NCBI RefSeq assembly: GCF_024055715.1
Contig: NZ_JAMXMV010000005.1
Coordinates: 310,001-374,000 of the forward strand
Reading direction: 5' to 3'
Source of the DNA: Actinoallomurus soli
GTDB lineage: Bacteria > Actinomycetota > Actinomycetes > Streptosporangiales > Streptosporangiaceae
DNA: 64,000 nucleotides
Within the stretch, counting starts at the first letter, position 1, and each line of letters begins with the position of its first letter. Under the pieces are notes generated by a model that had not been told where the DNA came from, did no database searches, and was given only the letters and a program-made list of their open reading frames with translations. This document shows, in pieces, positions 1 to 64,000 of the stretch. The position numbers and the translations under genes are program-made.

Positions 1-957
1 GTCGGCGCGGAACGCCCGCGCGCGCTCCTTCAGGATGAGGTAGGTGCGCATGTTCGCGGCGGCCGAGGCCCACACGCCGGAGAAGTCCTCGGTGCGGGTC
101 GGCTTGTAGTCGAAGTGGCGCGGCCCGTCGTACCCGCCGTTCTCCAGCAGGTCGACGAGGAAGAAGGCGCTCTTCAGGTCGCCGTGGCCGAAGACCAGGT
201 CCTGGTCGTACTTCGGGCCGTGCTGGCCGTTCAGGTCGATGTGGAACAGCTTGCCGTGCCACAGCGCCTGGGCGATGCCGTGGACGAAGTTCATCCCGGC
301 CATCTGCTCGTGCCCGACCTCGGGGTTGAGGCCGACCATGTCGGCGTGCTCCAGCGAGCCGATGAACGCCAGCGCGTGGCCGATGGTCGGCAGCAGGATG
401 TCGCCGCGCGGCTCGTTCGGCTTCGGCTCGAGCGCGAACCGGATGCCGTAGCCCTTGTCGGTGACGTACGTGGCGAGGGTGTCGATGGCCTCGCGGAACC
501 GGTCGAGGGCGACCCGCACGTCCTTGGCGGCGTCGGACTCGGCGCCCTCGCGGCCGCCCCAGAAGACGTACGTCTTGGCGCCCAGCTCGGCGGCCAGGTC
601 GAGGTTGCGCATGACCTTGCGGAGGGCGTACCGGCGGATGTCGCGGTCGTTGGAGGTGAACGCGCCGTCCTTGAACACCGGGTGGGTGAACAGGTTCGTC
701 GTCGCCATCGGGACCTTGAGGCCGGTCTCGTCGAGCGCCTTGCGGAAGGCGGCGATCGCCTTGTCCCGGTCCGGCTCGACGGCGAGGAGGTCGTCGTCGT
801 GGAACGTCACCCCGTAGGCGCCGAGCTCCGCGAGCCGGTGCACCGACTCCACCGGGTCGAGCGGCGGCCGGGTCGCGTCACCGAACGGGTCGCGCGCCTG
901 CCAGCCGACGGTCCACAGCCCGAAGGTGAACTTGTCCTCAGGGGTGGGTTCGAACAT
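1..957 (-). CDS. xylA: xylose isomerase (3' end cut by the window edge)
   Basis: Cytoplasmic TIM-barrel enzyme interconverting D-xylose and D-xylulose, the entry step of xylose use. The 319 codons visible begin [20 protein letters not shown], typical of actinobacterial XylA. Family motifs are readable: the active-site stretch [25 protein letters not shown], and the metal ligands in [22 protein letters not shown] and FHIDLNGQ. Family members are about 386-390 aa, so roughly 70 C-terminal residues lie left of the window. The gene is transcribed leftward, divergent from a ROK regulator that starts 88 bp away, the classic xylA/xylR arrangement. Repression by that ROK protein, relieved by xylose, is inferred. 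Confidence 0.95.
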
Positions 958-985
958 CTCGTCTCCTCATTTCGTTCAAGCTCTG

Positions 986-1043
986 GACTAATTAAAACCC
1001 GCAGGTGCCCGGTGTCAACAGGGGAGGGGTTGCATGATTAGTC
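986..1043. promoter_or_regulatory. putative ROK operator half-sites in the xylA/ROK divergent spacer
   Basis: GACTAAT at 986-992 and ATTAGTC at 1037-1043 form an inverted pair in the 87-bp spacer. Read outward, each ATTAGTC is followed by a GAAC a few bases on, so each looks like one copy of a longer site. The right copy ends two bases before the GTG start of the ROK gene, which would suit autorepression; the left copy sits just upstream of xylA. Operator function is inferred from position and symmetry. Confidence 0.45.
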
Positions 1044-1044
1044 T

Positions 1045-2295
1045 GTGAACATGCGAAATGAGATCACGCCCGTCCGGCACGGCACCATGCGGGCCCGTAA
1101 CCTGGCCGTGGTGCTGGGCGAGATCTCCCGTCGCCAGCCGGTCAGCCGCGCTCGTCTCGCCGACGTCACCGGCTTCACCAAGACCACCGTATCCAGTCTC
1201 GTCGCCGCGTTGAAGGCCGCGGGCCTGGTCCGCGAGGACGGGCCCGTGCGCGACGGCGAGCGCGGGCGCCCCGCCACGGCCGTGTCGGTCAACGGCGACC
1301 GCGTCGCCGGCCTCGGCCTGGAGGTCAACGTCGACTACCTCGCCGCCTGCGTGCTCGACCTCGGGCGGCGGATCCGGCACCGGCACATCGTCGCCGCCGA
1401 CAACCGGGGACGCGCGCCCGAGCGCGTCATCGGCGCGCTGACGGACCTCGCCGAACGGGCGATCGCCGCGGCGGGGGACCAGGGCCTGACGGTCGCCGGC
1501 GCCGTGGTCGCGCTGCCGGGCACGCTCGACCGGGCGGGCGGCCGCGTGCGCACCGCCCCGAACCTCGGCTGGCGCGACGTCGCGGCCGGGGAACTGCTGG
1601 CCGGCGGCCTGCCGACCCTCGCGCTGCCCGCCGACCAGGACAACGAGGCGAACCTCGCCGCCCTCGGCGAACTGTGGTTCGGCCACGGGCCGGAACTCGG
1701 CTCCTACGTTCACGTCTCCGGCGAGATCGGCGTCGGCGCGGGCATCGTCGTCGACGGCCGGGTGTTCCGCGGCGCGCACGGGTTCGCCGGCGAGCTCGGC
1801 CACGTCGTCGTCGACCCGGCCGGGCCGCCCTGCGCGTGCGGCGGCCGGGGCTGCCTGGAACAGGTCGCGGGCCAGGAGGCGATCCTGCGGGCGGCGGGCA
1901 TCCCCGACACCGTCGGGACGTCCACCGCCGGGCCCGACGGCCCGCTCGCCGCGCTGGTCGCGCTCCTGCGCGACGGCGACGGCCCGGCCCTGGCGGCGGT
2001 GCGCCGGGCGGGGGAGGCGCTGGGCCAGGCCCTGTCCGCGGCGGTCAACCTGTTCGACCCGGACACGATCGTGCTCGGCGGCATCTTCTCCGCGCTCGCC
2101 CCGTGGGCGTCCCCGGCCGTCGAGGAGGCACTCGGCGGCGGCACCGGCGTCGTACGGCACGCGCCGCCCCGCCTGACCGTCTCCCGCCTGGGCGGCGACG
2201 CCGCCGCCCTGGGCGCCGCCGCGCTCGTCGTCGAACGCGTCATGAACGACCCCGCGCTCCTCATGGAGGCATCGGCCCATCCGCACGGCCGGTGA
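1045..2295 (+). CDS. ROK family transcriptional regulator (XylR-type)
   Basis: A 416-aa repressor-type ROK protein. Residues about 15-75 form a winged helix-turn-helix (SRARLADVTGFTKTTVSSLV). The rest is the sugar-kinase-like ROK fold with the zinc-binding CACGGRGCLEQ motif that separates ROK regulators and kinases from other ASKHA proteins. It starts with GTG at 1045; an in-frame ATG two codons later is an alternative. It is divergent from xylA with inverted ATTAGTC elements between them, so control of xylose catabolism is the natural reading. Family and role are well supported; xylose as the effector is inferred from the neighbour. Confidence 0.9.
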   Translation: MNMRNEITPVRHGTMRARNLAVVLGEISRRQPVSRARLADVTGFTKTTVSSLVAALKAAGLVREDGPVRDGERGRPATAVSVNGDRVAGLGLEVNVDYLAACVLDLGRRIRHRHIVAADNRGRAPERVIGALTDLAERAIAAAGDQGLTVAGAVVALPGTLDRAGGRVRTAPNLGWRDVAAGELLAGGLPTLALPADQDNEANLAALGELWFGHGPELGSYVHVSGEIGVGAGIVVDGRVFRGAHGFAGELGHVVVDPAGPPCACGGRGCLEQVAGQEAILRAAGIPDTVGTSTAGPDGPLAALVALLRDGDGPALAAVRRAGEALGQALSAAVNLFDPDTIVLGGIFSALAPWASPAVEEALGGGTGVVRHAPPRLTVSRLGGDAAALGAAALVVERVMNDPALLMEASAHPHGR

Positions 2296-2411
2296 CGCGG
2301 GAATTCGGCAGCGTTACCCTAATGCCGAGTCGGTGCCCGGCCGGTGCCGTCTGGGGCGGCGTAAGTTCGACGAAACCGCGGATTTGGCGCTGGTTTATGT
2401 AGAATTTATGG

Positions 2412-3251
2412 GTGACCGCTCCGCGACCCACGCTGACTCGACGGCATGCCCTGGGCGAGACGAGCGCGCGCTCTCTGCTGCTGACCCTCCTGGGCGAGTT
2501 CGTCCTGCGGTACCAGGAGCCGGTCTGGACCTCCACGCTGGTCGAGGTGCTCGACGAGCTCGGCGTGGAGGAGAAGTCCGCGCGGCAGGCGCTGGCCCGT
2601 ACGGCCGCCGACGGATGGCTCACCTCCGAGCGGGTCGGGCGGAGCGTCCGCTGGTCTCTCACCCCGCCCGGACGGCAGCTGCTCACGGAGGGCGCGGAGC
2701 GCATCTACGGCTTCGGCGCCGAGGCCGCCGCCTGGGACGGCGTCTGGCTCATCGTGTACGTCTCCGTCCCCGAGTCCAGGCGCCGCCTCCGGCACCAGCT
2801 CCGTACGAAGCTGAGCTGGGCCGGCTTCGGATCGCCCGGCCCGGGCATGTGGATCGCGCCGTCGGCGGCGCGTGAGGCGGAGGCGCGGTCCGTCATCGAG
2901 GGCCTCGGACTGCAGGCCGGCGCGATGTCGTTCACCGCGCGGTTCGCCGGGGTCGGCAGCGAGCGGGCGATGGTCGAGCGGGCGTGGGACCTGGACGGCG
3001 TCGCGGCCGAGTACGAGGCGTTCATCGACGAGTTCGGCGCCCTGCGCCCCGCCTCGCCCGAGTCGATCCTGCTGGCGCAGGCGCGGCTCGTGCACGAATG
3101 GCGGCGCTTCCCGTTCCTGGACCCCCGGCTGCCCGCGGCGCTGCTGCCGGCCGGCTGGGTCGGCGTCCAGGCCCGCGAGCTGTTCGACGCCCGCCACGAC
3201 GAGTGGCACGCCGTCGCCCAGCGGCGCTGGCGCGAGCTCGCCACCGGCTGA
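2412..3251 (+). CDS. PaaX family transcriptional regulator
   Basis: A 279-aa protein with PaaX architecture: an N-terminal winged helix (about residues 15-80, ALGETSARSLLLTLLGEFVL then KSARQALARTAADGWL) followed by the PaaX central and C-terminal domains (WDGVWLIVYVSVPESRRRLR, GFGSPGPGMWIAP). PaaX proteins repress phenylacetate or other aromatic-acid catabolism and respond to CoA thioesters. No paa catabolic gene is nearby; the closest CoA enzyme is the acyl-CoA synthetase at 4000-5679, whose link is only positional. The start is GTG at 2412; an ATG at 2408 is in another frame. There is no clear Shine-Dalgarno, so a leaderless transcript is possible. Confidence 0.85.
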   Translation: MTAPRPTLTRRHALGETSARSLLLTLLGEFVLRYQEPVWTSTLVEVLDELGVEEKSARQALARTAADGWLTSERVGRSVRWSLTPPGRQLLTEGAERIYGFGAEAAAWDGVWLIVYVSVPESRRRLRHQLRTKLSWAGFGSPGPGMWIAPSAAREAEARSVIEGLGLQAGAMSFTARFAGVGSERAMVERAWDLDGVAAEYEAFIDEFGALRPASPESILLAQARLVHEWRRFPFLDPRLPAALLPAGWVGVQARELFDARHDEWHAVAQRRWRELATG

Positions 3252-3285
3252 CGGACCCCTCGCACGGCCTCCACAATGTCAGTGT

Positions 3286-3301
3286 TCGAACGTATGATCG
3301 A
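3286..3301 (+). promoter_or_regulatory. LexA (SOS)-box-like palindrome
   Basis: TCGAAC-GTAT-GATCGA matches 11 of 12 defined bases of the actinobacterial LexA operator TCGAAC-N4-GTTCGA. It ends three bases before the ATG of the WYL gene at 3305, a position where a bound repressor would block transcription. The match is seen directly; LexA binding is inferred. Confidence 0.45.
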
Positions 3302-3304
3302 ACC

Positions 3305-3814
3305 ATGGCCGAGAACGCGACGCTCGCAAGCCGTACCCGTCCCCCACTTCCGGCCCCTGAGGTGGCGGCCCTCGCCCTCTCGCTCGCCCACCTGGGCGCC
3401 GGCCCGCAGGCCGCCACGGCCCGCCGGGCCCTGCGCCGCCTGTTCGACGATCTCGATCCGGCCGAGACCGTCGGCACGACACTCGACACCCTGGCCCGCC
3501 CACTCGACCCGGCGACGGCGCACCGGGCACGGACCGCGGCGAGCGCGATCACCGCGCGGCTCGTGGTCCGCCTGCACTACGTCGACGCCAAGGGCAACGT
3601 CACGGTCCGCGAGGTGGAGCCGGTGACCTGCCTCGTCCACCGCGACCACTGGTACCTCGTCGGCTGGTGCCGGCTGCGCCGGCACATCCGCGCCTTCCGT
3701 TTCGACCGGATGCTGGCGCTGGAGGCCACCGAGATCCCGGCGCGCCCGCATCGCGCCGAGCGCTTCCTGCCCTTCCAGCCACGCGCGACGCGGACCGCGC
3801 ACTGCCGCCGGTGA
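3305..3814 (+). CDS. WYL-domain protein lacking the helix-turn-helix half
   Basis: A 169-aa product. Residues about 75-150 are a WYL ligand-sensing domain (VVRLHYVDAKGNVTVREVEP, HRDHWYLVGWCRLRRHIRAF). Usual YafY/PafB-type WYL regulators are about 320 aa with an N-terminal winged helix; none is visible here. Residues 1-75 are Ala/Arg/Pro-rich and match nothing I recognise. It may be a free-standing WYL effector-binding protein or a decayed regulator. The ATG at 3305 follows the LexA-like box directly. WYL proteins PafB/PafC control a DNA-damage response in actinobacteria, which makes the box notable. No partner gene is adjacent. Confidence 0.65.
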   Translation: MAENATLASRTRPPLPAPEVAALALSLAHLGAGPQAATARRALRRLFDDLDPAETVGTTLDTLARPLDPATAHRARTAASAITARLVVRLHYVDAKGNVTVREVEPVTCLVHRDHWYLVGWCRLRRHIRAFRFDRMLALEATEIPARPHRAERFLPFQPRATRTAHCRR

Positions 3815-3843
3815 CCCTTCGCCGTGGGTGACTCCTCACCGCG

Positions 3844-3891
3844 GGTGCGGACGGCGGGCGGTCCGGTTCATCCGGGCCGCCCGCCCGCACC
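3844..3891. terminator. putative bidirectional terminator hairpin
   Basis: GGTGCGG-A-CGGCGGGCGG pairs with CCGCCCGCCCGCACC across a 15-base loop, with one bulge. It lies between the convergent WYL gene and acyl-CoA synthetase. There is no U-tract, as is usual in high-G+C genomes. Confidence 0.5.
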
Positions 3892-3999
3892 GGCGGACGG
3901 AGCCCCGCGGCCGACCGGTTCCGCGGTCCGTCCGTGTCGGCGGCGCGGTGGCGTCGGCGGACCGGCTCCGCACTCCGTCCGCGCGGGCGCGGAGCCGTC

Positions 4000-5679
4000 T
4001 CAGCCGACCAGTTCCGTGCGCAGCTTCGTCTTCAGGATCTTGCCCGCGGGGTTGCGCGGCAGTTCTCCCGCGCGGAACCAGATGTGGGCCGGCACCTTGA
4101 ACGACGCGATCCGCTCGCGGAGGAACGCCTGCAGCTCCTCCGGCGTGACCGTCATGCCGGGGCGGAGGCAGACGACCGCGCCGACCTCCTCGCCGAGCGC
4201 CTCGTGCGGCACCCCGATCACGGCGGCGTCGGCGATCGCGGGGTGGTCGTACATGGCGGACTCGACCTCGGCGCAGTAGACGTTCTCCCCGCCGCGGATC
4301 AGCATGTCCTTGGCCCGGTCGACGATGTAGACGAATCCCTCCGCGTCGATACGGGCCAGATCCCCGGTGTGGAACCAGCCGTCGCGGAACGACCGGGCGG
4401 TGGCCTCGGGGGCGTTCCAGTAGCCCTTGATGACGTTCGGCCCGCGGACGAGGAGCTCGCCGACCTCGCCGGCGGGCAGCTCCGCGCCCGCCGGGTCCAC
4501 GACCTTGACGTCGCACACCGGGACCGGCGGGCCGACGCTGTCGGGGTGGGTCAGGTAGTTGATCCCGCTGTTGTACGTGGTCACCGCCGACGTCTCGGTC
4601 AGGCCGTACCCGTTGCTCGGGACGCGATCGGGGAGCAGCTCCTTGATCTTCTCGACCAGGGCGGGCGGTGCGGGCGAACCGCCGTACGACACGGACCCGA
4701 GGCTGGAGGTGTCGTACTTGTCGAACTCGGGGGACGTCAGCAGCTGCCAGGCCATCGTCGGCACTCCGCCGAACGCCGTGACCCTCTCGCGTTCGATGAG
4801 CTGGAGCGCGCGCTCGGCGTCCCACTTGCGCATCAGGACGATGGTGCTGCCGAGGACCGCGCTCGCCACGAGCACCGTGTGGCAGCCGGTCGCGTGGAAG
4901 AGCGGCAGGCTCGTCAGCGTGATGCGCTGCTGGGGGTTGGCCAGTTCATCGATCCGGCCGCCCGCCTGCAGGCCGGCGCCCAGCATGGCGTACGCCAGGC
5001 TCAGGGTGTTGCCGGTGATGTTGCGCTGCGTGCCGAGCGCGCCCTTCGGCCGCCCCGTCGTGCCGGAGGTGTAGAAGATCGTGGCGTCGTCCTCCGGCCC
5101 GATCTCGGCGTCCGGGAGCGCGGTCTCGGTGACCTCGCCGAGCACGGTCTCGTACGCGTCGGCGCCGGGCGGCGGCGTGCCCTCGCCGCGTACGACGATC
5201 ACGGCGAGGCCGAGGTCCGGCAGGACGTCCGTGAGCCGGCCGGCGCGCTCCTCGTCGGCCACCAGCACGCTCGCGCCGCTGTCCCGCAGGCCGTACTCCA
5301 GCTCCGGCCCCGTCCACCAGGCGTTCAGCGGGACGACGACGGCGCCGATGGCCGCGGCGCCCCAGAACGCGACGAACCACTCGGGGCGGTTGCGCATGGC
5401 GATGGCGACCCGGTCGCCCTTGCGCACGCCGTACCGCTCGGTGAGCCGGCGCGCGAAGGTCGCGGCGTGCCGGAAGTGCTCTTCGAAGGTCAGGCGCTCG
5501 TCCTCGTAGACGATGTACGTCTTGTCGCCGTGCCCCCGGCTGTTCTCGAGGACGGCGCGCAGGGACGGGGAAGCGTACTTCCAGACACGGGTCGCCGCGC
5601 CGCGGATCTCGACCTCTTCCATCTCGAACAGCTGCCCGGGCGCGGTCAGCTCGGCCCTGACCTCATCCACACTCTTCAT
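4000..5679 (-). CDS. acyl-CoA synthetase (class I adenylate-forming, FadD-like)
   Basis: A 559-aa enzyme activating a carboxylic acid to acyl-AMP and then acyl-CoA. It shows the P-loop YTSGTTGRPKGAL (about residue 200), the A5-type motif NGYGLTETSA, the A8 hinge GWFHTGDLARID, RAKDMLIRGGENVY, and the C-terminal catalytic lysine in PRNPAGKILKTKL. The ATG at 5679 is preferred over a GTG six bases upstream because GGAGG lies five bases before the ATG and overlaps the GTG. Substrate is unknown; length and motifs fit medium or long-chain fatty acids or an aryl acid. It stands alone, convergent with the WYL gene. Confidence 0.9.
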   Translation of the reverse strand: MKSVDEVRAELTAPGQLFEMEEVEIRGAATRVWKYASPSLRAVLENSRGHGDKTYIVYEDERLTFEEHFRHAATFARRLTERYGVRKGDRVAIAMRNRPEWFVAFWGAAAIGAVVVPLNAWWTGPELEYGLRDSGASVLVADEERAGRLTDVLPDLGLAVIVVRGEGTPPPGADAYETVLGEVTETALPDAEIGPEDDATIFYTSGTTGRPKGALGTQRNITGNTLSLAYAMLGAGLQAGGRIDELANPQQRITLTSLPLFHATGCHTVLVASAVLGSTIVLMRKWDAERALQLIERERVTAFGGVPTMAWQLLTSPEFDKYDTSSLGSVSYGGSPAPPALVEKIKELLPDRVPSNGYGLTETSAVTTYNSGINYLTHPDSVGPPVPVCDVKVVDPAGAELPAGEVGELLVRGPNVIKGYWNAPEATARSFRDGWFHTGDLARIDAEGFVYIVDRAKDMLIRGGENVYCAEVESAMYDHPAIADAAVIGVPHEALGEEVGAVVCLRPGMTVTPEELQAFLRERIASFKVPAHIWFRAGELPRNPAGKILKTKLRTELVG

Positions 5680-5747
5680 CCGCACCTCCGGATCGGAGCC
5701 TACGATCCGAACGCCATTCTAGAAAAGCCCCATCCGGGGGACCGCTG

Positions 5748-6599
5748 CTACGGTTTGCGGGCGACCCCGGCCCAGCAGACGGAACGGCCCGGGGTCTCCC
5801 GGAGCGGGCTCGACGCCTCGTCGGGACGCCACAGCGGTGTCCACACCACGCCCGGCTCGATCAGCTCCAGGCCCGCGAAGAACGCCTCGACCTGGGCGTG
5901 CGTGCGGACGTGGGCCGAACTCGAGGTCTTGTAGTTGTCCTTCAGGGCCGTCTCCACCTCGTCGTCCCCGTCGTCGGTGGCATGGGAGATCACCAGGTGG
6001 CTGCCCGCCGGGAGCGGTTTGACGAGCCGGCGGACCAGGCCGTACGGGTCCTCGTCGTCGGCGATGAAGTGCAGGACCGCGACGAGCAGGAGCGCGACGG
6101 GCCGGTCGAGGTCCAGCAGCCGGCGCAGCGCGGGATCGGCCAGGATGCCCTCGGGGTCACGCAGGTCGTGGCGCACGATCGCGGTGCCGTCGACCCCGTG
6201 CAGCATGTCCCGCCCGTGGGCGAGCACGACCGGGTCGTTGTCGACGTACACGATCCGGGATTCGGGTGCGATCTCCTGGACGATCTCGTGGACCTGCCCG
6301 TACGACGGCAGGCCGGTGCCGATGTCGAGGAACTGCCGGACACCCGCCTCGGCCGCGAGATGGCGGACGGCGCGGCGGAGGAACCCGCGGTTCTCAAGGG
6401 CGGCGTGCCGTGCGCTCGGCAGGGCCGCCATGGTGTTCTCCGCCACGACGCGGTCGGCGGGATAGTGGTCCTTGCCGCCCAGGATGTAGTTGTACACGCG
6501 CGCCGGGCTGGGGATGTCGGGCCGGAACTCGTCCTGCCGGTCGTCGTCGGTCACGAAGAGCCTCATCGCCGGGATGTCGGAGGCGGCTGATTCTTCCAT
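5748..6599 (-). CDS. SAM-dependent methyltransferase, DUF574/Methyltransf_19 family
   Basis: A 283-aa protein of the actinobacterial S-adenosyl methyltransferase family PF04672. Landmarks are the N-terminal IPSPARVYNYILGGKDHYPA, the SAM-binding FLDIGTGLPSYGQVHEI, the acidic loop RIVYVDNDPVVLAHGR and a late VCWAGVARKP. These genes are highly multicopy in actinomycetes and usually unassigned; many sit beside DUF5753/DUF397 gene pairs, as here. The gene is divergent from the DUF5753 regulator across a spacer with four copies of a 12-base motif, so co-regulation is plausible. Substrate unknown. Confidence 0.88.
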   Translation of the reverse strand: MEESAASDIPAMRLFVTDDDRQDEFRPDIPSPARVYNYILGGKDHYPADRVVAENTMAALPSARHAALENRGFLRRAVRHLAAEAGVRQFLDIGTGLPSYGQVHEIVQEIAPESRIVYVDNDPVVLAHGRDMLHGVDGTAIVRHDLRDPEGILADPALRRLLDLDRPVALLLVAVLHFIADDEDPYGLVRRLVKPLPAGSHLVISHATDDGDDEVETALKDNYKTSSSAHVRTHAQVEAFFAGLELIEPGVVWTPLWRPDEASSPLRETPGRSVCWAGVARKP

Positions 6600-6712
6600 G
6601 AACGTCCGTGCCCGGCGGCTGGATCCGGGAATCCGCCGCCGAACACGGACGACCGTTGGGCGGCCACAGGATCGCCCACATCACCATCACATGCCTGGCC
6701 ACGGCTGACAAT

Positions 6713-6792
6713 GGGATTGCATCCAGCTATGGGATAGCATCGCGTCACGACGCTGAGGATGCAAGCCCATTGGGAGGTGGGATTGCATCGCG
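6713..6792. promoter_or_regulatory. four iterated GGGATTGCATC elements in a divergent spacer
   Basis: GGGATTGCATCC (6713-6724), GGGATAGCATCGCG (6731-6744), GGATGCAAGCCC (6757-6768, inverted) and GGGATTGCATCGCG (6779-6792) are four copies of one element within 80 bp, three direct and one inverted. They lie 58-137 bp upstream of the DUF5753 regulator and behind the methyltransferase. Iteration at this spacing suggests a multi-site operator. Confidence 0.55.
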
Positions 6793-6849
6793 GCGGCCCC
6801 CGGCCGGTCGTGCAAGACTCGGGGATCCGCCGCGAGGGAGGTCGAGGTC

Positions 6850-7704
6850 ATGGCGAACGCTGGAGCGAGCGGCCCCACCGCGCTCCGCATCCTTCTCGGA
6901 TCGGAGCTGCGCCGGCTGCGGGACAAGGCCGGAGTCGCCTCGGCCCAGGCGGCCAGGGCCATCGGCGGATCCGAGTCGAAGATCAGCCGGATGGAGCTCG
7001 GGCGCAGCGGCTTCAAGGAGGCGGACGTCGCGATCCTGCTGTCGCTGTACGGCATCACCGACGAGGAGGAGCGCGACCAGCTGCTGACGCTCGCCCGCCG
7101 CGCCAACCAGCCCGGCTGGTGGCACAGCTACGGCGACGTCCTGCCCTCCTGGTTCCAGTCCTACATCGGACTCGAGCAGGCGGCGGCCCGCATCCGCACC
7201 TACGAGCCGCAGTTCGTCCCCGGCCTGCTGCAGACCGAGGACTATGCCGCGGCCGTCATCTCCCTGGGCGACTTCCCGCCCGAGGAGGTGGAGCGCCGGG
7301 TCTCGCTGCGGGCCACACGGCAGCGGCGCTTCCGCGAAGGCGCGCTGCGGCTGTGGGCGGTGATCGACGAGATGGCGCTGCGCCGTCCCGTCGGCGGCCC
7401 CGCGGTGCTGCGCGGGCAGCTGGAGTACCTCATGACCGTGGCCAAGCAGCCGGGGCTCACGCTCCAGGTCACGCCGTTCGAGGCCGGCGCGCTGCACGCC
7501 GCGCCCGGCGGGTTCACCATCCTGCGGTTCGCCGACCCGCAGCTGCCCGACGTGGTCTACGTCGAGCAACTGGGCAACGCCCTCTACCTCGACAAGCGCG
7601 AGGACATCGACCGGTACACCCTCGCCATGGACCGTCTCAGCGTCATCAGCGCCACTCCCGAAGAGTCCATCGATCTCATCGGCACGATCCTGGAGGGCCT
7701 CTGA
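6850..7704 (+). CDS. XRE-family helix-turn-helix regulator with DUF5753 domain (Scr1/WhiJ type)
   Basis: A 284-aa protein. Residues about 10-70 are a Cro/C1-type HTH (ELRRLRDKAGVASAQAARAI, ESKISRMELGRSGFKEADVA). Residues about 95-280 are the DUF5753 domain, recognisable by YIGLEQAAARIRTYEPQFVP, GLLQTEDYA and TEDYAAAVISL. Such proteins pair with small DUF397 proteins and are annotated as Scr1-family antitoxin-like regulators; the Streptomyces whiJ locus is the studied example. A good GGGAGG precedes the ATG. The stop codon overlaps the next start (TGATG). Iterated upstream elements may be its own binding sites. Confidence 0.9.
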   Translation: MANAGASGPTALRILLGSELRRLRDKAGVASAQAARAIGGSESKISRMELGRSGFKEADVAILLSLYGITDEEERDQLLTLARRANQPGWWHSYGDVLPSWFQSYIGLEQAAARIRTYEPQFVPGLLQTEDYAAAVISLGDFPPEEVERRVSLRATRQRRFREGALRLWAVIDEMALRRPVGGPAVLRGQLEYLMTVAKQPGLTLQVTPFEAGALHAAPGGFTILRFADPQLPDVVYVEQLGNALYLDKREDIDRYTLAMDRLSVISATPEESIDLIGTILEGL

Positions 7705-7787
7705 TGCACACCGACGACCTGTGGCGAAAGAGCTCCAAGAGCACCCCGGAGGGCAACTGCGTCGAGGTGCGGGTCGTCGCCCGCTGA
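7704..7787 (+). CDS. short DUF397-type protein, apparently truncated
   Basis: A 27-aa product whose ATG overlaps the stop of the DUF5753 regulator (TGATG). The sequence LWRKSSKSTPEGNCVEVRVV is the N-terminal half of DUF397, the usual partner of DUF5753 regulators. Normal DUF397 proteins run 60-70 aa and continue with a conserved VRDSKDP-like segment, which is absent: TGA comes right after VRVVAR. The missing half is not seen in the other frames downstream, so this looks like a real truncation and not a simple frameshift. It may be nonfunctional, or a minimal partner. Confidence 0.65.
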   Translation: MHTDDLWRKSSKSTPEGNCVEVRVVAR

Positions 7788-7850
7788 CCCGCCGCCCCGC
7801 CGGACACGCGGTATGACGGAAGTGGAGCGACCGGACACGCTCCGTGTACG

Positions 7851-8060
7851 GTGCGGGCCGTGGAGAACCTGCGGATAGGCGTGGTCGACATCGTCCACGA
7901 CGACCAGACCACCAACGACCACCTGGCCTGCGCGGTGTGCACCTGGCGGCTCGGAGTGTCGCCGCGCGAGTACGCCCTGCGCCTCGCCCGCCGGCACGAC
8001 GAGTCCCACCAGGGCGGGCCGCGTCGTCCTCGCCCGGGCGGCGTCACGCGGACGGGCTAG
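7851..8060 (+). CDS. hypothetical small protein
   Basis: A 69-aa frame, or 66 aa from the GTG at 7860 (MENLRIGVVDIVHDDQTTND). It contains a HLACAVCTWRLG stretch with a CxxC, and a basic, Pro/Gly-rich tail. I do not recognise the family. Its 3' end overlaps the ADP-ribosylglycohydrolase gene by four bases on the opposite strand. There is no clear Shine-Dalgarno. Composition looks protein-like in the first 50 residues, but the evidence is thin. Confidence 0.35.
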   Translation: MRAVENLRIGVVDIVHDDQTTNDHLACAVCTWRLGVSPREYALRLARRHDESHQGGPRRPRPGGVTRTG

Positions 8061-9055
8061 CCGGCGGCCCGCTCGGGCTCGGCCGCGCGGCGGGCCAGGT
8101 CCACCAGGTCGTCGGCGCGCAGATCGGGCCAGCCGTGCACCTTCGCCCGCCACTCGGCCGGGACCGCGGACAGGCCGTACCGCGCGCCCAGCATCGCCCC
8201 GGCGATGGCCGCGACCGTGTCGGTGTCGTTGCCGACGCGGACCGCGGTGACGAGGCCGTCCGGGAGGCTCCCGGTGCAGGTGACCGCCGACCAGGCGGCC
8301 TGCAGCGCGGGCACGACGAAGCCGTTCGGGCTGAAACGCCACGGCGGGCCGGTCTCCGCGTCGCGGAGCCAGGCCGCCCAGTGGCCACGGCGCTCGGCGG
8401 GCAGCAGGTCCAGGCCCTCCCGTATGCCGTCGAGCGTCGCGTCCAGCACCGCCCGCCGTACGCCCGAGCACCACAGCACGCAGGCGTCGCCCGCCAGGTC
8501 GTCGAAGTGGGTGAGCGAGCTGACCAGCCGCGCGGCCTCGGCGAGTCCCTCCGGGTCGGCCAGGTAGGACAGGGCCACGACGCCGGTCCGCATGAGCGAG
8601 CCGTTCCCGGCCGTGCGCCCCGTCTTGCGGTGCAGGTCCGCCGAGGCCTCCCGCATGGCGCGGGACAGCCCGTCGGCGCGTGCGGTGGCCGCCAGCACGC
8701 CGGCCGTCTGCAGGCCGACGTCGCTCGCACCCTCGTGGAACCATCGCAGGAACCGCTCGGCGATGCCGTCGAGCGCCTCCTCGGAGCGCAGGTCGGCCCC
8801 CGACGCGGCGACCTCGGCCACGCAGACCTGCATCTGGGTGTCGTCGCTGTACTCGCCGGGCGCGTAGGGGCCCAGCCCGCCGCCGGCCATCTCGGGCACG
8901 GCGGTCTCCGGCAGGGGCTCGGCGAACTCGTACGGCACGCCGAGCGCGTCTCCGCAGGCCGCGCCCAGGAGCACGCCGGCCGCCCGGTCTCGCTGATCAC
9001 TGGTGAGCATCATGAGTACGGACGTGCCGGCGGCCCCGGTGGTTCCGTCGGTCAT
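8057..9055 (-). CDS. ADP-ribosylglycohydrolase family protein
   Basis: A 332-aa DraG/ARH-fold enzyme, expected to remove ADP-ribose from proteins or small molecules using two Mg ions. The dinuclear-metal motifs are present: GAACGDALGVPYE near residue 35, YSDDTQMQ near 75, the NGSLMR motif, and VRVGNDTDTVAAIAG near the C-terminus. The ATG at 9055 overlaps the stop of the upstream MFS gene (ATGA), so the two are translationally coupled. The real substrate is unknown; coupling to a transporter could point to ADP-ribosylated or nucleoside-type small molecules, which is speculation. Confidence 0.9.
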   Translation of the reverse strand: MTDGTTGAAGTSVLMMLTSDQRDRAAGVLLGAACGDALGVPYEFAEPLPETAVPEMAGGGLGPYAPGEYSDDTQMQVCVAEVAASGADLRSEEALDGIAERFLRWFHEGASDVGLQTAGVLAATARADGLSRAMREASADLHRKTGRTAGNGSLMRTGVVALSYLADPEGLAEAARLVSSLTHFDDLAGDACVLWCSGVRRAVLDATLDGIREGLDLLPAERRGHWAAWLRDAETGPPWRFSPNGFVVPALQAAWSAVTCTGSLPDGLVTAVRVGNDTDTVAAIAGAMLGARYGLSAVPAEWRAKVHGWPDLRADDLVDLARRAAEPERAAG

Positions 9056-10578
9056 CCCGCGGAGCCGGTGAGCCGGGCGACCTCGCGTTCGTGCGCCTCG
9101 GCGTCGGTGCGGGCCGCCTTGGGGCTCCACCGCCCCGCCAGCGGCAGCATGAGGAGGACGAAGGCCACTTCGGCGACGATGCAGATCCACCACCAGTGCT
9201 GCCACTGGTGCGGCCCGTCGGCCGCCGCCTTCTTGAGCTTGCCGAGCTCCTGCAGCAGCGCGGGCGGCGGGGGCGTGCCGGGCGGCACCTTCTTGGCGGC
9301 GGCCAGGATCTCCGGCGCCCGCGTGAGCGTGTCCATCGCGCCGACCACGTACGGCAGGATGAAGTAGGCGACGCAGACGACGATCCGCAGGGTCCAGCCC
9401 CAGACGGCCAGGCCGGTGGCGGTCAGCGCGGGGTTGCGCCGCTCGACCGTCTCGGTGAACGCCGCCATCCAGGGGGTGTACGCCACGCCGAGGCCGACGG
9501 CGAGCAGGCTGATGATCCAGATCAGGGTCGACGCGCTCGTGTGCGGATGGGTCGTGCGGGTCATGAACACGTACGTCATCACCACCGCGAGGACCGTGCC
9601 GCCCACCATGAAGGGCTTGCGCACCCGCAGCCGGTCAGACACCACGCCCACGATGACGAGGGAGATCGCGTTCATCGCCCAGTACCAGCTGTTGACGCCG
9701 TTGGCCTTCGCGGTCGTGAGGCCGAAGTTCGAGGTCAGGTAGATGGTGAAGAACGCGACCGCCGTGTAGTAGATGAGCAGGAACACGCTGACCCCGAGCG
9801 CGGGGGCGAGGATGTTCAGGCGCAGCATCTGCCGCCAGGGGTTGCGCAGGTCGGCCTCGCGCTCGGCGGTCGCGGCGCGGGCCTCGACCAGCGTGCGGTC
9901 CGCCATGCTCACCATCACCTGGTCCCGCAGCCCCGGCCGCAGTTCCCGCAGGCCGAACAGCGCGACGGCGAACGCCACGAGCCCGACGACGCCGACGATG
10001 TAGTACTGGCTGGACCAGGACTCGTCGAAGTGCGGCAGGGTGCGGTTGGCCACGAAGCTGACCACCAGGCTGCCGATCACCGGGCCCAGCGTCCAGAAGC
10101 CCATCGCCGAGGCGCGGCCGATCTGCGGGGAGAAGTCGCGGACGAGCGCGGGGGTGGCCACCAGGCACATCCCCTCGACGAGCCCGGACAGGATGGCGAA
10201 GACCGCGAAGGTCGCCTTGTTCGGCGCGGCCGGGGTCAGGATCGCGAGGACGCCGGTGGCCAGCAGCCCGTAGGTCACGAGGTTGGCGCGGCCCCACCGG
10301 TCGGCGACGCCCGCGGCCAGCGACCCGAACGCGCCGACCAGGTTCGACAGCACCAGGATGTTCACGTAGTAGATGAACGACATCTTGAAGTGCGCGAGCA
10401 TCAGCGGGGCGACGCCGCCCGCGACGTACAGCTCGTAGTACAGGACGATCGTGACGAGCACCGCCACCGCCAGGTAGCGGTAGCGGGCGGCGGTGTCCGG
10501 ATAGCGGTCGAGGCCGCGCCGCCACAGTCGGTCCGGCGAGAGGCCGGACGGGGTCGTCGTGCGATCGGTGGGGGCCAT
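9052..10578 (-). CDS. MFS transporter
   Basis: A 508-aa major facilitator protein with about 12 membrane segments, from YLAVAVLVTIVLYYELYVAG to AEVAFVLLMLPLAG. The loop between TM2 and TM3 carries GSLAAGVADRWGR, the MFS motif A. A Pro/Lys-rich insert of about 50 residues precedes the last TM. The ATG at 10578 is chosen because GAGGTGGCG directly precedes it; longer GTG frames reach 10695. It overlaps the ADP-ribosylglycohydrolase gene by four bases and is divergent from a TetR gene. Substrate unknown. Confidence 0.88.
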   Translation of the reverse strand: MAPTDRTTTPSGLSPDRLWRRGLDRYPDTAARYRYLAVAVLVTIVLYYELYVAGGVAPLMLAHFKMSFIYYVNILVLSNLVGAFGSLAAGVADRWGRANLVTYGLLATGVLAILTPAAPNKATFAVFAILSGLVEGMCLVATPALVRDFSPQIGRASAMGFWTLGPVIGSLVVSFVANRTLPHFDESWSSQYYIVGVVGLVAFAVALFGLRELRPGLRDQVMVSMADRTLVEARAATAEREADLRNPWRQMLRLNILAPALGVSVFLLIYYTAVAFFTIYLTSNFGLTTAKANGVNSWYWAMNAISLVIVGVVSDRLRVRKPFMVGGTVLAVVMTYVFMTRTTHPHTSASTLIWIISLLAVGLGVAYTPWMAAFTETVERRNPALTATGLAVWGWTLRIVVCVAYFILPYVVGAMDTLTRAPEILAAAKKVPPGTPPPPALLQELGKLKKAAADGPHQWQHWWWICIVAEVAFVLLMLPLAGRWSPKAARTDAEAHEREVARLTGSAG

Positions 10579-10678
10579 CGCCACCTCGTTTCCTGCGGAG
10601 ATCGATACGGGCGCAACGCTCCGGAGCGCGCACGGCACCCCGCCCCCGAGAACCCGGATGAGCTGTGCCATCCTGGTA

Positions 10679-10692
10679 AATGAGCGTTCATT
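10679..10692. promoter_or_regulatory. TetR-type operator palindrome
   Basis: AATGAGCGTTCATT has perfect AATGA/TCATT arms about a GCGT centre. It sits in the spacer between the MFS gene and the divergent TetR gene, 63 bp before the TetR start. Sites of this shape (TGAACG/CATTCA-like) are common for TetR proteins beside acyl-CoA genes. Binding by the adjacent TetR is inferred. Confidence 0.5.
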
Positions 10693-10754
10693 CACAGATT
10701 GAGATCAATTAGTACGCTCGGGTCGGGCGGCCGTCAAGAGGAGGAGCGAAGCCG

Positions 10755-11387
10755 GTGACCGAATCGGATCTGCCGCTCGGGGGGTCGCGCGTCCAGCGCC
10801 GGCTCGCCGGCGCCGCGGTCGAGCTGTTCTACCGTCAGGGCGCGCTGGCGACCCCGGTCCGGCAGATCACCGAGGCGTGCGACCTGACGCCCGGTGCGCT
10901 GTACAACCACTTCGGGTCCAAGGACGAGCTGCTGTACGTCCTCGTCCGCGACATCCACCTGCGGCTGGAGGACGAGGTGGCCGAGGCGCTGGAGGCCGTC
11001 GCGGGCGACCCGCTCGAAGAGCTGCGGGCGATCGTCGCGGTGTACGTCCGGCGGCACGCCGACCACCGGGAGACGGCGCGGGTCGCCAACCGGGAGTACC
11101 GGCTGCTCGACGGCGGGTGGTACGACGAGATCGTGGCCATTCGCCGTCGACTGCGCGACCGCCTGGCAGACGTCCTGCTCGCCGGGCACGAGAAGGGGAT
11201 GTTCCGGCTGGTCGGCGACGTCGGCGGCGACGGCCGGGCCGCCGCCGTGCGCACCGCGGTCCCGATCCTGGACATGTGCGTGCACATCAGCGAGTGGTTC
11301 CACGACCGCCATCCGCTCGGCGCCGCCGAGCTGCAGGCCCACTACGTGGAGCTCGCGCTGCGCATGGCGGGTGCCCGCACCGACTGA
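10755..11387 (+). CDS. TetR family transcriptional regulator
   Basis: A 210-aa TetR protein. The N-terminal HTH is clear (PVRQITEACDLTPGALYNHF, then SKDELLYVLV, residues about 30-65); the C-terminal part is an all-helical ligand-binding domain. The GTG start follows AAGAGGAGCGAAGCCG. It lies 12 bp upstream of an acyl-CoA synthetase with no room for a promoter, so they form an operon, and it is divergent from an MFS transporter across a good palindrome. It probably controls both arms in response to an acyl-CoA or fatty acid; this is inferred. Confidence 0.9.
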   Translation: MTESDLPLGGSRVQRRLAGAAVELFYRQGALATPVRQITEACDLTPGALYNHFGSKDELLYVLVRDIHLRLEDEVAEALEAVAGDPLEELRAIVAVYVRRHADHRETARVANREYRLLDGGWYDEIVAIRRRLRDRLADVLLAGHEKGMFRLVGDVGGDGRAAAVRTAVPILDMCVHISEWFHDRHPLGAAELQAHYVELALRMAGARTD

Positions 11388-11399
11388 TCGGAGGTCCTC

Positions 11400-12944
11400 A
11401 TGGCGCGACTTCTCCGCCCGTACGCCCAGGCCCGGCCCGACGAGCCCGCCGTCGTCGACGAACACGGCGCGACCACCTGGCGGGAGTTCGAGGCGCGGGT
11501 CGACCGGCTCGCGGGCGCCCTCCGCGCGCTCGGCCTGGAGACGGGCGACGTCATCGCCCTGCACTCGGGGAACCGCCGCGAGTGCGTCGAGGTCATGGCG
11601 GCGGCCACGCACACCGGTCTGCGGTACGTCCTCGTCAACTGGCACTGGAGCGCGGACGAACTGGCGTACGTGCTCGCCGACTCGGGGGCGACGGCGCTGT
11701 TCTCCGAGGATCGCTTCGCCGAGACCGCCGTGGCCGCCACCGCGGAGGCGGGTCCGCGGATCAAAATCGGGATCGGCGACGTGCCGGGCTTCCGGCCGTA
11801 CGAGGACCTCCTCGCCGCCGGCCCGGACGGCGAGCCCGGCGACCAGGCGCTCGGCTGGCCGATGATCTACACCTCGGGCACCACCGGCCGTCCGAAGGGG
11901 GTCAGCCGCAAGCTCGTACGGGCGGGCGCGCCGATCGACACGATGGCGACGGTCGCCCCCACGTACGCGCAGGCCCTCCACATCCCCGAGGGCGGCCGGT
12001 CCCTGCTGGTCGGCCCGGTGTACCACTCGGCGCAGTGGCTGTTCTCGTACGTCCTGCTCTGCGCCGGGCGCCCGCTCGTCATGCGGCAGGGCTTCGACCC
12101 GGAGGAGACGCTGCGGCTGATCGAGCGGTACCGGATCACCAACGTGCACCTCGTGCCGACGCAGTTCGTCCGGCTCCTGCGCCTCGACGAGGCAACCCGG
12201 CACGCGTATGACCTGTCGAGCCTCACCGCCGTGTGGCACGGCGCCGCGCCGTGCCCGCCGGAGGTCAAGCACCGGATGATCGAGTGGCTCGGGCCGGTCG
12301 TGTACGAGTACTACGGGTCGACCGAGGCGTCCATCAACACGGTCGTGACGTCCGAGGAGTGGCTGGAACGGCCGGGCACGGTCGGGCGGCCGCTGCCCAC
12401 GGTGGAGACCCACGTGCTGCGCCCCGACGGCACCCCCTCCAAGCCCGGCGAGCCGGGGCAGCTGTGGTTCCGCTACGCGAGCGGCGACGACGTCGAGTAC
12501 TGGGGCGACCCCGAGAAGACCGCGTCGATCCACCGGAACGGGCTGTTCACCACCGGCGACATCGGCCACCTGGACGAGGACGGGTACCTCTTCCTCGCCG
12601 ACCGGGTCATCGACATGATCATCAGTGGCGGCGTCAACATCTATCCGGCCGAGATCGAGAACGTGCTCATCACCCACCCGGCGGTGCGCGACGTCGCGGT
12701 GTTCGGCGTGCCCGACGAGGAGTACGGCGAGCAGGTCAAGGCGGTGGTCGAGCTGGAGGAGGGCCACGAGCCCTCGCCCGCGCTGGCCGGGGAGCTGATC
12801 GACCACTCCCGCGCCTCGCTGGCCCGCTACAAGGCCCCGCGCTCGGTCGACTTCACCGACGCCCTGCCGCGCACACCCACCGGCAAGCTCTACAAGCGAC
12901 TCCTCCGCGACCCCTACTGGACCGGCCGGGACAGGCGCATCTGA
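11400..12944 (+). CDS. AMP-dependent acyl-CoA synthetase
   Basis: A 514-aa adenylate-forming ligase. Landmarks are the P-loop IYTSGTTGRPKGVSRK near residue 160, VVYEYYGSTEAS near 300, GLFTTGDIGHLDEDGY near 380, VIDMIISGGVNIYPAEIE, and the catalytic lysine region LPRTPTGKLYKRLL near the C-terminus. It differs clearly from the enzyme at 4000-5679 and resembles actinobacterial synthetases of fatty-acid or steroid side-chain catabolism. It is co-transcribed with the TetR gene. Substrate is not assignable from sequence. Confidence 0.92.
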   Translation: MARLLRPYAQARPDEPAVVDEHGATTWREFEARVDRLAGALRALGLETGDVIALHSGNRRECVEVMAAATHTGLRYVLVNWHWSADELAYVLADSGATALFSEDRFAETAVAATAEAGPRIKIGIGDVPGFRPYEDLLAAGPDGEPGDQALGWPMIYTSGTTGRPKGVSRKLVRAGAPIDTMATVAPTYAQALHIPEGGRSLLVGPVYHSAQWLFSYVLLCAGRPLVMRQGFDPEETLRLIERYRITNVHLVPTQFVRLLRLDEATRHAYDLSSLTAVWHGAAPCPPEVKHRMIEWLGPVVYEYYGSTEASINTVVTSEEWLERPGTVGRPLPTVETHVLRPDGTPSKPGEPGQLWFRYASGDDVEYWGDPEKTASIHRNGLFTTGDIGHLDEDGYLFLADRVIDMIISGGVNIYPAEIENVLITHPAVRDVAVFGVPDEEYGEQVKAVVELEEGHEPSPALAGELIDHSRASLARYKAPRSVDFTDALPRTPTGKLYKRLLRDPYWTGRDRRI

Positions 12945-12974
12945 CCCGGACACGCGAGGGCCTGTGACGGGGCC

Positions 12975-13022
12975 GCGGCCGGGCGTCCTGGCCGAGGTGC
13001 GGCCGGGCGCCCTGGCCGGGGT
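12975..13022. repeat. 24-bp tandem repeat, two copies plus a third nearby
   Basis: Two adjacent 24-base units (12975-12998 and 12999-13022) share GCGGCCGGGCG followed by CCTGGCCG. A third partial copy lies at about 13043-13066. They fill the spacer between the convergent acyl-CoA synthetase and the membrane protein gene, where a terminator would be expected. Confidence 0.55.
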
Positions 13023-13075
13023 GCGCGCGGTTCAGTACCGGGCGCGGCCGGGCGTCCTCGCCGCGTACGCGTGGC

Positions 13076-13810
13076 TCAGCACCAGGGGCGGAGCTCGGCG
13101 TCCTCGAGGATCCGGCGAAGCTCCTCCTGATCGGCCCGCCAGCCGACCAGGTCGTGGTAGCGCTCGGTCGGCTCGTGGACGACGGGGACCCCGGGAGCGT
13201 GCGCGCGCATCGCCCGGGCCAGGGGCGTGGCGCGGTACCGCCAGCCACGGGTCTCGGCGTGGACGCTGACGGCGAGCACGAGCCCCTCTCTCGACGGCCG
13301 CCGGTCGAGCCGGCGAATCCGGTCCCACGCGTCCAGCGGAAGGTCGTGCCGGGAGACCGCCTGATCGAACTCGGCGAGGTGCCGCTCGGGGGAGCCCGGG
13401 GCGGTGGGGTGCAGCCGGAGCCCCACGCACCGGACCGTGCCCTGGATGAACTCCGTGCGCCGCGAGAACAGCACCAGCGCGCTCACCTCGTCCCAGGGGA
13501 ACCGCCGCGCGCCGTCCGGGGACGCGACCATGAAGATACCGTCCGCGTCGACGGCGAAGGCGATCCCGCCGGTGCGCCGGGCCCGCGCCAGGCGCACCGC
13601 ACCGGCGGCGGTCAGCAGGATCGACGCGACCGCCAGCGCGAGGGGTGGGGGGATGCGCTCCGGATGCCCGCCGTGCGCGGCGCCGGCGATCCAGCGGATC
13701 GCCTTGCCGCAGAGCAGCGCCCCGGCCGCGACCATGAGGACCGGCGGGAGACGCCGGAACCGCACGACGTACGGCGCCGGCGCGGATTCGGCCGGGAGCT
13801 CCGTGGTCAC
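13076..13810 (-). CDS. membrane-anchored protein with PH-like domain, unknown function
   Basis: A 244-aa product from the GTG at 13810. A TTG at 13837, preceded by GGAGGAGGA, would add nine residues and is a real alternative. Two N-terminal membrane segments (PVLMVAAGALLCGKAIRWIA and LALAVASILLTAAGAVRLA, residues about 20-80) precede a soluble region with GGIAFAVDADGIFM and RFPWDEVSALVLF, resembling bacterial PH-like domains. The C-terminal half has no recognisable motif. It is convergent with the acyl-CoA synthetase. Function unknown. Confidence 0.75.
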   Translation of the reverse strand: MTTELPAESAPAPYVVRFRRLPPVLMVAAGALLCGKAIRWIAGAAHGGHPERIPPPLALAVASILLTAAGAVRLARARRTGGIAFAVDADGIFMVASPDGARRFPWDEVSALVLFSRRTEFIQGTVRCVGLRLHPTAPGSPERHLAEFDQAVSRHDLPLDAWDRIRRLDRRPSREGLVLAVSVHAETRGWRYRATPLARAMRAHAPGVPVVHEPTERYHDLVGWRADQEELRRILEDAELRPWC

Positions 13811-13954
13811 CGCGCGAATCCTCCGCCCCTGAGGCAATCCTCCTCCGGCGCACTGTACTGCGCGGCGTCCGGGATCGCATGAGGAAGGGCGGCCCCCGGG
13901 CCCCGACGGACGGGGGCCGGTGTGCCAGGCCCGAACGGACGGGTGGTCGGTGTC

Positions 13955-15028
13955 TCAGGCGCCGAGTGAGGGGTAGTCGGTGTAGCCGCGGTGGTCGCCG
14001 CCGTAGAAGGTCGCCGGGTCCGCCTCGTTGTACGGGCCGCCCGCCGCGATCCGCTCCGGCAGGTCCGGGTTGGCGAGCCACAGCCGGGCGTACGCGATCG
14101 CGTCGGCCAGCCCCTCCCGCAGCGCGCCGGCACCGGCCTCGGGCGCCGATGGGAGCGGATTCGCCTCCGGATGCGGGTTGAGGATGAGCGCGCCCGGCCA
14201 CGCCGCCCGGATCGCGCGCGTCGACTCGCGGTCGCCCGTCTCCATCACGTGCAGGTACGCGAGGCCGAGCGGTGCGAGCGCGCGGGCCAGCGCCGGGTAG
14301 AGCTCCGCGGTGTCGGACTCGGTGATGCCGTTCACCGCCGCGCCGGGGGAGACCCGGATCCCGGTCCGCTCGGGTCCGATCGCGTCCGCGACCGCCCCGG
14401 CGACCTCCACCGCGAACCGGATCCGGCCCGCGACCGCGCCGCCGTACGCGTCGGTCCGCCGGTTGCTGCCGTCGGCGAGGAACTGGTGGATCAGGTAGCC
14501 GTTGGCGCCGTGCAGTTCCACGCCGTCGAAACCGGCCTCCCTCGCGTTCCGCGCGGCGGCCGCGAAGTCCTCGATCGTCCGGGCGATGTCCTCGGCCGTC
14601 ATCTCCCGCGGCGTCGGGTGGTCGAGCATCCCGTCGGCGGTGAACAGCTTCTGCCCGGAGGCGAGCGCCGAGGGGGCGACGGGCAGAGCGCCGTCCGGGT
14701 ACAGGACCGGGTGGCCGATCCGGCCGGAGTGCATGAGCTGCACGACGATCCGGCCGCCCTTCTCGTGGACCGCGTCGGTCACCTTCCGCCAGGCCGCCAC
14801 CTGCTCGGGGGAGTGCAGGCCCGGCGTGTTGACGTAGCCCTGGCCGATCACGCTCGGCTGGGTGCCCTCCGTCACGATCAGCCCGGCGCCCGCCCGCTGC
14901 GCGTAGTACTCCGCGGTCAGCTCGGTGGCGAGACCGCCGTACGCGCGGCTGCGCGTCATCGGCGCCATCACGAGGCGGTTGGGCAGCTCCAGCGCGCCGA
15001 CGGTCACCGGCTCGAACAGTTCCCTCAT
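13955..15028 (-). CDS. alkene reductase, old yellow enzyme family
   Basis: A 357-aa FMN-dependent TIM-barrel ene-reductase (NemA/OYE type) reducing activated C=C bonds or nitro compounds with NAD(P)H. It begins LFEPVTVGALELPNRLVMAP and contains MTRSRA, IVVQLMHSGRIGHP, the catalytic FDGVELHGANGYLIHQFL (His/Asn pair) and RTDAYGGAVAGRIRF. The ATG at 15028 is chosen by homology and a nearby AAGGAG; the open frame runs much further upstream but is antisense to the LAL gene. It is divergent from the LAL regulator (100-bp spacer), which may control it. Substrate unknown. Confidence 0.93.
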   Translation of the reverse strand: MRELFEPVTVGALELPNRLVMAPMTRSRAYGGLATELTAEYYAQRAGAGLIVTEGTQPSVIGQGYVNTPGLHSPEQVAAWRKVTDAVHEKGGRIVVQLMHSGRIGHPVLYPDGALPVAPSALASGQKLFTADGMLDHPTPREMTAEDIARTIEDFAAAARNAREAGFDGVELHGANGYLIHQFLADGSNRRTDAYGGAVAGRIRFAVEVAGAVADAIGPERTGIRVSPGAAVNGITESDTAELYPALARALAPLGLAYLHVMETGDRESTRAIRAAWPGALILNPHPEANPLPSAPEAGAGALREGLADAIAYARLWLANPDLPERIAAGGPYNEADPATFYGGDHRGYTDYPSLGA

Positions 15029-15128
15029 CGAGGTTCTCCTTCGTGAAATCGCTGGTGAGAACGCTAGAACCCGGTGACCGCAGGGCGAATCAGTAATGTT
15101 TCGGTACTCGGCCACGTAGGTTTGTGGG

Positions 15129-17981
15129 GTGCTGTACGGGCGGGACGCCGAACGCGAGCGGCTGACACGACTGATCGACGACGCGCGTACCCTGCGCCGG
15201 AGCGGCGCCCTTCTGCTGCGCGGAGAGGCCGGGATCGGCAAGTCCGCGCTGCTCGACCACGCCGCGGGCGCGGCCTCCGGGTCGCGGGTCCTGCGCGCCA
15301 CGGGCGTCGAGGCCGAGCGGGACCTGGCGTACGCCGGGCTCCTGCAGCTCCTGTGGCCGGTGCAGGAGCGGCTGGCGGACCTGCCGGATCCGCAGGCGGA
15401 CGCGCTGCGCACGGTGTTCGGCTCGGGCGGCTCCGCGGGCTCCAGAGACTCTGCCGGCTCCGGAGACTCTGCCGGCTCCGGAGACTCTGCCGGCTCCGGA
15501 GACGCTGACGGCTCCGGGGCTCCGGGTGGCTCCGAGGGTTCGGGCGGATCCCGAAGCTCAGGCGGACGCCGGGGGCCGGGTGGCTCCGAGGGGCCGGGCG
15601 TCGGACGGGGCGACCGTTTCCTGATCGGGCTGGCCCTGCTGACGCTGCTGGCCGACCTCGCCGACGAGGAGCCCGTGGTGTGCCTGGTCGACGACGCCCA
15701 GTGGATCGACCGCGCGAGCGTGGACGCCTTGTTCTTCGCGGCGCGCCGGCTGTCGGCGGAAGGCGTCGTCATGGTGTTCGCCGCCCGCGACGACGGCGTC
15801 GCCGGGCACGGCCTGCCCGAGATCGAGCTGGCCCGGCTCGACCACGCCGACGCCGGGCGCGTGCTCGCCGGCCGGCGGCTCCCTCCAGACCACCGGGCGC
15901 GGATCCTGGCCGAGGCCGACGGCAATCCACTCGCGCTGCTGGAGCTGGGCGCCGCCGGGTGGCGGCACGACGGCGGGCACGGGCCGCTGCCGGTGGCCGA
16001 CCGGGTGCTCGCGGCCTTCCGTGCCCAGATCGGCCGGCTGCCCGAGCGGACCCGGCTGATGATGCTCATCGCCGCCGCCGAGGGGCGTGGCCACCTGCCG
16101 ACGATGCTCGGCGCGGCGACGGACCTGGGCGTGTCCCTCGACGACCTCGAGCCGGCCGAGCAGGCGCGGCTGATGGAGGTGACCGGCACGGCCGTCTCCT
16201 TCCGGCACCCCTTGGTCCGCACCGCCGCCTACCAGGGCACCTCGCTCGCCCGCCGCGTCACCGTGCACCGGGCCCTCGCCGCGGCCGCGAGCGACCCGGA
16301 CTGCGGGGTGCGCCACCGCGCCGCGGCGGCGACCGCGCCCGATGAGGACGTCGCCGCCGACCTCGAGGCGGCCGCCGTGCGCGCCCGCGACCGCGCGGCC
16401 GGGGCGGCCGCCGCGGCCCTGTTCCAGCAGGCCGCCCAGCTGACGCCCGAGACCGGCGGTCAGGCCCGGCGCCTCACCGAGGCGGCCGGGGCGGCCCTGC
16501 TCGCGGGCGGCGCCGACCGCGCCGGCGAACTCGCCCTACGGGCCGAAGGGCTCACCGCGGATCCGGCCGCCCTCACCCGGCTGGCGCGGATCCGCGCCGC
16601 CGTGGAGTTCGAGCGCGGCGACCCCCGGCAGGCGGCCCGCATCCTCGTCGGGCAGGTCGCCGACGACCGCCCGGCGGCCGCCATGCTGCGCATGGGCGCC
16701 TCGTACGCCTGGCTCTCCGGCGACGCGGAGACGATCCGCGCCGCCGCCGAACGATCCGCTGCCGCCGGCCGGCGTGATCCGCTGATCCAGGGCCTGGCGC
16801 ACCTCGTGAACGACGAGTTCGCGCGCGGCGTCCCCCTGCTGCGGGAGGTCCTCGACGGCGCGCCCGACCTGCCGGACGACGGCCGTACGGGCGTGTCCGG
16901 CGTGAGGGCCGAGGAGCCCGGCGCGCTCGTCGAGGCGATCCACGCCGGCCTGATCCTCGGCGACGACGACGCGGCGATCCGGCTGGCCACCGCCGAGGTC
17001 GCCCGCTGCCGGGAGCGCGGCCAGATCGGCGAGCTGGCGGGTGCCCTGCAGCGGCTGGCCCAGGCGCAGGTCGCCGCGGGGCTGTTCCGCGACGCCGAGG
17101 CGAACGTCGCCGAGGCGATCACGGTCGCCCGTGACACCGGCCGGTCGCAACGGGTCGGCCGGCTGGAGATCGTGCTCGCCCGCGTCGCCGCCGTCCAGGG
17201 CGACGAGGAGCGCTGCCGCGCGCTGACCGATGAGGCGCTCGGCGCCGACGGGAGCGCGCCGGGCGCGGAGGCCGCCGCCGCGGCGTGCGCGCGCGGCCTC
17301 CTCGACCTCGGCCTCGGCCGGTACGACGACGCGCTGGACCGGCTGGAGGAGGCGCGGCGCCGTCCAGGCGGCTTCACGACCGTCGTGACCGTCGGGGCCG
17401 CCGACCAGGTCGAGGCGGCGATCCGTGCCGGGCGTCCCGAGCGGGCGGAGCCGGCGCTCCGCCGGTTCGAGGAGTGGGCGCGGGTCGGCGGCCTGCCCTG
17501 GGCGCGGGCGGCCGCGCTCCGCTGCCGCGCGCTCCTGCACGACGACGAGGCGGCGTACGCGGAGGCGCTGTGCCTGCACGACAAGGGCGGGCGGCCGTTC
17601 GAACGGGCCCGGACCGAGCTGCTGTACGGGGAGTGGCTCCGACGCGCCCGCCGCCGCTCCGACGCCCGCGAACCGCTCCGCTCGGCGCTGGAGATCTTCG
17701 AGCGTCTTCGCGCCGAGCCGTGGGCCGAGCGCGCGCGGATCGAGCTGCGCGCGACGGGCGGGTCCGCCGCCACCACACGCCCCGCCGCCGACCTCCTGGA
17801 GCGGCTCACCCCGCAGGAGCTGCAGGTCGTACGGCTGGCGGCGGAGGGGAACAGCAGCCGGGACATCGCCGCGCAGTTGTTCCTCAGCCCGCGGACGGTG
17901 GAGTACCACCTCTACAAGGCGTATCCGAAACTCGGCGTGTCCTCCCGCCGTGAGCTCGCCCGCCTGGAGCTGACCGGGTAG
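15129..17981 (+). CDS. LuxR-type ATPase regulator (LAL family)
   Basis: A 950-aa transcription factor with an N-terminal AAA/STAND ATPase (Walker A GEAGIGKSALLDH near residue 35; Walker B VVCLVDDAQWIDRAS near 190), a long helical TPR-like middle, and a C-terminal LuxR HTH (LTPQELQVVRLAAEGNSSRD, FLSPRTVEYHLYKAYPKLGV). Between Walker A and B, residues about 98-158 are a Gly/Ser-rich insert that is absent from typical LALs and is encoded partly by an 18-bp tandem repeat. LALs activate pathway or antibiotic genes on binding an inducer, as MalT does. It is divergent from the old yellow enzyme gene. Confidence 0.92.
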   Translation: MLYGRDAERERLTRLIDDARTLRRSGALLLRGEAGIGKSALLDHAAGAASGSRVLRATGVEAERDLAYAGLLQLLWPVQERLADLPDPQADALRTVFGSGGSAGSRDSAGSGDSAGSGDSAGSGDADGSGAPGGSEGSGGSRSSGGRRGPGGSEGPGVGRGDRFLIGLALLTLLADLADEEPVVCLVDDAQWIDRASVDALFFAARRLSAEGVVMVFAARDDGVAGHGLPEIELARLDHADAGRVLAGRRLPPDHRARILAEADGNPLALLELGAAGWRHDGGHGPLPVADRVLAAFRAQIGRLPERTRLMMLIAAAEGRGHLPTMLGAATDLGVSLDDLEPAEQARLMEVTGTAVSFRHPLVRTAAYQGTSLARRVTVHRALAAAASDPDCGVRHRAAAATAPDEDVAADLEAAAVRARDRAAGAAAAALFQQAAQLTPETGGQARRLTEAAGAALLAGGADRAGELALRAEGLTADPAALTRLARIRAAVEFERGDPRQAARILVGQVADDRPAAAMLRMGASYAWLSGDAETIRAAAERSAAAGRRDPLIQGLAHLVNDEFARGVPLLREVLDGAPDLPDDGRTGVSGVRAEEPGALVEAIHAGLILGDDDAAIRLATAEVARCRERGQIGELAGALQRLAQAQVAAGLFRDAEANVAEAITVARDTGRSQRVGRLEIVLARVAAVQGDEERCRALTDEALGADGSAPGAEAAAAACARGLLDLGLGRYDDALDRLEEARRRPGGFTTVVTVGAADQVEAAIRAGRPERAEPALRRFEEWARVGGLPWARAAALRCRALLHDDEAAYAEALCLHDKGGRPFERARTELLYGEWLRRARRRSDAREPLRSALEIFERLRAEPWAERARIELRATGGSAATTRPAADLLERLTPQELQVVRLAAEGNSSRDIAAQLFLSPRTVEYHLYKAYPKLGVSSRRELARLELTG
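15438..15509 (+). repeat. 18-bp tandem repeat x4 inside the LAL gene
   Basis: Four head-to-tail 18-base units with consensus GGCTCCGGAGACTCTGCC (15438-15455, 15456-15473, 15474-15491, 15492-15509). Units two and three are identical; one and four differ by one and two bases. They encode GSRDSA-GSGDSA-GSGDSA-GSGDAD and keep frame, starting a longer Gly/Ser-rich insert. Confidence 0.9.
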
Positions 17982-18000
17982 CGATTTATACTCCGGGTCC

Positions 18001-18333
18001 ATGGCCGACGAAGCGCTCTCCCCGGATCCCGACCTGGTCCGCGCGTTGCAGGCGCTGTCGAACCCGATGCGGCTGCAGATGCTGTCGTGGCTGCGCGAGC
18101 CGGAGCGGCACTTCCCGCCGGAGCAGGCGATCGCCGACCCGGCCGAGGTGGGGGTGTGCGTGAGCCACATCCAGGCCAAGGCGGGCCTGGCCCAGTCGAC
18201 GGTGTCCGCGTACATGGCCGAACTGCAGCGTGCCGGCCTCGTGCGGGCCACGCGCGTCGGCAAGTGGACGCACTACAAGCGCGACGAGCGGCGCATCGCC
18301 GAGCTCGTCGCCGCGCTCGGCCGCACGCTCTGA
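18001..18333 (+). CDS. ArsR family transcriptional regulator
   Basis: A 110-aa winged-helix protein: VRALQALSNPMRLQMLSWLR, then CVSHIQAKAGLAQSTVSAYM as recognition helix and GLVRATRVGKWTHYKRDERR as the wing. No ArsR metal-binding Cys pair (CxC in helix 3) is present, so it is probably not a metal sensor. A TATACT -10-like hexamer ends eight bases before the ATG and no Shine-Dalgarno exists, suggesting a leaderless transcript. It precedes an F420-dependent oxidoreductase with a near-perfect 20-bp palindrome between them, the likely operator. Confidence 0.9.
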   Translation: MADEALSPDPDLVRALQALSNPMRLQMLSWLREPERHFPPEQAIADPAEVGVCVSHIQAKAGLAQSTVSAYMAELQRAGLVRATRVGKWTHYKRDERRIAELVAALGRTL

Positions 18334-18374
18334 CCCGCGCCGGACATCCTCGCCGGGGTTTCGGGTTGCACCTC

Positions 18375-18394
18375 ATATCGAAGATCTGCGATAT
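18375..18394. promoter_or_regulatory. 20-bp palindrome, likely ArsR operator
   Basis: ATATCGAAGATCTGCGATAT is self-complementary at 18 of 20 positions. It lies 42 bp after the ArsR gene and 42 bp before the LLM oxidoreductase start, in a locally A+T-rich stretch, where a winged-helix dimer could block the downstream promoter. Confidence 0.6.
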
Positions 18395-18436
18395 TTCGAT
18401 GCGTTCGCCACGGTGACGTGAACGAGGAGATGTTCG

Positions 18437-19321
18437 ATGGGCGACATCAACGGCCTGGATCTGGGGACGTTCGGGATCTACACGTTCGACTTCGAGCACC
18501 AGCCGCCCGCGCTCATGCGCGAGTCGATCCAGGAGCTGGAGCAGACGGGCTGGCGGGCGTTCTGGTTCCCCGAGGTCGGCGGGCGCGAAGCCCTCACACA
18601 CGCCGCCTACCTGCTGTCCTGTACCCAGCGGATCCACGTCGTCAACGGCATCGCGCAGATCTGGGCGCGCAGCGCCCGGGCCGCGTACGGCGGCGGCCGT
18701 CTCCTCGCCGACGCCTACCCGGACCGGCACGTGCTCGGCCTCGGGTTCGGCGGCGAGCGGCGGCCGGGCGTTCAGCCCCTGGCGGCCATGCGCGAGTACC
18801 TCGACGAGATGGACGCCCTCGAGGCGGTGAGCCCCGCCCCGCGGATTCGCCGGGTCCTCGCCGCGTACGGGCCCAAGATGCTGGAGCTGGCCCGCGACCG
18901 CGCCGCCGGCGCCCACACGTACCACGTCACGGTCGCGCACACCCGGCAGGCGCGGGAGGTCCTCGGGCCGGACGCGTTCCTGGGCGTCGAGCACCCGGTG
19001 CTCTTCGAGACCGATCCGGACAAGGCCCGCGCGACCGCGCGCGAGCACCTTCACACCTACCTGACGACCCCGTACAACGTCGCGAAGTTCCGCCGGCTGG
19101 GCTACTCGGAGGAGGAGATCGCCGGCGGCGGCAGCGACCGCATCGTCGACGACCTCGTCTTCTGGGGCGACCCGGACACCATCGTGGAGCGGCTCCGCGG
19201 CCACGTCGAGGCCGGCGCCGACCACGTCGCCGTCCAGGTCATCGGCGTCGAGCCCGGCCGGTCGGCGATGCCGCACTGGCGCGCGCTCGCCGACGCGCTC
19301 CTGCCCCCGTCCGGCGCCTGA
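18437..19321 (+). CDS. LLM-class F420-dependent oxidoreductase
   Basis: A 294-aa luciferase-like TIM barrel that should use coenzyme F420. It opens DLGTFGIYTFDFEHQPPALM, followed by GWRAFWFPEVGGREALTHAA and IHVVNGIAQIWARSA, matching the subgroup often annotated TIGR03620-like; VLGLGFGG marks the cofactor-binding region. ATG at 18437 is preceded by AACGAGGAGATG. The ArsR gene immediately upstream with a palindrome between suggests induction by an unknown substrate. Such enzymes act on xenobiotics or secondary metabolites; the substrate is not readable. Confidence 0.88.
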   Translation: MGDINGLDLGTFGIYTFDFEHQPPALMRESIQELEQTGWRAFWFPEVGGREALTHAAYLLSCTQRIHVVNGIAQIWARSARAAYGGGRLLADAYPDRHVLGLGFGGERRPGVQPLAAMREYLDEMDALEAVSPAPRIRRVLAAYGPKMLELARDRAAGAHTYHVTVAHTRQAREVLGPDAFLGVEHPVLFETDPDKARATAREHLHTYLTTPYNVAKFRRLGYSEEEIAGGGSDRIVDDLVFWGDPDTIVERLRGHVEAGADHVAVQVIGVEPGRSAMPHWRALADALLPPSGA

Positions 19322-19332
19322 GCCCCGGGACA

Positions 19333-19371
19333 CGGCGTGGGCACGGCCCGTACGGGCGAGCGCCCACGCCG
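19333..19371. terminator. bidirectional terminator hairpin
   Basis: CGGCGTGGGC and GCCCACGCCG form a perfect 10-bp stem around a 19-base loop that contains its own palindrome GCCCGTACGGGC. It separates the convergent LLM oxidoreductase and OsmC genes. Confidence 0.65.
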
Positions 19372-19378
19372 GACCGGC

Positions 19379-19804
19379 TCAGGCCAGCGACGCGTCGAGC
19401 GTGATCTTCGTGCCGGCCAGCGCCTTGCTCACCGGGCAGTTGGCCTTCGCCTGCTCGGCGGCGTTCTGGAAGTCCTCGGCGGACAGGCCGGGAACCGACG
19501 CGCGCACGGTCAGATGGATGCCGGTGATGCCCTCACCCGGCTGAAAGGTCACGTCGGCGCGGGTGTCGACCGACTCCGGCGGCGTGCCGGCCCCGGCGAG
19601 ACCGTGCGACAGCGCCATGGAGAAGCACGTGCTGTGCGCGGCGGCGATCAGCTCCTCCGGGCTGGTCTTCCCCTCGGCCTTCTCCGCACGGGACGGCCAG
19701 TCGACCTCGAACTCCCCGACCTTCGAGGAGTCCAGCGACACCTTGCCCTGCCCGCCCATGAGCGGGCCTTCCCAGTGAGCGTTCGTGGTACGGACGGTGG
19801 CCAT
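19379..19804 (-). CDS. OsmC family peroxiredoxin
   Basis: A 141-aa thiol peroxidase of the OsmC/Ohr fold, detoxifying organic hydroperoxides in the cytoplasm. Both redox cysteines are in place: AAHSTCFSMALSHGL (about residue 60) and KANCPVSKALAGT (about 125). ATG at 19804 follows AAGGAG at good spacing. The N-terminus ATVRTTNAHWEGPLMGGQGK is typical of OsmC. It is divergent from the DUF5925 ATPase. No OhrR-type regulator is adjacent. Confidence 0.92.
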   Translation of the reverse strand: MATVRTTNAHWEGPLMGGQGKVSLDSSKVGEFEVDWPSRAEKAEGKTSPEELIAAAHSTCFSMALSHGLAGAGTPPESVDTRADVTFQPGEGITGIHLTVRASVPGLSAEDFQNAAEQAKANCPVSKALAGTKITLDASLA

Positions 19805-19909
19805 GTCATGCTCCTTCTGGACGTGCGCGGGGTCCGCCGCCGAGCGGCGGCGCGCCCGGATGGTGTAATTCACTGGACTCGGCGCAACGACGCCCCGATC
19901 ATCGAGGGC

Positions 19910-21010
19910 ATGTCCGAACCCGTCGTTCCGATCATAGGGGCGGAGCCCGAGGCGCCCGTGGACTACCGCCTCGAGACGGCCGACACGCTCGGAGACGCCA
20001 TCGAGGTCCTCGCCCTGCAGCCGTTCACGATGGGCCGGCAGCCGTACGCCCGGAGCAGGCGACTGGACCGCGTACGCCCCGACGCGCCGCTGCGCCCGAA
20101 GGACGCGCGGGTGCTCCGCGCCGCGCGCGAGGAGACCCGCGACTCGTTCCTGGCCTGCGGCGAGGGCTGGACGCTCCGGGCGGTCCGCTGGCGCGGCGGG
20201 TCGGGCACCGTCGAGGTCACCGCCATCAGCGACGAACTGGCCGCGGCGGTGATCGAGGAGTCCGTCCGCGACGCCGTCGAGGAGTCACCGGACCAGGACC
20301 GCGTCGACATGGGCTTCTGGTACGCCGGCCAACGCGGGGCGGAGCGCCGCGAGCGATCGATCACGGCGCCGACGTGGGCGGAGATCCGGCGCAACTACGC
20401 GGCCGAGGCCGCGGCGGCCGTCGACCGGCTCGCGGCGTTCCACGCCACCGATGTGGCCGGCCGGCTGCTCCTCCTGCACGGACCACCCGGCACCGGGAAG
20501 ACCACGGCCCTGCGGGCACTGGCCCGCGAGTGGGTGAAGTGGTGCCAGTTCGACTGCGTCCTCGACCCGGAGGAGCTCTTCCGGAACCCCGCGTACCTCA
20601 TGGAGGTCGCCGTGGGTGAGGAGGACGACGAGGACGAGGACCGCCGCTGGCGGCTGCTGATCCTCGAGGACTGCGACGACCTGATCCGCGCCGACGGCGG
20701 CGAGAAGACCGGGCAGGAGCTCTCCCGCCTGCTCAACCTCACCGACGGCCTGGTGGGCCAGGGCCGCGACGTGCTCGTCGCGCTCACCACGAACCGGCCC
20801 CTCGCCGGCCTGCATCCCGCCGTCGTCCGTCCCGGCCGCTGCCTGGCGCAGATCGAGATGGGACGGCTGTCCCACGCCGAGGCGGCGGCCTGGCTCGGCA
20901 CCACGGAGGGCGTCCCGGACGGCGCGACACTGGCCGAGCTGTACGCCATCCGCGACGGCCGCCCCTTCGAGAGCGCGCCCCCGGCCTCCGGCACCGGCTT
21001 CTACCTCTGA
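19910..21010 (+). CDS. AAA ATPase with N-terminal DUF5925 domain
   Basis: A 366-aa protein. The N-terminal ~165 residues fit the actinobacterial DUF5925 domain (VDYRLETADTLGDAIEVLAL). The C-terminal half is a Bcs1/FtsH-like AAA module: Walker A LLHGPPGTGKTTALRAL (about residue 190), Walker B RWRLLILEDCDDLI with a DDEDEDR acidic stretch before it, sensor-1 VALTTNRP and an arginine region HPAVVRPGRC. The role is unknown; the module suggests protein remodelling. It is convergent with an HslV-like Ntn hydrolase, a possible but unproven functional pair. ATG at 19910 is weakly supported by GAGGGC. Confidence 0.8.
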   Translation: MSEPVVPIIGAEPEAPVDYRLETADTLGDAIEVLALQPFTMGRQPYARSRRLDRVRPDAPLRPKDARVLRAAREETRDSFLACGEGWTLRAVRWRGGSGTVEVTAISDELAAAVIEESVRDAVEESPDQDRVDMGFWYAGQRGAERRERSITAPTWAEIRRNYAAEAAAAVDRLAAFHATDVAGRLLLLHGPPGTGKTTALRALAREWVKWCQFDCVLDPEELFRNPAYLMEVAVGEEDDEDEDRRWRLLILEDCDDLIRADGGEKTGQELSRLLNLTDGLVGQGRDVLVALTTNRPLAGLHPAVVRPGRCLAQIEMGRLSHAEAAAWLGTTEGVPDGATLAELYAIRDGRPFESAPPASGTGFYL

Positions 21011-21018
21011 GCCCGCCG

Positions 21019-21054
21019 GCGCACCCGGGCAGGCCGGCCCCGCTCCGGGTGCGC
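21019..21054. terminator. bidirectional terminator hairpin
   Basis: GCGCACCCGG pairs perfectly with CCGGGTGCGC over a 16-base loop, between the convergent AAA ATPase and HslV-like genes. Confidence 0.65.
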
Positions 21055-21057
21055 GGC

Positions 21058-21615
21058 TCAGTCATCGTGCTCTGCCGTGGCGACGATCGTGAACGGTGAG
21101 CGGACACCGGTGGAGAAGTGCGCTGCGGCCTCGAGCGCGGCGATGGCGCGGGCTTGGAGCGGCATGCCCGTGCCGGCCGTGGCGTGGAGGGCGCCGAGAG
21201 CGATCTCCGCCCCGCACCCGACCGCCGTGTACCCGTCCGCCATCTCGCCCACCTGGTAGTCCGCGCAGATCTCGAAGAGACGGCCGCGGATGCCGACGAG
21301 GAACGACCCGCCTTCCTCCTGATCGTTGTCCTTGCTGGCCCATCCGCCCTCTTTGAGGCTTTCCCGGACGCCGTTGATGAAGCCGGTGCACATGAACGCG
21401 TGCAGGCCGTCCTCATCGTCGGGCGGGACCGGGGCCTTGAAGGCGTAACGGAGGATCTGGCCCATGCGGAACGAGGTGGTGTAGCCGACCACGTAGGGCC
21501 CGTTCGTGAAGACCTTGGGGTCCAGACGGGGCTGAGTGATGTCTCCGCCCACTCCGGCGGAGTCTCCGGCGATGACGACGGTGCTGCCGTCAGTGATGCC
21601 GACGATCGCGGTCAT
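21058..21615 (-). CDS. stand-alone HslV/proteasome-like Ntn hydrolase
   Basis: A 185-aa protein beginning M-TAIVGITDGSTVVIAGDSA, which parallels the HslV start (MTTIV...GGDGQ). Thr2 would become the N-terminal nucleophile after Met removal, and the downstream lysine in LDPKVFTNGPYVVGYT matches the catalytic Lys33 position. GCGAEIALGALHATAG and the GD turn fit the beta-type proteasome fold. No hslU or Mpa-type gene is adjacent; the convergent neighbour is a DUF5925 AAA ATPase. Single genes of this type occur in actinobacteria and phages, usually unassigned. Proteolytic activity is inferred. Confidence 0.75.
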   Translation of the reverse strand: MTAIVGITDGSTVVIAGDSAGVGGDITQPRLDPKVFTNGPYVVGYTTSFRMGQILRYAFKAPVPPDDEDGLHAFMCTGFINGVRESLKEGGWASKDNDQEEGGSFLVGIRGRLFEICADYQVGEMADGYTAVGCGAEIALGALHATAGTGMPLQARAIAALEAAAHFSTGVRSPFTIVATAEHDD

Positions 21616-21771
21616 ATGGGGGCTTCCAGGCGTTGGGGGACGAGTCACTGACAGTCTGCAACGCCGGAAGACGCCGTGGCGTCGAACACTGGCGATTTCA
21701 CCGATGCCGGGCGCGTTCCCGGAGCGGACACTTTGCGGCGTATCTCCCGTCCCACCCCGCAGGAGGAGTTC

Positions 21772-22446
21772 ATGCGCCGAACACTCGGCTCGCTGCTGGC
21801 GGCCGTCCTCGCCGCCGTCGGCGTCGTCTTCGGCACCGTCGGGCCCGCGCACGCCGCCGGCCACACGCCCGTCGTGTTCGTCCACGGCTACACCGGCAAC
21901 TCGACCAACTGGGTGACCGCCGAGGCGGTGTTCGAGGCGGCCGGCTACAGCGCGAACGAGCTGTACGCCTTCAACTACGACTCGTACGGCGACAACAAGA
22001 CCAACGCGGCGTCCCTCGCCTCGTACGTGCAGCAGGTACTGCGGCAGACCGGCGCGTCCAAGGTCGACATCGTCAACCACTCGATGGGCGGCCTGGTCAG
22101 CCTCTGGTACATCAAGGAGCTCGGCGGTCAGCAGTACGTCCGGCACCTGGCGTCGCTCGCCGGCGCGAACCACGGCACCACCGCCGCGCTGGCGTGCGAG
22201 ATCTACGTCACCTGCCAGGAGATGACTCCCGGCTCGTCGTTCATCACCACGCTGTCGTCGGGTGACGAGACGCCGGGCGACACGAAGTACGCGACCTGGT
22301 ACTCACCGTGCGACGGGGTCATCAACCCCTACACCAGCACGGAGCTGAACGGCGCCACCAACAACTACGTGGCCTGCGAGAACCACCTCACGTACCTGAC
22401 CGACACGGTCGTGCTGTCCGCCGTCCGCGCCTTCCTGGCCACCTGA
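21772..22446 (+). CDS. secreted lipase, alpha/beta hydrolase (LipA-like)
   Basis: A 224-aa exported esterase/lipase. Residues 1-30 are a Sec signal peptide (MRRTLGSLLAAVLAAVGVVF, cleavage near AHA-AG). The mature part has the oxyanion VVFVHGYTGNSTNW, the nucleophile elbow NHSMGG (Ser), Asp in SPCDGVINPY and His in ENHLTYLTD, close to Bacillus LipA-type family I.4 enzymes. Two cysteine pairs suit extracellular disulfides. AGGAGG lies five bases before the ATG. A strong hairpin follows the stop. It probably hydrolyses short or medium acylglycerols outside the cell. Confidence 0.93.
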   Translation: MRRTLGSLLAAVLAAVGVVFGTVGPAHAAGHTPVVFVHGYTGNSTNWVTAEAVFEAAGYSANELYAFNYDSYGDNKTNAASLASYVQQVLRQTGASKVDIVNHSMGGLVSLWYIKELGGQQYVRHLASLAGANHGTTAALACEIYVTCQEMTPGSSFITTLSSGDETPGDTKYATWYSPCDGVINPYTSTELNGATNNYVACENHLTYLTDTVVLSAVRAFLAT

Positions 22447-22459
22447 GCCGAGATCAGGG

Positions 22460-22493
22460 GGACGGCCCGCCGGGGATGTCCGGCGGGCCGTCC
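22460..22493. terminator. strong bidirectional terminator hairpin
   Basis: GGACGGCCCGCCGG and CCGGCGGGCCGTCC form a perfect 14-bp stem with a six-base loop, 14 bp after the lipase stop and 15 bp before the end of the convergent LAL gene. Confidence 0.8.
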
Positions 22494-22508
22494 GCGCGTG
22501 GGCCCGGC

Positions 22509-25241
22509 TCAGCGGAAGAGGTGGACCAGTTCCACTCTCGAGCGGACGCCCAGGCGTACGAAGATGTTGCGCAGGTGGTGGTCGACCGTCCGGGGGCTGA
22601 GGACGAGGCGCGCCGCGATCTCCCGGTTGGTGGCCCCGTCGGCGACCAGCCGGGCGATCTCCTGCTGGTGGGGGGTGAGGTCGTCGGTACGGCGCCGGGC
22701 GCCCGGCTCGGCCGGTTCGCCCGCCGCGCGCAGCTCCGCCTGGGCGCGCTCGGCCCAGAGGGCGGCGCCGCAGTGCTCGAACAGCTGCCGGGCGTCGCGG
22801 AGGTGGCCCCGGGCGGCGCGCGGCCGGCGGCTCCGGCGCAGCCGCCGGCCGTACATGAACTCCGTGCGCGCCAGCTCGAACGCCGAGCCGCCCTGACGAT
22901 GCAGCCGCAGCGCCTCGGTGAAGTGCTCCTCGGCGGCGGCGTCGTCCTCGGCGAGCAGCGCGCGGCAGCGTTCGGCCAGGGCGGCCCGGGCGGGACCGGC
23001 CGAGCTGCGCGCCCAGCGGTCGAACGCCGCCAGGGCGGCCTCCGTCCCCTCCCGGTCGCCGCAGCGGACCGCCGCCTCGACGAGGTCGGGGGTCGCGAGG
23101 ACGCCGGTGAACAGGTCCGCCGGACGGGTTCCGGCCAGCGCGCGCAGGCGGGCCGCGCCCTCCTCGGGGCGGTCCTCCGCAAGGTCGAGGCAGCCGAGGG
23201 CCCAGGCCGCGAACGCCGCGGGGCGGGTCAGGCCGCGTCTCTTCGCCGTCTCGGTGACGCTCTTCGCGCGGGTCCGCGCGGTCTCACGGTCGCCCTGCAC
23301 GGCGGCGAGCAGCGTGAGCATGGCGAGATGGTCGGCGGCGCCGTTCTCCTGGCCGCACGCCCGCGCGGCGCGCAGCCCCTCCAGGCTCACGGCCGTCGCC
23401 GCCGAGAACTCGCCGAGGACCATCTGGGTCAGCGCGAGCGTGCTCAGCGCCCACGGCAGGAGGGCGGCGGTGCCGCGCAGCCGCGCCCGGTTGACCGCCA
23501 TGGTGGCCAGATCCCGCGCCTTGCGGTCCTCCCCGAGCGCGAACGCCGCGAGGCTCGCCCAGGACTTCATCGCGCAGCCGTCCAGGCTCTCGGCGAGCTT
23601 CAGCACCCGCCGGAGCGGGCCGATGGCCTCCTCGTGCCGGCCGCCGAACGTCGCGGCCATCCCGTCGAGATGCGCGAGCATCAGCTCGGTCACCGGCGTG
23701 CGGGCGCCGTCCCGGCCGATCGCGGCCGCCCGCTCGCCGATCCTCCGGTACTGCCGGTGGTCCCCGGCCACGCAGCCGGCCTCCGCCGCGAACATCAGCG
23801 CCAGCACCGCCCGCGTACGGTGCGTCCCGGCCAGCCGGTCGGCGGCGTCGACCAGGATCTGCACCGCCGAGGCCGGCGCGCCGTCGCGCAGCTCGATCTG
23901 CCCGTACAGCAGCCCGGACAGCCCGCGCAGCTCGTCGGACCGCGCGTACGGGCGCGCGGCGCGCAGCAGGGAACGGGCCGTCCGCGTGCGGCCGGCCAGC
24001 CAGGAGTCGGTGGCGGCCGCCAGCAGCCGGACGGCCCTGCCACCGGCGTCTGCGGTCAGCGCGGCGGCCTGCCGCCAGGCCGGCGCGGCGTCCGCGTGCC
24101 GGCCGGACCGGCGCGCCGCGGCCGCCTCGCAGGCCAGTTCCTCGCACAACCGGGCGTCCGGCTCCCCGGCGCTCGCCGCCCGGTGCCGGCTCTGCCGCAA
24201 CCGGTCCTGGTCCAGCACGGCGGCGAGGGCGCGGTGCGCGGCCAGGCGTTCGGTGAGGGAGGCGTCGGCGTACAGGGAGGACCGGACCAGCGGGTCCGTG
24301 GTCTCCACGGTCTCACCGTCCACGCGGATCAGGCCGGATCGCCGGGCCGTCTCCAGCGCCCGCGCGTCGCCGCCCGCGCGGGCGGCCGCACGGGCCAGCG
24401 TCCGCAGCTCCAGCCGCTCGTCGCAGGCGGCCAGCAGCACGACCCGCCTCGCGTCGGGCGGGAGGGCGCCGTAGCGCCGCCGGTGGAGGGCGCGCAGCCG
24501 GCTGTGGACGGGCAGCGCGACCGGGGGCGGTGCCACGCCGGCGAGCTGGTCCGGCGTCAGCGCGGCGGCGAGCTCGGACAGGGCCAGCGGGTTGCCCGCG
24601 GCCAGGTCGATGAGGTCGGCCGCCAGGTCCGTGCCCGGCTCGGCGCCGAGGAGGTCGTCCAGCATGGCGCGGGCCGCCCGGTCACCGAGCGGGCCGAGCC
24701 GCAGCGACGGGACGCCGCACAGGGAGTCCGACACCGCGGGCGCCTCCGGGCCCGCGGTGAGCAGCATGGCGAGCGGCCGGTCACCGGGCCGGCGGGCGGC
24801 GAAGGCGAGCGCCTCCAGCGACACGCGGTCCAGGAGGTGGGCGTCGTCCACCCAGCACAGCACCGGGCCGCCGGCCGTGGCGTCCGTCAGCAGCCGGTGC
24901 ACCGCCGTGCCCACGAGGAACGGCCCCGCCGGCGGAGCCGCGTCCTCTCCGGCCACCGGGGCCAGGGCGGCCGCCTGGGCCGGCGGCAGCCCGCCGATCC
25001 GCTCGGAGACCGGCCACAGCAGCTTGTGCAGGCCCGCGTACGCTAACGCCGTCTCCTGCTCGAAGCCCGACGTGCCGAGGGTGCGGAACGACGCCGCGGC
25101 CCGCCCGAGCATGTGCTCGAGCAGCGCCGTCCGCCCCGTTCCCGGCTCCCCGACGATCGCCAGCGCCGCGCCGTTCCCGTCTCGTACGCGGCTCAGGGTC
25201 TCCTCCACGACCGCGAGCTCGCGCTCCCGCCCATGCAACAC
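22509..25241 (-). CDS. LuxR-type ATPase regulator (LAL family) with variant Walker A
   Basis: A 910-aa LAL regulator. GTG at 25241 is chosen because GGAGGA lies six bases upstream and the product begins MLHGRERELAVVEETL, the usual LAL opening. Walker A reads GEPGTGRT: the conserved lysine is Arg37. Walker B PVLCWVDDAHLLDRVS is intact. The middle is helical and TPR-like, and the C-terminus is a LuxR HTH (LTPHQQEIARLVADGATNRE, LSPRTVDHHLRNIFVRLGV). Loss of the P-loop lysine may weaken nucleotide binding. It is divergent from a PucR-type gene and convergent with the lipase; target unknown. Confidence 0.9.
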   Translation of the reverse strand: MLHGRERELAVVEETLSRVRDGNGAALAIVGEPGTGRTALLEHMLGRAAASFRTLGTSGFEQETALAYAGLHKLLWPVSERIGGLPPAQAAALAPVAGEDAAPPAGPFLVGTAVHRLLTDATAGGPVLCWVDDAHLLDRVSLEALAFAARRPGDRPLAMLLTAGPEAPAVSDSLCGVPSLRLGPLGDRAARAMLDDLLGAEPGTDLAADLIDLAAGNPLALSELAAALTPDQLAGVAPPPVALPVHSRLRALHRRRYGALPPDARRVVLLAACDERLELRTLARAAARAGGDARALETARRSGLIRVDGETVETTDPLVRSSLYADASLTERLAAHRALAAVLDQDRLRQSRHRAASAGEPDARLCEELACEAAAARRSGRHADAAPAWRQAAALTADAGGRAVRLLAAATDSWLAGRTRTARSLLRAARPYARSDELRGLSGLLYGQIELRDGAPASAVQILVDAADRLAGTHRTRAVLALMFAAEAGCVAGDHRQYRRIGERAAAIGRDGARTPVTELMLAHLDGMAATFGGRHEEAIGPLRRVLKLAESLDGCAMKSWASLAAFALGEDRKARDLATMAVNRARLRGTAALLPWALSTLALTQMVLGEFSAATAVSLEGLRAARACGQENGAADHLAMLTLLAAVQGDRETARTRAKSVTETAKRRGLTRPAAFAAWALGCLDLAEDRPEEGAARLRALAGTRPADLFTGVLATPDLVEAAVRCGDREGTEAALAAFDRWARSSAGPARAALAERCRALLAEDDAAAEEHFTEALRLHRQGGSAFELARTEFMYGRRLRRSRRPRAARGHLRDARQLFEHCGAALWAERAQAELRAAGEPAEPGARRRTDDLTPHQQEIARLVADGATNREIAARLVLSPRTVDHHLRNIFVRLGVRSRVELVHLFR

Positions 25242-25453
25242 GAGGGCTCCTCCAAAAAAGGGACGTTCGCGCCCATACGGCAGCAGGCTTCCGGCGGTAA
25301 GTCCAGAGGGCGGTTCGGAACCGGGGCGACGGCACAACACGAAGGCACCCCGCCTGTGCCCGGCCACAGAGCGGACGGCGAGGGCGGCGGGACGCTGGCG
25401 GCCGTGCGCCGGCGGTGGCACGATGAGCGATCACCGGCCCTCGGAGGTGACGT

Positions 25454-26659
25454 GTGGACGCCCGTACCGTCACGACCGGCCACACCGCGGGCGCGCTGAC
25501 CCGCAGGGCGGCCTCACGTCTCGTCGCGCGGCTGCCCGACCTCGCCGACCGGCTGACCGCCGAGATCCTCAGCGGCGACGGCGCCATGCGGCCCCCCGGC
25601 CTGACCGACGACCTGTGGGACGTCTGCCACATCGGCCTGCGGCACGGCATCGAGGCCATCCTCGATCCGAGCAGCCGGCCCGACCTGAGCTGGGCCCGCG
25701 AGCTCGGCCGCCGCCGGGCCGAGCAGGGGCTGCCCCTCGACCAGCTTCTGCGCTCGTACCGGCTGGCGGGCCGGGTGTTCTGGGAGTCGCTCGTCGAGGT
25801 CGCCGCGCAGCAGGACCCCGACCAGCTGCCCGCCCTGGCCCACCACGCCGTACGGGTCTGGCAGACCATCGACCAGCAGTCGAGCGTCGCCGCGGAGGCG
25901 TACCGCCGCACCGAGTTCGAACTGCTCCGGCGCGACGAGGAGCAGGTGCAGGCCATCGTCGACGCGCTGCTGGAGGGCCGCGGCGCGGACGGGCGGCTGC
26001 TCGCGGCCGCGACGACCGTGCTCGGCCTGCCGGCGCGCGGCCGGTTCGCCGTGGCGGTGCTCCGGCAGGACGACGCGCTGAGCCGGCCCGTCGCCGGCCG
26101 CCCCGAGACGGCCGGCGGGATCCGTTTCCTGTGGCGGCTGCGCGCCGACGCCCGGATCGCCGTGGTCGACCTCGGCGACGCGGACCTGGACGACCTGGCC
26201 GAGGTGCTGCGCGTGCACGCCTGCCACCACGCCGGCCTGAGCCCGGTCGTCGACTCGCCCGCCGACCTGGGCCACGCCCGGTGGCTCGCCGAGCTCGCGC
26301 TGCGCACCTGCCGGTCGCCGCGCCAGGAGGTGGCCCGTCTGGACCGGCGGCTGCCGGCGGCGCTCGTGGTCTCCCAGCCGGAGCTGGCCGAGCACCTGCG
26401 GCGTTCGGTCCTCGACGGTCTGACCGCGCTCGACCCGGCGAAGCGGGGCCTGCTGCTGGAGACCCTGGACGCCTGGCTGGAGTGCGGCGGGTCGGCGACC
26501 GCGGCGGCGCGGCGCCTGTACTGCCATCCCAACACGGTGCTCAACCGGCTGCGCCACCTCGAACGGATCTCCGGCCGTTCGACCTCCCGGCCCCTCGACC
26601 TGGTCGAACTCGTCCTCGCCCGCCACGCCCTGCACCGGATCGACGGCAACCCGGCCTGA
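25454..26659 (+). CDS. PucR/CdaR-type transcriptional regulator
   Basis: A 401-aa protein with the N-terminal RsbRD-like helical domain often seen in these regulators (RLPDLADRLTAEILSGDGAM, LGRRRAEQGLPLDQLLRSYR) and the C-terminal PucR HTH (LLLETLDAWLECGGSATAAA, LYCHPNTVLNRLRHLERISG). The GTG start has GGAGG six bases upstream. PucR-type regulators activate purine, amino-acid or polyketide genes; the inducer is unknown here. It is divergent from the second LAL gene and 34 bp upstream of hrpB in the same direction. Confidence 0.87.
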   Translation: MDARTVTTGHTAGALTRRAASRLVARLPDLADRLTAEILSGDGAMRPPGLTDDLWDVCHIGLRHGIEAILDPSSRPDLSWARELGRRRAEQGLPLDQLLRSYRLAGRVFWESLVEVAAQQDPDQLPALAHHAVRVWQTIDQQSSVAAEAYRRTEFELLRRDEEQVQAIVDALLEGRGADGRLLAAATTVLGLPARGRFAVAVLRQDDALSRPVAGRPETAGGIRFLWRLRADARIAVVDLGDADLDDLAEVLRVHACHHAGLSPVVDSPADLGHARWLAELALRTCRSPRQEVARLDRRLPAALVVSQPELAEHLRRSVLDGLTALDPAKRGLLLETLDAWLECGGSATAAARRLYCHPNTVLNRLRHLERISGRSTSRPLDLVELVLARHALHRIDGNPA

Positions 26660-26693
26660 CGGGCACCGCCCGCGGGTCCGCCACACTGGTGGG

Positions 26694-29093
26694 GTGCGTT
26701 CGTCCGACCTGCCCGTCTCCACCGCCCTGCCGGAACTGCGCGCCGTCCTCGACACGGCCGGGACGGCGGTGCTGGCCGCGCCGCCGGGAACCGGCAAGAC
26801 CACCCTCGTGCCGCTCGCCCTGGCGGAGACCGGCCGCCGGGTGATCGTGGCCGAGCCCCGCCGGCTCGCCGCGCGCGCCGCCGCACGCCGGATGGCCTGG
26901 ATGCTCGGCGAGCCGGTCGGCGAACGCGTCGGGTACGCCATCCGCGGCGAGCGCCGGCCGGGCAGCGCCGTCGAGGTCGTCACGACCGGCGTGCTGCTGC
27001 GCCGCCTGCAGCACGACCCCGACATTCGTGCGGACGTCGTCATCCTCGACGAGTGCCACGAGCGCCACCTCGACGCCGACACCGCGTTCGCGTTCCTCCT
27101 CGACGTCCGCGCCACCCTGCGCCCCGACCTCGGCCTCGTCGCGGCGTCCGCGACCGCCGACACCGGGCCGTGGGCGGAGCTGATGGGCGGCGCCCCGGTG
27201 GTCGCCGCGGACGGCGCCGCGCACCCGGTCGAGGTGGTCTGGGCACCGCCGCCCCGTCCCGTACGCCCGCCGCACGGCCTGTCCGTCGACCCGGCGCTGC
27301 TCGACCACGTCGCGGCCACGGTCCGCCGGGCGCTGGCCGAGCGGGACGGCGACGTGCTGTGCTTCCTGCCCGGCGCCGCCGAGATCGACCGGGTCGCGCG
27401 GGCCCTCGGCGACCGGCGCGTGCTGCGCCTGCACGGCCGCGCCCCCGCCGAGGTGCAGGAGGAGGTCCTGCGCGGCCCGGACGGCGGCCGGCGCGTCGTC
27501 CTGGCGACGGCGGTCGCCGAGTCGAGCCTGACCGTGCCGGGCGTACGCGTCGTCGTGGACGCCGGGCTGTCACGGGAGCCCCGCACCGACCACGCGCGCG
27601 GGCTCGGCGCGCTGACCACCGTACGGGCGTCGCGGGCCGCCGCCGACCAGCGGGCCGGGCGCGCCGGACGGGAGGCGCCGGGAACGGTGTACCGGTGCTG
27701 GTCGCAGGCCGAGCACGACCGGTTGCCCGAGCGCCCGCGGCCGGAGATCACGCTCGCCGACCTGACCGGGTTCGCGCTGGAGGCGGCGTGCTGGGGCGAT
27801 CCGGACGCCACCGGCCTCGCGCTGCTGGACGCCCCGCCGCCCGCCGCGATGCGCGCCGCCCGCGACACGCTGCGGGCGATCGGCGCGGTGGACGACGACG
27901 GGAGGGTCACCGGCCGGGGCCGGAGGATGGCCCGCGCCGGCGTCCACCCTCGCCTGGCCCGCGCCCTCCTCGACGGGGCCGGGCACGTCGGCGCGCGGGC
28001 CGCCGAGGTGGTGGCGGTGCTGTCCGACCAGCAGCGCGCGGACGAGGACCTCATCCGGCAGTGGCGCGGCCTGCGGGGCGACCCGCGGTGGCGGGACGAG
28101 GCGCGCCGGCTGCGGCGCGCCGTCCCCGACGCCCCCGACTCCGGGCCGGACGACGAGACGACGGCGGGCGTGGTCGTCGCCCTCGCCTTCCCCGAGCGGG
28201 TCGCCCGCGCCCGTACGGGCGGCGGATACCTGATGGCCTCCGGGACCGCCGCCGAACCCGCCAGGGGCTCCGCGCTCGGCGGCGCCGAGTGGCTGGCCAT
28301 CGCCGTCGCCGACCGGCCCCCGGGCGCGCCCGCCGCGCGGATCCGCCAGGCGGTGCCCATCGACGAGGAGACGGCCCGGCTGGCGGTCGGCGCGGTGGTG
28401 GAGGAGGAGGTCGCCTGGCGCGGCGACGTCGTCGCACGCCGCGTCGAACGGCTCGGCGCGATCGAACTGTCGGCCGTGCCCCTGCCGGACCCGGACCCCG
28501 GCCTCGTACGCGCGGCGCTGCGCGAGGGCCTGCGCCGCGAGGGACTCGGCCTGCTGAGGTGGACCCGCGAGGCGGAGGAACTGCGCGCCCGGCTGGCGTT
28601 CTGCCACCGCGTCCTCGGCCCGCCGTGGCCGGCCGTGGACGACGACGCCCTGCTCGCCACCCTCGACCCGGCCGCGAGCGGAGCCCGGAGCCGCGCCGAC
28701 CTGGCGCGCCTCGACGTGACCGCGCTGCTGCGCGGCCTGCTCCCGTGGGAGTGCGCCGCCCGGCTCGACGAGGTCGCCCCCGAACGCGTCACGGTGCCGA
28801 GCGGGTCACGGATCCGGATCGACTACTCCGGCGAGCGGCCGGTGCTGGCCGCCAAGCTGCAGGAGCTGTTCGGCTGGACCGAGACGCCGCGCGTCGCCGG
28901 GGTGCCGCTGCTCGTCCACCTGCTGTCGCCCGCCGGCCGTCCCGCCGCCGTGACCGCCGACCTGGCCTCCTTCTGGCACGAGGGCTACCGGGCCGTCCGC
29001 GCCGAGTTGCGCGGCCGCTACCCCCGCCACCCCTGGCCCGAGGACCCCGCGACGGCGGAGCCCACGAGGAAGGCGAACCCCCGCCGCCGCTGA
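26694..29093 (+). CDS. hrpB: ATP-dependent helicase HrpB
   Basis: A 799-aa DEAH-type SF2 helicase. Motif I is APPGTGKTTLVPLAL (about residue 30), motif II is VVILDECHERHLDAD (DECH), motif III is VAASATADTGPW, motif VI is QRAGRAGREAPGTVYRCW. The HrpB-specific C-terminal region follows, ending in the family-typical YRAVRAELRGRYPRHPWPED. Length matches HrpB (about 800-840 aa). RNA-helicase activity is expected but its cellular role is poorly defined. The GTG start lies 34 bp after the PucR gene. Confidence 0.93.
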   Translation: MRSSDLPVSTALPELRAVLDTAGTAVLAAPPGTGKTTLVPLALAETGRRVIVAEPRRLAARAAARRMAWMLGEPVGERVGYAIRGERRPGSAVEVVTTGVLLRRLQHDPDIRADVVILDECHERHLDADTAFAFLLDVRATLRPDLGLVAASATADTGPWAELMGGAPVVAADGAAHPVEVVWAPPPRPVRPPHGLSVDPALLDHVAATVRRALAERDGDVLCFLPGAAEIDRVARALGDRRVLRLHGRAPAEVQEEVLRGPDGGRRVVLATAVAESSLTVPGVRVVVDAGLSREPRTDHARGLGALTTVRASRAAADQRAGRAGREAPGTVYRCWSQAEHDRLPERPRPEITLADLTGFALEAACWGDPDATGLALLDAPPPAAMRAARDTLRAIGAVDDDGRVTGRGRRMARAGVHPRLARALLDGAGHVGARAAEVVAVLSDQQRADEDLIRQWRGLRGDPRWRDEARRLRRAVPDAPDSGPDDETTAGVVVALAFPERVARARTGGGYLMASGTAAEPARGSALGGAEWLAIAVADRPPGAPAARIRQAVPIDEETARLAVGAVVEEEVAWRGDVVARRVERLGAIELSAVPLPDPDPGLVRAALREGLRREGLGLLRWTREAEELRARLAFCHRVLGPPWPAVDDDALLATLDPAASGARSRADLARLDVTALLRGLLPWECAARLDEVAPERVTVPSGSRIRIDYSGERPVLAAKLQELFGWTETPRVAGVPLLVHLLSPAGRPAAVTADLASFWHEGYRAVRAELRGRYPRHPWPEDPATAEPTRKANPRRR

Positions 29094-29141
29094 CCCGGCC
29101 GCAACCGTTGTGACCACTTGATCTCCGTGCGGTGCCCGGCC

Positions 29142-29219
29142 ACGGCGAAGCTGAACGCCCGCGACCGCGCCCAGCTCGTGATCATCGCCTACCGGTCGGG
29201 TCTGGTCGAGCCGTACTGA
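29142..29219 (+). pseudogene. C-terminal remnant of a NarL/LuxR response regulator
   Basis: One frame reads AKLNARDRAQLVIIAYRSGL-VEPY and stops at 29217-29219. This is the last helix and tail of a NarL-type HTH, where functional genes have a string such as AKLGARDRAQLV. Upstream of about 29139 the similarity ends and neither the recognition helix nor a receiver domain is present, so only about 25 codons of a former gene survive. It sits in the 335-bp gap between hrpB and the MFS gene. Confidence 0.55.
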
Positions 29220-29292
29220 CCCCGAGGCCGGCGTCGAGGACTCTCGTCGCCGGGACGACGGAGATCCTCGGCACAAGTCCGCGGCCGGGCGC

Positions 29293-29329
29293 TAAGGTGG
29301 CGGTGTGTTCGTTCCCTGTGTCTAGACAC
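29293..29329 (+). promoter_or_regulatory. possible leaderless micro-ORF and palindrome upstream of the MFS gene
   Basis: A TAAGGT hexamer (29293-29298) fits a -10. Six bases on, GTG at 29305 opens a frame encoding MFVPCV and stopping at 29325. GTGTCTAGACAC (29318-29329), a perfect 12-bp palindrome, overlaps the stop. The MFS gene starts about 100 bp downstream. The elements are seen; any attenuation or repression role is speculative. The rest of the gap (29220-29292 and 29330-29428) holds nothing I can assign. Confidence 0.25.
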
Positions 29330-29428
29330 CGCTCCTGACCGCGCCGCCACGGTCGCGCGGTCCTTCGGTGTCCCCTGACGCTCCCGGCGCCGACTGCGTG
29401 CGCGCCGGTCCCCCCGAGGAACGTTCCC

Positions 29429-30640
29429 GTGTCTTCCCCCTCCCTCTCGTACGCCGCCGTCCTGCGCGCCCCGTACGCTCGGCGCACCTTCGGCGCCGCG
29501 CTGCTGGGACGCCTCTCGTACGGCATGGTCCCGCTGTCCCTGACGCTGGCGGTGGCCGGCGCGACCGGCTCGTACGCCACGGCCGGCGCCGCCGTCGCGC
29601 TGTTCGGGCTGGCCATCTCGGTGCTGTCCCCGGTGCGCGCCCGGCTGATCGACCGGTACGGGCCCCGGCGCGCGCTGCCGCCGATGGCGGCCGGGTACGC
29701 GCTACTGCTGGCGGCCCTCGCGCTCGTCACCGTGCGGCATCACGTTCCCGCGGCCACGGTCGCCGTCCTGGCGCTCGGGGCGGGCGTGTTCCCGCCGCCG
29801 CTCGGCCCGGTCATGCGCACGCTGTGGAGCGATCTGCTGCCCGACCGGCGGCTGCTCCAGCGCGCGTACAGCCTGGACACCGTCGCGGAGGAGTTGCTGT
29901 TCGTGACGGGGCCGCTGCTGGCGGGCCTGTTCGCCGCGCTCCTCGACCCGGCCGTGGGAGTGGCCGTCAGCGCGGGGCTCGTCCTCGCCGGGACCATCGC
30001 CCTGGTCTCGTCACCGGTCGCCCGGTCCCGGAGCGGCGGCGCGGTCGCGGCCGAGGACGACCTCACGCCGCACCGGCCGCGCGGAGGCTCCTTCGGCGGG
30101 CTCGGGCGGCCGGTCGCCCTGTCGGCGGGGATCGGCATGTGCCTGGGCGCGCTCGGCCTGCTGGTGGTCGCCTTCGCCGCCCGTCGCCACGAGGCCGCCG
30201 GGGCCGCGTGGGTCGAGGCGGCGCTCTCCGTCGGGAGCGCGGCCGGCGGCCTGGCGTACGGGTCGCTCTCCTGGCGGGCGGCGGCGCGGGTGCGGCTCCC
30301 GCTGCTGACCACCGCCCTCGCGGTGCCGCTCGCGGTCGCCGGCGTGGCACCGGGCCTGTACGTGCTGTCGGCGGTGGCCTGCGTCGCGGGGCTGTTCGTC
30401 GCGCCCGCGCTGACGACGGCGTACCTGCTCGCGGAGGAGTCCGCCGCCCCCGGCGGCCGTACCCGGGCGGGCACCTGGGTCAACACCGCGTTCAACGCCG
30501 GGTCCTCGGCCGGTGCGGCGGCGGTCGGTCAGCTGGTCGGCCGGCTGCCGCTCGGGTGGTGCTTCGCGGCGGCGGCGGCTCCGGCGTTGCTGCTCGCGCT
30601 GACCGCGCTGGCGCGCCGGGGCGGGCCGGCCCGCTCCTGA
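29429..30640 (+). CDS. MFS transporter
   Basis: A 403-aa, about 12-TM facilitator. It opens YAAVLRAPYARRTFGAALLG, has motif A-like LSPVRARLIDRYGPRRAL after TM2, and a hydrophilic central loop (ARSRSGGAVAAEDDLTPHRP). This resembles actinobacterial MFS proteins of the efflux/unknown-substrate group. The GTG start follows GAGGAACGTTCCC. A strong hairpin with a T-run ends the transcript. No functional partner is adjacent; substrate unknown. Confidence 0.87.
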   Translation: MSSPSLSYAAVLRAPYARRTFGAALLGRLSYGMVPLSLTLAVAGATGSYATAGAAVALFGLAISVLSPVRARLIDRYGPRRALPPMAAGYALLLAALALVTVRHHVPAATVAVLALGAGVFPPPLGPVMRTLWSDLLPDRRLLQRAYSLDTVAEELLFVTGPLLAGLFAALLDPAVGVAVSAGLVLAGTIALVSSPVARSRSGGAVAAEDDLTPHRPRGGSFGGLGRPVALSAGIGMCLGALGLLVVAFAARRHEAAGAAWVEAALSVGSAAGGLAYGSLSWRAAARVRLPLLTTALAVPLAVAGVAPGLYVLSAVACVAGLFVAPALTTAYLLAEESAAPGGRTRAGTWVNTAFNAGSSAGAAAVGQLVGRLPLGWCFAAAAAPALLLALTALARRGGPARS

Positions 30641-30646
30641 GCGCGA

Positions 30647-30675
30647 GGGCTCCCGGCGGTCCTCGCCGGGAGCCC
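30647..30675 (+). terminator. Rho-independent terminator
   Basis: GGGCTCCCGGCG pairs perfectly with CGCCGGGAGCCC over a five-base loop and is followed by GGCTTTTCC, a classic intrinsic terminator six bases after the MFS stop. Confidence 0.85.
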
Positions 30676-30789
30676 GGCTTTTCCCCGGACGAATTCCTGT
30701 GAAGTGGCGAATGCGATGCGGCCTGGTCTGATCTCATACCGGAGTGGGAGGACCGCGTACGGTCACGGCCGAGTAGAGAGGGGTGTCTG

Positions 30790-31344
30790 GTGCCCACCGG
30801 GTCACGGCCATCGCCGCGGCGCAGAACGGAGTCGCGAGATCGCGCCCGTTTTGTGGCGATAAGGAACGATGAAAGGTTCGCCATCCTGAAGGGGAGATCC
30901 CGGAGATTAGCGCTGATCATCCTTTCGACGTTCCTCGGGTGGTATTTCCTCTATGTCCTGGCGGCGGCCTTCGCTCGCGACGTCATGGCGTACCGGCTCT
31001 TCGGGAACGTCAACGTCGCGCTCGTGTCCGGGCTGTTGCAGTTCGTCGCGGTGTTCGTGCTCGCCTGGCGCTACACGCGCCATGCCCGGGCGGTGCTCGA
31101 CCCCCTCGCAGCCCAGATCGTCGCGGACGCGGAGGAACGCGTCGACGAGGCGGTCCACCGCCGCGCGGCGGGCTCGTCCGCCGTCTCGTACGGCACCGCG
31201 TTCGGCGATGAGCGGCCGTACCTGGGGCCCACGCCGCCGGACGGCACGACGTCGTATCCGGGCCCCACGCCGCCGGACGGGATGGTCGCGTACCCGGGGC
31301 CGACACCCCCGGACGGTATGCCGCTGACGGGAGGGACGCGATGA
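30790..31344 (+). CDS. DUF485 membrane protein, small partner of the symporter
   Basis: A 184-aa protein with a DUF485 core: a basic N-terminus, FVAIRNDERFAILKGRSRRL, then two membrane segments (LALIILSTFLGWYFLYVLAA and VNVALVSGLLQFVAVFVLAW). DUF485 proteins (YjcH in E. coli) are encoded with ActP-type acetate symporters, as here: the stop overlaps the next start (ATGA). Residues about 143-178 are three repeats of a PGPTPPDG motif, an extension most DUF485 proteins lack. The GTG start has AGAGGGG upstream. It probably assists or stabilises the symporter. Confidence 0.85.
   Translation: MPTGSRPSPRRRTESRDRARFVAIRNDERFAILKGRSRRLALIILSTFLGWYFLYVLAAAFARDVMAYRLFGNVNVALVSGLLQFVAVFVLAWRYTRHARAVLDPLAAQIVADAEERVDEAVHRRAAGSSAVSYGTAFGDERPYLGPTPPDGTTSYPGPTPPDGMVAYPGPTPPDGMPLTGGTR
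31219..31323 (+). repeat. 36-bp tandem repeat x3 encoding PGPTPPDG units
   Basis: Three in-frame 36-base units begin at 31219, 31255 and 31291 (the last slightly shortened), each encoding Y-x-GPTPPDG plus two or three variable residues. They make up the cytoplasmic tail of the DUF485 protein. Confidence 0.8.
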
Positions 31345-33035
31345 CCCTCGCGGGTGCGGCCTCTCTCACCGGGAACGGACGGGCCATCACGTTCGCCCTG
31401 TTCATCGCGTTCGTCTGCGTGACCCTGGCCATCACGGTCTGGGCGCGGATGCACACCGACGGGGCCGTCGACTTCTACGCGGGCGGGCGGAAATTCTCCG
31501 GCCCGCAGAACGGCCTCGCGCTCGCGGGCGACCACATGTCCGCGGCGTCCTTCCTCGGCATCGCCGGGATCATCGCGCTGTCCGGGTACGACGGCCTCCT
31601 GTACTCCGTCGGGTTTCTCGTCGCCTGGCTGCCGGTGCTGCTGCTCGTGGAGCTGATGCGCAACACCGGCCGGTTCACGATGGCCGACGTGCTCGCCCGG
31701 CGCGTACGCCGGCAGTCCTCGGTGCGGATCGCCGCGGCGGTGTCGACGGTGACGGTGTCGGTCTTCTCCCTCATCGCGCAGATGGTCGGGGCCGGCGCGC
31801 TCGTCACCCTGCTCCTCGGAGTGCGACCGGGGGCCTCCTTCCTGGGCATGTCCGCGGGCACGGCCGAGGTGGTCACGATCGTCGTGGTCGGCGCGCTGAT
31901 GACCTCCTACGTGACCTTCGGCGGGATGAAGGGCACCACCTGGGTGCAGATCGTCAAGACGGCGCTGCTGATGTTCGGCGCGGCGCTGATGACGGTGCTC
32001 GTCCTCGGTCGGTTCGGCTTCGACCTCAGCCGGCTGCTGGGCGCGGCGGCCGGAGCGAGCGGCAAGGGGCACGCCTTCCTCGAACCCGGCCTGAGGTACG
32101 GCAGGGACGTCGCCGGGCACTCGTCGCGGACGCTGTTCGACAAGCTGGACTTCGTGAGCCTGGCGCTCGCCCTCGTGCTGGGCACCGCCGGTCTGCCGCA
32201 CATCGTGACGCGCTTCTACACCGTGCCGGACGCCCGCGCCGCGCGCACCTCGGTGAACTGGGCGATCGGCCTGGTCGGCGCGTTCTACCTGATGACGATC
32301 GCGCTGGGGTTCGGCGCGACCGCGCTGGTCGGGCGGCGGGAGATCCTCGCCCGCGATCCGGCCGGCAACACGGCCGCGCCGCTGCTGGCCCGCGAACTCG
32401 GCCGGCACGTCGCGGGACGGATCGGCGGGGACGTCATGCTGGCGTTCGTCGCCTCGGTGACGTTCGCGACGATCCTGGCGGTGGTCGCCGGGCTGGTCAT
32501 GGCGTCGGCGACGTCGCTGGCGCACGACTACTTCGGCAACGTGCTGATGCTGGGCCGGCCGCGCGAGCGGCAGGAGGTGGCGGTGGCGCGGTTCGCGGCG
32601 ATCCTCGTCGGCGCGGTCGCCATCGTGCCGGCCGTCTTCGCCAGGCACCTGAACGTCGCCTTCCTGGTCGCGCTCGCCTTCGCCATGGCCGCGTCGGCGA
32701 ACCTCCCGGCGATCGTTCTCTCGCTCTTCTGGCGCCGGTTCAACGCGACCGGGATGGTGGCCGGGATCTACGGCGGGCTGGCCGCCTCGATCGTGCTGGT
32801 CGTCTTCTCGCCGGTGGTGTCGGGGAAGGTCGACCCGGTCACCGGGCAGAGCCTGTCGCTGTTCCCGAAGGGCACCGACTTCCACTGGTTCCCGCTCGAC
32901 AACCCGGGCCTGGTGTCGATCCCGTTCGGGTTCCTGTGCGCGGTCGCGGGCACGTTCCTCCGGCGGGGCGAGAGCGACCCGGACCGCTACGCCGAACTGT
33001 CCGTACGGTCGCTGACCGGGGCCGGAGCGCACTGA
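31341..33035 (+). CDS. sodium/solute symporter, ActP-like (cation/acetate type)
   Basis: A 564-aa SSS-family transporter with about 13 membrane segments. Characteristic strings are VDFYAGGRKFSGPQNGLALA, GDHMSAASFLGIAGI, GLPHIVTRFYTVPDARAAR and FVASVTFATILAVVAGLVMA. The pattern and the preceding DUF485 gene match ActP/MctC-type uptake of acetate, pyruvate or propionate with Na+ or H+. Translational coupling by ATGA overlap indicates a fixed pair. The substrate is inferred from family and partner. Confidence 0.92.
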   Translation: MTLAGAASLTGNGRAITFALFIAFVCVTLAITVWARMHTDGAVDFYAGGRKFSGPQNGLALAGDHMSAASFLGIAGIIALSGYDGLLYSVGFLVAWLPVLLLVELMRNTGRFTMADVLARRVRRQSSVRIAAAVSTVTVSVFSLIAQMVGAGALVTLLLGVRPGASFLGMSAGTAEVVTIVVVGALMTSYVTFGGMKGTTWVQIVKTALLMFGAALMTVLVLGRFGFDLSRLLGAAAGASGKGHAFLEPGLRYGRDVAGHSSRTLFDKLDFVSLALALVLGTAGLPHIVTRFYTVPDARAARTSVNWAIGLVGAFYLMTIALGFGATALVGRREILARDPAGNTAAPLLARELGRHVAGRIGGDVMLAFVASVTFATILAVVAGLVMASATSLAHDYFGNVLMLGRPRERQEVAVARFAAILVGAVAIVPAVFARHLNVAFLVALAFAMAASANLPAIVLSLFWRRFNATGMVAGIYGGLAASIVLVVFSPVVSGKVDPVTGQSLSLFPKGTDFHWFPLDNPGLVSIPFGFLCAVAGTFLRRGESDPDRYAELSVRSLTGAGAH

Positions 33036-33057
33036 GACCACGGCCGCCGCAGTCCCG

Positions 33058-33290
33058 TCAGGGGAGGAGACCCCGTTCGTACGCCTTGGCGACGGCGGCG
33101 GCACGGTCCCGGACGCCGAGCTTGTCGTAGATGTGCAGCAGGTGCGTCTTGATGGTCGCCTCGCTGACGAACAGCCGCCGCGCCACCTCCCGGTTGGTGG
33201 TGCCGTCGGCGACGAGGGCGAGCACCTCGCGCTCCCGCTTGCTGAGCGCGCCGGGGGAGGGGCCGCGCACCCGGCCCATCAGCTGGCCGG
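33058..33290 (-). pseudogene. response regulator remnant (LuxR HTH only)
   Basis: The frame ending at 33058 reads AGQLMGRVRGPSPGALSKRE, REVLALVADGTTNREVARRL, FVSEATIKTHLLHIYDKLGV and RDRAAAVAKAYERGLLP: the complete linker and HTH of a NarL-type response regulator. The receiver domain is missing; at about 33285-33296 the sequence switches abruptly to a histidine kinase in a different frame. An internal ATG (MGRVRG) could still start a roughly 75-aa HTH-only protein. Confidence 0.8.
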
Positions 33291-33508
33291 CGGGTGAAGC
33301 CCTGCGCCAGGGTGTCGTGGATCTCGCGGGCCATGCGCTGCCGCTCGTCCAGCACGCCCGCCTCACGTGCCTGGACCAGCAGCTGGGCGTGCAGCCCGGC
33401 GTTCTCCTCCAGCGCCACCTCGAGTGAGGCGTTGGCCTCGGCCAGCCGGTCGAGGATCTCCCGCCGTCTCATCTCGAGGACCGTGAACAGCATGCCCACG
33501 GCTCCCGT
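33291..33508 (-). pseudogene. sensor histidine kinase remnant (coiled coil and H-box only)
   Basis: This segment encodes AVGMLFTVLEMRRREILDRL, the helical AEANASLEVALEENAGLHAQ, LLVQAREAGVLDERQRMARE and IHDTLAQGF, the last TM/coiled coil and H-box of a NarX/DesK-type kinase. It is in frame with the permease remnant before it and breaks just after the H-box, so the HATPase domain and most of the sensor are gone. Confidence 0.8.
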
Positions 33509-34036
33509 GCTCGGGAAGAACAGCAGCATGCCGATCCCGGTGCCCGCCTTGGAGCTCGGCGCGACGGCGGCGATGACCAGCCCGATCCCGAACAGGGCGC
33601 CCATCCCGAGGACGAACGCCGCGAGGAACGCGGGGAACCGCTCGGGTACGGGAGTGCCGAACAGGATCCGGGCGGCGACGATCAGCATGGCGACGGCGGC
33701 GATCGCCATGGCGACGTAGATCAGGAGCTGGACCATCAGCAGGTACGCGGGACGGACCGGGGTCGTCGCCATCCGGCGCAGCACGCCCTTCTCCCGGTAT
33801 CCGGCGAGCGTGGTGGGCAGGATGGACAGACCGAGGATCGTCACCGCGATCCCCACGCCCAGCGCGGCCATGTACTCGGGGGCCGTCTGGCCGCCGAGGT
33901 TGTGCTGGGCCTTGTTCGCACCGGGCTGGAAGCCGAATCCGAGCAGCAGCGCGAGCGGCAGCAGCAGGACGACCGCGGGCACGATGACCTCGCGGGCGAG
34001 GAGCTTCAGCTCCAGGTAGGTGAGCTTGGCGAGCAT
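33509..34036 (-). pseudogene. ABC-2 type permease, 3' truncated and fused to the kinase remnant
   Basis: From ATG 34036 (LAKLTYLELKLLAREVIVPA) the frame encodes four full membrane segments and the start of a fifth (GTGIGMLLFFPS) of a DrrB-like ABC-2 permease, about 176 residues. Intact relatives continue to six TMs; here the sequence passes in frame into the kinase remnant at about 33509. The combined frame stays open to 32987, giving a 349-aa chimera whose last third is frameshifted nonsense. The ATPase gene upstream is intact. Transport function is doubtful unless the chimera dimerises with another permease. Confidence 0.8.
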
Positions 34037-34060
34037 GGACGTCTCCCAGGTGAGTCGGTC

Positions 34061-34140
34061 GGTCGGTCGAGGGTGCGGCGGGTCGGTCGAGGGTGCGGAC
34101 GGTCGGCCGAGGGGCGGCCGGGTCAGTCGAGGGGACGGCC
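34061..34140 (-). repeat. 20-bp tandem repeat x4 overlapping the 3' end of the ABC ATPase gene
   Basis: Four exact 20-base units with core GGTCGGTCGAGGG start at 34061, 34081, 34101 and 34121. The last unit contains the stop and final codons (GRPLD-stop) of the ATPase gene. The other three extend into the spacer before the permease and look like duplications of the gene's own 3' end. Confidence 0.85.
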
Positions 34141-35028
34141 GGTGAGCGCGACGAAGGCGTCGTCGAGGCTGCTCTGCTCGACGCGCAGGTCGGCGGCGAT
34201 GATGTGGTTGCGGGCCAGGACCGAGGTGACCGCCTGCAGGAGGCCGTCGGTGCCGGTGACCACGATCTGCCCGCCCGTCCTGGTCACGGTCCGTACCTCG
34301 GGCAGGTCCCGCAGCAGGTGGTCCTCCAGCGGCGCGGAGGGCCGGAACCGTACCCGCTGCTCGGGGCTGACCCGTGACACCAGACCCGAGGGCGTGTCGA
34401 CCGCGACCACCCGGCCGGCGTCGATGATGGCGAGCCGGTCGCAGAGGCGCTCGGCCTCCTCCATGAAGTGGGTGACGAGCACGATCGTGACGCCCCGGTC
34501 GCGTACGTCCTCGATCAGCCGCCAGGTGTCGCGGCGCGCCTGCGGGTCCAGGCCGGTGGTCAGTTCGTCCAGGACCGCGATCCGCGGGTCGCCGACCAGG
34601 GCGAGCGCGATCGACACCCGCTGCTGCTGGCCGCCCGAGAGCCGGCCGAAGCGCGTGTCCCGCTGCTCGGCGAGGCCGAGCTCCTCGATCAGCCGTCCGG
34701 GGTCGGCGGGCCGGTCGTAGAAGGAGGCGTACAGCTCCACGGCCTCGCGGACCTTCATCTTGTCCGGCAGCCGGCCGGCCTGGAGCTGTACGCCGAGCCG
34801 GCGGGTCAGCTCGGCGCGGTCCCGGCGCGGGTCGAGTCCGAGCACCGAGACCGTGCCCCCGTCGGAGGCGCGCAGCCCCGCGACGCACTCGACCGTGGTG
34901 GTCTTGCCCGCGCCGTTCGGGCCGAGGACGCCGAAGATCTCCCCTTCCTCCACGGCGAAGGACACGTCCTCGACCGCGACCTTCGCTCCGTACCGCTTGT
35001 GCAGGTTCCTGACGTCGATGACCGGCAT
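34123..35028 (-). CDS. ABC transporter ATP-binding protein (DrrA/CcmA-like)
   Basis: A complete 301-aa ABC ATPase: Walker A GVLGPNGAGKTTTVECVAG (about residue 40), signature LSGGQQQRVSIAL (about 135), Walker B IAVLDELTTGLDPQARRD, and the H-loop THFMEEAERL. The C-terminal ~80 residues are the DrrA-type extension (LRDLPEVRTVTRTGGQIVV). It should energise an ABC-2 exporter, but the adjacent permease is truncated. Family neighbours often include a two-component pair, of which only fragments remain here. The final codons lie inside a tandem repeat. Confidence 0.93.
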   Translation of the reverse strand: MPVIDVRNLHKRYGAKVAVEDVSFAVEEGEIFGVLGPNGAGKTTTVECVAGLRASDGGTVSVLGLDPRRDRAELTRRLGVQLQAGRLPDKMKVREAVELYASFYDRPADPGRLIEELGLAEQRDTRFGRLSGGQQQRVSIALALVGDPRIAVLDELTTGLDPQARRDTWRLIEDVRDRGVTIVLVTHFMEEAERLCDRLAIIDAGRVVAVDTPSGLVSRVSPEQRVRFRPSAPLEDHLLRDLPEVRTVTRTGGQIVVTGTDGLLQAVTSVLARNHIIAADLRVEQSSLDDAFVALTGRPLD

Positions 35029-35131
35029 GGCCCCTCGCTCCTCGTCTCCGGGGTGGTGGATCTCGAGGATGGCCCGCGGCGGGGTGCGCGCGGATCGACC
35101 GGTCGGGTACGGCTCCGGTGGATCCCGGGCA

Positions 35132-36361
35132 TCAACCGATCGGTCGATGTCCCCGGCTGAGGGCCAGGTACGTGAGGAACGCGGCGGCGGTCAGCGCGGC
35201 GATGACCACGCCCATCGGGACAGCGGTGTGGGAGCCGGCGACGCCGACGAGCGGCGCCGCGGCCCCGCCGATGACGAACTGCCCCAGGCCGAGCAGGGCG
35301 GAGGCGCTGCCCGCCACGGCGGGCGGGCGGCCGGTCAGGGCGAGGGCGGTGGAGCTCGGCATGATGAGTCCGACCGCGGCCACGACGAGGAACAGCGCGG
35401 GCAGCACGCCCGGCAGGCCGAGGCCGGTCCCGATCGCCACGGCGAGGGCCACGCCGCCGGCGAGGGACATGCAGAGCCCGGCGGCGAGCAGCGTGCGCAG
35501 CGGCACCCGGCCGGCCAGCCGGCCGCTGACCTGGCCGGCCGCCACGATGCCGAGGGCGTTCACCGCGAAGATCAGGCTGAAGTCCTGGGGCGACAGACCG
35601 TAGATGTCCTGGACGACGAACGGCGACCCGGAGATGTAGGCGAACATCGCGGCGAAGGCCAGGCCACCGGACAGGGCGTAGCCGACGAAGACGCGGTCAG
35701 CGAAGAGGCCCGCGAACGTCCGGAGCGTCGAGCCCGGCCCGCCGGTGTGGCGCGCGCCCGGCGGGAGGGTCTCACGCAGCCCGGCCCACGTGGCGGCGAC
35801 CATGAGCGCGCCGATGACCGTGATCAGTACGAACACGCCGCGCCACGACGTGGCGCGCAGCAGCTGCCCGCCGACGACGGGTGCCGCGACCGGCGCGACG
35901 CCGTTGACCAGCATCAGCAGGGAGAAGAACCGGGCGGCCTCCGGCCCGTCGTACAGGTCGCGGACGACGGCCCGGGCGATCACGATGGCCGCCGCGCCCG
36001 CCGCGCCCTGGACCAGGCGCAGCGCGATCAGCGTCGGCACGTTCGGCGCGACCGCGCAGAGGAGTGAGGCGAGCGCGTACAGGGTCACGCCGGCGAGGAG
36101 CGGCCGGCGTCGTCCCCAGGTGTCGCTGAGCGGTCCGGCGACGACCTGCCCGACGGCGAGGCCCACGAGGCAGGCGGTCAGGGTGAGCTGGACGAGCGAC
36201 GCCCCCGCCGACAGGTCGTGGGTCAGCTTCGGCAGGGCCGGCAGGTACATGTCGATCGACAGGGGACCGATGGCGCTGAGCGCTCCGAGGATGAGGGCCA
36301 GCCGGAGCCGGTCGGTGCGGGTCGGCGTCACCTCGATGGTCTCGCTGGCCGTCGCGGGCAT
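35132..36361 (-). CDS. Bcr/CflA family multidrug efflux MFS transporter
   Basis: A 409-aa, 12-TM DHA1-type pump. It opens with RLRLALILGALSAIGPLSID, then MYLPALPKLTHDLSAGASLV, VGQVVAGPLSDTWGRRRPLL (motif A), and ALRLVQGAAGAAAIVIARAV followed by RDLYDG (motif C), all hallmarks of Bcr/CflA. ATG 36361 follows AGAGGTGAC; the frame extends to 36415 without good signal. The adjacent TetR gene is transcribed toward it with a 147-bp gap, so readthrough is possible. Drug export is the family role; substrate unknown. Confidence 0.9.
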   Translation of the reverse strand: MPATASETIEVTPTRTDRLRLALILGALSAIGPLSIDMYLPALPKLTHDLSAGASLVQLTLTACLVGLAVGQVVAGPLSDTWGRRRPLLAGVTLYALASLLCAVAPNVPTLIALRLVQGAAGAAAIVIARAVVRDLYDGPEAARFFSLLMLVNGVAPVAAPVVGGQLLRATSWRGVFVLITVIGALMVAATWAGLRETLPPGARHTGGPGSTLRTFAGLFADRVFVGYALSGGLAFAAMFAYISGSPFVVQDIYGLSPQDFSLIFAVNALGIVAAGQVSGRLAGRVPLRTLLAAGLCMSLAGGVALAVAIGTGLGLPGVLPALFLVVAAVGLIMPSSTALALTGRPPAVAGSASALLGLGQFVIGGAAAPLVGVAGSHTAVPMGVVIAALTAAAFLTYLALSRGHRPIG

Positions 36362-36508
36362 GTCACCTCTCTTCGTCGACGCGCCGCGGGGCGGGCGCGG
36401 GTCCGATGGAGGCAACCTGCTCTCCTGCGGGGCGATTCCCGCTGAGATCCGAGAATGCGACGAATCACCTCCCGGCCGCCCCTGGCCGGGGTGCCGGGAG
36501 GGGCGTCG

Positions 36509-37078
36509 TCAGGAGCGGGGCCGCAGCCCGTCCATCATGAACGACAGCAGCAGTTCGGTGTCCTCGGGTGCCCGTTCGCTCGCCACGGAGAGGGCGTGGG
36601 CCAGGCGGAGCACGTCGCAGGGCCGCAGATCGGGCCGGGCGGTGCCGGCCTCCTGCGCCCGGGTCAGGACCGTCTCGGCCGCCTGCTCGATGTCCTCGTG
36701 ACAGCGGACGAACGTCTCCGACTGCAGGTCGATGACGGCCTTCAGGGTCTGCGTGAGCCCGCGCTTCTTCCGGGAGTACTGCGAGATGGTCAGGATCCAG
36801 GCCGTCAGCCCCTCCTCGGGAGGAGCGGTCTCGGCGAGCTCGTACGCCTTGGCCGCGAGCTCGTCCATCTCGACGCGGTAGACGGCCTCCTGGAGGGCCA
36901 GGCGAGTGGGGAAGTGGCGGTAGAGCGTGCCGATCCCGACGCCCGCGCGCCGGGCGATCTCCTCCAGGGACGCGTCCGCGCCGTGCTCGAGGAACGACGC
37001 CTTGGCCTCGGCCAGCAGCCGCTCGTAGTTGCGGCGCGCGTCGGCCCGCATCGGACGCTGCCCGGTGGTCGTCGACAT
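36509..37078 (-). CDS. TetR family transcriptional regulator
   Basis: A 189-aa repressor with HTH SLEEIARRAGVGIGTLYRHF PTRLALQEAV-like region at residues about 30-65 and the SBD domain (WILTISQYSRKKRGLTQTLK) common in actinobacterial TetR regulators of efflux pumps. ATG 37078 follows GGGAGGGGCG. It is divergent from the DHA2 transporter; between them lie two identical-core palindromes CGGAGG-N3-CCTCCG, the probable operators, so a pump inducer should be its ligand. Confidence 0.92.
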   Translation of the reverse strand: MSTTTGQRPMRADARRNYERLLAEAKASFLEHGADASLEEIARRAGVGIGTLYRHFPTRLALQEAVYRVEMDELAAKAYELAETAPPEEGLTAWILTISQYSRKKRGLTQTLKAVIDLQSETFVRCHEDIEQAAETVLTRAQEAGTARPDLRPCDVLRLAHALSVASERAPEDTELLLSFMMDGLRPRS

Positions 37079-37105
37079 CGCCCCTCCCAAAGCACGGTTG
37101 CCAAC

Positions 37106-37143
37106 CGGAGGCTACCTCCGTATTGTTGCGGAGGCACCCTCCG
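37106..37143. promoter_or_regulatory. double TetR operator in the TetR/DHA2 spacer
   Basis: CGGAGGCTACCTCCG (37106-37120) and CGGAGGCACCCTCCG (37129-37143) are two palindromes with six-base arms and three-base centres, 23 bp apart centre to centre. The whole 44-base block is itself a dyad, flanked by AA at 37103 and TT at 37145. Two stacked TetR dimers are implied. Confidence 0.7.
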
Positions 37144-37217
37144 GTTAGATCGGCCGATCCCCGACAGCCACTTCGGGGGACGGCCGTAACCCTTCCTGCA
37201 CGAGGAGTCTACGACCC

Positions 37218-38633
37218 ATGTCCCAGCAGACCGTCCAGATGGGCGACCCGCCGCTCGACTCCGAGCGGCGACGACGAACACGGCACCCGGGACTCTCGCT
37301 CGCCGTCATCGTGGCCTGCCAGTTGATGGTGGTCCTCGACGCGAGCGTCATGTTCGTCGCCCTTCCCAAGATCCAGCACAGCCTCCACTTCTCCGCGACC
37401 GGCCTCTCGTGGGTGACCAACGCCTACTCGCTCGCCTTCGGCGGGCTGCTCCTCCTCGGCGGCCGGGCCGGGGACATCCTCGGGCGGCGGCGGATGTTCA
37501 TCACCGGCATCGCGCTCTTCACCCTCGCCTCTCTGCTCGGCGGATTCTCCGGGTCGGCCGCGTGGCTGCTCGCCGCCCGCACCGCCCAGGGCGTCGGCGC
37601 CGCCCTGGCCGCGCCGAGCGCGCTCGCCCTCATCGCCACGAACTTCCAGGAGGGACCGGAGCGCAACCGGGCGCTCGGGGTCTTCTCGGCCACGTCGTCG
37701 GCCGGCGCCTCCATCGGCCTGGTCCTGGGCGGCCTGCTCACCGACTGGGCGTCGTGGCGCTGGGTGTTGTTCATCAACGTCCCGGTCGGCGCCGTCGTCC
37801 TGTTCCTCGCCCCGCGGATCCTCCAGGAGACCGAGCGGCACCGCGGCCGCCTCGACGTCGCGGGCGCCGTCACGGTCGTCACCGGCATGGTCGCGCTGGT
37901 GTACGGCTTCATCCGCGCGGCGGACGCGGGCTGGGGTGACGGCGTGACCCTGGCGGCCTTCGCCGGCGGCGTCGTCCTCCTCGGCGCGTTCGTCGCCGTG
38001 GAGACGCGGGCGGAACAGCCGATCATCCCGCTGCGGCTGCTCGCCGACGGCGCGCGCGCCGGCTCGTACCTGAACATGCTCCTGCTGGCCGCGGCGATGT
38101 TCGGGATGTTCTTCTTCATCGTCCAGTTCCTGCAGAACATCCTGGGCTTCAGTCCGCTGAAGGCGGGCGTGGCGTTCCTGCCGATGTCGGGGCTGCTGTT
38201 CGTCATGGCGCGGATCACGCCGCGACTGGTCCCACGGGTCGGCCCGCGGCGGCTTCTGCTCGTCGGCCTGCCGCTCATCGCGGTGGGCATGGTGTGGTTC
38301 ACCCGGCTGTCCGCGCACAGCGGGTACGCGTCGGGCGTGCTCGGTCCGATGCTGTTCTTCGGGCTGGGCGCCGGTCTGGTGTTCCTGCCGATCACCGCGA
38401 CCGTGCTGGCGGGAGTGCGGCCCGAGGACTCCGGCGCCGCGTCCGGCACGCTGCAGACCACGCAGCAGGTCGGCGGCGCGCTGGGGATGGCCGTGCTGGT
38501 CTCGGTGTACGGACCGGCGCTCCGGCACGGCGGCCTGACTCACGGCGTGAACGTCGCCTTCACGGTCGGCACGGTCTTCGTGCTGGTGTCGCTGGTCGTC
38601 ACCGCGCTCTTCCTCCGGCCGCGCGCCGCCTGA
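37218..38633 (+). CDS. DHA2-family (14-TM) drug efflux MFS transporter
   Basis: A 471-aa QacA/EmrB-like transporter. It shows MVVLDASVMFVALPKIQHSL (motif D1), NAYSLAFGGLLLLGGRAGDI LGRRR-type motif A, ARTAQGVGAALAAPSALALI, and 13-14 hydrophobic segments. ATG 37218 follows GCACGAGGAG. Its divergent TetR neighbour and the double palindrome imply drug-inducible export. A strong hairpin lies just after the stop. Substrate unknown. Confidence 0.92.
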   Translation: MSQQTVQMGDPPLDSERRRRTRHPGLSLAVIVACQLMVVLDASVMFVALPKIQHSLHFSATGLSWVTNAYSLAFGGLLLLGGRAGDILGRRRMFITGIALFTLASLLGGFSGSAAWLLAARTAQGVGAALAAPSALALIATNFQEGPERNRALGVFSATSSAGASIGLVLGGLLTDWASWRWVLFINVPVGAVVLFLAPRILQETERHRGRLDVAGAVTVVTGMVALVYGFIRAADAGWGDGVTLAAFAGGVVLLGAFVAVETRAEQPIIPLRLLADGARAGSYLNMLLLAAAMFGMFFFIVQFLQNILGFSPLKAGVAFLPMSGLLFVMARITPRLVPRVGPRRLLLVGLPLIAVGMVWFTRLSAHSGYASGVLGPMLFFGLGAGLVFLPITATVLAGVRPEDSGAASGTLQTTQQVGGALGMAVLVSVYGPALRHGGLTHGVNVAFTVGTVFVLVSLVVTALFLRPRAA

Positions 38634-38654
38634 AGCGGAGCGGCGGCCCTGACG

Positions 38655-38687
38655 CCCGCCGGGCCCGCGCGACCGCGGCCCGGCGGG
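38655..38687. terminator. bidirectional terminator hairpin
   Basis: CCCGCCGGGCC and GGCCCGGCGGG form a perfect 11-bp stem around an 11-base loop between the convergent DHA2 and MDR genes. Confidence 0.75.
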
Positions 38688-38696
38688 GTCGCCAGG

Positions 38697-39698
38697 TCAG
38701 AGCCGGACGACCATCTTGCCGGTGTTGCCTCCGCGGAGCATGGCGAGGAACGCGTCGACGGCGTGGTCGATGCCCTCGAACACCGTCTCGTCGAACTCGA
38801 TCCGCCCCTCCGCCAGCCAGCCGCCGACCTCGCGGACGAAGTCGCCGAACCTGGCGGAGTGGTCGCTGACGATGAAGCCCCGCAGGGTGAGACGCTTGCC
38901 GATCATGAGGGCCAGGTTGCGCGGGGCGGGCTGGGGCTCGGTGGCGTTGTAGATCGAGATCGCGCCGCAGATCGCCGCCCGCCCGTGGTCGTTGAACGCC
39001 TCGATCGCCGCCTCGAGGTGATCGCCTCCGACGTTGTCGAAGTAGACGTCGATGCCGTCGGGCGCGGCCTCGGCCAGCAGCCTGCGCACCGGGCCGGACT
39101 TGTAGTTGAAGGCCGCGTCGAAGCCGAGCGGGCCGGTGAGATGGGCGACCTTCTCGTCGGAGCCGGCGCTGCCGATGACGCGGGCGGCCCCGCGCAACCG
39201 GGCGATCTGGCCGACGAGCGAGCCGACCGCCCCGGCCGCGCCGGACACGAAGACCGTGTCGCCCTCCTTGAGCCCGGCGACGTCGAGCAGGCCGACGTAC
39301 GCCGTCAGCCCCGGCATGCCGAGGACTCCCAGGTAGGCCGACAGCGGCACGCCGTCGACCGGCCGCACCGCGCGGAACCGCCGCGCGGGCGCCACCGCGT
39401 GCTCCCGCCAGCCGAGGTCGTGCAGGACGAGGTCGCCCTCCTCCAGGTCGGGGGAGCGGGACTCCACGACCTCGCCGATCGCGCCGCCGGTCATGGCCTC
39501 GTCCAGGCCGAACGGCGGAACGTAGGACTTCACGTCGTTCATCCGCCCGCGCATGTACGGGTCGACGGACATGAAGTGGTTCCGGACGAGCACCTCACCT
39601 TCGCCGGGATCCGGCAACTCCCTCTCCACCAGCGCGAAGTCCGTCGGCTCCGGCCAGCCGTGCGGGCGGGACACGAGGTGCACCTCACGCGTCTTCAT
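38697..39698 (-). CDS. NADP-dependent MDR-family oxidoreductase (CurA/leukotriene B4 dehydrogenase-like)
   Basis: A 333-aa zinc-independent medium-chain dehydrogenase, likely reducing alpha,beta-unsaturated ketones or aldehydes with NADPH. It shows HFMSVDPYMRGRMNDVKSYV, the Rossmann VFVSGAAGAVGSLVGQIAR, VIGSAGSDEKVAHL, FDAAFNYK and GIDVYFDNVGGDHLEAAI, all typical of the curcumin/prostaglandin reductase group. ATG 39698 is followed by KTREVHLVSRPHGWPEPTDF, the usual N-terminus; GAGGAG lies about 12 bases upstream. No linked regulator. Confidence 0.93.
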   Translation of the reverse strand: MKTREVHLVSRPHGWPEPTDFALVERELPDPGEGEVLVRNHFMSVDPYMRGRMNDVKSYVPPFGLDEAMTGGAIGEVVESRSPDLEEGDLVLHDLGWREHAVAPARRFRAVRPVDGVPLSAYLGVLGMPGLTAYVGLLDVAGLKEGDTVFVSGAAGAVGSLVGQIARLRGAARVIGSAGSDEKVAHLTGPLGFDAAFNYKSGPVRRLLAEAAPDGIDVYFDNVGGDHLEAAIEAFNDHGRAAICGAISIYNATEPQPAPRNLALMIGKRLTLRGFIVSDHSARFGDFVREVGGWLAEGRIEFDETVFEGIDHAVDAFLAMLRGGNTGKMVVRL

Positions 39699-39901
39699 GG
39701 CGTACGTCTCCTCTGCGGGTGAAGGAAGGCTTGTGCCGCCTACGTTACTCACGGGTAGGTGCCGGTCGCCGAGGCGGGTCGACGGTAACGGGACGGTGGC
39801 GACTTTCGGATCGGTCGAAATCGGGCGTTAGTGACACTTTGTCGCGGGTACTCAGGGCGCACCGAGGCACTGACCGGTCGTCGAGACAGGAGGCTCGAAC
39901 C

Positions 39902-39967
39902 ATGACCGCAACCCGATGGGCGAGCGGAAGAACGCCATACCGACACGTCCCGGCGCGAGAAGGGTGA
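39902..39967 (+). CDS. possible 21-aa peptide ORF upstream of the hypothetical gene
   Basis: ATG at 39902 follows a strong AGGAGG at eight bases and opens MTATRWASGRTPYRHVPARE-G, ending six bases before the next start codon. It could be a leader peptide or a chance frame; only the ribosome site supports it. The preceding spacer (39699-39901) likely holds the promoters of this unit and of the divergent MDR gene. Confidence 0.3.
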   Translation: MTATRWASGRTPYRHVPAREG

Positions 39968-39973
39968 GGGGCC

Positions 39974-40399
39974 ATGGCCGCGCTGTTCGCCCTGCCCGCG
40001 GTGGCCTTCGCCGTCCTGGTGACCATCCTGTACGAGGACCGTCTCCTGCCGCAGACCGGCTCCGGGCCCGAGCCGTCCGCCGACGCCGAACCGGCGCGGG
40101 GAACGGCCCTCGCGTCCCCTTCCGCCGCGACCGCGACGGCGGAGGAGACCGTCTCCCTCTCTTCGCCCGTCATGGCCGCCGAATCCGCGGCCGCCGAACC
40201 CGCGGGTGCTCCGGCCCCGTCCCACGCCGCCCGGCCGCGTGGCCGGCAGTGCGACGTCCGCCGGGACGCCGTCTCCCAGGGCCGCTCGCGGATCCACCGG
40301 CCCGTCGCGGGCTCCGCCGCACCCCGGGTGGCCGCCGCGCAGGCGCGTTCCGTCCGTGAGGTCAGCCTCGAAGGTGCCGTCTCGATCCCGCGGCACTGA
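39974..40399 (+). CDS. hypothetical protein with N-terminal membrane anchor
   Basis: A 141-aa frame from ATG 39974, preceded by GAAGGGTGAGGGG. Residues 1-20 (MAALFALPAVAFAVLVTILY) are one membrane segment. The rest is Ala/Pro/Ser-rich, low complexity and probably disordered and extracytoplasmic, with a single Cys (RGRQCDVRRD). I recognise no family. A large hairpin after the stop supports a transcribed unit, but the composition leaves some doubt that it is coding. Confidence 0.4.
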   Translation: MAALFALPAVAFAVLVTILYEDRLLPQTGSGPEPSADAEPARGTALASPSAATATAEETVSLSSPVMAAESAAAEPAGAPAPSHAARPRGRQCDVRRDAVSQGRSRIHRPVAGSAAPRVAAAQARSVREVSLEGAVSIPRH

Positions 40400-40438
40400 T
40401 CCGCCGCCGTTCGGCGCTGCTACGGGACCCCATGCGTT

Positions 40439-40474
40439 CCGCGGCACGACTCGTCAGGACGAGTCGCGCCGCGG
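40439..40474. terminator. bidirectional terminator hairpin
   Basis: A 16-bp stem with one mismatch and a four-base loop: CCGCGGCACGACTCGT against ACGAGTCGCGCCGCGG. It separates the hypothetical gene from the end of the glnH operon. Confidence 0.75.
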
Positions 40475-40521
40475 CGGCACGTCAGGGCGCCGATCCGCGC
40501 CGGAGGAGACGAACCTCCGCC

Positions 40522-41337
40522 TCAGCCACAGCCCTCGAACTGCGGGACCGTCGTCGTGACGTTCAGTCCCGTCGAGCCGAACCACCGCTTGAGCAGCTTC
40601 GCCGCCGTGCCGTCCTGGTACATCTCGGTGATCGCCTTGTTGACGTCCTCGCAGCCCCGGATGTCGCCCGGGCGCAGCCCGACGCCGTACCGTTCGTCGG
40701 AGAACGGCGCGTTGACGAACCGGACCTGGTTCCCGCGCTGCGCGGCGAAGCCCGCCAGGATCAGGTCGTCGGTGGAGATGGCGTCGACCTTGCCCGCGAT
40801 GAGGTCGTCCAGGCACTCGCCGTACGTCGAGGCCGGCACGAGCCGGGCGTCGATCTTGTGCTCCTCGGTGACGCGCCGCCAGGACACCGAACCGGTGACC
40901 TGGCACAGCCGTCTCCCGCGCAGGTCCCGTACGTTCCGCACCGCCGTCTCCGCGCCGCGCACGAGGATGTCCTGGTGCGCGACGTAGTACGGGCCGGCGA
41001 AGACGACCTGGGTCTTGCGCTCCTGCGTGATCGAGTAGCTCGACACGACCATGTCGACGTCGCCGCTCCGCAGCGCCCCCTCCCGCTGGCCGCTGGTCAG
41101 CGGCTTGAACGTCAGGTGCGTGGCGCCGAGCCGCCGCGCGACGTCACGGGCGACGTCGATGTCGAAGCCCTTGTAGGTGCCGCTCGAGTCGCGGAAGCCG
41201 AGGCCCGGCTGGTCCTGGGCGACGCCGACGACCAGGTGGTCCCTGCCGCTGACCGACGCGGTCGCCCCGCCGGCCACCCCGCATCCGGCCGACGCCAGCA
41301 ACAGCGTGACGGCGATGCCGATTCGACGTAGTCGCAT
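40522..41337 (-). CDS. glnH: GlnH-like glutamate/amino-acid binding lipoprotein of the PknG locus
   Basis: A 271-aa periplasmic-binding (SBP_bac_3) lipoprotein. Signal MRLRRIGIAVTLLLASAGCG has a lipobox with Cys19. The fold is shown by YKGFDIDVARDVARRLGA, VDMVVSSYSITQERKTQVVF and DLRGRRLCQVTGSVSW. No ABC permease or ATPase is linked. It is the last gene of the kinase operon, 12 bp after GlnX. In Mycobacterium tuberculosis, PknG (Rv0410c), GlnH and GlnX sense Asp/Glu availability, with GlnH as the outside receptor. The same role is inferred here. Confidence 0.88.
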   Translation of the reverse strand: MRLRRIGIAVTLLLASAGCGVAGGATASVSGRDHLVVGVAQDQPGLGFRDSSGTYKGFDIDVARDVARRLGATHLTFKPLTSGQREGALRSGDVDMVVSSYSITQERKTQVVFAGPYYVAHQDILVRGAETAVRNVRDLRGRRLCQVTGSVSWRRVTEEHKIDARLVPASTYGECLDDLIAGKVDAISTDDLILAGFAAQRGNQVRFVNAPFSDERYGVGLRPGDIRGCEDVNKAITEMYQDGTAAKLLKRWFGSTGLNVTTTVPQFEGCG

Positions 41338-41349
41338 CTGCGCGCTCCC

Positions 41350-42771
41350 TTACCGGTACTCGGACAGCCGCGGCCGGACCCCGGCGAGGATGAGGATGAT
41401 GAGGACGATCGCCGCGCCGGGCAGGATGACGTTCCACCCGCGCAGCCCGTGGTCCCCGGAGGCGATCGCCCGGTCGAAGGCGCGACCGTGCAGGTCCTTC
41501 AGCGCGACCAGCGCCTGGTCGTAGGCGTCGAAGTCGCCGGTGCCGCCGCCGAGCTTGGTCGTGAGGGCCGCGCGCCGGTCGCCGGAGGTCGCGACCAGCC
41601 GGATCGCACGGTCGTCGTGCTGGACCTTCTGGTATCCGGCCAGCACCTTCCGCAGCGCCGCCTGCTGCCCGGGCAGCGTGATGTGGTGCGCCTCGGTGCC
41701 GTAGAAGCCGAGGAAGTCGCTGCCGCCGATCTTCTCGTCGAGCAGGGAGTAGTAGCCGTCGAGGTTGCCGGCCGGGACGTAGAGGATCGCCTCGGACTTG
41801 TCCAGGTAGACCTGCTCGTACGTGTCGGCGCGCCCGGGGTCGAGCAGGTAGCGGCTCTCGTCCGCGTGGGCGCTGTTGCTGATCGCCCGGGCCCGCGACA
41901 GCGCCAGCACCGAGTCGAAGCCGTCCTCCTTGGCGGTCCGCAGGCGCCCGGCCTCGCTGGACAGGAGTGCCACGCTCACCACGACGAGCACGAACGCGCC
42001 CACCGTCGCGAGGGCGAGGAACGGGTTGACCAGGCGCCGGAAGCGAGCGGCGAAGTAGATCTGCACGCCGACGAGGACGACGACGAGCAGCAGGCCCGTG
42101 AGCGCCACCCAGACGCGGCCCCGCAGCACCGCCGACCGCTTCGCCTCGTACGTGCGGCGCACCTTCGTGCCGTTGTCCAGCGTCAGGTTGTACGCCTTCG
42201 GCAGGATGTCCAGCTTCATCAGGTCGGTCGCCTGCCGGTACAGGGCGGTGACGGCGGCCGGCGGCGGCCCGGCGGCGTGCCTGGACTGCTCGTCGGTGAG
42301 CAGCGCCTGGCCCGCCAGGCGCTCGTACCGGCCGAGCGCGTCCAGCATCTCCTGCGCGGTCCGCTGCTCGGTCGGGTCCGTGCCCGCCAGCCGCGACCCC
42401 TGCAGCAGCGCGCCGTTCGCCTCGGACCGGCGCTGCTCGTACACCTTCAGCGCCGCGGCCCGGCGGCCGGCCAGCCCGGCGTCCCCGCCGATCAGGAGCG
42501 CGTCGGCGAGCTGGGCGTCCATGTCGCTGAGCGCGAAGTACAGGTCGCCGGTGGCGACCACCTGCGGGCCCGCGTCGTGGCCGATCACCCGCAGCCCGTC
42601 GCGTGCGTTCCGTACGGTCAGCGTGGTGACGAGGAGCACGACGAGCACCGCCAGGGCCGCCAGCGCGGCCAGCGCGCGGATCCGGCCGGGCATCGTCCGG
42701 ATCCGCAGGCGCCCGGTCACCCGCCCTTCCCGCCGGGCCGGGGCGGGCGGGGGAGTCGTCGTGATCGTCAC
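41350..42771 (-). CDS. glnX: GlnX-like four-TM signal-transducing membrane protein
   Basis: A 473-aa membrane protein with TMs at about residues 33-52, 225-245, 255-275 and 448-466, flanking two large extracytoplasmic helical domains (DLYFALSDMDAQLADALLIG; SRARAISNSAHADESRYLLD), the topology of mycobacterial GlnX. It carries no kinase or enzyme motif. It should pass GlnH ligand status to the cytoplasmic kinase. The GTG start overlaps the FHA stop (GTGA), and glnH follows 12 bp later. Identification rests on topology and locus context. Confidence 0.8.
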   Translation of the reverse strand: MTITTTPPPAPARREGRVTGRLRIRTMPGRIRALAALAALAVLVVLLVTTLTVRNARDGLRVIGHDAGPQVVATGDLYFALSDMDAQLADALLIGGDAGLAGRRAAALKVYEQRRSEANGALLQGSRLAGTDPTEQRTAQEMLDALGRYERLAGQALLTDEQSRHAAGPPPAAVTALYRQATDLMKLDILPKAYNLTLDNGTKVRRTYEAKRSAVLRGRVWVALTGLLLVVVLVGVQIYFAARFRRLVNPFLALATVGAFVLVVVSVALLSSEAGRLRTAKEDGFDSVLALSRARAISNSAHADESRYLLDPGRADTYEQVYLDKSEAILYVPAGNLDGYYSLLDEKIGGSDFLGFYGTEAHHITLPGQQAALRKVLAGYQKVQHDDRAIRLVATSGDRRAALTTKLGGGTGDFDAYDQALVALKDLHGRAFDRAIASGDHGLRGWNVILPGAAIVLIILILAGVRPRLSEYR

Positions 42772-43574
42772 CGCAGCCTCCGCAGCGTGATGGTGGTCCA
42801 GACGCCCACGTGCACGCGGTCGCCGTCGCGCAGCGGCACCTCCACGTTGACGGGGATGGGCGTGTCGCCCTCGTTGATGGTCGTGCCGTTCGTGGACCCG
42901 GGGTCGACCAGCGTCCAGGTGCCGTCGGGCTTGGCCAGCAGGACGGCGTGCGTGTGCGAGACGCCCGGGTCGGCGGGCGGCTCACTGAGGTCGATCTCCG
43001 GGGTGATGCCGCGCGACGCGCTCCGCCGCCCGATCAGCAGCTGTTCTCCGGTGAGCGGGATGCGCCGGGACGGGCAGTACGGCGGGAACGTGAAGTCCTC
43101 GTCCTCGGTCACCACGCGGTCGTAGTACTCCCGGTCCGCGATGACGATGGCCGCCCAGTCGGTGGCCGGCGGCTCGGGCGGCGGGGCCTTCGCGGGCGCC
43201 CAGTCACGCGTGACCGGATCCTCCTCGTCCGGGTTCCCGGGCGCCGCGGCCTGCGGCGTGGGCGGAACCGGCACGGCGGGGGAGGACACGGGCGCGGCCG
43301 CCGGGGGACGCGGGGTGGGCCGGCCGCCGCCGACCGCGTAGTCATACCCGCAGTCCTCGCAGAAGCGCCCGGTGCGGGGCGCGCCGCAGTCGGGGCACGC
43401 CTCACCGCCCGCGGGCGTCCCCGTCGTGGGCAGCCCGGGTGCGGGAGTCCCGAGCGACGGCGTCACCGGCGCGGAGGACGCCGGCGGGACGGCCGGAGCC
43501 CCGCCGATGCGGGCGCCGCACACGTCGCAGTAGTCGGTGGCCGTCGAGGTGTGCCCGGCCGGACAGATCGCCAT
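42768..43574 (-). CDS. zinc-ribbon FHA-domain protein
   Basis: A 268-aa protein. Two N-terminal zinc ribbons (Cys4/His8/Cys16/Cys19; Cys60/63/72/75) and a Pro/Ala-rich linker precede a C-terminal FHA domain at about 175-265: LLIGRRSASRGI, SHTHAVLL (the Ser/His pair) and DPGSTNGTTIN. FHA domains bind phosphothreonine; GarA/OdhI, the known PknG substrate, is an FHA protein but is half this size and lacks zinc ribbons, and the GarA ETTS phosphosite motif is not seen here. It overlaps glnX and is two bases from the VWA gene. Probable phospho-reader of this operon's kinase. Confidence 0.88.
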   Translation of the reverse strand: MAICPAGHTSTATDYCDVCGARIGGAPAVPPASSAPVTPSLGTPAPGLPTTGTPAGGEACPDCGAPRTGRFCEDCGYDYAVGGGRPTPRPPAAAPVSSPAVPVPPTPQAAAPGNPDEEDPVTRDWAPAKAPPPEPPATDWAAIVIADREYYDRVVTEDEDFTFPPYCPSRRIPLTGEQLLIGRRSASRGITPEIDLSEPPADPGVSHTHAVLLAKPDGTWTLVDPGSTNGTTINEGDTPIPVNVEVPLRDGDRVHVGVWTTITLRRLR

Positions 43575-43576
43575 GC

Positions 43577-44872
43577 TCAGCCCTCGCCCCGGCGCGTGCG
43601 CACGGTCTTGGTGGAACGTGTGTCGAGGGACATCTCGTCCGCCTTGTCGACGTCCTTCTTGAGCCGTACGCGGCCGGTCGCCGGGTCGTCGACGTCGACG
43701 ACCTTGCCCAGGAGCGAGGCGATCGCCTCGTTGCCCGACTGGTGGGCCAGCGCGACGGCCCGGCCCAGCCGCGCCGTCGCGGTGTCGAGGTCGCCGTCCT
43801 TACGGGCCTGCAGGCCGACCTGGATGTTCTCGGCGAGCTCGGCCTGGCCGGTGTAGTGGGCGACCTTCGGGTTGATCCGGGTGGACTGGGCCTCGTCGTC
43901 GGTCCACTCGGCCAGGACGTTCCCGCTGGCCACCACCTGGTCGCCGAGCATCAGCTTGACCCACGCCGCCCGCATCTCCCGGCCGACCTCGCCGGCCGGG
44001 ACCTCGACGCAGATGTGGTAGTCGCGGCTCTCGCTGCCCCAGGCGCCGAGCGGGTAGTCCCCCGACCGCTCGTCGACGTCGGTCCGCCGTCCGGTGAGGT
44101 CCTCCACGGTCGGCAGCACCTGCTTGACGAACCGCAACTTGGCGAACTGCGGCGTCCACACCCGCAGCGCGACGTCCGCGACGGCCTTGCCCATCGCGGC
44201 CTCGGTCATCGCGCGGAAGTCGGCCTCCAGGGCCTCCGGGCTCGCCACCATGTCCAGGCTGCCGAGCAGCGCGGAGGCGACCTTCCGCAGCTCGGCGACC
44301 TCCCAGTCGGTGCCCACGCCGCGGCAGTCGCAGACGAACCGGCCGACGACCTGGGCGATCGCCGCGTCGAGCTGTTCCGGCGACTCGTGCTGGTTCTTGC
44401 CGTCGGTGAGCAGGATCGCGTGCCGGATGCCGTCCGGGTGCCCGGCGAACAGCCGCCCGGCGAGGGTCAGCCACGCGCCCATCGCGGTGCCGCCCGTCGC
44501 CTTGAGCCTGCTCAGGGCGGCCTTGGCCTCCGCGCGGGTCTGCGCGTTCGCGGGGACGAGCTCCTCGGCCTGCGGGTACACCATCTTCGCGCGGCTCGAC
44601 CCGGACACCACGGCGAAGTTCACCCCGTCGCGCAGCGTGTCCACCGCCGCCTGCGCCGCCTTGACCGCCGAGGTCATCTTGTTCCGCGGGTAGTCCATCG
44701 ACCCGGAGGTGTCGATGATGATGACTTCGGCCGCGGACGCCCCGGTGCCGGTCGCGACGCCGACCGGCGCCCCGGTCGACTCGACCGTGACGATCGCGTG
44801 GACCTCCTGGCCGCCCTGCGGCAGGTACTTGTTCTGGTCGATCCGGATGCTGAATTCCGGCTGTTCGGTCAT
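43577..44872 (-). CDS. VWA-domain protein of the kinase operon
   Basis: A 431-aa cytoplasmic protein. Residues about 45-225 are a von Willebrand A domain with a full MIDAS: DTSGSM at Asp54/Ser56/Ser58, the Thr in TGGTAMGAW, and the Asp in LLTDGKN. The C-terminal half is beta-rich and ends in a basic Thr/Arg tail (DTRSTKTVRTRRGEG) that could be phosphorylated. VWA, PP2C and kinase triads (TerY-P type) are known from comparative genomics; this is such a triad with a PknG kinase. ATG 44872 overlaps the PP2C stop (ATGA). Likely metal-dependent scaffold. Confidence 0.9.
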   Translation of the reverse strand: MTEQPEFSIRIDQNKYLPQGGQEVHAIVTVESTGAPVGVATGTGASAAEVIIIDTSGSMDYPRNKMTSAVKAAQAAVDTLRDGVNFAVVSGSSRAKMVYPQAEELVPANAQTRAEAKAALSRLKATGGTAMGAWLTLAGRLFAGHPDGIRHAILLTDGKNQHESPEQLDAAIAQVVGRFVCDCRGVGTDWEVAELRKVASALLGSLDMVASPEALEADFRAMTEAAMGKAVADVALRVWTPQFAKLRFVKQVLPTVEDLTGRRTDVDERSGDYPLGAWGSESRDYHICVEVPAGEVGREMRAAWVKLMLGDQVVASGNVLAEWTDDEAQSTRINPKVAHYTGQAELAENIQVGLQARKDGDLDTATARLGRAVALAHQSGNEAIASLLGKVVDVDDPATGRVRLKKDVDKADEMSLDTRSTKTVRTRRGEG

Positions 44873-45867
44873 GCGGCGTGCTCCTGTGTCAGGGGGATCA
44901 CCACCACGGTGATGTTGTCGCGGCCTCCGGCCTCCAGCGCGAGGCGTACGAGATGGCGGGCCGCGGTGAGCGGGTCCGCGTCCGGCAGAACGGCGGTCAG
45001 GGCCGCCGCCTCCGGGTAGTAGTTCCACAGCCCGTCGCTGCACAGCAGCAGCGTGCCGGGCCCCTCAGGGACGAACGTCGTGACGTGCGGCTCGATCTCG
45101 CCCGCGTCCGCGCCGAGCCAGGCGACGATGGCGTGGGCGTTCGGGTGGACCCGCGCCTCCGCCTCGGTCAGCACGCCGTGCGCCACCATCTCGGCGGCCC
45201 AGGAGTCGTCGGTGGTGAGCCGCCGTGACGCCTGCCCGGCGAGCCAGTACGCGCGGCTGTCGCCGACCCAGCCGACGGTGACGCCGGACGGCCCGGCGTA
45301 CGCCGAGACGTACGTGCAGGCCGGCGCGTCGTTCGGAGAGCCGGCGAGCGCCGTGACCGCCTCGACGGCGCGCCCCAGCGCGGCGCGCGTGGCCTTCTCG
45401 GGGTCGTCGCCCGCCTCGAGGCGTTCGGCGAGCGCGGCCAGGCCCGTGTCTGCGGCGGTCCGGGAGGCCGCCTGCGGCAGGGGAGAGCTCGACACGCCGT
45501 CGCAGACGACCGCCGCGACGCCCCCGGTGACCGCGGCCAGGGCCATGGCGTCCTCGTTGCGGCTGTGCCGCAGGCCCCGGTCGGTCACCCCGGCGGCGGC
45601 GCCCGCCTCCGTCTCGACGTGGTCGCGGTCGCCGGGCCGCAGCAGGCCGCACCGCTCGCAGTACCCGTCCTCGCTGAACACCGTCGAACCGCATCCCGCG
45701 CAGGCCCCGGCGGGCGCGGCCCCGCGCTCCGGTGAGGACGCGCCGGCCGGGAACCGGCCGTCTCCGACGGCGGGCGCCTCGGCCAGGGACCTGCCGCACG
45801 CCTCGCAGAACGCCTCACCGGCGAACACCTCGCTGCCGCACCACGGGCAGCTCTCCTGGGCGCCCAC
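44869..45867 (-). CDS. PP2C-type protein phosphatase with N-terminal zinc ribbons
   Basis: A 332-aa protein. Two zinc ribbons (Cys7/10/21/24 and Cys56/59/70/73) precede a PPM/PP2C domain with all metal ligands: LRHSRNEDAM (Asp106), VVCDGVSSS (Asp123), LLCSDGLWNYYP and GGRDNITVVVI. It should remove phosphate from Ser/Thr targets of the adjacent kinase. GTG 45867 lies three bases after the kinase stop, and its own stop overlaps the VWA start. The soluble form, without TM, differs from PstP of the PknA/B locus. Confidence 0.9.
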   Translation of the reverse strand: MGAQESCPWCGSEVFAGEAFCEACGRSLAEAPAVGDGRFPAGASSPERGAAPAGACAGCGSTVFSEDGYCERCGLLRPGDRDHVETEAGAAAGVTDRGLRHSRNEDAMALAAVTGGVAAVVCDGVSSSPLPQAASRTAADTGLAALAERLEAGDDPEKATRAALGRAVEAVTALAGSPNDAPACTYVSAYAGPSGVTVGWVGDSRAYWLAGQASRRLTTDDSWAAEMVAHGVLTEAEARVHPNAHAIVAWLGADAGEIEPHVTTFVPEGPGTLLLCSDGLWNYYPEAAALTAVLPDADPLTAARHLVRLALEAGGRDNITVVVIPLTQEHAA

Positions 45868-45869
45868 GC

Positions 45870-48359
45870 TCAGATCACCGTCACCGGGCGTACGGCGTTG
45901 GCCTGGTCGACCAGCCGGTGCCGTTCGGCGCGGGTGGTGGCCAGCCGGGCGAGCGACCGGTAGGTCTCCTCCAGCTTGCGGCGCAGCCCCGACTCGGTCA
46001 GCGGCGTGCCGAGCACCGAGCCGGTGCCGTCGCCGGCGCGGCGCACCCGGTCGAGCGCCGCCTCCAGCACGCCGAGGGCGAGCAGCCCGTGGCGGCCGGG
46101 GTCGAGGTCCAGGGCGGCGAGCCGGGCGCCGGCGCCGACGAGGTCCTCCTCGCCGATCTCGGCGGGGTCCCGGTCGCGTACGGCCGTGTTCACCGCGGAG
46201 ATCTGCGCCGCGACGTGGTGGCTGGAGATCCTCGGCACCGAGTCCAGCGCCCGCAGGGCGCCCGCGCGGTCCCCCATGGCGAGCCGCGACCGGGCCAGCC
46301 CGTAGCACGCCGAGACGAACGCCCGGTCGGTGCGCCACACGGCCTCATGCAGGCCCGCCGCGCCGGCCGGGTCGCCGAGCAGCTCCCGGCAGTACGCCAG
46401 GCCCAGCTTGGGCGCCGCCTCGCCCGGCATGAGGGTGTACAGCTCGTCGAACAGGCCCGCCGCCTCCGCGACGTTGCCGGCCGCCAGCACCGCGACCGCG
46501 CGGTACCAGCCGACCCGCCAGTCCTCCTGCGGCAGGGCGTCCAGGACCGCGTGCGCACCCGCCGCGTCGCCCAGCTCGATGCGCACCCGGGCCAGTGTCA
46601 GGTCGACCTCGGGCGTACGCGTGGGCGCGCTCGTCAGGGCGTCGGCGAGCCGCTCCGGCTCCAGTGCGGTCAGGCCGGCGAGGAACCCGGCGGCCGGGTC
46701 GGCGGACTCCACGAGCGGCGCCGGCAGTGTCGCGGCGGCGTCCGCCGGCAGGAGGAGCTCGAACACGTCCCCGGCCGTGAACCGCTCCGGCCCGAACAAC
46801 GTCGAGGCGGCCGGGCGAGGCTCGCCGTCCTCGGCGGACAGCACCTCGCGCAGCACGCCGGTGAGCTGGTCCGCCATGTCGGAGGCGTCCTGGAACCGGA
46901 AGTCCGGGTCGGGATGGGTGGCGCGGCGCAGCAGCCGGTCGTAGGACTCATGGCGAGCGAGGATCGGCACCTCCGCGCGCGGCGGCAGGTCCGCCGCCCA
47001 CTTGGTGGTGTAGCCCTTGAAGGGGAAGCTCAGCACGGCGAGCGTCCGGCCCACCGTGTACAGGTCGGAGCTCACCGAGGGGCCGACGTCGGCGATCTCG
47101 GGAGCCTGGTAGCCGACCGTGCCGTAGATCGCGCCGTCCACGTCGTCCACGCGCCGGACGCCGCCGAGGTCGATCAGCTTGAGCTGCTCCTCGGACTGGA
47201 TGGCGTTGTCCGGCTTGAAATCGCAGTACAGCACCCCGAGGCCGTGCAGGTAGTCGAAGGCGCGCAGCACCTCGATGCCGTACGCGATCACCTGGGGGAG
47301 CGGCAGCGCGGCGTCCGGACCCTCCCGCTCGCGCCGGTCCTTGAGGATGTCCTTGAGCGGCCGGCCGCCGACGTACTCCATGACGATGTAGCCGGAGCCG
47401 TCGTGCTGGACGAAGTTGTAGATCTTGACGATGTTGGGGTGCTCGACCTCCGCGAGGAACGCGCGTTCGGCCGCCGCGGCGGCCAGCGCGTCGGCGTCCC
47501 CGGCGTCGAGCAGGCCCTTGAGAACGACCCACCGGTCGCTGACGTTCCGGTCGCGGGCGAGGTAGATCCAGCCCAGGCCGCCGTGCGCGAGACAGCCGAG
47601 CACCTCGTACTGCCCGCCGACCAGGTCGCCCGCCTTGAGCTTCGGCGTGAACGAGAAGGGGGTGCCGTCCTTCGGGCAGAACCCCTCCGTGCGGCCCGGC
47701 CGGTCGCCGCGCGACCGCCCCACCGGCTCGCCGCAGACGCTGCAGAAGCGCTTGCTCTCCGCGACGACCGCGTCGGCCATGATCGCCGAGGCGGGGTCGC
47801 GGTACGGCACGCGCGGCACCTCGACCAGGCCCGCTCCCAGCATCCCGCGCCGGCGCGACGACGACCGCGACGAGCCGGTGCGGACGCTGCGGCTCGACGT
47901 GCTGCCCGTGCTCCCCGTGATCCCGGTGGACCCGGTGACGCCCGTCCCGCGGCCGGCCGTCGTGACCGATGCGGACCGCGCCGACGTCGGCGTCCCGCCC
48001 GACGCCGATCCGCTCGCCGAGGGCGGGGCCGATCCCGCTCCGGCGGCCGGGGCCAGCCCGCAGACGTCGCAGTACCCGTCCACGATCGTTCCACCGCAGC
48101 CCGGACGCGCGCAGCGGTCATCGGGCGCCGCGGCGGGAGGCGGCACGGCGGCCGCCTGAGGAGCGGCCGAGGCGGCCGCCGGGGCCGGAGCGCCGGCGGC
48201 CATGCCGCAGACGTCGCAGTAGCCGTCCTGGATGGTCCCGGAACAGCCGGGCCGAGCGCACCGGTCGTTCACCGGCGCGGCAGCGGTGGGTGCCATACCG
48301 CATACGACGCAATAGCCGTCCTCGACGGTTCCGGCGCAGCCGGGCTGAGTGCAGTTCAC
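45870..48359 (-). CDS. pknG: PknG-like serine/threonine protein kinase with zinc ribbons and TPR
   Basis: An 829-aa kinase. Three zinc ribbons of CxxxxC...CxxCG type (Cys3/8/17/20, 34/39/48/51, 83/88/97/100), then a Ser/Gly/Thr linker, a rubredoxin-like motif (CSVCG at 206-210), the kinase domain (CLAHGGLGWIYLA, Lys281 in WVVLKGLL, YCDFKPDN with Asp380, LIDLGG with Asp397) and a C-terminal TPR domain ending VRPVTVI. The HGGLGWIYLA loop and DLG in place of DFG are PknG signatures. The second rubredoxin motif is CPKDG, so the fourth Cys is Asp231. GTG 48359 overlaps the previous stop. It likely controls glutamate/TCA metabolism. Confidence 0.92.
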   Translation of the reverse strand: MNCTQPGCAGTVEDGYCVVCGMAPTAAAPVNDRCARPGCSGTIQDGYCDVCGMAAGAPAPAAASAAPQAAAVPPPAAAPDDRCARPGCGGTIVDGYCDVCGLAPAAGAGSAPPSASGSASGGTPTSARSASVTTAGRGTGVTGSTGITGSTGSTSSRSVRTGSSRSSSRRRGMLGAGLVEVPRVPYRDPASAIMADAVVAESKRFCSVCGEPVGRSRGDRPGRTEGFCPKDGTPFSFTPKLKAGDLVGGQYEVLGCLAHGGLGWIYLARDRNVSDRWVVLKGLLDAGDADALAAAAAERAFLAEVEHPNIVKIYNFVQHDGSGYIVMEYVGGRPLKDILKDRREREGPDAALPLPQVIAYGIEVLRAFDYLHGLGVLYCDFKPDNAIQSEEQLKLIDLGGVRRVDDVDGAIYGTVGYQAPEIADVGPSVSSDLYTVGRTLAVLSFPFKGYTTKWAADLPPRAEVPILARHESYDRLLRRATHPDPDFRFQDASDMADQLTGVLREVLSAEDGEPRPAASTLFGPERFTAGDVFELLLPADAAATLPAPLVESADPAAGFLAGLTALEPERLADALTSAPTRTPEVDLTLARVRIELGDAAGAHAVLDALPQEDWRVGWYRAVAVLAAGNVAEAAGLFDELYTLMPGEAAPKLGLAYCRELLGDPAGAAGLHEAVWRTDRAFVSACYGLARSRLAMGDRAGALRALDSVPRISSHHVAAQISAVNTAVRDRDPAEIGEEDLVGAGARLAALDLDPGRHGLLALGVLEAALDRVRRAGDGTGSVLGTPLTESGLRRKLEETYRSLARLATTRAERHRLVDQANAVRPVTVI

Positions 48360-49513
48360 TTTCTGTCTCCGATCGCGCGCTGGTACTCCGCCAGCGCCGC
48401 CGTGGATCGCCGCAGGTCGCAGGGGGAGGTCCAGAGCAGGTCGTAGGCCCGCTGGTAGAGCGCCGTCAGCTCGGGGTCCTCCAGGCCGCCGAGCCGCCCG
48501 GCCTTCGCGCGGTAGGCGTCGAGCCGGCCGCGCAGCTCGTCCCGACGCTCCAGGAGCCCGGCGATCGTCGCCACGGTCGTCCGCGCCTGGTCGAGGGCGC
48601 TCGCGGCGGCCTCCTCCAGCCGCGCGACGCGCACCGCGACGTCGGTCCACCGGCCCCGTACGGCGCCGAGCGCGGCCAGCCGGTCGGCCAGCGCCGCCGA
48701 CGAGTCCGGCAGGTCCGGCAGCATCGGTGCGGCGATCTTCGCGAGGACCCGGTCGCGCACGGTCCTGGCCTCGTCCTCGGCCGCGCGGATCAGGCCGATC
48801 GTCTCCTCGACGCGCCGCAGCCGCTCGTCGTACTCGGCCCGGACGCGTGCCGCCTCCTCCAGCCGGGAGCGCAGCGCGTCGAGGGCGGCGTCGACGCCGT
48901 CGAAGGCGCCCGGGCCGATCGACAGCGGGTCCGTCCGCACGGTCTCGCGGAGGCCGTCGAGCTCACCCTTCACCCGGTCGTACTCCGGGTCGGGGCCGAG
49001 GGAGTCCAGCATCCCCTCCACGGCCCGTGCGGTCCCGGACGCCCGATCCAGCCGGGTGAGCAGCGCCGACCAGGCGGTGTCCACCTCGGCGATGTCCCGC
49101 GCCGCCTCCTCGTACAGCGCGGTCATCCGGGCCACCACGTCGTCCAGGGACAGGCGCTCGGTGGACGGGCCGAGCAGCGTCCGCCGCTCGAGGGGGATCC
49201 GGGTGGCCAGCTCGATCGACGGGCCGCGCGTCAGGTGTTCGAGCTCGGCGAGCTGCCCCTGGTCCGGCCGGCCGCGTCGCGCCCGGATCTCCTCGGCGCG
49301 GGCGAGCACCCCGCCGTACGCCTCGAACAGCCGCCACAGCGACGCCATCCGGTCGCCGATCACGGCCCAGCGGTCGGCGGTGAGCCCGGTCAGCGGCGCG
49401 CCCTTGAGGAGCTTGTAGCCCTGCTGCGCCTCGAGATCGAGCAGCCCGGCCGTGATGCGGTCCCGCTCGTCGCGCAGGCGGCCGAGGACGCGGTCGACCT
49501 CATCCCGGTTCAC
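48356..49513 (-). CDS. coiled-coil protein opening the kinase operon
   Basis: About 385 aa from GTG 49513 (VNRDEVDRVLGRLRDERDRI); a GTG at 49528 in the same frame is an alternative. The protein is almost wholly helical with heptad-rich segments (LEEAARVRAEYDERLRRVEE, RVARLEEAAASALDQARTTV) and one conserved-looking block GYKLLKGAPLTGLTADRW. There is no TM or enzyme motif and I do not recognise a named family. Its stop overlaps the kinase start (GTGA), so it is tightly coupled and probably a structural or adaptor partner of the kinase. Confidence 0.8.
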   Translation of the reverse strand: MNRDEVDRVLGRLRDERDRITAGLLDLEAQQGYKLLKGAPLTGLTADRWAVIGDRMASLWRLFEAYGGVLARAEEIRARRGRPDQGQLAELEHLTRGPSIELATRIPLERRTLLGPSTERLSLDDVVARMTALYEEAARDIAEVDTAWSALLTRLDRASGTARAVEGMLDSLGPDPEYDRVKGELDGLRETVRTDPLSIGPGAFDGVDAALDALRSRLEEAARVRAEYDERLRRVEETIGLIRAAEDEARTVRDRVLAKIAAPMLPDLPDSSAALADRLAALGAVRGRWTDVAVRVARLEEAAASALDQARTTVATIAGLLERRDELRGRLDAYRAKAGRLGGLEDPELTALYQRAYDLLWTSPCDLRRSTAALAEYQRAIGDRK

Positions 49514-49528
49514 CGGCCCCCGCCCCAC

Positions 49529-49842
49529 TTCTAGCCCGCGCGCGCCGACCCCGGAAAGGGCGCCATGCGGACGAATTTTGCGCTGTTATGGCTTTTTGTC
49601 GGGTGCCTAGTTTTCCCCAAAGCCGGAGCCGTCACAAGCGATCCCGGCGCCATCCCCGAGTGGCCGGGCCGACCGCCCCGCCTTCCACCCCGCCGCCGAG
49701 CGGCGCTCCCATCGGCCGCCTGCGGTGAGCCCGGAATCGTCGGTGAAGAACCGCCCGCACGTTTTGAGGGCCGATGTCACACTTCCGGGACGGCGTCGCT
49801 CTCAGGTGGTGACCCGAATGCCGACGGCAGAAGGAACCCGCC
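49529..49842. other. intergenic region between the kinase operon and the ECF41 sigma gene
   Basis: This 314-bp divergent spacer holds no credible gene. A relatively A+T-rich patch (about 49570-49620) is the best place for the leftward promoter of the seven-gene kinase operon, though no clear -35/-10 pair stands out. An ECF41-type promoter motif for the rightward sigma gene lies at 49775-49797. Short open frames here are antisense or composition-driven. Confidence 0.6.
49775..49797 (+). promoter_or_regulatory. ECF41-type promoter motif
   Basis: TGTCACA (49775-49781) and CGTC (49794-49797), 12 bases apart, match the -35 and -10 elements described for ECF41 sigma factors. The site is 46 bp before the sigma gene's own ATG, implying autoregulation. 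Confidence 0.6.
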
Positions 49843-50841
49843 ATGTCCCACAGCCCTCCCGACCCCGCGCCGAATCCCGCCGTGCCGGACGCGGTGCCGG
49901 ACGCTGCGGTGCCGACTTCCGCCGTGCCCGACTCCGCCGCCGCGGCCGAGTGGGCCACGCGGGCCTTCGTCGACCACCGCGAGCTGCTGTTCTCCGTCGT
50001 CTACACGATGCTCGGCAGCGTCGCCGACACCGAGGACGTGCTGCAGGAGACGTGGCTCGCGTGGCACACCCGCAGCCGCGCGTCCGGTGGCGAGCCGATC
50101 GCGAACCCGCGCGCCTACCTCGTCCGGGTCGCGGTCAACGGGGCGCTGGCCCGGCAGGCGAGCATCAGCCGCCGCCGGGAGGAGTACGTCGGGCCGTGGC
50201 TGCCCGAGCCGATCGCCACCGCGCCGGACGCGGGCGCCGGCGACGCCGCCCACGGCGTCCTGCGCGCCGAGTCGGTGTCGATGGCGCTGCTCGTGGTGCT
50301 GGAGACGCTGTCCCCCCTGGAGCGGGCGGTCTTCGTGCTGCACGAGGTCTTCGGCTACTCGCATCCGGAGACGGCCGCCGCCCTCGGCCGCAGCACCTCG
50401 GCGATCCGGCAACTGGCGCATCGCGCCCGCGAGCACGTGCACGCGCGCCGTCCCCGTTACGAGGCCGACTCGCGCGTACGGCGTCAGGTGACCGAACGGT
50501 TCATCGCCGCCGTGACCGGCGGTGACATCCAGGCGCTCATCCAGGTGCTGTCACCCGACGTGACCCTGTGGGCCGACGGCGGCGGCAAGGCGCGCGCGGC
50601 CGGTCCGCGGCCGCTCCGGGGCCGGGACAGGATCGCCCGCCTGATCGTCGGGGACGCGGCCCGGCATCCCATCCCCGGCCTCACGGTCCGCTACCAGTAC
50701 GTCAACGGCGATCCCTCGGCGGTGCTGCTGTCGGGCGGCGCGGTCCACGCGGTGGTCGTCCTCGACCTGACCGCCGACGGCACTCAGGTGAGCGGCATCT
50801 ACACCGTGACGAACCCGGAAAAACTCTCCCACCTCGGCTGA
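49843..50841 (+). CDS. ECF41 (SigJ-like) RNA polymerase sigma factor
   Basis: A 332-aa sigma factor. After a Pro/Ala-rich N-terminus (~38 residues), sigma2 (RAFVDHRELLFSVVYTMLGS, DTEDVLQETWLAWHTR) and sigma4 (LSPLERAVFVLHEVFGYSHP, STSAIRQLAHRAREHV) are followed by a SnoaL/NTF2-like C-terminal domain. The linker motif WLPEP and the C-terminal DGGGK and NPEKL motifs are the ECF41 hallmarks, where this extension replaces a separate anti-sigma factor. The TGTCACA/CGTC motif upstream fits autoregulation. The neighbour is a DoxX-family gene in place of the more usual COE oxidoreductase. Confidence 0.93.
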   Translation: MSHSPPDPAPNPAVPDAVPDAAVPTSAVPDSAAAAEWATRAFVDHRELLFSVVYTMLGSVADTEDVLQETWLAWHTRSRASGGEPIANPRAYLVRVAVNGALARQASISRRREEYVGPWLPEPIATAPDAGAGDAAHGVLRAESVSMALLVVLETLSPLERAVFVLHEVFGYSHPETAAALGRSTSAIRQLAHRAREHVHARRPRYEADSRVRRQVTERFIAAVTGGDIQALIQVLSPDVTLWADGGGKARAAGPRPLRGRDRIARLIVGDAARHPIPGLTVRYQYVNGDPSAVLLSGGAVHAVVVLDLTADGTQVSGIYTVTNPEKLSHLG

Positions 50842-50872
50842 CCGCCGGGCTCACCGTCTCCAGGAGTCCCCA

Positions 50873-51229
50873 GTGTTCACCGCCTATGTCATCGTCGCCG
50901 CACTCGCCATCGCGGCCAACGGCTTCTCGGGCGTCGCGGCCATCGCCCACTTCAAGCCGATCCTCCCGCCCATGGCCCGGGCCGGGGTGCCGGAGTCGTG
51001 GCTGGCGTTCCCGATCGGCACGTTGAAGCTCGCGGGCGCCGTGGGGCTGCTGCTCGGCCTCGCCGGCGTTCCGCTGATCGGCGCCGCCGCCGCGATCGGG
51101 CTGATCCTCTACTTCGTCTGCGCCCTCTACACCCACATTCGCGCGAGCGACTACTCGGCCCAGTTCGGCCTGGCCAACGGCTTCCTGGCCTTGGCGGTCG
51201 CCGCGCTGGCCCTCGACCTGGCGACCTGA
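50873..51229 (+). CDS. DoxX family membrane protein
   Basis: A 118-aa protein with four membrane segments: MFTAYVIVAALAIAANGFSG, FPIGTLKLAGAVGLLLGLAG, LIGAAAAIGLILYFVCALYT and FGLANGFLALAVAALALDLA. The block AHFKPILPPMARAGVPESWL with LKLAG is typical of DoxX-like proteins, linked to redox stress and quinone or thiol homeostasis. It follows the ECF41 gene by 31 bp in the same direction and is probably its co-transcribed target. The start follows CCAGGAGTCCCCA. The TnpB element begins right after its stop. Confidence 0.85.
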   Translation: MFTAYVIVAALAIAANGFSGVAAIAHFKPILPPMARAGVPESWLAFPIGTLKLAGAVGLLLGLAGVPLIGAAAAIGLILYFVCALYTHIRASDYSAQFGLANGFLALAVAALALDLAT

Positions 51230-51258
51230 CGGACCCCTCGCCGCGTGCATCCGCAGAG

Positions 51259-52554
51259 TCAGCTTCTTGGTCGTGAACGGCTGAGCTTGGAGCCCGGACG
51301 TTCGCACCTCGTTGCGCTCCCCGTCGCGGCTGGGTGTCGCGTCGGGGTCGCATCTCCCCTCGCCCTGCTGTTGGGGCGGGGGACGGGCATGCTGACGAAT
51401 GCCCACGCCACGCACGCCCGTTTCCGGATGTTGGTGGCGGCGATGACGTCGGCGGGGCCAGCGAACCCACACCGGCGGCAACAGAAGACATCCCGGTCGG
51501 GCCGGTTGGCCCGCTCGGTGTGCCCGCACCATGGCACGGGACACCGCTGGGAGGTGTAGGCCGGGTCCACTTCCACGAACGGCACCCCGGCTCGTTGGGC
51601 CTTGTACTGGATGAAGGTGCCGAGTTGGTGGAAGGGCCAGGAGGAGTGCGTGGCCCGCTGGTGCCGCTTGAGCCGTACCCGGTCGCGTATCCCGCTCAGT
51701 TCCTCGAGTGCGATACCGCGTCCGGTGCGTTGGGCATCGGCCACGATTCGCTTACTGATCTTGTGGTTCTCGTTCGAGGCGTGCCGCGCCTCCCGCTGTG
51801 ACCGGCGGGCCAGCCGGCGGGCGGCCGACCGGCTGCCTGCGGCTTTCTTGGCCTGAAGTTCGGCGCGCAACCGGGCCTGCCGGCGGCGGTATCGGGCAAG
51901 GCCCTTGCCCTGGTGGTCGTCTCCGTCGGAGGTGGTGGCCAGGTTCACGATCCCCCGGTCCACTCCGATCCAATCGGCAGGCTCGAACCGCGGGGCTGTT
52001 TGGACGTCACAGGTGGCGATCAGGAAGAACATCCCGTCGCGGTGGACAAGGTCGGTTTCACCCATTCTGTGGGTCGCCAGGAACTTAAGCTGCCCGGGCT
52101 CGCCGGTGAAGGCGATGCTCCGGAGGCGGCCGTGCACCGTCCAGATCGACACGGTCCGGGCGTCCATCTGCCACGATAGGCACCGGTCATCGAACGGCTG
52201 GGCGGCATCGGCCCGCACCATGATGGGCTTGGAGACCGCCTTACGACGCCGCCGAGAGTGCTCACCACCCAGCAGACCAGCCGCGATCTGGGCGTGCAGC
52301 GTCGTGTATGCGTCGGCGACCTTACGGATCACATGCAACGCGGGCTGCGCCGACAGCCCTCGAGCCTTCAACTCCGCGTACACCATCTTCTGCAGCTTCT
52401 GCCGGGCGAACACGCCGCGGGTGAACGCGACCGCCGACACCTCATTCGCCACGGTGTTGCACAGCGACAGGGTCGCCGCCAGTGCCGCCGCCTGCTCAGG
52501 CGTCGGCAGCAGCTTCATCTGCACCGCTAGCTTCACGATCCGTGACGTTATCAT
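51259..52554 (-). CDS. tnpB: IS200/IS605-type TnpB (RNA-guided nuclease family)
   Basis: A 431-aa TnpB/OrfB. The three RuvC carboxylates are intact: Asp in WIGVDRGIVNLAT, Glu in GIALEELSGIRDRV, Asp in GPADVIAATNIRKR. The zinc finger CPVPWCGHTERANRPDR...CCRRCGF precedes the last. The N-terminal HTH region (LLPTPEQAAALAATLSLCNT) is canonical. No tnpA transposase is adjacent, so it is an IS1341-like or domesticated copy. The element's right end must lie within 29 bp of the DoxX stop, and a guide RNA would arise from the 3' end of this gene. ATG 52554. Confidence 0.93.
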   Translation of the reverse strand: MITSRIVKLAVQMKLLPTPEQAAALAATLSLCNTVANEVSAVAFTRGVFARQKLQKMVYAELKARGLSAQPALHVIRKVADAYTTLHAQIAAGLLGGEHSRRRRKAVSKPIMVRADAAQPFDDRCLSWQMDARTVSIWTVHGRLRSIAFTGEPGQLKFLATHRMGETDLVHRDGMFFLIATCDVQTAPRFEPADWIGVDRGIVNLATTSDGDDHQGKGLARYRRRQARLRAELQAKKAAGSRSAARRLARRSQREARHASNENHKISKRIVADAQRTGRGIALEELSGIRDRVRLKRHQRATHSSWPFHQLGTFIQYKAQRAGVPFVEVDPAYTSQRCPVPWCGHTERANRPDRDVFCCRRCGFAGPADVIAATNIRKRACVAWAFVSMPVPRPNSRARGDATPTRHPAATGSATRCERPGSKLSRSRPRS

Positions 52555-52575
52555 TACGATTGGTTGATGTCACGG
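52540..52575. repeat. inverted repeat at the presumed left end of the TnpB element
   Basis: CCGTGAC (52540-52546) and GTCACGG (52569-52575) flank 22 bases that contain the tnpB start codon. IS605-family ends carry imperfect hairpins; this may be the left-end structure or an operator over tnpB. Confidence 0.35.
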
Positions 52576-52626
52576 TGGCGGACGCCAGACCTGAACGTTC
52601 GTCGAGGCCGTACTCGGTGGAGGTGC

Positions 52627-53496
52627 TCACAGCTCGATCACCGTCCTGTCGGGCGCGACCTCGATGCCCAGGGCCGCCAGTGAGGCGTGGGCCGGGGCGG
52701 TGGGGTCGACCAGCGGGTTGGTGTTGTTCAGGTGGGTGTACAGACGGCGCCGGGCCGGCAGCCGCGACAGCGGGCCGGCGGTCCACGTGATCGGCAGGTG
52801 ACCCATCTGGGTCGCGGTCCGGTCCGAGATCCCCATCCGGCGGGGCTCGTCGTCGTCCCAGAACGTGCCGTCGATGATCACGCAGTCCGCCGCCCCGAGG
52901 ACCTTGTCGAGGGCGGGCGACCAGTCGGCCACGCAGGGCGCGTAGACCGCGGTCCGGTCACCGTCGGCGAGGACGAGGGCCACCGACCACGCTCCGTCGG
53001 CGGAGGCGTCCGCGGCGTAGCGCGGCCGCTTGCCCGACACGCGCACGGCCCGCACCGTGACGGCGCCGCCGAGCCGCAGGGGGCGGTCCTCGGGCAGTTC
53101 GTGCCAGGCCAGGCGGGTGTACGGGGCCAGGACGTCGTTCAGGCGGAGCCGGTCGGACAGCGCGCCGGAGACCGCGGGTGTCGCGATGACCTCGATGGAC
53201 GCGGCCTCACGCAGCCGTGCGAGGCCGAGGGTGTGGTCGAGCTCGGCATCCGTGAGGATCACCCCGGCGAGCGGGGTGGCCCGCGAGCCGGGGACCGGCG
53301 TGCCGCAGAACTCGACCTGGTCGGCGATGTCCGGCGTGGCGTTGATGACGAACCATCGGTCGCCGACGCGGACCGCCGCCGAGGCGTGCCGGCGCCGCCG
53401 CTCCGGATGGGAGCGGGCACCGGCGCACCCCGGGCACGCGCAGTTCCACTGGGGCACGCCACCACCGGCGGCCGTGCCGAGGATCTGCAGCAGCAA
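52627..53496 (-). CDS. pqqB: PqqB, pyrroloquinoline quinone biosynthesis metallo-hydrolase
   Basis: A 289-aa metallo-beta-lactamase-fold protein, hydroxylating the Tyr of the PQQ precursor in known systems. MLLQILGTAAGGGVPQWNCA with the CxCPxC zinc knuckle, VILTDAELDHTLGLARLRE, GTFWDDDE, MGHLPI and HLNNTNPL are all PqqB signatures. The start is TTG 53496, five bases after the pqqA stop. No pqqC, pqqD or pqqE is in the window; immediately downstream is the TnpB element. PQQ is a quinone cofactor of periplasmic dehydrogenases, none of which is seen nearby. Confidence 0.92.
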   Translation of the reverse strand: MLLQILGTAAGGGVPQWNCACPGCAGARSHPERRRRHASAAVRVGDRWFVINATPDIADQVEFCGTPVPGSRATPLAGVILTDAELDHTLGLARLREAASIEVIATPAVSGALSDRLRLNDVLAPYTRLAWHELPEDRPLRLGGAVTVRAVRVSGKRPRYAADASADGAWSVALVLADGDRTAVYAPCVADWSPALDKVLGAADCVIIDGTFWDDDEPRRMGISDRTATQMGHLPITWTAGPLSRLPARRRLYTHLNNTNPLVDPTAPAHASLAALGIEVAPDRTVIEL

Positions 53497-53501
53497 CGGT
53501 G

Positions 53502-53624
53502 TTACCGGGTGGAGAGGAAGTACGCGGACGCCTCCATCGGCGTCTCGACGATCTCGTAGTCCGGCTTCCTCCAGGTGGTCTGCTCGCCACCCCGCTGCTT
53601 CCCCTTGCCGTGGATGTCTGCCAT
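53502..53624 (-). CDS. pqqA: PqqA precursor peptide
   Basis: A 40-aa peptide, ADIHGKGKQRGGEQTTWRKP followed by DYEIVETPMEASAYFLSTR. The Glu and Tyr that become PQQ are readable as E-A-S-A-Y (E-x3-Y), preceded by a Trp/Lys/Pro block as in other PqqA peptides. It lies directly upstream of pqqB in the same direction. ATG 53624 is preferred; an ATG three codons upstream abuts the GAAGGG ribosome site too closely. The MEASAY context differs from the common FEVTMY, which is worth checking. Confidence 0.8.
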   Translation of the reverse strand: MADIHGKGKQRGGEQTTWRKPDYEIVETPMEASAYFLSTR

Positions 53625-53953
53625 CGTCACCATCCCTTCGATCGATCGGTGCCTCCGGCGGAGATCGTCACCTGCCCTTGGTAGGACGGGTAAGCCTCCG
53701 AGTCAAGACATTCCCGGCCGCCTTGTGGCCCAGCCCATCCGCTTGAACCCCGCGCTGGGCGGATCCGTACCCCCTGGTGCCCGCCGGCACCGGAACACGG
53801 GAGGGACACGATGAAGCCGCACCCGCGAAGGCGCGCCTCATGGGTCCGCGCGGCCACCGAGGCGCCGGCGTACGCGGCGGCACGCTCCCGGCCCGGCCGC
53901 CGCCGGGTCTATCGTTGATCACCGCGTTCCCGACCGCCCGGAGCACCCCCGCC
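53625..53953. other. intergenic region between pqqA and the ECF sigma gene
   Basis: A 329-bp divergent spacer. Besides the pqqA promoter candidate, an ECF-like pair GAAC (53745-53748) and CGT (53766-53768), 17 bases apart, points rightward. A 35-codon frame at 53811-53918 (MKPHPRRRASWVRAATEAPA...) has a strong GGGAGG, but its composition looks random; I do not call it a gene. The sigma gene could also start earlier than 53954 in this spacer. Confidence 0.45.
53678..53706 (-). promoter_or_regulatory. possible promoter for pqqAB
   Basis: Read on the minus strand, TTGACT (53706-53701) is followed after 17 bases by TACCAA (53683-53678). The -35 is good, the -10 poor. It lies 54 bp upstream of the pqqA ATG. 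Confidence 0.35.
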
Positions 53954-54532
53954 ATGGCCCTTCCCGGAGCGCGCGGCAGGACGAAGGCACGGACCTGGTT
54001 GCGCGCGCTGCGCCCGGTGACCGATGCCGACGACGAGCTGATCATCGCTCGCCTGTACGAGGAGTACCGCGGCCCGCTGCTCGCCTTCGTGATCCGGCAG
54101 ACCGGCGGTGACCTGCAGTGGGCGGAGGACATCGTGCAGGAGACGATGATCCGCGCCTGGCGCAACCTCGACCAGCTGGACGCGGACGCGGCCAGCCTGA
54201 TGCCTTGGCTGGCGACGGTCGCCCGCCGTATCGTCATCGACGAGAGGCGCCGCCGGGGAGCACGGCCCCAGGAGGCGGGCGAGGCCCCTCTGGAAGGGCT
54301 CCAGTCCCCGGACGGCATGGAGGATCTACTGCGCGGCGTGGTCGTATCCGAGGCGTTGCAGGCGCTCAGCCCCGCGCACCGCGAGGTGCTCACCGAGACC
54401 GTGCTGCGCGATCGCACGGTCAACGAGGCCGCCGAGGTGCTCGGCATCCCCGTCGGCACGGTCAAGTCCCGGGTCTACTACGCACTCCGGGCGCTGCGCG
54501 TCGTCCTCGACGAGATGGGGGTGACGCCGTGA
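53954..54532 (+). CDS. ECF-type RNA polymerase sigma factor (SigL-like)
   Basis: A 192-aa sigma factor from ATG 53954; longer in-frame starts exist. Sigma2 is LYEEYRGPLLAFVIRQTGGD with AEDIVQETMIRAWRNLDQLD; sigma4 is LSPAHREVLTETVLRDRTVN with VLGIPVGTVKSRVYYALRAL. The stop overlaps the start of a zinc anti-sigma gene (GTGA), the SigL/RslA-type arrangement of actinobacteria. SigL regulons handle cell-envelope or secreted redox functions; the target here is unknown. An ECF-like promoter pair upstream may reflect autoregulation. Confidence 0.9.
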   Translation: MALPGARGRTKARTWLRALRPVTDADDELIIARLYEEYRGPLLAFVIRQTGGDLQWAEDIVQETMIRAWRNLDQLDADAASLMPWLATVARRIVIDERRRRGARPQEAGEAPLEGLQSPDGMEDLLRGVVVSEALQALSPAHREVLTETVLRDRTVNEAAEVLGIPVGTVKSRVYYALRALRVVLDEMGVTP

Positions 54533-55350
54533 CCGACGATGGGCCCGTTCGGCACACCGACGTCGGAGCGTACGCCCTCGGACTGCTCGAGGAGGACGAC
54601 CGGCGGGCCTTCGAGGCCCACCTGGCCGGCTGCCCCGCGTGCTCGGCCGAGGTGGCCGACCTGACCGGTCTGCGTGAGCTGCTGCTCGCCGCCCGACCTG
54701 TGCCCACGACGACCGAGCCCGGCACGACCGGGTCCGGCACGACCGGGTCCGGCACGGCGGAGACCGCCTCTGCCGCCGGGCGCGGCACGGCGGGAGCGGG
54801 CCAGGCCGGGGGCCCGGCCGATCTCGGGAGTTCGGCGGACGTCGCGAGTCTGCTGCGCCGGCGGAGAGTGGCCGCGCGACGCCGGCGCCGGGGCACCGCG
54901 ATCCTGGGCGCGGCGGCCGGTCTGGCGCTCCTGGCGGGCGGGGCCACCGTCGGCGCCGCCCTGGCCGGGCACGGCGACGGAACGATCACGGCGCACGGCC
55001 ACCCGAACATGCCCGCGGACCTCCTCGGATGGGGCGAGACGCACCGGGCCGTGAACCCCCGTACCGGGGCGAGCGGCATCGTGGCGCTGGAGGTGAAGGC
55101 CTGGGGCACCCACGTCGCCCTCGACCTCGGCGGCATCAGGGGCCCGCTCACCTGCCGGCTCATCGCGGTCGACCGGTCCGGGCAGCGGCACGTGGTGACC
55201 GAGTGGGCCGTGCCGCCCAGGGGCTACGGCGTCGCCGGCTCGCCCGGCCACCTGCAGGTCCACGGCGGTACGGCCGTCCCGCGCCGGGACCTGGACAGGT
55301 TCGACGTGGAGGTGGAGGGCGGCGGCGTCCTCCTGAGCATCCCGGTCTGA
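54529..55350 (+). CDS. membrane zinc anti-sigma factor (RslA-like)
   Basis: A 273-aa single-TM protein. The ZAS motif is complete: His9, then H31-AGC35-PAC38 (H-x3-C-x2-C). A variable linker with GTTGSGTTGSGT repeats and a basic stop-transfer segment leads to the TM (GTAILGAAAGLALLAGGATV, about residue 130). The extracytoplasmic domain (ALEVKAWGTHVALDLGGIRG) resembles other RslA-type sensor domains. It should hold the preceding sigma factor inactive until signal or oxidation releases zinc. The GTG overlaps the sigma stop. Confidence 0.92.
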   Translation: MTDDGPVRHTDVGAYALGLLEEDDRRAFEAHLAGCPACSAEVADLTGLRELLLAARPVPTTTEPGTTGSGTTGSGTAETASAAGRGTAGAGQAGGPADLGSSADVASLLRRRRVAARRRRRGTAILGAAAGLALLAGGATVGAALAGHGDGTITAHGHPNMPADLLGWGETHRAVNPRTGASGIVALEVKAWGTHVALDLGGIRGPLTCRLIAVDRSGQRHVVTEWAVPPRGYGVAGSPGHLQVHGGTAVPRRDLDRFDVEVEGGGVLLSIPV

Positions 55351-55418
55351 CCCGGCATCCCGGTCGGACCGGGGCTCTCCCGTCCGGCCGCGGAACGCGC
55401 CGACGGCCGGAGCGGTGC

Positions 55419-55450
55419 GCGCCCGGGCCGTTCGGAGCGGCCGCCCGGGG
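55419..55450. terminator. imperfect hairpin between the anti-sigma and cvnD genes
   Basis: GCCCGGGCCG and CGGCCGCCCGGG pair with a small bulge across a TTCGGAG loop. It lies between convergent genes and probably terminates one or both. Confidence 0.4.
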
Positions 55451-55464
55451 CCGGCGGCGCGGGC

Positions 55465-56064
55465 CTACACCTCGACGGGCCGCTTCTCCCGGCGCGTCTT
55501 CATGGCGTGCCGGACGAGCGTCACCAGGACGTCTTTGCAGGACTCCTTGTCGCGCGCGTCGCACAACACGATCGGCACCTGCTCCCCGAGGTTGAGCGCC
55601 ATCTCCACCTCGTCCAGCTGGAACCGCCGGGCCCCCTCGAAGCAGTTCACGGCGACGATGAACGGCGTGCCGCGCCGTTCGAAGTAGTCGACCGCGGGGA
55701 AACAGTCGGCCAGCCGCCGGGTGTCGGCGAGGACGACCGCGCCGAGCGCCCCGAGCGTGATCTCGTCCCACATGAACCAGAACCTCTCCTGGCCGGGGGT
55801 GCCGAAGAGGTAGAGGACGAACTCGTCCTTGATCGTGATGCGCCCGAAGTCCATGGCCACCGTGGTCGTGGACTTGGCCTCCACACCCTCGACGTCGTCG
55901 ACGCCGACGCTCTTGTCGGTGAGGAGCTCCTCGGTCCGCAGGGGCTTGGTCTCGGAGACGGTCCCGACCAGGGTCGTCTTTCCCACGCCGAAACCGCCGG
56001 CGACCACTATCTTGGTCGCCTTCGGCAGCCTCCGGCCCCGTCGGTCAAAGCGCCTTGAGTCCAT
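55465..56064 (-). CDS. cvnD: conservon small GTPase-like ATP/GTP-binding protein (CvnD)
   Basis: A 199-aa Ras/MglA-like GTPase of the conservon. P-loop KIVVAGGFGVGKTTLVG (about residues 18-34), switch region TTTVAMDFGRITI, LFGTPGQERFWFMW (G3, DxPGQ-like) and IVAVNCFEGARRF at the NKxD position. Its start overlaps the end of cvnC by 20 bp. Conservons are membrane-associated complexes of kinase-like CvnA, roadblock CvnB, DUF742 CvnC and GTPase CvnD, analogous to eukaryotic G-protein receptors, influencing development and antibiotic production in Streptomyces. Confidence 0.93.
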   Translation of the reverse strand: MDSRRFDRRGRRLPKATKIVVAGGFGVGKTTLVGTVSETKPLRTEELLTDKSVGVDDVEGVEAKSTTTVAMDFGRITIKDEFVLYLFGTPGQERFWFMWDEITLGALGAVVLADTRRLADCFPAVDYFERRGTPFIVAVNCFEGARRFQLDEVEMALNLGEQVPIVLCDARDKESCKDVLVTLVRHAMKTRREKRPVEV

Positions 56065-56503
56065 CGATCACCGCCAGGTACAGGTCGTCGTCGTCCGCCA
56101 GCTCGGCCTCCGTCTGCGGGTCCTCGACCGTGATGAGGCCCTTGGCGAGCAGGTCTCCGAGCAGGACGCGGACGGTGACGGTCGGAAGGTTCAGGTGCCC
56201 GGCGATCTCGGCCACCGACATCGGCTCCTCACAGAGCCGGACGACGGCCTGATGCTCGGGATCGAGGCCGAGCTCCGGGGCCGCCGGCAGCCCCGTCGCC
56301 ACGACCATCGTGATGAGGTCGAAGGTGCCGCGGACCGGTTCCGTACGGCCGCGGGTCATGACGTACGGGCGGACGAGCGGCCCGGCCTGCTCGTCGAGCC
56401 ACCGTTCGTGTGACTCCTCCCCGTCCACGATCACTCCCTCGGGCTCGGCGTCGGGCAGATCCCTGGATACGTCCTCCGGCTCCTGCGAGTCGCTCATCGT
56501 CAC
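56045..56503 (-). CDS. cvnC: conservon DUF742 protein (CvnC)
   Basis: A 152-aa DUF742 protein: LVRPYVMTRGRTEPVRGTFD is the signature, followed by a winged-helix-like segment (LCEEPMSVAEIAGHLNLPTV). It may start at GTG 56503, overlapping the cvnB stop (GTGA), or at ATG 56497. In conservons the DUF742 protein accompanies the roadblock and GTPase subunits; its biochemical role is not settled. Confidence 0.93.
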   Translation of the reverse strand: MTMSDSQEPEDVSRDLPDAEPEGVIVDGEESHERWLDEQAGPLVRPYVMTRGRTEPVRGTFDLITMVVATGLPAAPELGLDPEHQAVVRLCEEPMSVAEIAGHLNLPTVTVRVLLGDLLAKGLITVEDPQTEAELADDDDLYLAVIDGLKAL

Positions 56504-56913
56504 GGCACCGAGTCCGCGGTACGGGACGCGGCGGTCAGGTGGTGACCGAGCCCGGTGACGAGCATCTCCATCTCGTAGGCGATCAGACCGATGTCGGCCT
56601 CCTCGCTGCTGAGCACGGCGAGACAGGCGCCCTGGCCGGCGACGGTCACCAGGAGGTACGCCTTGCGCATCTCCACGATCGTCTGCAGCACGGGGCCGCC
56701 GTCGAACCGCTCGCCCACGCCCTTGGCCAGGGACTGGATACCGGCGGCCACCGCGGACAGGTGCTCGGCGTCGTCCTGGTCGAAGTCCTTCGACGCGGCC
56801 ATCAGCAGGCCGTCGGCGGACAGGACGATCGCGTGTCTGGCCTCCTTGACACGCCCGACGAGGTCGTCGAGCAGCCAGGCCAGTTCGGCGGGAGGTTCTG
56901 TCTTCTGCGCCAC
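56500..56913 (-). CDS. cvnB: conservon roadblock/LC7 protein (CvnB)
   Basis: A 137-aa roadblock/LC7-domain protein: ELAWLLDDLVGRVKEARHAI, VLSADGLLMAASKDFDQDDA, EHLSAVAAGIQSLAKGVGER and FDGGPVLQTIVEMRKAYLLV. Roadblock proteins act as GAP-like partners of MglA/CvnD GTPases. GTG 56913 lies 11 bp after the cvnA stop; its own stop overlaps cvnC. Confidence 0.94.
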   Translation of the reverse strand: MAQKTEPPAELAWLLDDLVGRVKEARHAIVLSADGLLMAASKDFDQDDAEHLSAVAAGIQSLAKGVGERFDGGPVLQTIVEMRKAYLLVTVAGQGACLAVLSSEEADIGLIAYEMEMLVTGLGHHLTAASRTADSVP

Positions 56914-56924
56914 TAGTAGTCCTT

Positions 56925-59417
56925 CTACGCTTCGTCGTCTGCGGTCTCAGCGGTCTCGGTGCGGGACTCCGGATGCGACTTGGCCGCGTCGGCCCGGCCG
57001 CGCCGGGTGCCGGCCTGGAGACCGCTGAGGGACCTGCGGACGTTCTCGGGTGACCGGCCGCCGGCGGCGTTCCTGTCCTCGTCCTCGGCCGCGGCGGGCG
57101 GTCCGTCCGTCCGCAGGGGAGCGGCGATGCTCGCCTGGGGGACGCGGATCGGCAGGCCGGAGGGCGTGAGCGAGCCCTCGGCCGAGGGGGCGGCCTCGCC
57201 GGGTTCGTCGGCCGGCGTCGTGTCGGGGATGTCCCGTGGTGGCGAGGGGAACGCCGTCACGGGCGCCACCGTCCGTCCGGCCGGGGTTCCGCCCGGACGG
57301 CGGATGGGGCTCTTCCGCCGTCTCCGGGGGAACCCTTCCGGGGTCTTCTCCTGCGGCTCGTCTCCGGGCCCGGTGCTGTGTTCGTCATGGGAACCGTGGG
57401 ATTCGTCAGGGAACGGGTCGGGCGGGGTGGCGGTCGCCACGGCCGTGGTGGTGGCCGCGGGCGCGGCGCCGATCGCCGCGGGCCGGCTCTCGGCCACGGC
57501 GCGGGCACCCCTCTTGGGGGCCGTGTCATCGGGTGCGGTCTCACTGATCAGCTCGCGGGGGATCAGTACCACCGCGGTGGTCCCGCCGTAGGACGAGTGT
57601 TTGAGCGAGACGCGCACGTCATAGCGTTCGGCCAGCCGGCCGACGACGTACAGGCCGAGGTGGACCGAGCTCGACAGGTTGAACTCGGGCGGGTCGCTGA
57701 TCCGGTCGTTCAGGGAGGCCAGCAGCTCGTCGGTCATGCCGAGACCGTGGTCCTCGACCTCGACCACGTAGCCCTTGGCGACCCTGCGGCCGCTGACCTC
57801 CACCTGCGTGTACGGCGGGGAGTAGGACAGCGCGTTCTCGATCAGCTCGGCGAGCAGGTGGACGATGTCGCCGACGGACCGGCCGGCCAGTGAGACGTCG
57901 CCGATGGTGGAGGCGACGGTCACCCGCGTGTAGTCCTCGACCTCCGCCACCGCGGACCGTACGACGTCGATCATCGGGACCGGGTACCGCCAGCCGCGGG
58001 CGGGGGTCGCGCCGGACAGGACGATGAGGTTCTCGGCGTTGCGCCGCATCCGGGTGGCGAGGTGGTCGACGCGGAACAGCTCCTCCAGGTCCTTGGGGTC
58101 GTCCCTGCGGCGTTCCATCTCGTCGAGAAGGGTGAGCTGCCGGTGGACGAGCGCCTGGGAACGCCGCGCGAGGCTGAGCAGGATGTCGCGGAAGCCGCGC
58201 CGCAACTCGGCCTGCTCGACGGCGGTGCGGATCGCGGTCTCCTGCACGGAGTTGAACGCGCGGCCGACCTGGCCGATCTCGTCGGTGCCGAAGGACAGTG
58301 GCGGCGCCTCGGCCGCGACGTCGACGTTCTCGCCGTGGCCGAGGCGTTCGACGACGCTCGGCAGCCGCGTGTCGGCCAGTTCGCGCGCCGCGTTGCGCAG
58401 CTTCTCCAACTGCCGGAGCAGTGCCCGCGTGGTGGTGATGGAGACGACGATGGAGGCGATGACGGCCGCGAGGCCGAGGCCGCCGGCCAGGGCGAGCCGG
58501 GCGACGACGCCGATCGCGATGGGCTGTGCCCGCTTGACCAGTCGGCTGCCGCCGCCGAACACCGCCTTTGACAATTGTGCCAACGCGGGATCGGCGGTGG
58601 CCCGCCATTGGGTCGCGGTGATCGGGAGCCGCCTGCCGGCCTTGGCCTTCGTCAGGAGGGTCTGCTCGGTCGTCTCGAAAGCGCGGACGTCGCTGCCATT
58701 GGCCGCCAGGTCATAAGAAGTACGATCGGCGGATCCCAGTTTCGTGAGGACTTCGGCGAAGGCGTGACGCCGGGCCCCGATGAGCTGGACGAGTTGTACG
58801 TAATCCGCGGTCGTGAAGCGCTTGGTCGCGAGCATTCCGGACAATGCCGCGTCCTCTTGTGAGAGCACCTCTCGTGCCCGGTTGAGCTCGACGAGGGTCC
58901 GGACGTCCTTGGCGAAGTCCTTGTCGTCGAGGGTCGCGAGCGAGTCGTTGATGTCGAAGATCGCCTCGACGGCGCCGTCGTAGGCCGTGGCGGCGGCGGA
59001 CCGGTCGATCAGGCCGGAGTCGATCGCCGCACGGCTGGTGGCGAGCCCGTTGAACCGCGCGATGCCCGCGTCGATCGCCCGCTTGAGTTCCGGGCTCTGG
59101 GCGAACTTCACGTTGCCGCCGCGGGCCAGCCGCTCGAATTTGGCGATGGCCTGGTCGGTGCGGGCCCGCTGTTCCTGAAGCGCCGTGCGCTGCTGCGGGC
59201 GGGGATCGGAGATCCGGATCAGCGACAGGCGGCGTTCCATCTGGAGTTCGGGCTGCAGTGCGTCGAGAGGTTCCGCGACCCCGGTGTTGATCACGGAGAC
59301 CCAGAGAAGGTTCACCCCTTCACGCAAGGTCACCCAGGCCGCGAACGCCCAGAGGGCGACCAGTGACAGCAGCAGAGCGGTGATCTTCGTTCGAAGACGC
59401 GAGTTACGGAAACGCAT
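56925..59417 (-). CDS. cvnA: conservon sensor histidine kinase-like protein (CvnA)
   Basis: An 830-aa membrane protein. TM1 is ITALLLSLVALWAFAAWVTL, a ~270-residue extracytoplasmic nitrate-sensor-like (NIT) domain follows (MERRLSLIRISDPRPQQRTA), TM2 is LALAGGLGLAAVIASIVVSI, then a HAMP-like linker, a degenerate dimerisation region and an HATPase_c domain (HLLAELIENALSYSPP N-box, VEVEDHGLGM, GLYVVGRLAERYDVRV). The ~200-residue tail is Pro/Gly-rich and disordered. CvnA-type proteins lack a standard H-box and may signal through CvnBCD in place of a response regulator. Confidence 0.93.
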   Translation of the reverse strand: MRFRNSRLRTKITALLLSLVALWAFAAWVTLREGVNLLWVSVINTGVAEPLDALQPELQMERRLSLIRISDPRPQQRTALQEQRARTDQAIAKFERLARGGNVKFAQSPELKRAIDAGIARFNGLATSRAAIDSGLIDRSAAATAYDGAVEAIFDINDSLATLDDKDFAKDVRTLVELNRAREVLSQEDAALSGMLATKRFTTADYVQLVQLIGARRHAFAEVLTKLGSADRTSYDLAANGSDVRAFETTEQTLLTKAKAGRRLPITATQWRATADPALAQLSKAVFGGGSRLVKRAQPIAIGVVARLALAGGLGLAAVIASIVVSITTTRALLRQLEKLRNAARELADTRLPSVVERLGHGENVDVAAEAPPLSFGTDEIGQVGRAFNSVQETAIRTAVEQAELRRGFRDILLSLARRSQALVHRQLTLLDEMERRRDDPKDLEELFRVDHLATRMRRNAENLIVLSGATPARGWRYPVPMIDVVRSAVAEVEDYTRVTVASTIGDVSLAGRSVGDIVHLLAELIENALSYSPPYTQVEVSGRRVAKGYVVEVEDHGLGMTDELLASLNDRISDPPEFNLSSSVHLGLYVVGRLAERYDVRVSLKHSSYGGTTAVVLIPRELISETAPDDTAPKRGARAVAESRPAAIGAAPAATTTAVATATPPDPFPDESHGSHDEHSTGPGDEPQEKTPEGFPRRRRKSPIRRPGGTPAGRTVAPVTAFPSPPRDIPDTTPADEPGEAAPSAEGSLTPSGLPIRVPQASIAAPLRTDGPPAAAEDEDRNAAGGRSPENVRRSLSGLQAGTRRGRADAAKSHPESRTETAETADDEA

Positions 59418-59646
59418 TGTGCCCGCCCTGCGCTGACGAAGGAATCAGTATTCTGTTCATCTGGGATTTCGTGACGTGAATCGATTTATTGGGGTAATCT
59501 GCAGTCCGCCGCGCACTGTCGTCGCGCAACGCGCATGCCGCCGCACTCCCTGGCGATGTTGGACTCTAGCAACGGTCGCCATACCTATTCAAGGCGACAA
59601 GTGGCGAAAGCGGTGCGAATAGCCCGGTTTGGGAGGATTTTGGGGC

Positions 59647-61260
59647 TCACTCGCCCTCTCGGCCGGATGACAGCGGTAGCCGTTCATGCAGGTGGAGAGC
59701 CGCCAATGTGGCGGAGCGCACAATGCCGAGCGGCAGATAGAGGTCCTTGTCGTGCCAGAGCGGCGGATCGTCCGGGCCGGCCGGAGACCTGCGCAGGCGC
59801 TCACATCCCCGGGCGACCGCCCGGAGGCGCGCCGAGTCCGACCCGGCGTCCACTCGCGAACCGCGTGTCAGCAGGAGGATCTGAACCGCGTACGCCGTCT
59901 CCTCGGCGGTGCCGGTCCAGCGGCCCCAGGAGCCGTCCGCCCGCTGCGTCCCGACGACCCAGCGGACGGCCCGGTCGACGGCGTCCGCCGACTCCGGTCC
60001 GCCGAAGTCGTGCAGGGCCAGCGCGCAACAGAAGGTGGCGTAGTACGGCGACACGTGCCAGCGGTCGTCCCAGTGCCCGTCGTCGCGCTGACGGTCGCGC
60101 AGCCAGGCCGAAACCTTGGCGATCGTGGCGTCGTACCGCGCCGCGGACCCGTCGTCCCGCCGCGCGCTCCGGCGGTACCCTCCGAACGCCTCGAGCACGT
60201 GCGCGTTCGTGGTGGCCGACTCGCCGTCCTCGCCGGGCCAGGTGCAGAAGTGGGTGTCCAGTTCGAACGTCCAGAGCGGATCGGGCCGCCGCGGCGCGCC
60301 GGCGAGCGCGAGCGCGTACAGCGCCCCCGCCGTCGTATCGGCGTCGACCGGCAGGCCCGCCGCCGCGGCCGTTCCCGTAGGACCGACCGCCGCATCCAGA
60401 TCCGCCACCAGGGCCGGCGGCACGTCGACCGGAACGCCCGCGCGCCTCAGCCCGCCGAGCACCCAGGCGCGTTCGAAGACGGTGATCGGCAGCCCGCAGG
60501 GCACCGGCCCGCCCTGCCGCGTCGCGGCCGTCTCCAGGAAGCGCAGGGCCGGAGCGCCCGCGGAGTCCGGCCGCGGGCCGCCGAGCCAGGCGGCCGTGGC
60601 GGCGGGGGAGGCCCCGACCGTCCCCGTCGCCTCCGGCCGTACCGCGGGGTGGCGCCAGGCGGCGGCACCACCGGCCTCGAGAACGTGCAGCAGCTTCAGC
60701 GGCGGTGCCGCACCGGAGGCGAAGAGGGCCCGTACGGAGGCCAGCGCGGCGCCGGCCAGGCCCTCGGGGAGGCGCAGCCGCCCGGTGCCCGGCCACGGGA
60801 CCGCTCCGGCGTCCAGGTGGTCGTTGATCGCGTCGACGAGACCGGGGACGATGAGCTCGATCGCCGGCAGGTCGGGCAGACCGGCCCTCGTCAGCGCCCC
60901 GGGCCCGTGCGTCCACTCGAACAGCGGGCGCAGTCCCGCGAGCGCCGCGCCGCCGGTGGCGGCGCCTCTGCGGGCCTCGCGGAGGAGCGCCTCGGTCGCG
61001 CTGAGCGTCGGGACCAGGGCGTACCCGGGGTCGGGGGCGCCCCACCCGCCGTCCGGGCGCTGGGCGGCCAGGAGGTGCCGGACCCGCTCCGTGTGCCCGG
61101 TCAGCCAGGGCGCCAGCGTCACCAGCCGTCCGGTCTCGTACGCCGACGCGGAGACCTGCCCCCACGGCTCGCCGAGGAGCCCGGCGACCAGCGCACCGGC
61201 CTCGGCCTCGATGCCACCGAGAGGGGAGACCGAGTCCCCGACGGGCTCGGCGGGCCTCAC
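59647..61260 (-). CDS. class II diterpene cyclase (DxDTT type)
   Basis: A 537-aa class II terpene cyclase, expected to protonate and cyclise geranylgeranyl diphosphate to a bicyclic diphosphate. The acid motif reads D306-A-D308-T-T (DxDTT), the variant known from Mycobacterium tuberculosis halimadienyl diphosphate synthase Rv3377c, where most ent-CPP synthases have DxDD. Other landmarks: LLAAQRPDGGWGAPDPGYAL, WLRDRQRDDGHWDDRWHVSP and WVVGTQRADGSWGRW (QW-like repeats). The GTG start overlaps the class I gene stop (GTGA). Product skeleton is unknown; halimane- or labdane-type is inferred. Confidence 0.88.
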   Translation of the reverse strand: MRPAEPVGDSVSPLGGIEAEAGALVAGLLGEPWGQVSASAYETGRLVTLAPWLTGHTERVRHLLAAQRPDGGWGAPDPGYALVPTLSATEALLREARRGAATGGAALAGLRPLFEWTHGPGALTRAGLPDLPAIELIVPGLVDAINDHLDAGAVPWPGTGRLRLPEGLAGAALASVRALFASGAAPPLKLLHVLEAGGAAAWRHPAVRPEATGTVGASPAATAAWLGGPRPDSAGAPALRFLETAATRQGGPVPCGLPITVFERAWVLGGLRRAGVPVDVPPALVADLDAAVGPTGTAAAAGLPVDADTTAGALYALALAGAPRRPDPLWTFELDTHFCTWPGEDGESATTNAHVLEAFGGYRRSARRDDGSAARYDATIAKVSAWLRDRQRDDGHWDDRWHVSPYYATFCCALALHDFGGPESADAVDRAVRWVVGTQRADGSWGRWTGTAEETAYAVQILLLTRGSRVDAGSDSARLRAVARGCERLRRSPAGPDDPPLWHDKDLYLPLGIVRSATLAALHLHERLPLSSGREGE

Positions 61261-62156
61261 CGGTCGCCCCAGTAGTCACTCGTCCCGTAGAAGCCGATGC
61301 TGTATCCGAGCTGCCGCCGCAGGTACGCCGCCTCACGGGGCAGGCCGTCCTCGAGCGGCGCGATGAGCCGCTCGCAGCGGTCGGCGAGCTCGTCGACCCG
61401 CCGGGTGATCTCCTCGCGCCCCGCGCCGAGCATCAGGCTGTTCAGGTCGCCCCAGGCGAGATCCCGCTCGTAGGTCGCCAGGTCGTTCACCAGGCGCAGC
61501 GCGCGCTGCACCTCCTCACCGGCGGCCGCGAGCGGCCGCAGCCGCTCCAACGTGTCCACGGTCTCGCCCGCGATCCAGTGGGAGACGTTGACGAGGTGCG
61601 AACCGAAGTTGTCGGCGTTGGCGAGGTACTCCTCCACGGTCGGGAGCGCGGACCGCTCGCCCCGGGCGGCCGCCGCCTTCCACCTCCACTCGCGCGCGCT
61701 CGCCTCCACGTACCTGCGCAGGGCGTCGCGCCAGGCGGGGGCGAGGGCCGGCCACACCGCACTGGCCGTCAGTTCCGCGCGGACGCTCGCGAGCAGACGT
61801 TCCAGGGGCACGTTCCCGGCGGCGCCCTCCGCGACGGCCGTGCATCCTTCCGCGAAGGCGTCGATCTCCTCCGGGGACGTCGCGACGTGATCGACGAGCC
61901 AGTCGGCGGCGAACGCCCACAGGGCCGTACGCGCGGCGATCCTGATCCGGCCGGCGTCGGCCCAGGGCGATCCGAAGGCGTTCGCGAGGGCGACACCGCT
62001 GAACACGGTCGGTCCGAACGGGTCGGGCGGGAACAGGTCCGGATACGCGGCCGCGCACTCCTGCAGGTCGCGCAGGCACTCGGTGGCGAGTGCACAGATC
62101 CGTCCGTGCTCCGCCGCCGCCTCACGCTCGTCGCGGCTCGCCAGGGGAATCGCCAT
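61257..62156 (-). CDS. class I terpene synthase
   Basis: A 299-aa alpha-domain terpene synthase that should ionise the class II product's diphosphate. The Asp-rich motif is reduced to AADWLVDH (Asp85, Asp89); the NSE motif is N224-D-L-A-T-Y-E-R-D232, with Asp at the last position in place of Glu. EWRWKAA and YSIGFYGTSDYWGDR at the C-terminus (conserved RY-like region) fit bacterial diterpene synthases. ATG 62156 with GAAGGG upstream is preferred over a start at 62195. It overlaps the class II gene and follows the P450 by 97 bp. Confidence 0.87.
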   Translation of the reverse strand: MAIPLASRDEREAAAEHGRICALATECLRDLQECAAAYPDLFPPDPFGPTVFSGVALANAFGSPWADAGRIRIAARTALWAFAADWLVDHVATSPEEIDAFAEGCTAVAEGAAGNVPLERLLASVRAELTASAVWPALAPAWRDALRRYVEASAREWRWKAAAARGERSALPTVEEYLANADNFGSHLVNVSHWIAGETVDTLERLRPLAAAGEEVQRALRLVNDLATYERDLAWGDLNSLMLGAGREEITRRVDELADRCERLIAPLEDGLPREAAYLRRQLGYSIGFYGTSDYWGDR

Positions 62157-62253
62157 GCCTGCCCTTCTGTCGTGGGACATCCGTACGGGGGACATGCGTA
62201 CGGACGGGTGCGAGTGAGGATCATGGGGGCGGCCGCGCGCCCGGGCGCGCCCG

Positions 62254-63618
62254 TCAGATCGGCCGGAGCGTCAGTTCGACGTCGCGGCGCGGCCGGAGCG
62301 TCGGCCCGATCCGGGGGCGGGCGGGGACCGCGCTGCAGGAGGCAGGCCGGAACCGGCGCAGCAGCCCGGCGACGATCAGTTCGGACTCGGTGTTGAAGAC
62401 GTGCATCCCGATGCACTGGTGGGGACCGCCCCCGAACGGGAAGTACGCGTAGCGGTGCCGCCGCCGGCCGCCCGGGGTCCGGCCGGCCGCGAACCGGTCC
62501 GGGTCGAAGGCCCGCGGCCGGTCCCAGAACCGTTCCAGCCGGTGCGTCAGGAACGGGCTGAGCAGCACGGTCTCCCCGGCTTCGATCCGCACCGCGCCGA
62601 GACCGGTGGGAGTGACCGCTCTCCGGGGGAACAGCCAGCCGATCGGATACAGGCGCAGGATCTCCTGGATCACCTGCCGGGTGTAGGTGAGGCCCGGCAG
62701 GTGCTCGGCCCGGACGGGGTCGCGGCCCACGACCCGGTCGATCTCCTCGTACAGCCGGGCCGCCACCCGCGGATGGCCGTCGAGGAGTGGCCACAGCCAG
62801 GTGAGCGCGCCGACCGTCGTCTCCGTGGCCGTGGCGAACATCGCGACGAGGTTGTCGCGGATCCAGCGTTCGGAGACCTCGCCGCCGTCGGCCTTCCGCG
62901 CGTGGCAGAGCGCGGAGAAGAAGTCGGGCGAGTCGTCCTTCACGCGCCGTTGCCGGCGGATGAGGGGCAGGAGCACGTCGTCGATCCGCTGGACGGCGTC
63001 CTTGAAGGCCCGGTCGCCCGGAACCGGGATCGACTCGGGCAGGAACGGCAGGAGGAACCGGAACGCCACCGCCTTGGCGACCTTGTCGAAGGCCGGGGCG
63101 AGCCGGGCGTTGGCGGCGGGAGAGATCTTGTCGCCGAAGAAGACCCGCAGGACGGTGCGGTTGACGATCCTGGCCATCTCCCGCGTCGCGTCGATGGGCC
63201 GCCCGTCCCGCGCCGGGTCGGCCAGCGGTTCGATCGCCTCGTTGATCGTCTCGGCCATTCTGCCGGTCACCGAATGGATGTGCCGGGTCGTGAGGACGGG
63301 CTGAAGGGCCTTTCGGCTGAGCTCCCAATCAGGGCCCTCGCCGAGAACACTGTCGCCGAAAAGACGGTGGAGAGGCCGCCACGCGACGCCTTCCCGGCGG
63401 TAATTATCCGCATTCTCGCGCAGAATCTGCTGCACGTGGTCCGGATGGGTCGCCAGATAGGCCTTGAAGATCCCGAAATCGACGCGGACGAGCTCGCCCG
63501 AGAAGCGGCCGAGCCGCTCGATCTCCGCCATCGGGTCGCGGACCAGGGCGGGGATGGAACGATAGAGCCGGACGCTGGGGGCCGTTCGCGGCGGATCGGT
63601 GTCGAGGACGGCGGACAT
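62254..63618 (-). CDS. cytochrome P450 of the diterpenoid operon
   Basis: A 454-aa heme monooxygenase. I-helix MFATATETTVGALTW, K-helix EILRLYPIGW (ExxR), PERF-like FDPDRFAAGR and heme loop FPFGGGPHQCIG (Cys402) are all intact. The substrate-facing N-terminal region (AYLATHPDHVQQILRENADN) resembles bacterial CYP1xx/fatty-acid-like P450s such as those beside terpene synthases. It is first in the operon and likely oxidises the diterpene hydrocarbon or alcohol. No ferredoxin or reductase gene is adjacent, so redox partners are encoded elsewhere. Confidence 0.93.
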   Translation of the reverse strand: MSAVLDTDPPRTAPSVRLYRSIPALVRDPMAEIERLGRFSGELVRVDFGIFKAYLATHPDHVQQILRENADNYRREGVAWRPLHRLFGDSVLGEGPDWELSRKALQPVLTTRHIHSVTGRMAETINEAIEPLADPARDGRPIDATREMARIVNRTVLRVFFGDKISPAANARLAPAFDKVAKAVAFRFLLPFLPESIPVPGDRAFKDAVQRIDDVLLPLIRRQRRVKDDSPDFFSALCHARKADGGEVSERWIRDNLVAMFATATETTVGALTWLWPLLDGHPRVAARLYEEIDRVVGRDPVRAEHLPGLTYTRQVIQEILRLYPIGWLFPRRAVTPTGLGAVRIEAGETVLLSPFLTHRLERFWDRPRAFDPDRFAAGRTPGGRRRHRYAYFPFGGGPHQCIGMHVFNTESELIVAGLLRRFRPASCSAVPARPRIGPTLRPRRDVELTLRPI

Positions 63619-64000
63619 CGATTGCTCACCTGTTCCCGGTTCGGATTGGTGCGAGGGATCCGTGCCCGGTGCGCCACCGGGCCGATGGTGCTGGTCTTGA
63701 CGGATGTGGCAAGAATCCTTGTCGAGGACAGTTGCGCTGTGCGTGCGAGATGGGCGGATATAGGGCGGGGTGTCGCGACTGACTATCGGGAGTATTGCAT
63801 AAGTAGTCGACGGAAGGGAGATATGTGACGCACGCTACGTTTGTCCGCTTATGGCCGTATACGCTCTGTATCCATGGCTCCGAGACGGCGGGACGGGCCG
63901 GTCGCGTGCGCTGTGGTCGGGGTCGGCGGGACGCCCGGCCGGGAGGGCCGGGGTGGCGGCGCCCGTGACCAGCGGCGCTCACGGTGGGTGACGCGTCGCC
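63619..64000. other. upstream region of the diterpenoid operon
   Basis: These 382 bp hold no gene I can support. A stretch at about 63740-63870 is clearly more A+T-rich than its surroundings and should contain the leftward promoter of the P450-terpene operon; GACTA and TAGTC, 18 bases apart near 63780-63807, form a weak dyad there. An ATG at 63875 opens a frame to the window edge, but its Arg/Gly-rich translation is unconvincing. Confidence 0.5.

Follow-up and report, generated by a model that had tools for sequence, protein, structure and literature searches.

The window analysed here, a stretch of 64,000 nucleotides from the 9.4 Mb genome of Actinoallomurus soli, carries a run of seven minus-strand genes (40522-49513), which begin with the start of CC at 49513 and end with the end of GlnH at 40522, the order of transcription being CC, PknG, PP2C, VWA, FHA, GlnX and GlnH (Table 1). 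Overlaps of 4 bp join CC to PknG (GTGA), PP2C to VWA (ATGA) and FHA to GlnX (GTGA), and gaps of 2 bp, 2 bp and 12 bp separate PknG from PP2C, VWA from FHA and GlnX from GlnH, respectively; reading of the junctions thus bears out the initial annotation, which had described seven leftward genes with overlaps or gaps of 2-12 bp. Key motifs are intact in the named products of the cluster. A close relative is Actinoallomurus spadix (family Thermomonosporaceae), with a 94% identical GlnX.

Table 1 Genes of the cluster and the conserved upstream element, in the order of transcription.
Feature	Position	Strand	Description
Element	49609..49637	-	TTGTGAYG-N9/10-TTGGKGRAMACT; 96 nt before CC
CC	48356..49513	-	385 aa, family unassigned; GTG start
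PknG-type kinase	45870..48359	-	GTG start overlaps the CC stop
PP2C phosphatase	44869..45867	-	N-terminal double zinc ribbon
VWA protein	43577..44872	-	Intact MIDAS, VWA_3_C domain; homologue of PDB 4fx5
FHA protein	42768..43574	-	FHA, 44.8 bits
GlnX	41350..42771	-	Four hydrophobic segments with two large loops between; C-terminal GVRPRLSEYR
GlnH	40522..41337	-	Family-3 amino-acid binding protein; SBP_bac_3, 112.5 bits

On the 3' side, the next tested gene with a Pfam match on the same strand encodes an oxidoreductase and lies 770 bp away; a divergent ECF-type sigma gene lies 5' of the operon. A sigma-70 scan gave no match, and the three terminator-like sites detected, against 1.4 expected, are all on the opposite strand. 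The upstream element (29-30 bp), a candidate promoter or operator, is found once each, about 95-130 nt before CC, in 7/7 Actinoallomurus-clade loci (the window together with L009-L014), whereas the remaining 261 loci compared lack it; within the A. soli genome it occurs once, and the reversed pattern has no match. In L011, L013 and L014 the element runs into an inverted repeat, GGTGGA-N6-TCCACC. Nearby, an IS605 OrfB/TnpB-like gene with a Cas12f1-like TNB domain occupies 51259-52554 (minus strand), close to a DoxX gene and an ECF sigma gene.

The kinase consists of three N-terminal zinc-ribbon-like repeats, a Ser/Thr/Arg-rich linker, a rubredoxin domain, the kinase domain and a TPR domain, in that order (289.7 bits for PknG_TPR, 102.3 for PknG_rubred and 94.0 for Pkinase; E = 4.1e-164 against PDB 2pzi), so that the three parts by which PknG is recognized, rubredoxin, kinase and PknG TPR, are all present. 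When motifs in the window were compared with up to 55 relatives, the kinase Lys, the catalytic Asp, the Lys, the Asn and the Asp and Gly of the DLG motif were kept in 53/53 relatives, and the three rubredoxin cysteines in 52/53 (the exception, judged by match coordinates, being L171); the PknG of Corynebacteriaceae is described as having no rubredoxin domain (PMC6069109). Across 78 rows representing both the seven-gene and the three-gene forms, 43 columns of the TPR domain are at least 93% conserved. Mycobacteriaceae-like PknG N-termini (L140, L142) contain a stretch, TQALFRPDF, which resembles the VFRADF stretch of GarA from the same family and is absent from the zinc-ribbon PknG N-termini displayed.

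Among the other products, PP2C scores 47.7 bits for PP2C_2 and 29.5 for the double zinc ribbon, its conserved acidic residues being present in the window and in 38/38 relatives, with a variable Arg in the RNED motif. The VWA protein (VWA_3_C, 76.7 bits; VWA_3, 47.4 bits) is the only VWA_3_C match in the A. soli genome, and its MIDAS (DxSxS, T, D) is complete in the window and in 39/39 relatives. The FHA protein is made up of two zinc-ribbon-like motifs, a Pro-rich linker and the FHA domain, whose pThr site retains Gly-Arg, Ser and Asn, with His where Arg usually follows Ser; relatives keep the Gly, Ser and Asn in 38/38 and the Arg in 37/38. Here and below, families carry f-numbers, f1 being the window's own; the GlnX models and the lack of a rubredoxin domain suggest that f3 probably corresponds to Streptomyces and f4 to Mycobacteriaceae sensu lato. 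The His after the Ser is shared by the window and all 26 f1-type and f3 rows. CC, the putative coiled-coil protein of the initial annotation, gave no match in Pfam, NCBIfam or PADLOC.

The N-terminus of GlnH reads as a putative lipoprotein start. At the positions of R147, T162, S164, R169, W232 and D250, mapped by hand from the 6h1u alignment and the residues named in PMC6069109, the window protein has Arg, Ser, Ser, Arg, Tyr and Asp. R147 of M. tuberculosis GlnH contacts the side-chain carboxylate of the ligand (PMC6069109), and its equivalent is found in 55/55 relatives, compared with 51/55 for R169 and 52/55 for D250; W232 is replaced by Tyr in the window and 17/17 f1-type rows, and by Gln in 10/10 f3 rows, a variation of the pocket that we count against the relay reading given below. 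Because the GlnH of M. tuberculosis has a higher affinity for aspartate than for glutamate (Kd 4.8 and 15.2, respectively; PMC6069109) and the window pocket differs from it (Tyr for W232, Ser for T162), glutamate is to be named as the ligand with care. By sequence, an acidic amino acid is the likely ligand of the window GlnH, less surely so of GlnH in other families.

GlnX matches NF058618 with 300 bits (cut-off 250) and falls below the mycobacterial equivalog NF041460 (68.9 bits vs 780). A simple hydropathy scan gives four TM segments, and the protein ends within about 10 residues after the last of them, in a tail that is its most conserved part: mean identity in a wide 48-row set is 0.70 for the tail, 0.61 for the TM2-TM3 loop, 0.58 for the short N-terminus, 0.48 and 0.39 for the periplasmic parts and 0.38-0.45 for the TM segments. 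The tail motif G-x-x-x-R-[LIVM]-x-E-[YF] (GxxxRLxEYR) was identified in 137/147 GlnX tails, a few of which are the same locus entered twice, that is, in 80/80 from named genomes (the best 80 of 127) and in 57/67 others. The ten tails that depart from it comprise four of the form RINDYR and three of the form RRxE (f90 and f8), together with L186, L187 and the decayed L133. In the 48-row set, Gly and Arg are present in 48/48 tails, Glu in 46, Tyr in 45 and the last Arg in 44. GlnX termini have already been proposed as possible peptides for the PknG TPR domain (PMC6069109), and the mode of the GlnX-PknG interaction has been termed elusive (PMC9769921); in the accessible text of these two papers, a description of the tail motif was not found. 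The RLxEYR tail is the best candidate, from conservation, for docking on the TPR domain of PknG, and a ten-residue tail conserved in most families examined makes the GlnX-PknG contact directly testable.

PknG_TPR scored above its cut-off in 31/396 genomes of the phylum, and GlnX in 122/394 genomes of the class. Gene order was scored with purpose-built profiles, BLAST having missed some PknG rows (e.g. L036), at 80 GlnX loci from named genomes, the best 80 of 127 relatives, 57 of which had enough flank on both sides. CC-PknG-PP2C-VWA-FHA-GlnX-GlnH lie on one strand in 51 of these 57 full-flank loci, with an extra kinase downstream in one of the 51 (L025); among the genera of the 80 loci are Actinomadura, Streptosporangium, Microtetraspora, Thermomonospora, Acrocarpospora, Planomonospora, Planobispora and Murinocardiopsis. 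The six other full-flank loci are without PP2C (L055, L085), GlnH (L069, L088), CC (L068) or both PP2C and FHA (L086), and where a contig end truncates the locus, as in the other 23, the stretch that is left follows this order in part (L037 and L082 without PP2C). The exact order in 51/57 loci therefore places the cluster beyond chance and beyond a local oddity, and sustains the claim that PknG, GlnX and GlnH form a conserved unit with PP2C, VWA, FHA and CC.

In other families the order is permuted. GlnX-GlnH-CC-PknG-PP2C-VWA-FHA is the arrangement of all 12 f3 loci that are intact, and it recurs in f90 (six loci, L152-L157), f84 (L158) and f4 (two loci, L165 and L203); in f8 (L160-L162) and f109 (L159) the set is present without a CC match, in L167 (f90) the contig ends before the FHA position, and in L134, from another class, the two operon halves are divergent. 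The genome search for the seven-gene order that had been suggested at the outset thus finds it conserved beyond close relatives, permuted in other families and with some genes missing. The spacing is less constant: measured from a stop to the start of the next domain, which gives upper bounds, the median distances in the 12 f3 loci are 69-445 bp, except for CC-PknG, and by the same measure (again upper bounds) FHA-GlnX and GlnX-GlnH are never at 30 bp or below in the 51 window-type loci. Tight spacing is thus not universal, which we count against the reading of all seven genes as one relay. In f90, GlnX occurs alone at a contig end (L168), GlnX-GlnH occurs beside another kinase (L186) and PknG with divergent GlnH-GlnX (L187-L189). 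Cassettes of PP2C, VWA and FHA, two of them with CC, are also found in f90 with GlnX absent and the PknG match absent or partial (L212, L213, L220, L221), and these, too, count against that reading. VWA is absent or a remnant in L204-L208, and the PP2C match is absent in L169 as well as in the five loci named above. Accessory genes are lost singly in some genomes, and own-family L185 has none of the four; they are hence dispensable, which again counts against that reading, and more likely tune the relay than make it.

Several other arrangements were observed. The f3 locus L133 (G369) is a decaying operon, with PknG nearly gone, VWA fragmented and GlnX and GlnH partial. Further f3 loci (L129-L132) contain PknG-like kinases without GlnX, which in L130-L132 are paired with VWA, and L211 (f1) and L214 (f113) have PknG-VWA-GlnX with no GlnH match. 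The pairs of a PknG-like kinase with VWA in L130-L132, L211 and L214 are part of a wider kinase-VWA theme.

Among 20 f4 GlnX loci, 18 show only GlnX-GlnH-PknG (the contig ends just after PknG in two of them, L139 and L141), and two show all seven genes (L165 of G719 and L203 of G640), the latter two genomes each carrying a three-gene locus as well (L215 and L166, respectively). PknG stands alone in f4 L136 and L137, and three genes only are found in both first f113 loci (L163, L164) and in L185 from f1. Tallied by eye among genomes with GlnX, VWA_3_C is present in 37/37 of f3, 8/8 of f8, 20/28 of f1 and 2/35 of f4, with absences that are not firm (17 candidates were scored per genome); the two f4 genomes are those with the full operon. 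The eight f1 genomes without VWA_3_C have no VWA (G493, G547, G555, G573, G696), a remnant (G455), a partial VWA (G608) or a contig end (G426). In two further f8 genomes GlnX is matched no more than weakly, and G410 and G658 (f90) have VWA_3_C without GlnX.

The GlnX tree unites both seven-gene copies from f4 with the 13 three-gene rows of that family in a single clade (support 100/99), in which the two forms are separate sister groups; a quick PknG tree without bootstrap places the f4 seven-gene copies in the same neighbourhood, and in a quick VWA tree they fall inside no other family. These trees are best matched by a single old set from which four genes were lost in f4 and once more in L185 (f1), and the three-gene form studied in mycobacteria may well be a reduced one; the f113 three-gene rows lie deep in the midpoint-rooted PknG trees, so that three genes could also be ancestral. 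Conceivably, at somewhat less than an even chance, the seven-gene set represents the ancestral PknG complex of Actinomycetes, with a GlnX-tethered kinase, a phosphatase, a reader and a scaffold, the GlnX tail being held on the TPR domain, and the three-gene form is its remnant. If true, this would account for the presence of a TPR dock on PknG in three-gene systems with no dedicated phosphatase beside it. Seen against the larger operon, the version of mycobacteria may turn out to be a special case.

Outside the operon, the A. soli genome contains two GarA-like genes (196.9 and 179.1 bits, cut-off 200), both covering nearly the whole model, one of which adjoins, by sequence reading, a MerR-like gene, as ftsR adjoins garA in relatives. 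GarA was found in 24/24 genomes (best matches 162.9-233.3 bits) and in 24/24 of a second sample; since GarA is encoded elsewhere, the operon FHA protein adds to it and is not its replacement. As a candidate GarA/OdhI, the operon FHA protein was rejected, with 21.1 bits for NF041660 (cut-off 200) and no conserved ETTS-like linker motif in 16 rows. T14 of OdhI, the first Thr of ETTS, is the PknG site (PMC9769921); both A. soli GarAs have Ser at this position and keep the next Thr. Among families the T14 position is Ser, Val, Gln, Ala, Arg or Lys, with the next Thr kept in most rows. Given this variation, a PknG phospho-site in GarA is not to be assumed, and we count this against the relay reading. 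An N-terminal zinc ribbon is common in GarA across the class (e.g. L192, L193): GarA of this form is present in 17/17 genomes outside f4 that have an extended set, A. soli among them (some sets lack CC or another gene), in 8/8 own-family genomes without GlnX and in the own-family three-gene genome G573. In f91, where a GlnX match is absent, 9/9 of the GarA matches listed begin at query residue 1-5, and in the two f4 genomes with both operon forms GarA has no zinc ribbon. A tie between the zinc-ribbon GarA and the operon was accordingly rejected, the ribbon following the clade.

We read the operon, at about an even chance of being right, as a self-contained GlnH-GlnX-PknG relay with an accessory reader, phosphatase and scaffold, the three-gene operons being reduced. 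In three-gene systems, GlnH and GlnX are required for the action of PknG on GarA/OdhI (PMC6069109, PMC9769921, PMC8546545). An amino acid outside the cell, probably an acidic one, would be bound by GlnH, which would alter GlnX via the two periplasmic domains of the latter. GlnX would pass the signal to the PknG TPR domain by its short segments in the cytoplasm, chiefly the RLxEYR tail. Once active, PknG would phosphorylate its own Ser/Thr-rich linker and targets that would include GarA encoded elsewhere; the operon FHA protein would bind the phospho-sites as an adaptor, PP2C would reset them, and VWA and CC would hold the parts together. A reversible phospho-switch is plausible from these gene products. 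Three-gene operons of the Mycobacterium and Corynebacterium types would be reduced descendants that rely on other phosphatases. We infer every physical interaction in this scheme, the direction of the reduction and the roles of FHA, PP2C, VWA and CC.

An alternative is that two modules share one kinase, GlnX-GlnH-PknG feeding GarA, and CC-PP2C-VWA-FHA serving another PknG process (envelope or development) that does not involve amino-acid signals. The sensor pair moves as a block, being located downstream in the window's family, upstream in f3 and f90 and divergently in L134, and both the GlnX-less cassettes and the PknG-like kinases paired with VWA without GlnX (L130-L132) are suggestive of such a division; however, all seven window genes are joined by overlaps or 2-12 bp gaps, and within f4 VWA_3_C is confined to two genomes, each of which carries the complete set, so we regard two modules as unlikely. 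That the operon FHA protein itself acts on metabolism, as an inhibitor similar to GarA and under the control of PknG, appears quite improbable: known PknG substrates are FHA proteins (PMC9769921) and the operon is shared, but the score against the OdhI model, the lack of a conserved linker motif and the two GarA-like genes elsewhere, one beside the MerR-like gene, speak against it.

The initial annotation had also merged the amino-acid sensor with a TerY-P-like triad. A stress or defence triad of the TerY-P type that happens to include PknG would account for the adjacent kinase, PP2C and VWA, a theme that recurs in actinobacterial GAP1-N2 systems (PMC7159879). However, TerD is absent from the genome, the VWA protein matches VWA_3/VWA_3_C and is of the 4fx5 type, and PADLOC yields 31 families matching the kinase, one weak match to PP2C and none for the other five products; this part of the annotation does not hold, and we consider such a triad most improbable. 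A known defence system was likewise rejected, PADLOC matches being confined to generic kinase and phosphatase domains.

Searches in the text of open papers returned no description of the seven-gene set, although Fig. 2B (STRING) of PMC6069109 may show neighbours; in the accessible text of PMC1262709 the relevant terms occur and are not joined as one set, and the nearest published text concerns kinase-PP2C-vWA neighbourhoods in another system (PMC7159879). Among open papers, as far as their text was accessible, the initial statement that the combined circuit has no known description thus stands. With the larger operon, a kinase that matters in medicine and industry gains candidates for its phosphatase, its reader and its scaffold.

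Kinase, PP2C and VWA occur together in the TerY-P triad, and a kinase, a PP2C and an FHA reader in the PpkA-PppA-Fha set of type VI secretion. The window differs from the former in that its genome has no TerD and its VWA no TerY-type match, and from the latter in its score for the TagH model (23.6 bits, cut-off 120.25); in P. aeruginosa PpkA, the vWA lies inside the kinase protein itself (PMC1262709). Neighbourhoods of GAP1-N2 GTPases in actinobacteria resemble the window in the adjacency of an active kinase, often with a zinc ribbon, a PP2C and a standalone vWA (PMC7159879), but contain GTPase and GAP1 genes, none of which is among the seven, whereas the window has the sensor relay and FHA. 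The GlnX-GlnH-PknG operon of M. tuberculosis, M. smegmatis and C. glutamicum encodes the same three proteins (PMC6069109, PMC9769921) and shares with the window the four TM segments and short C-terminus of GlnX, GarA/OdhI in the genome and the rubredoxin-kinase-TPR core of PknG, of which C. glutamicum lacks the rubredoxin part. Unlike this operon, the window has four more genes, a PknG N-terminus of zinc ribbons and a Ser/Thr-rich linker, and a different GlnH pocket.
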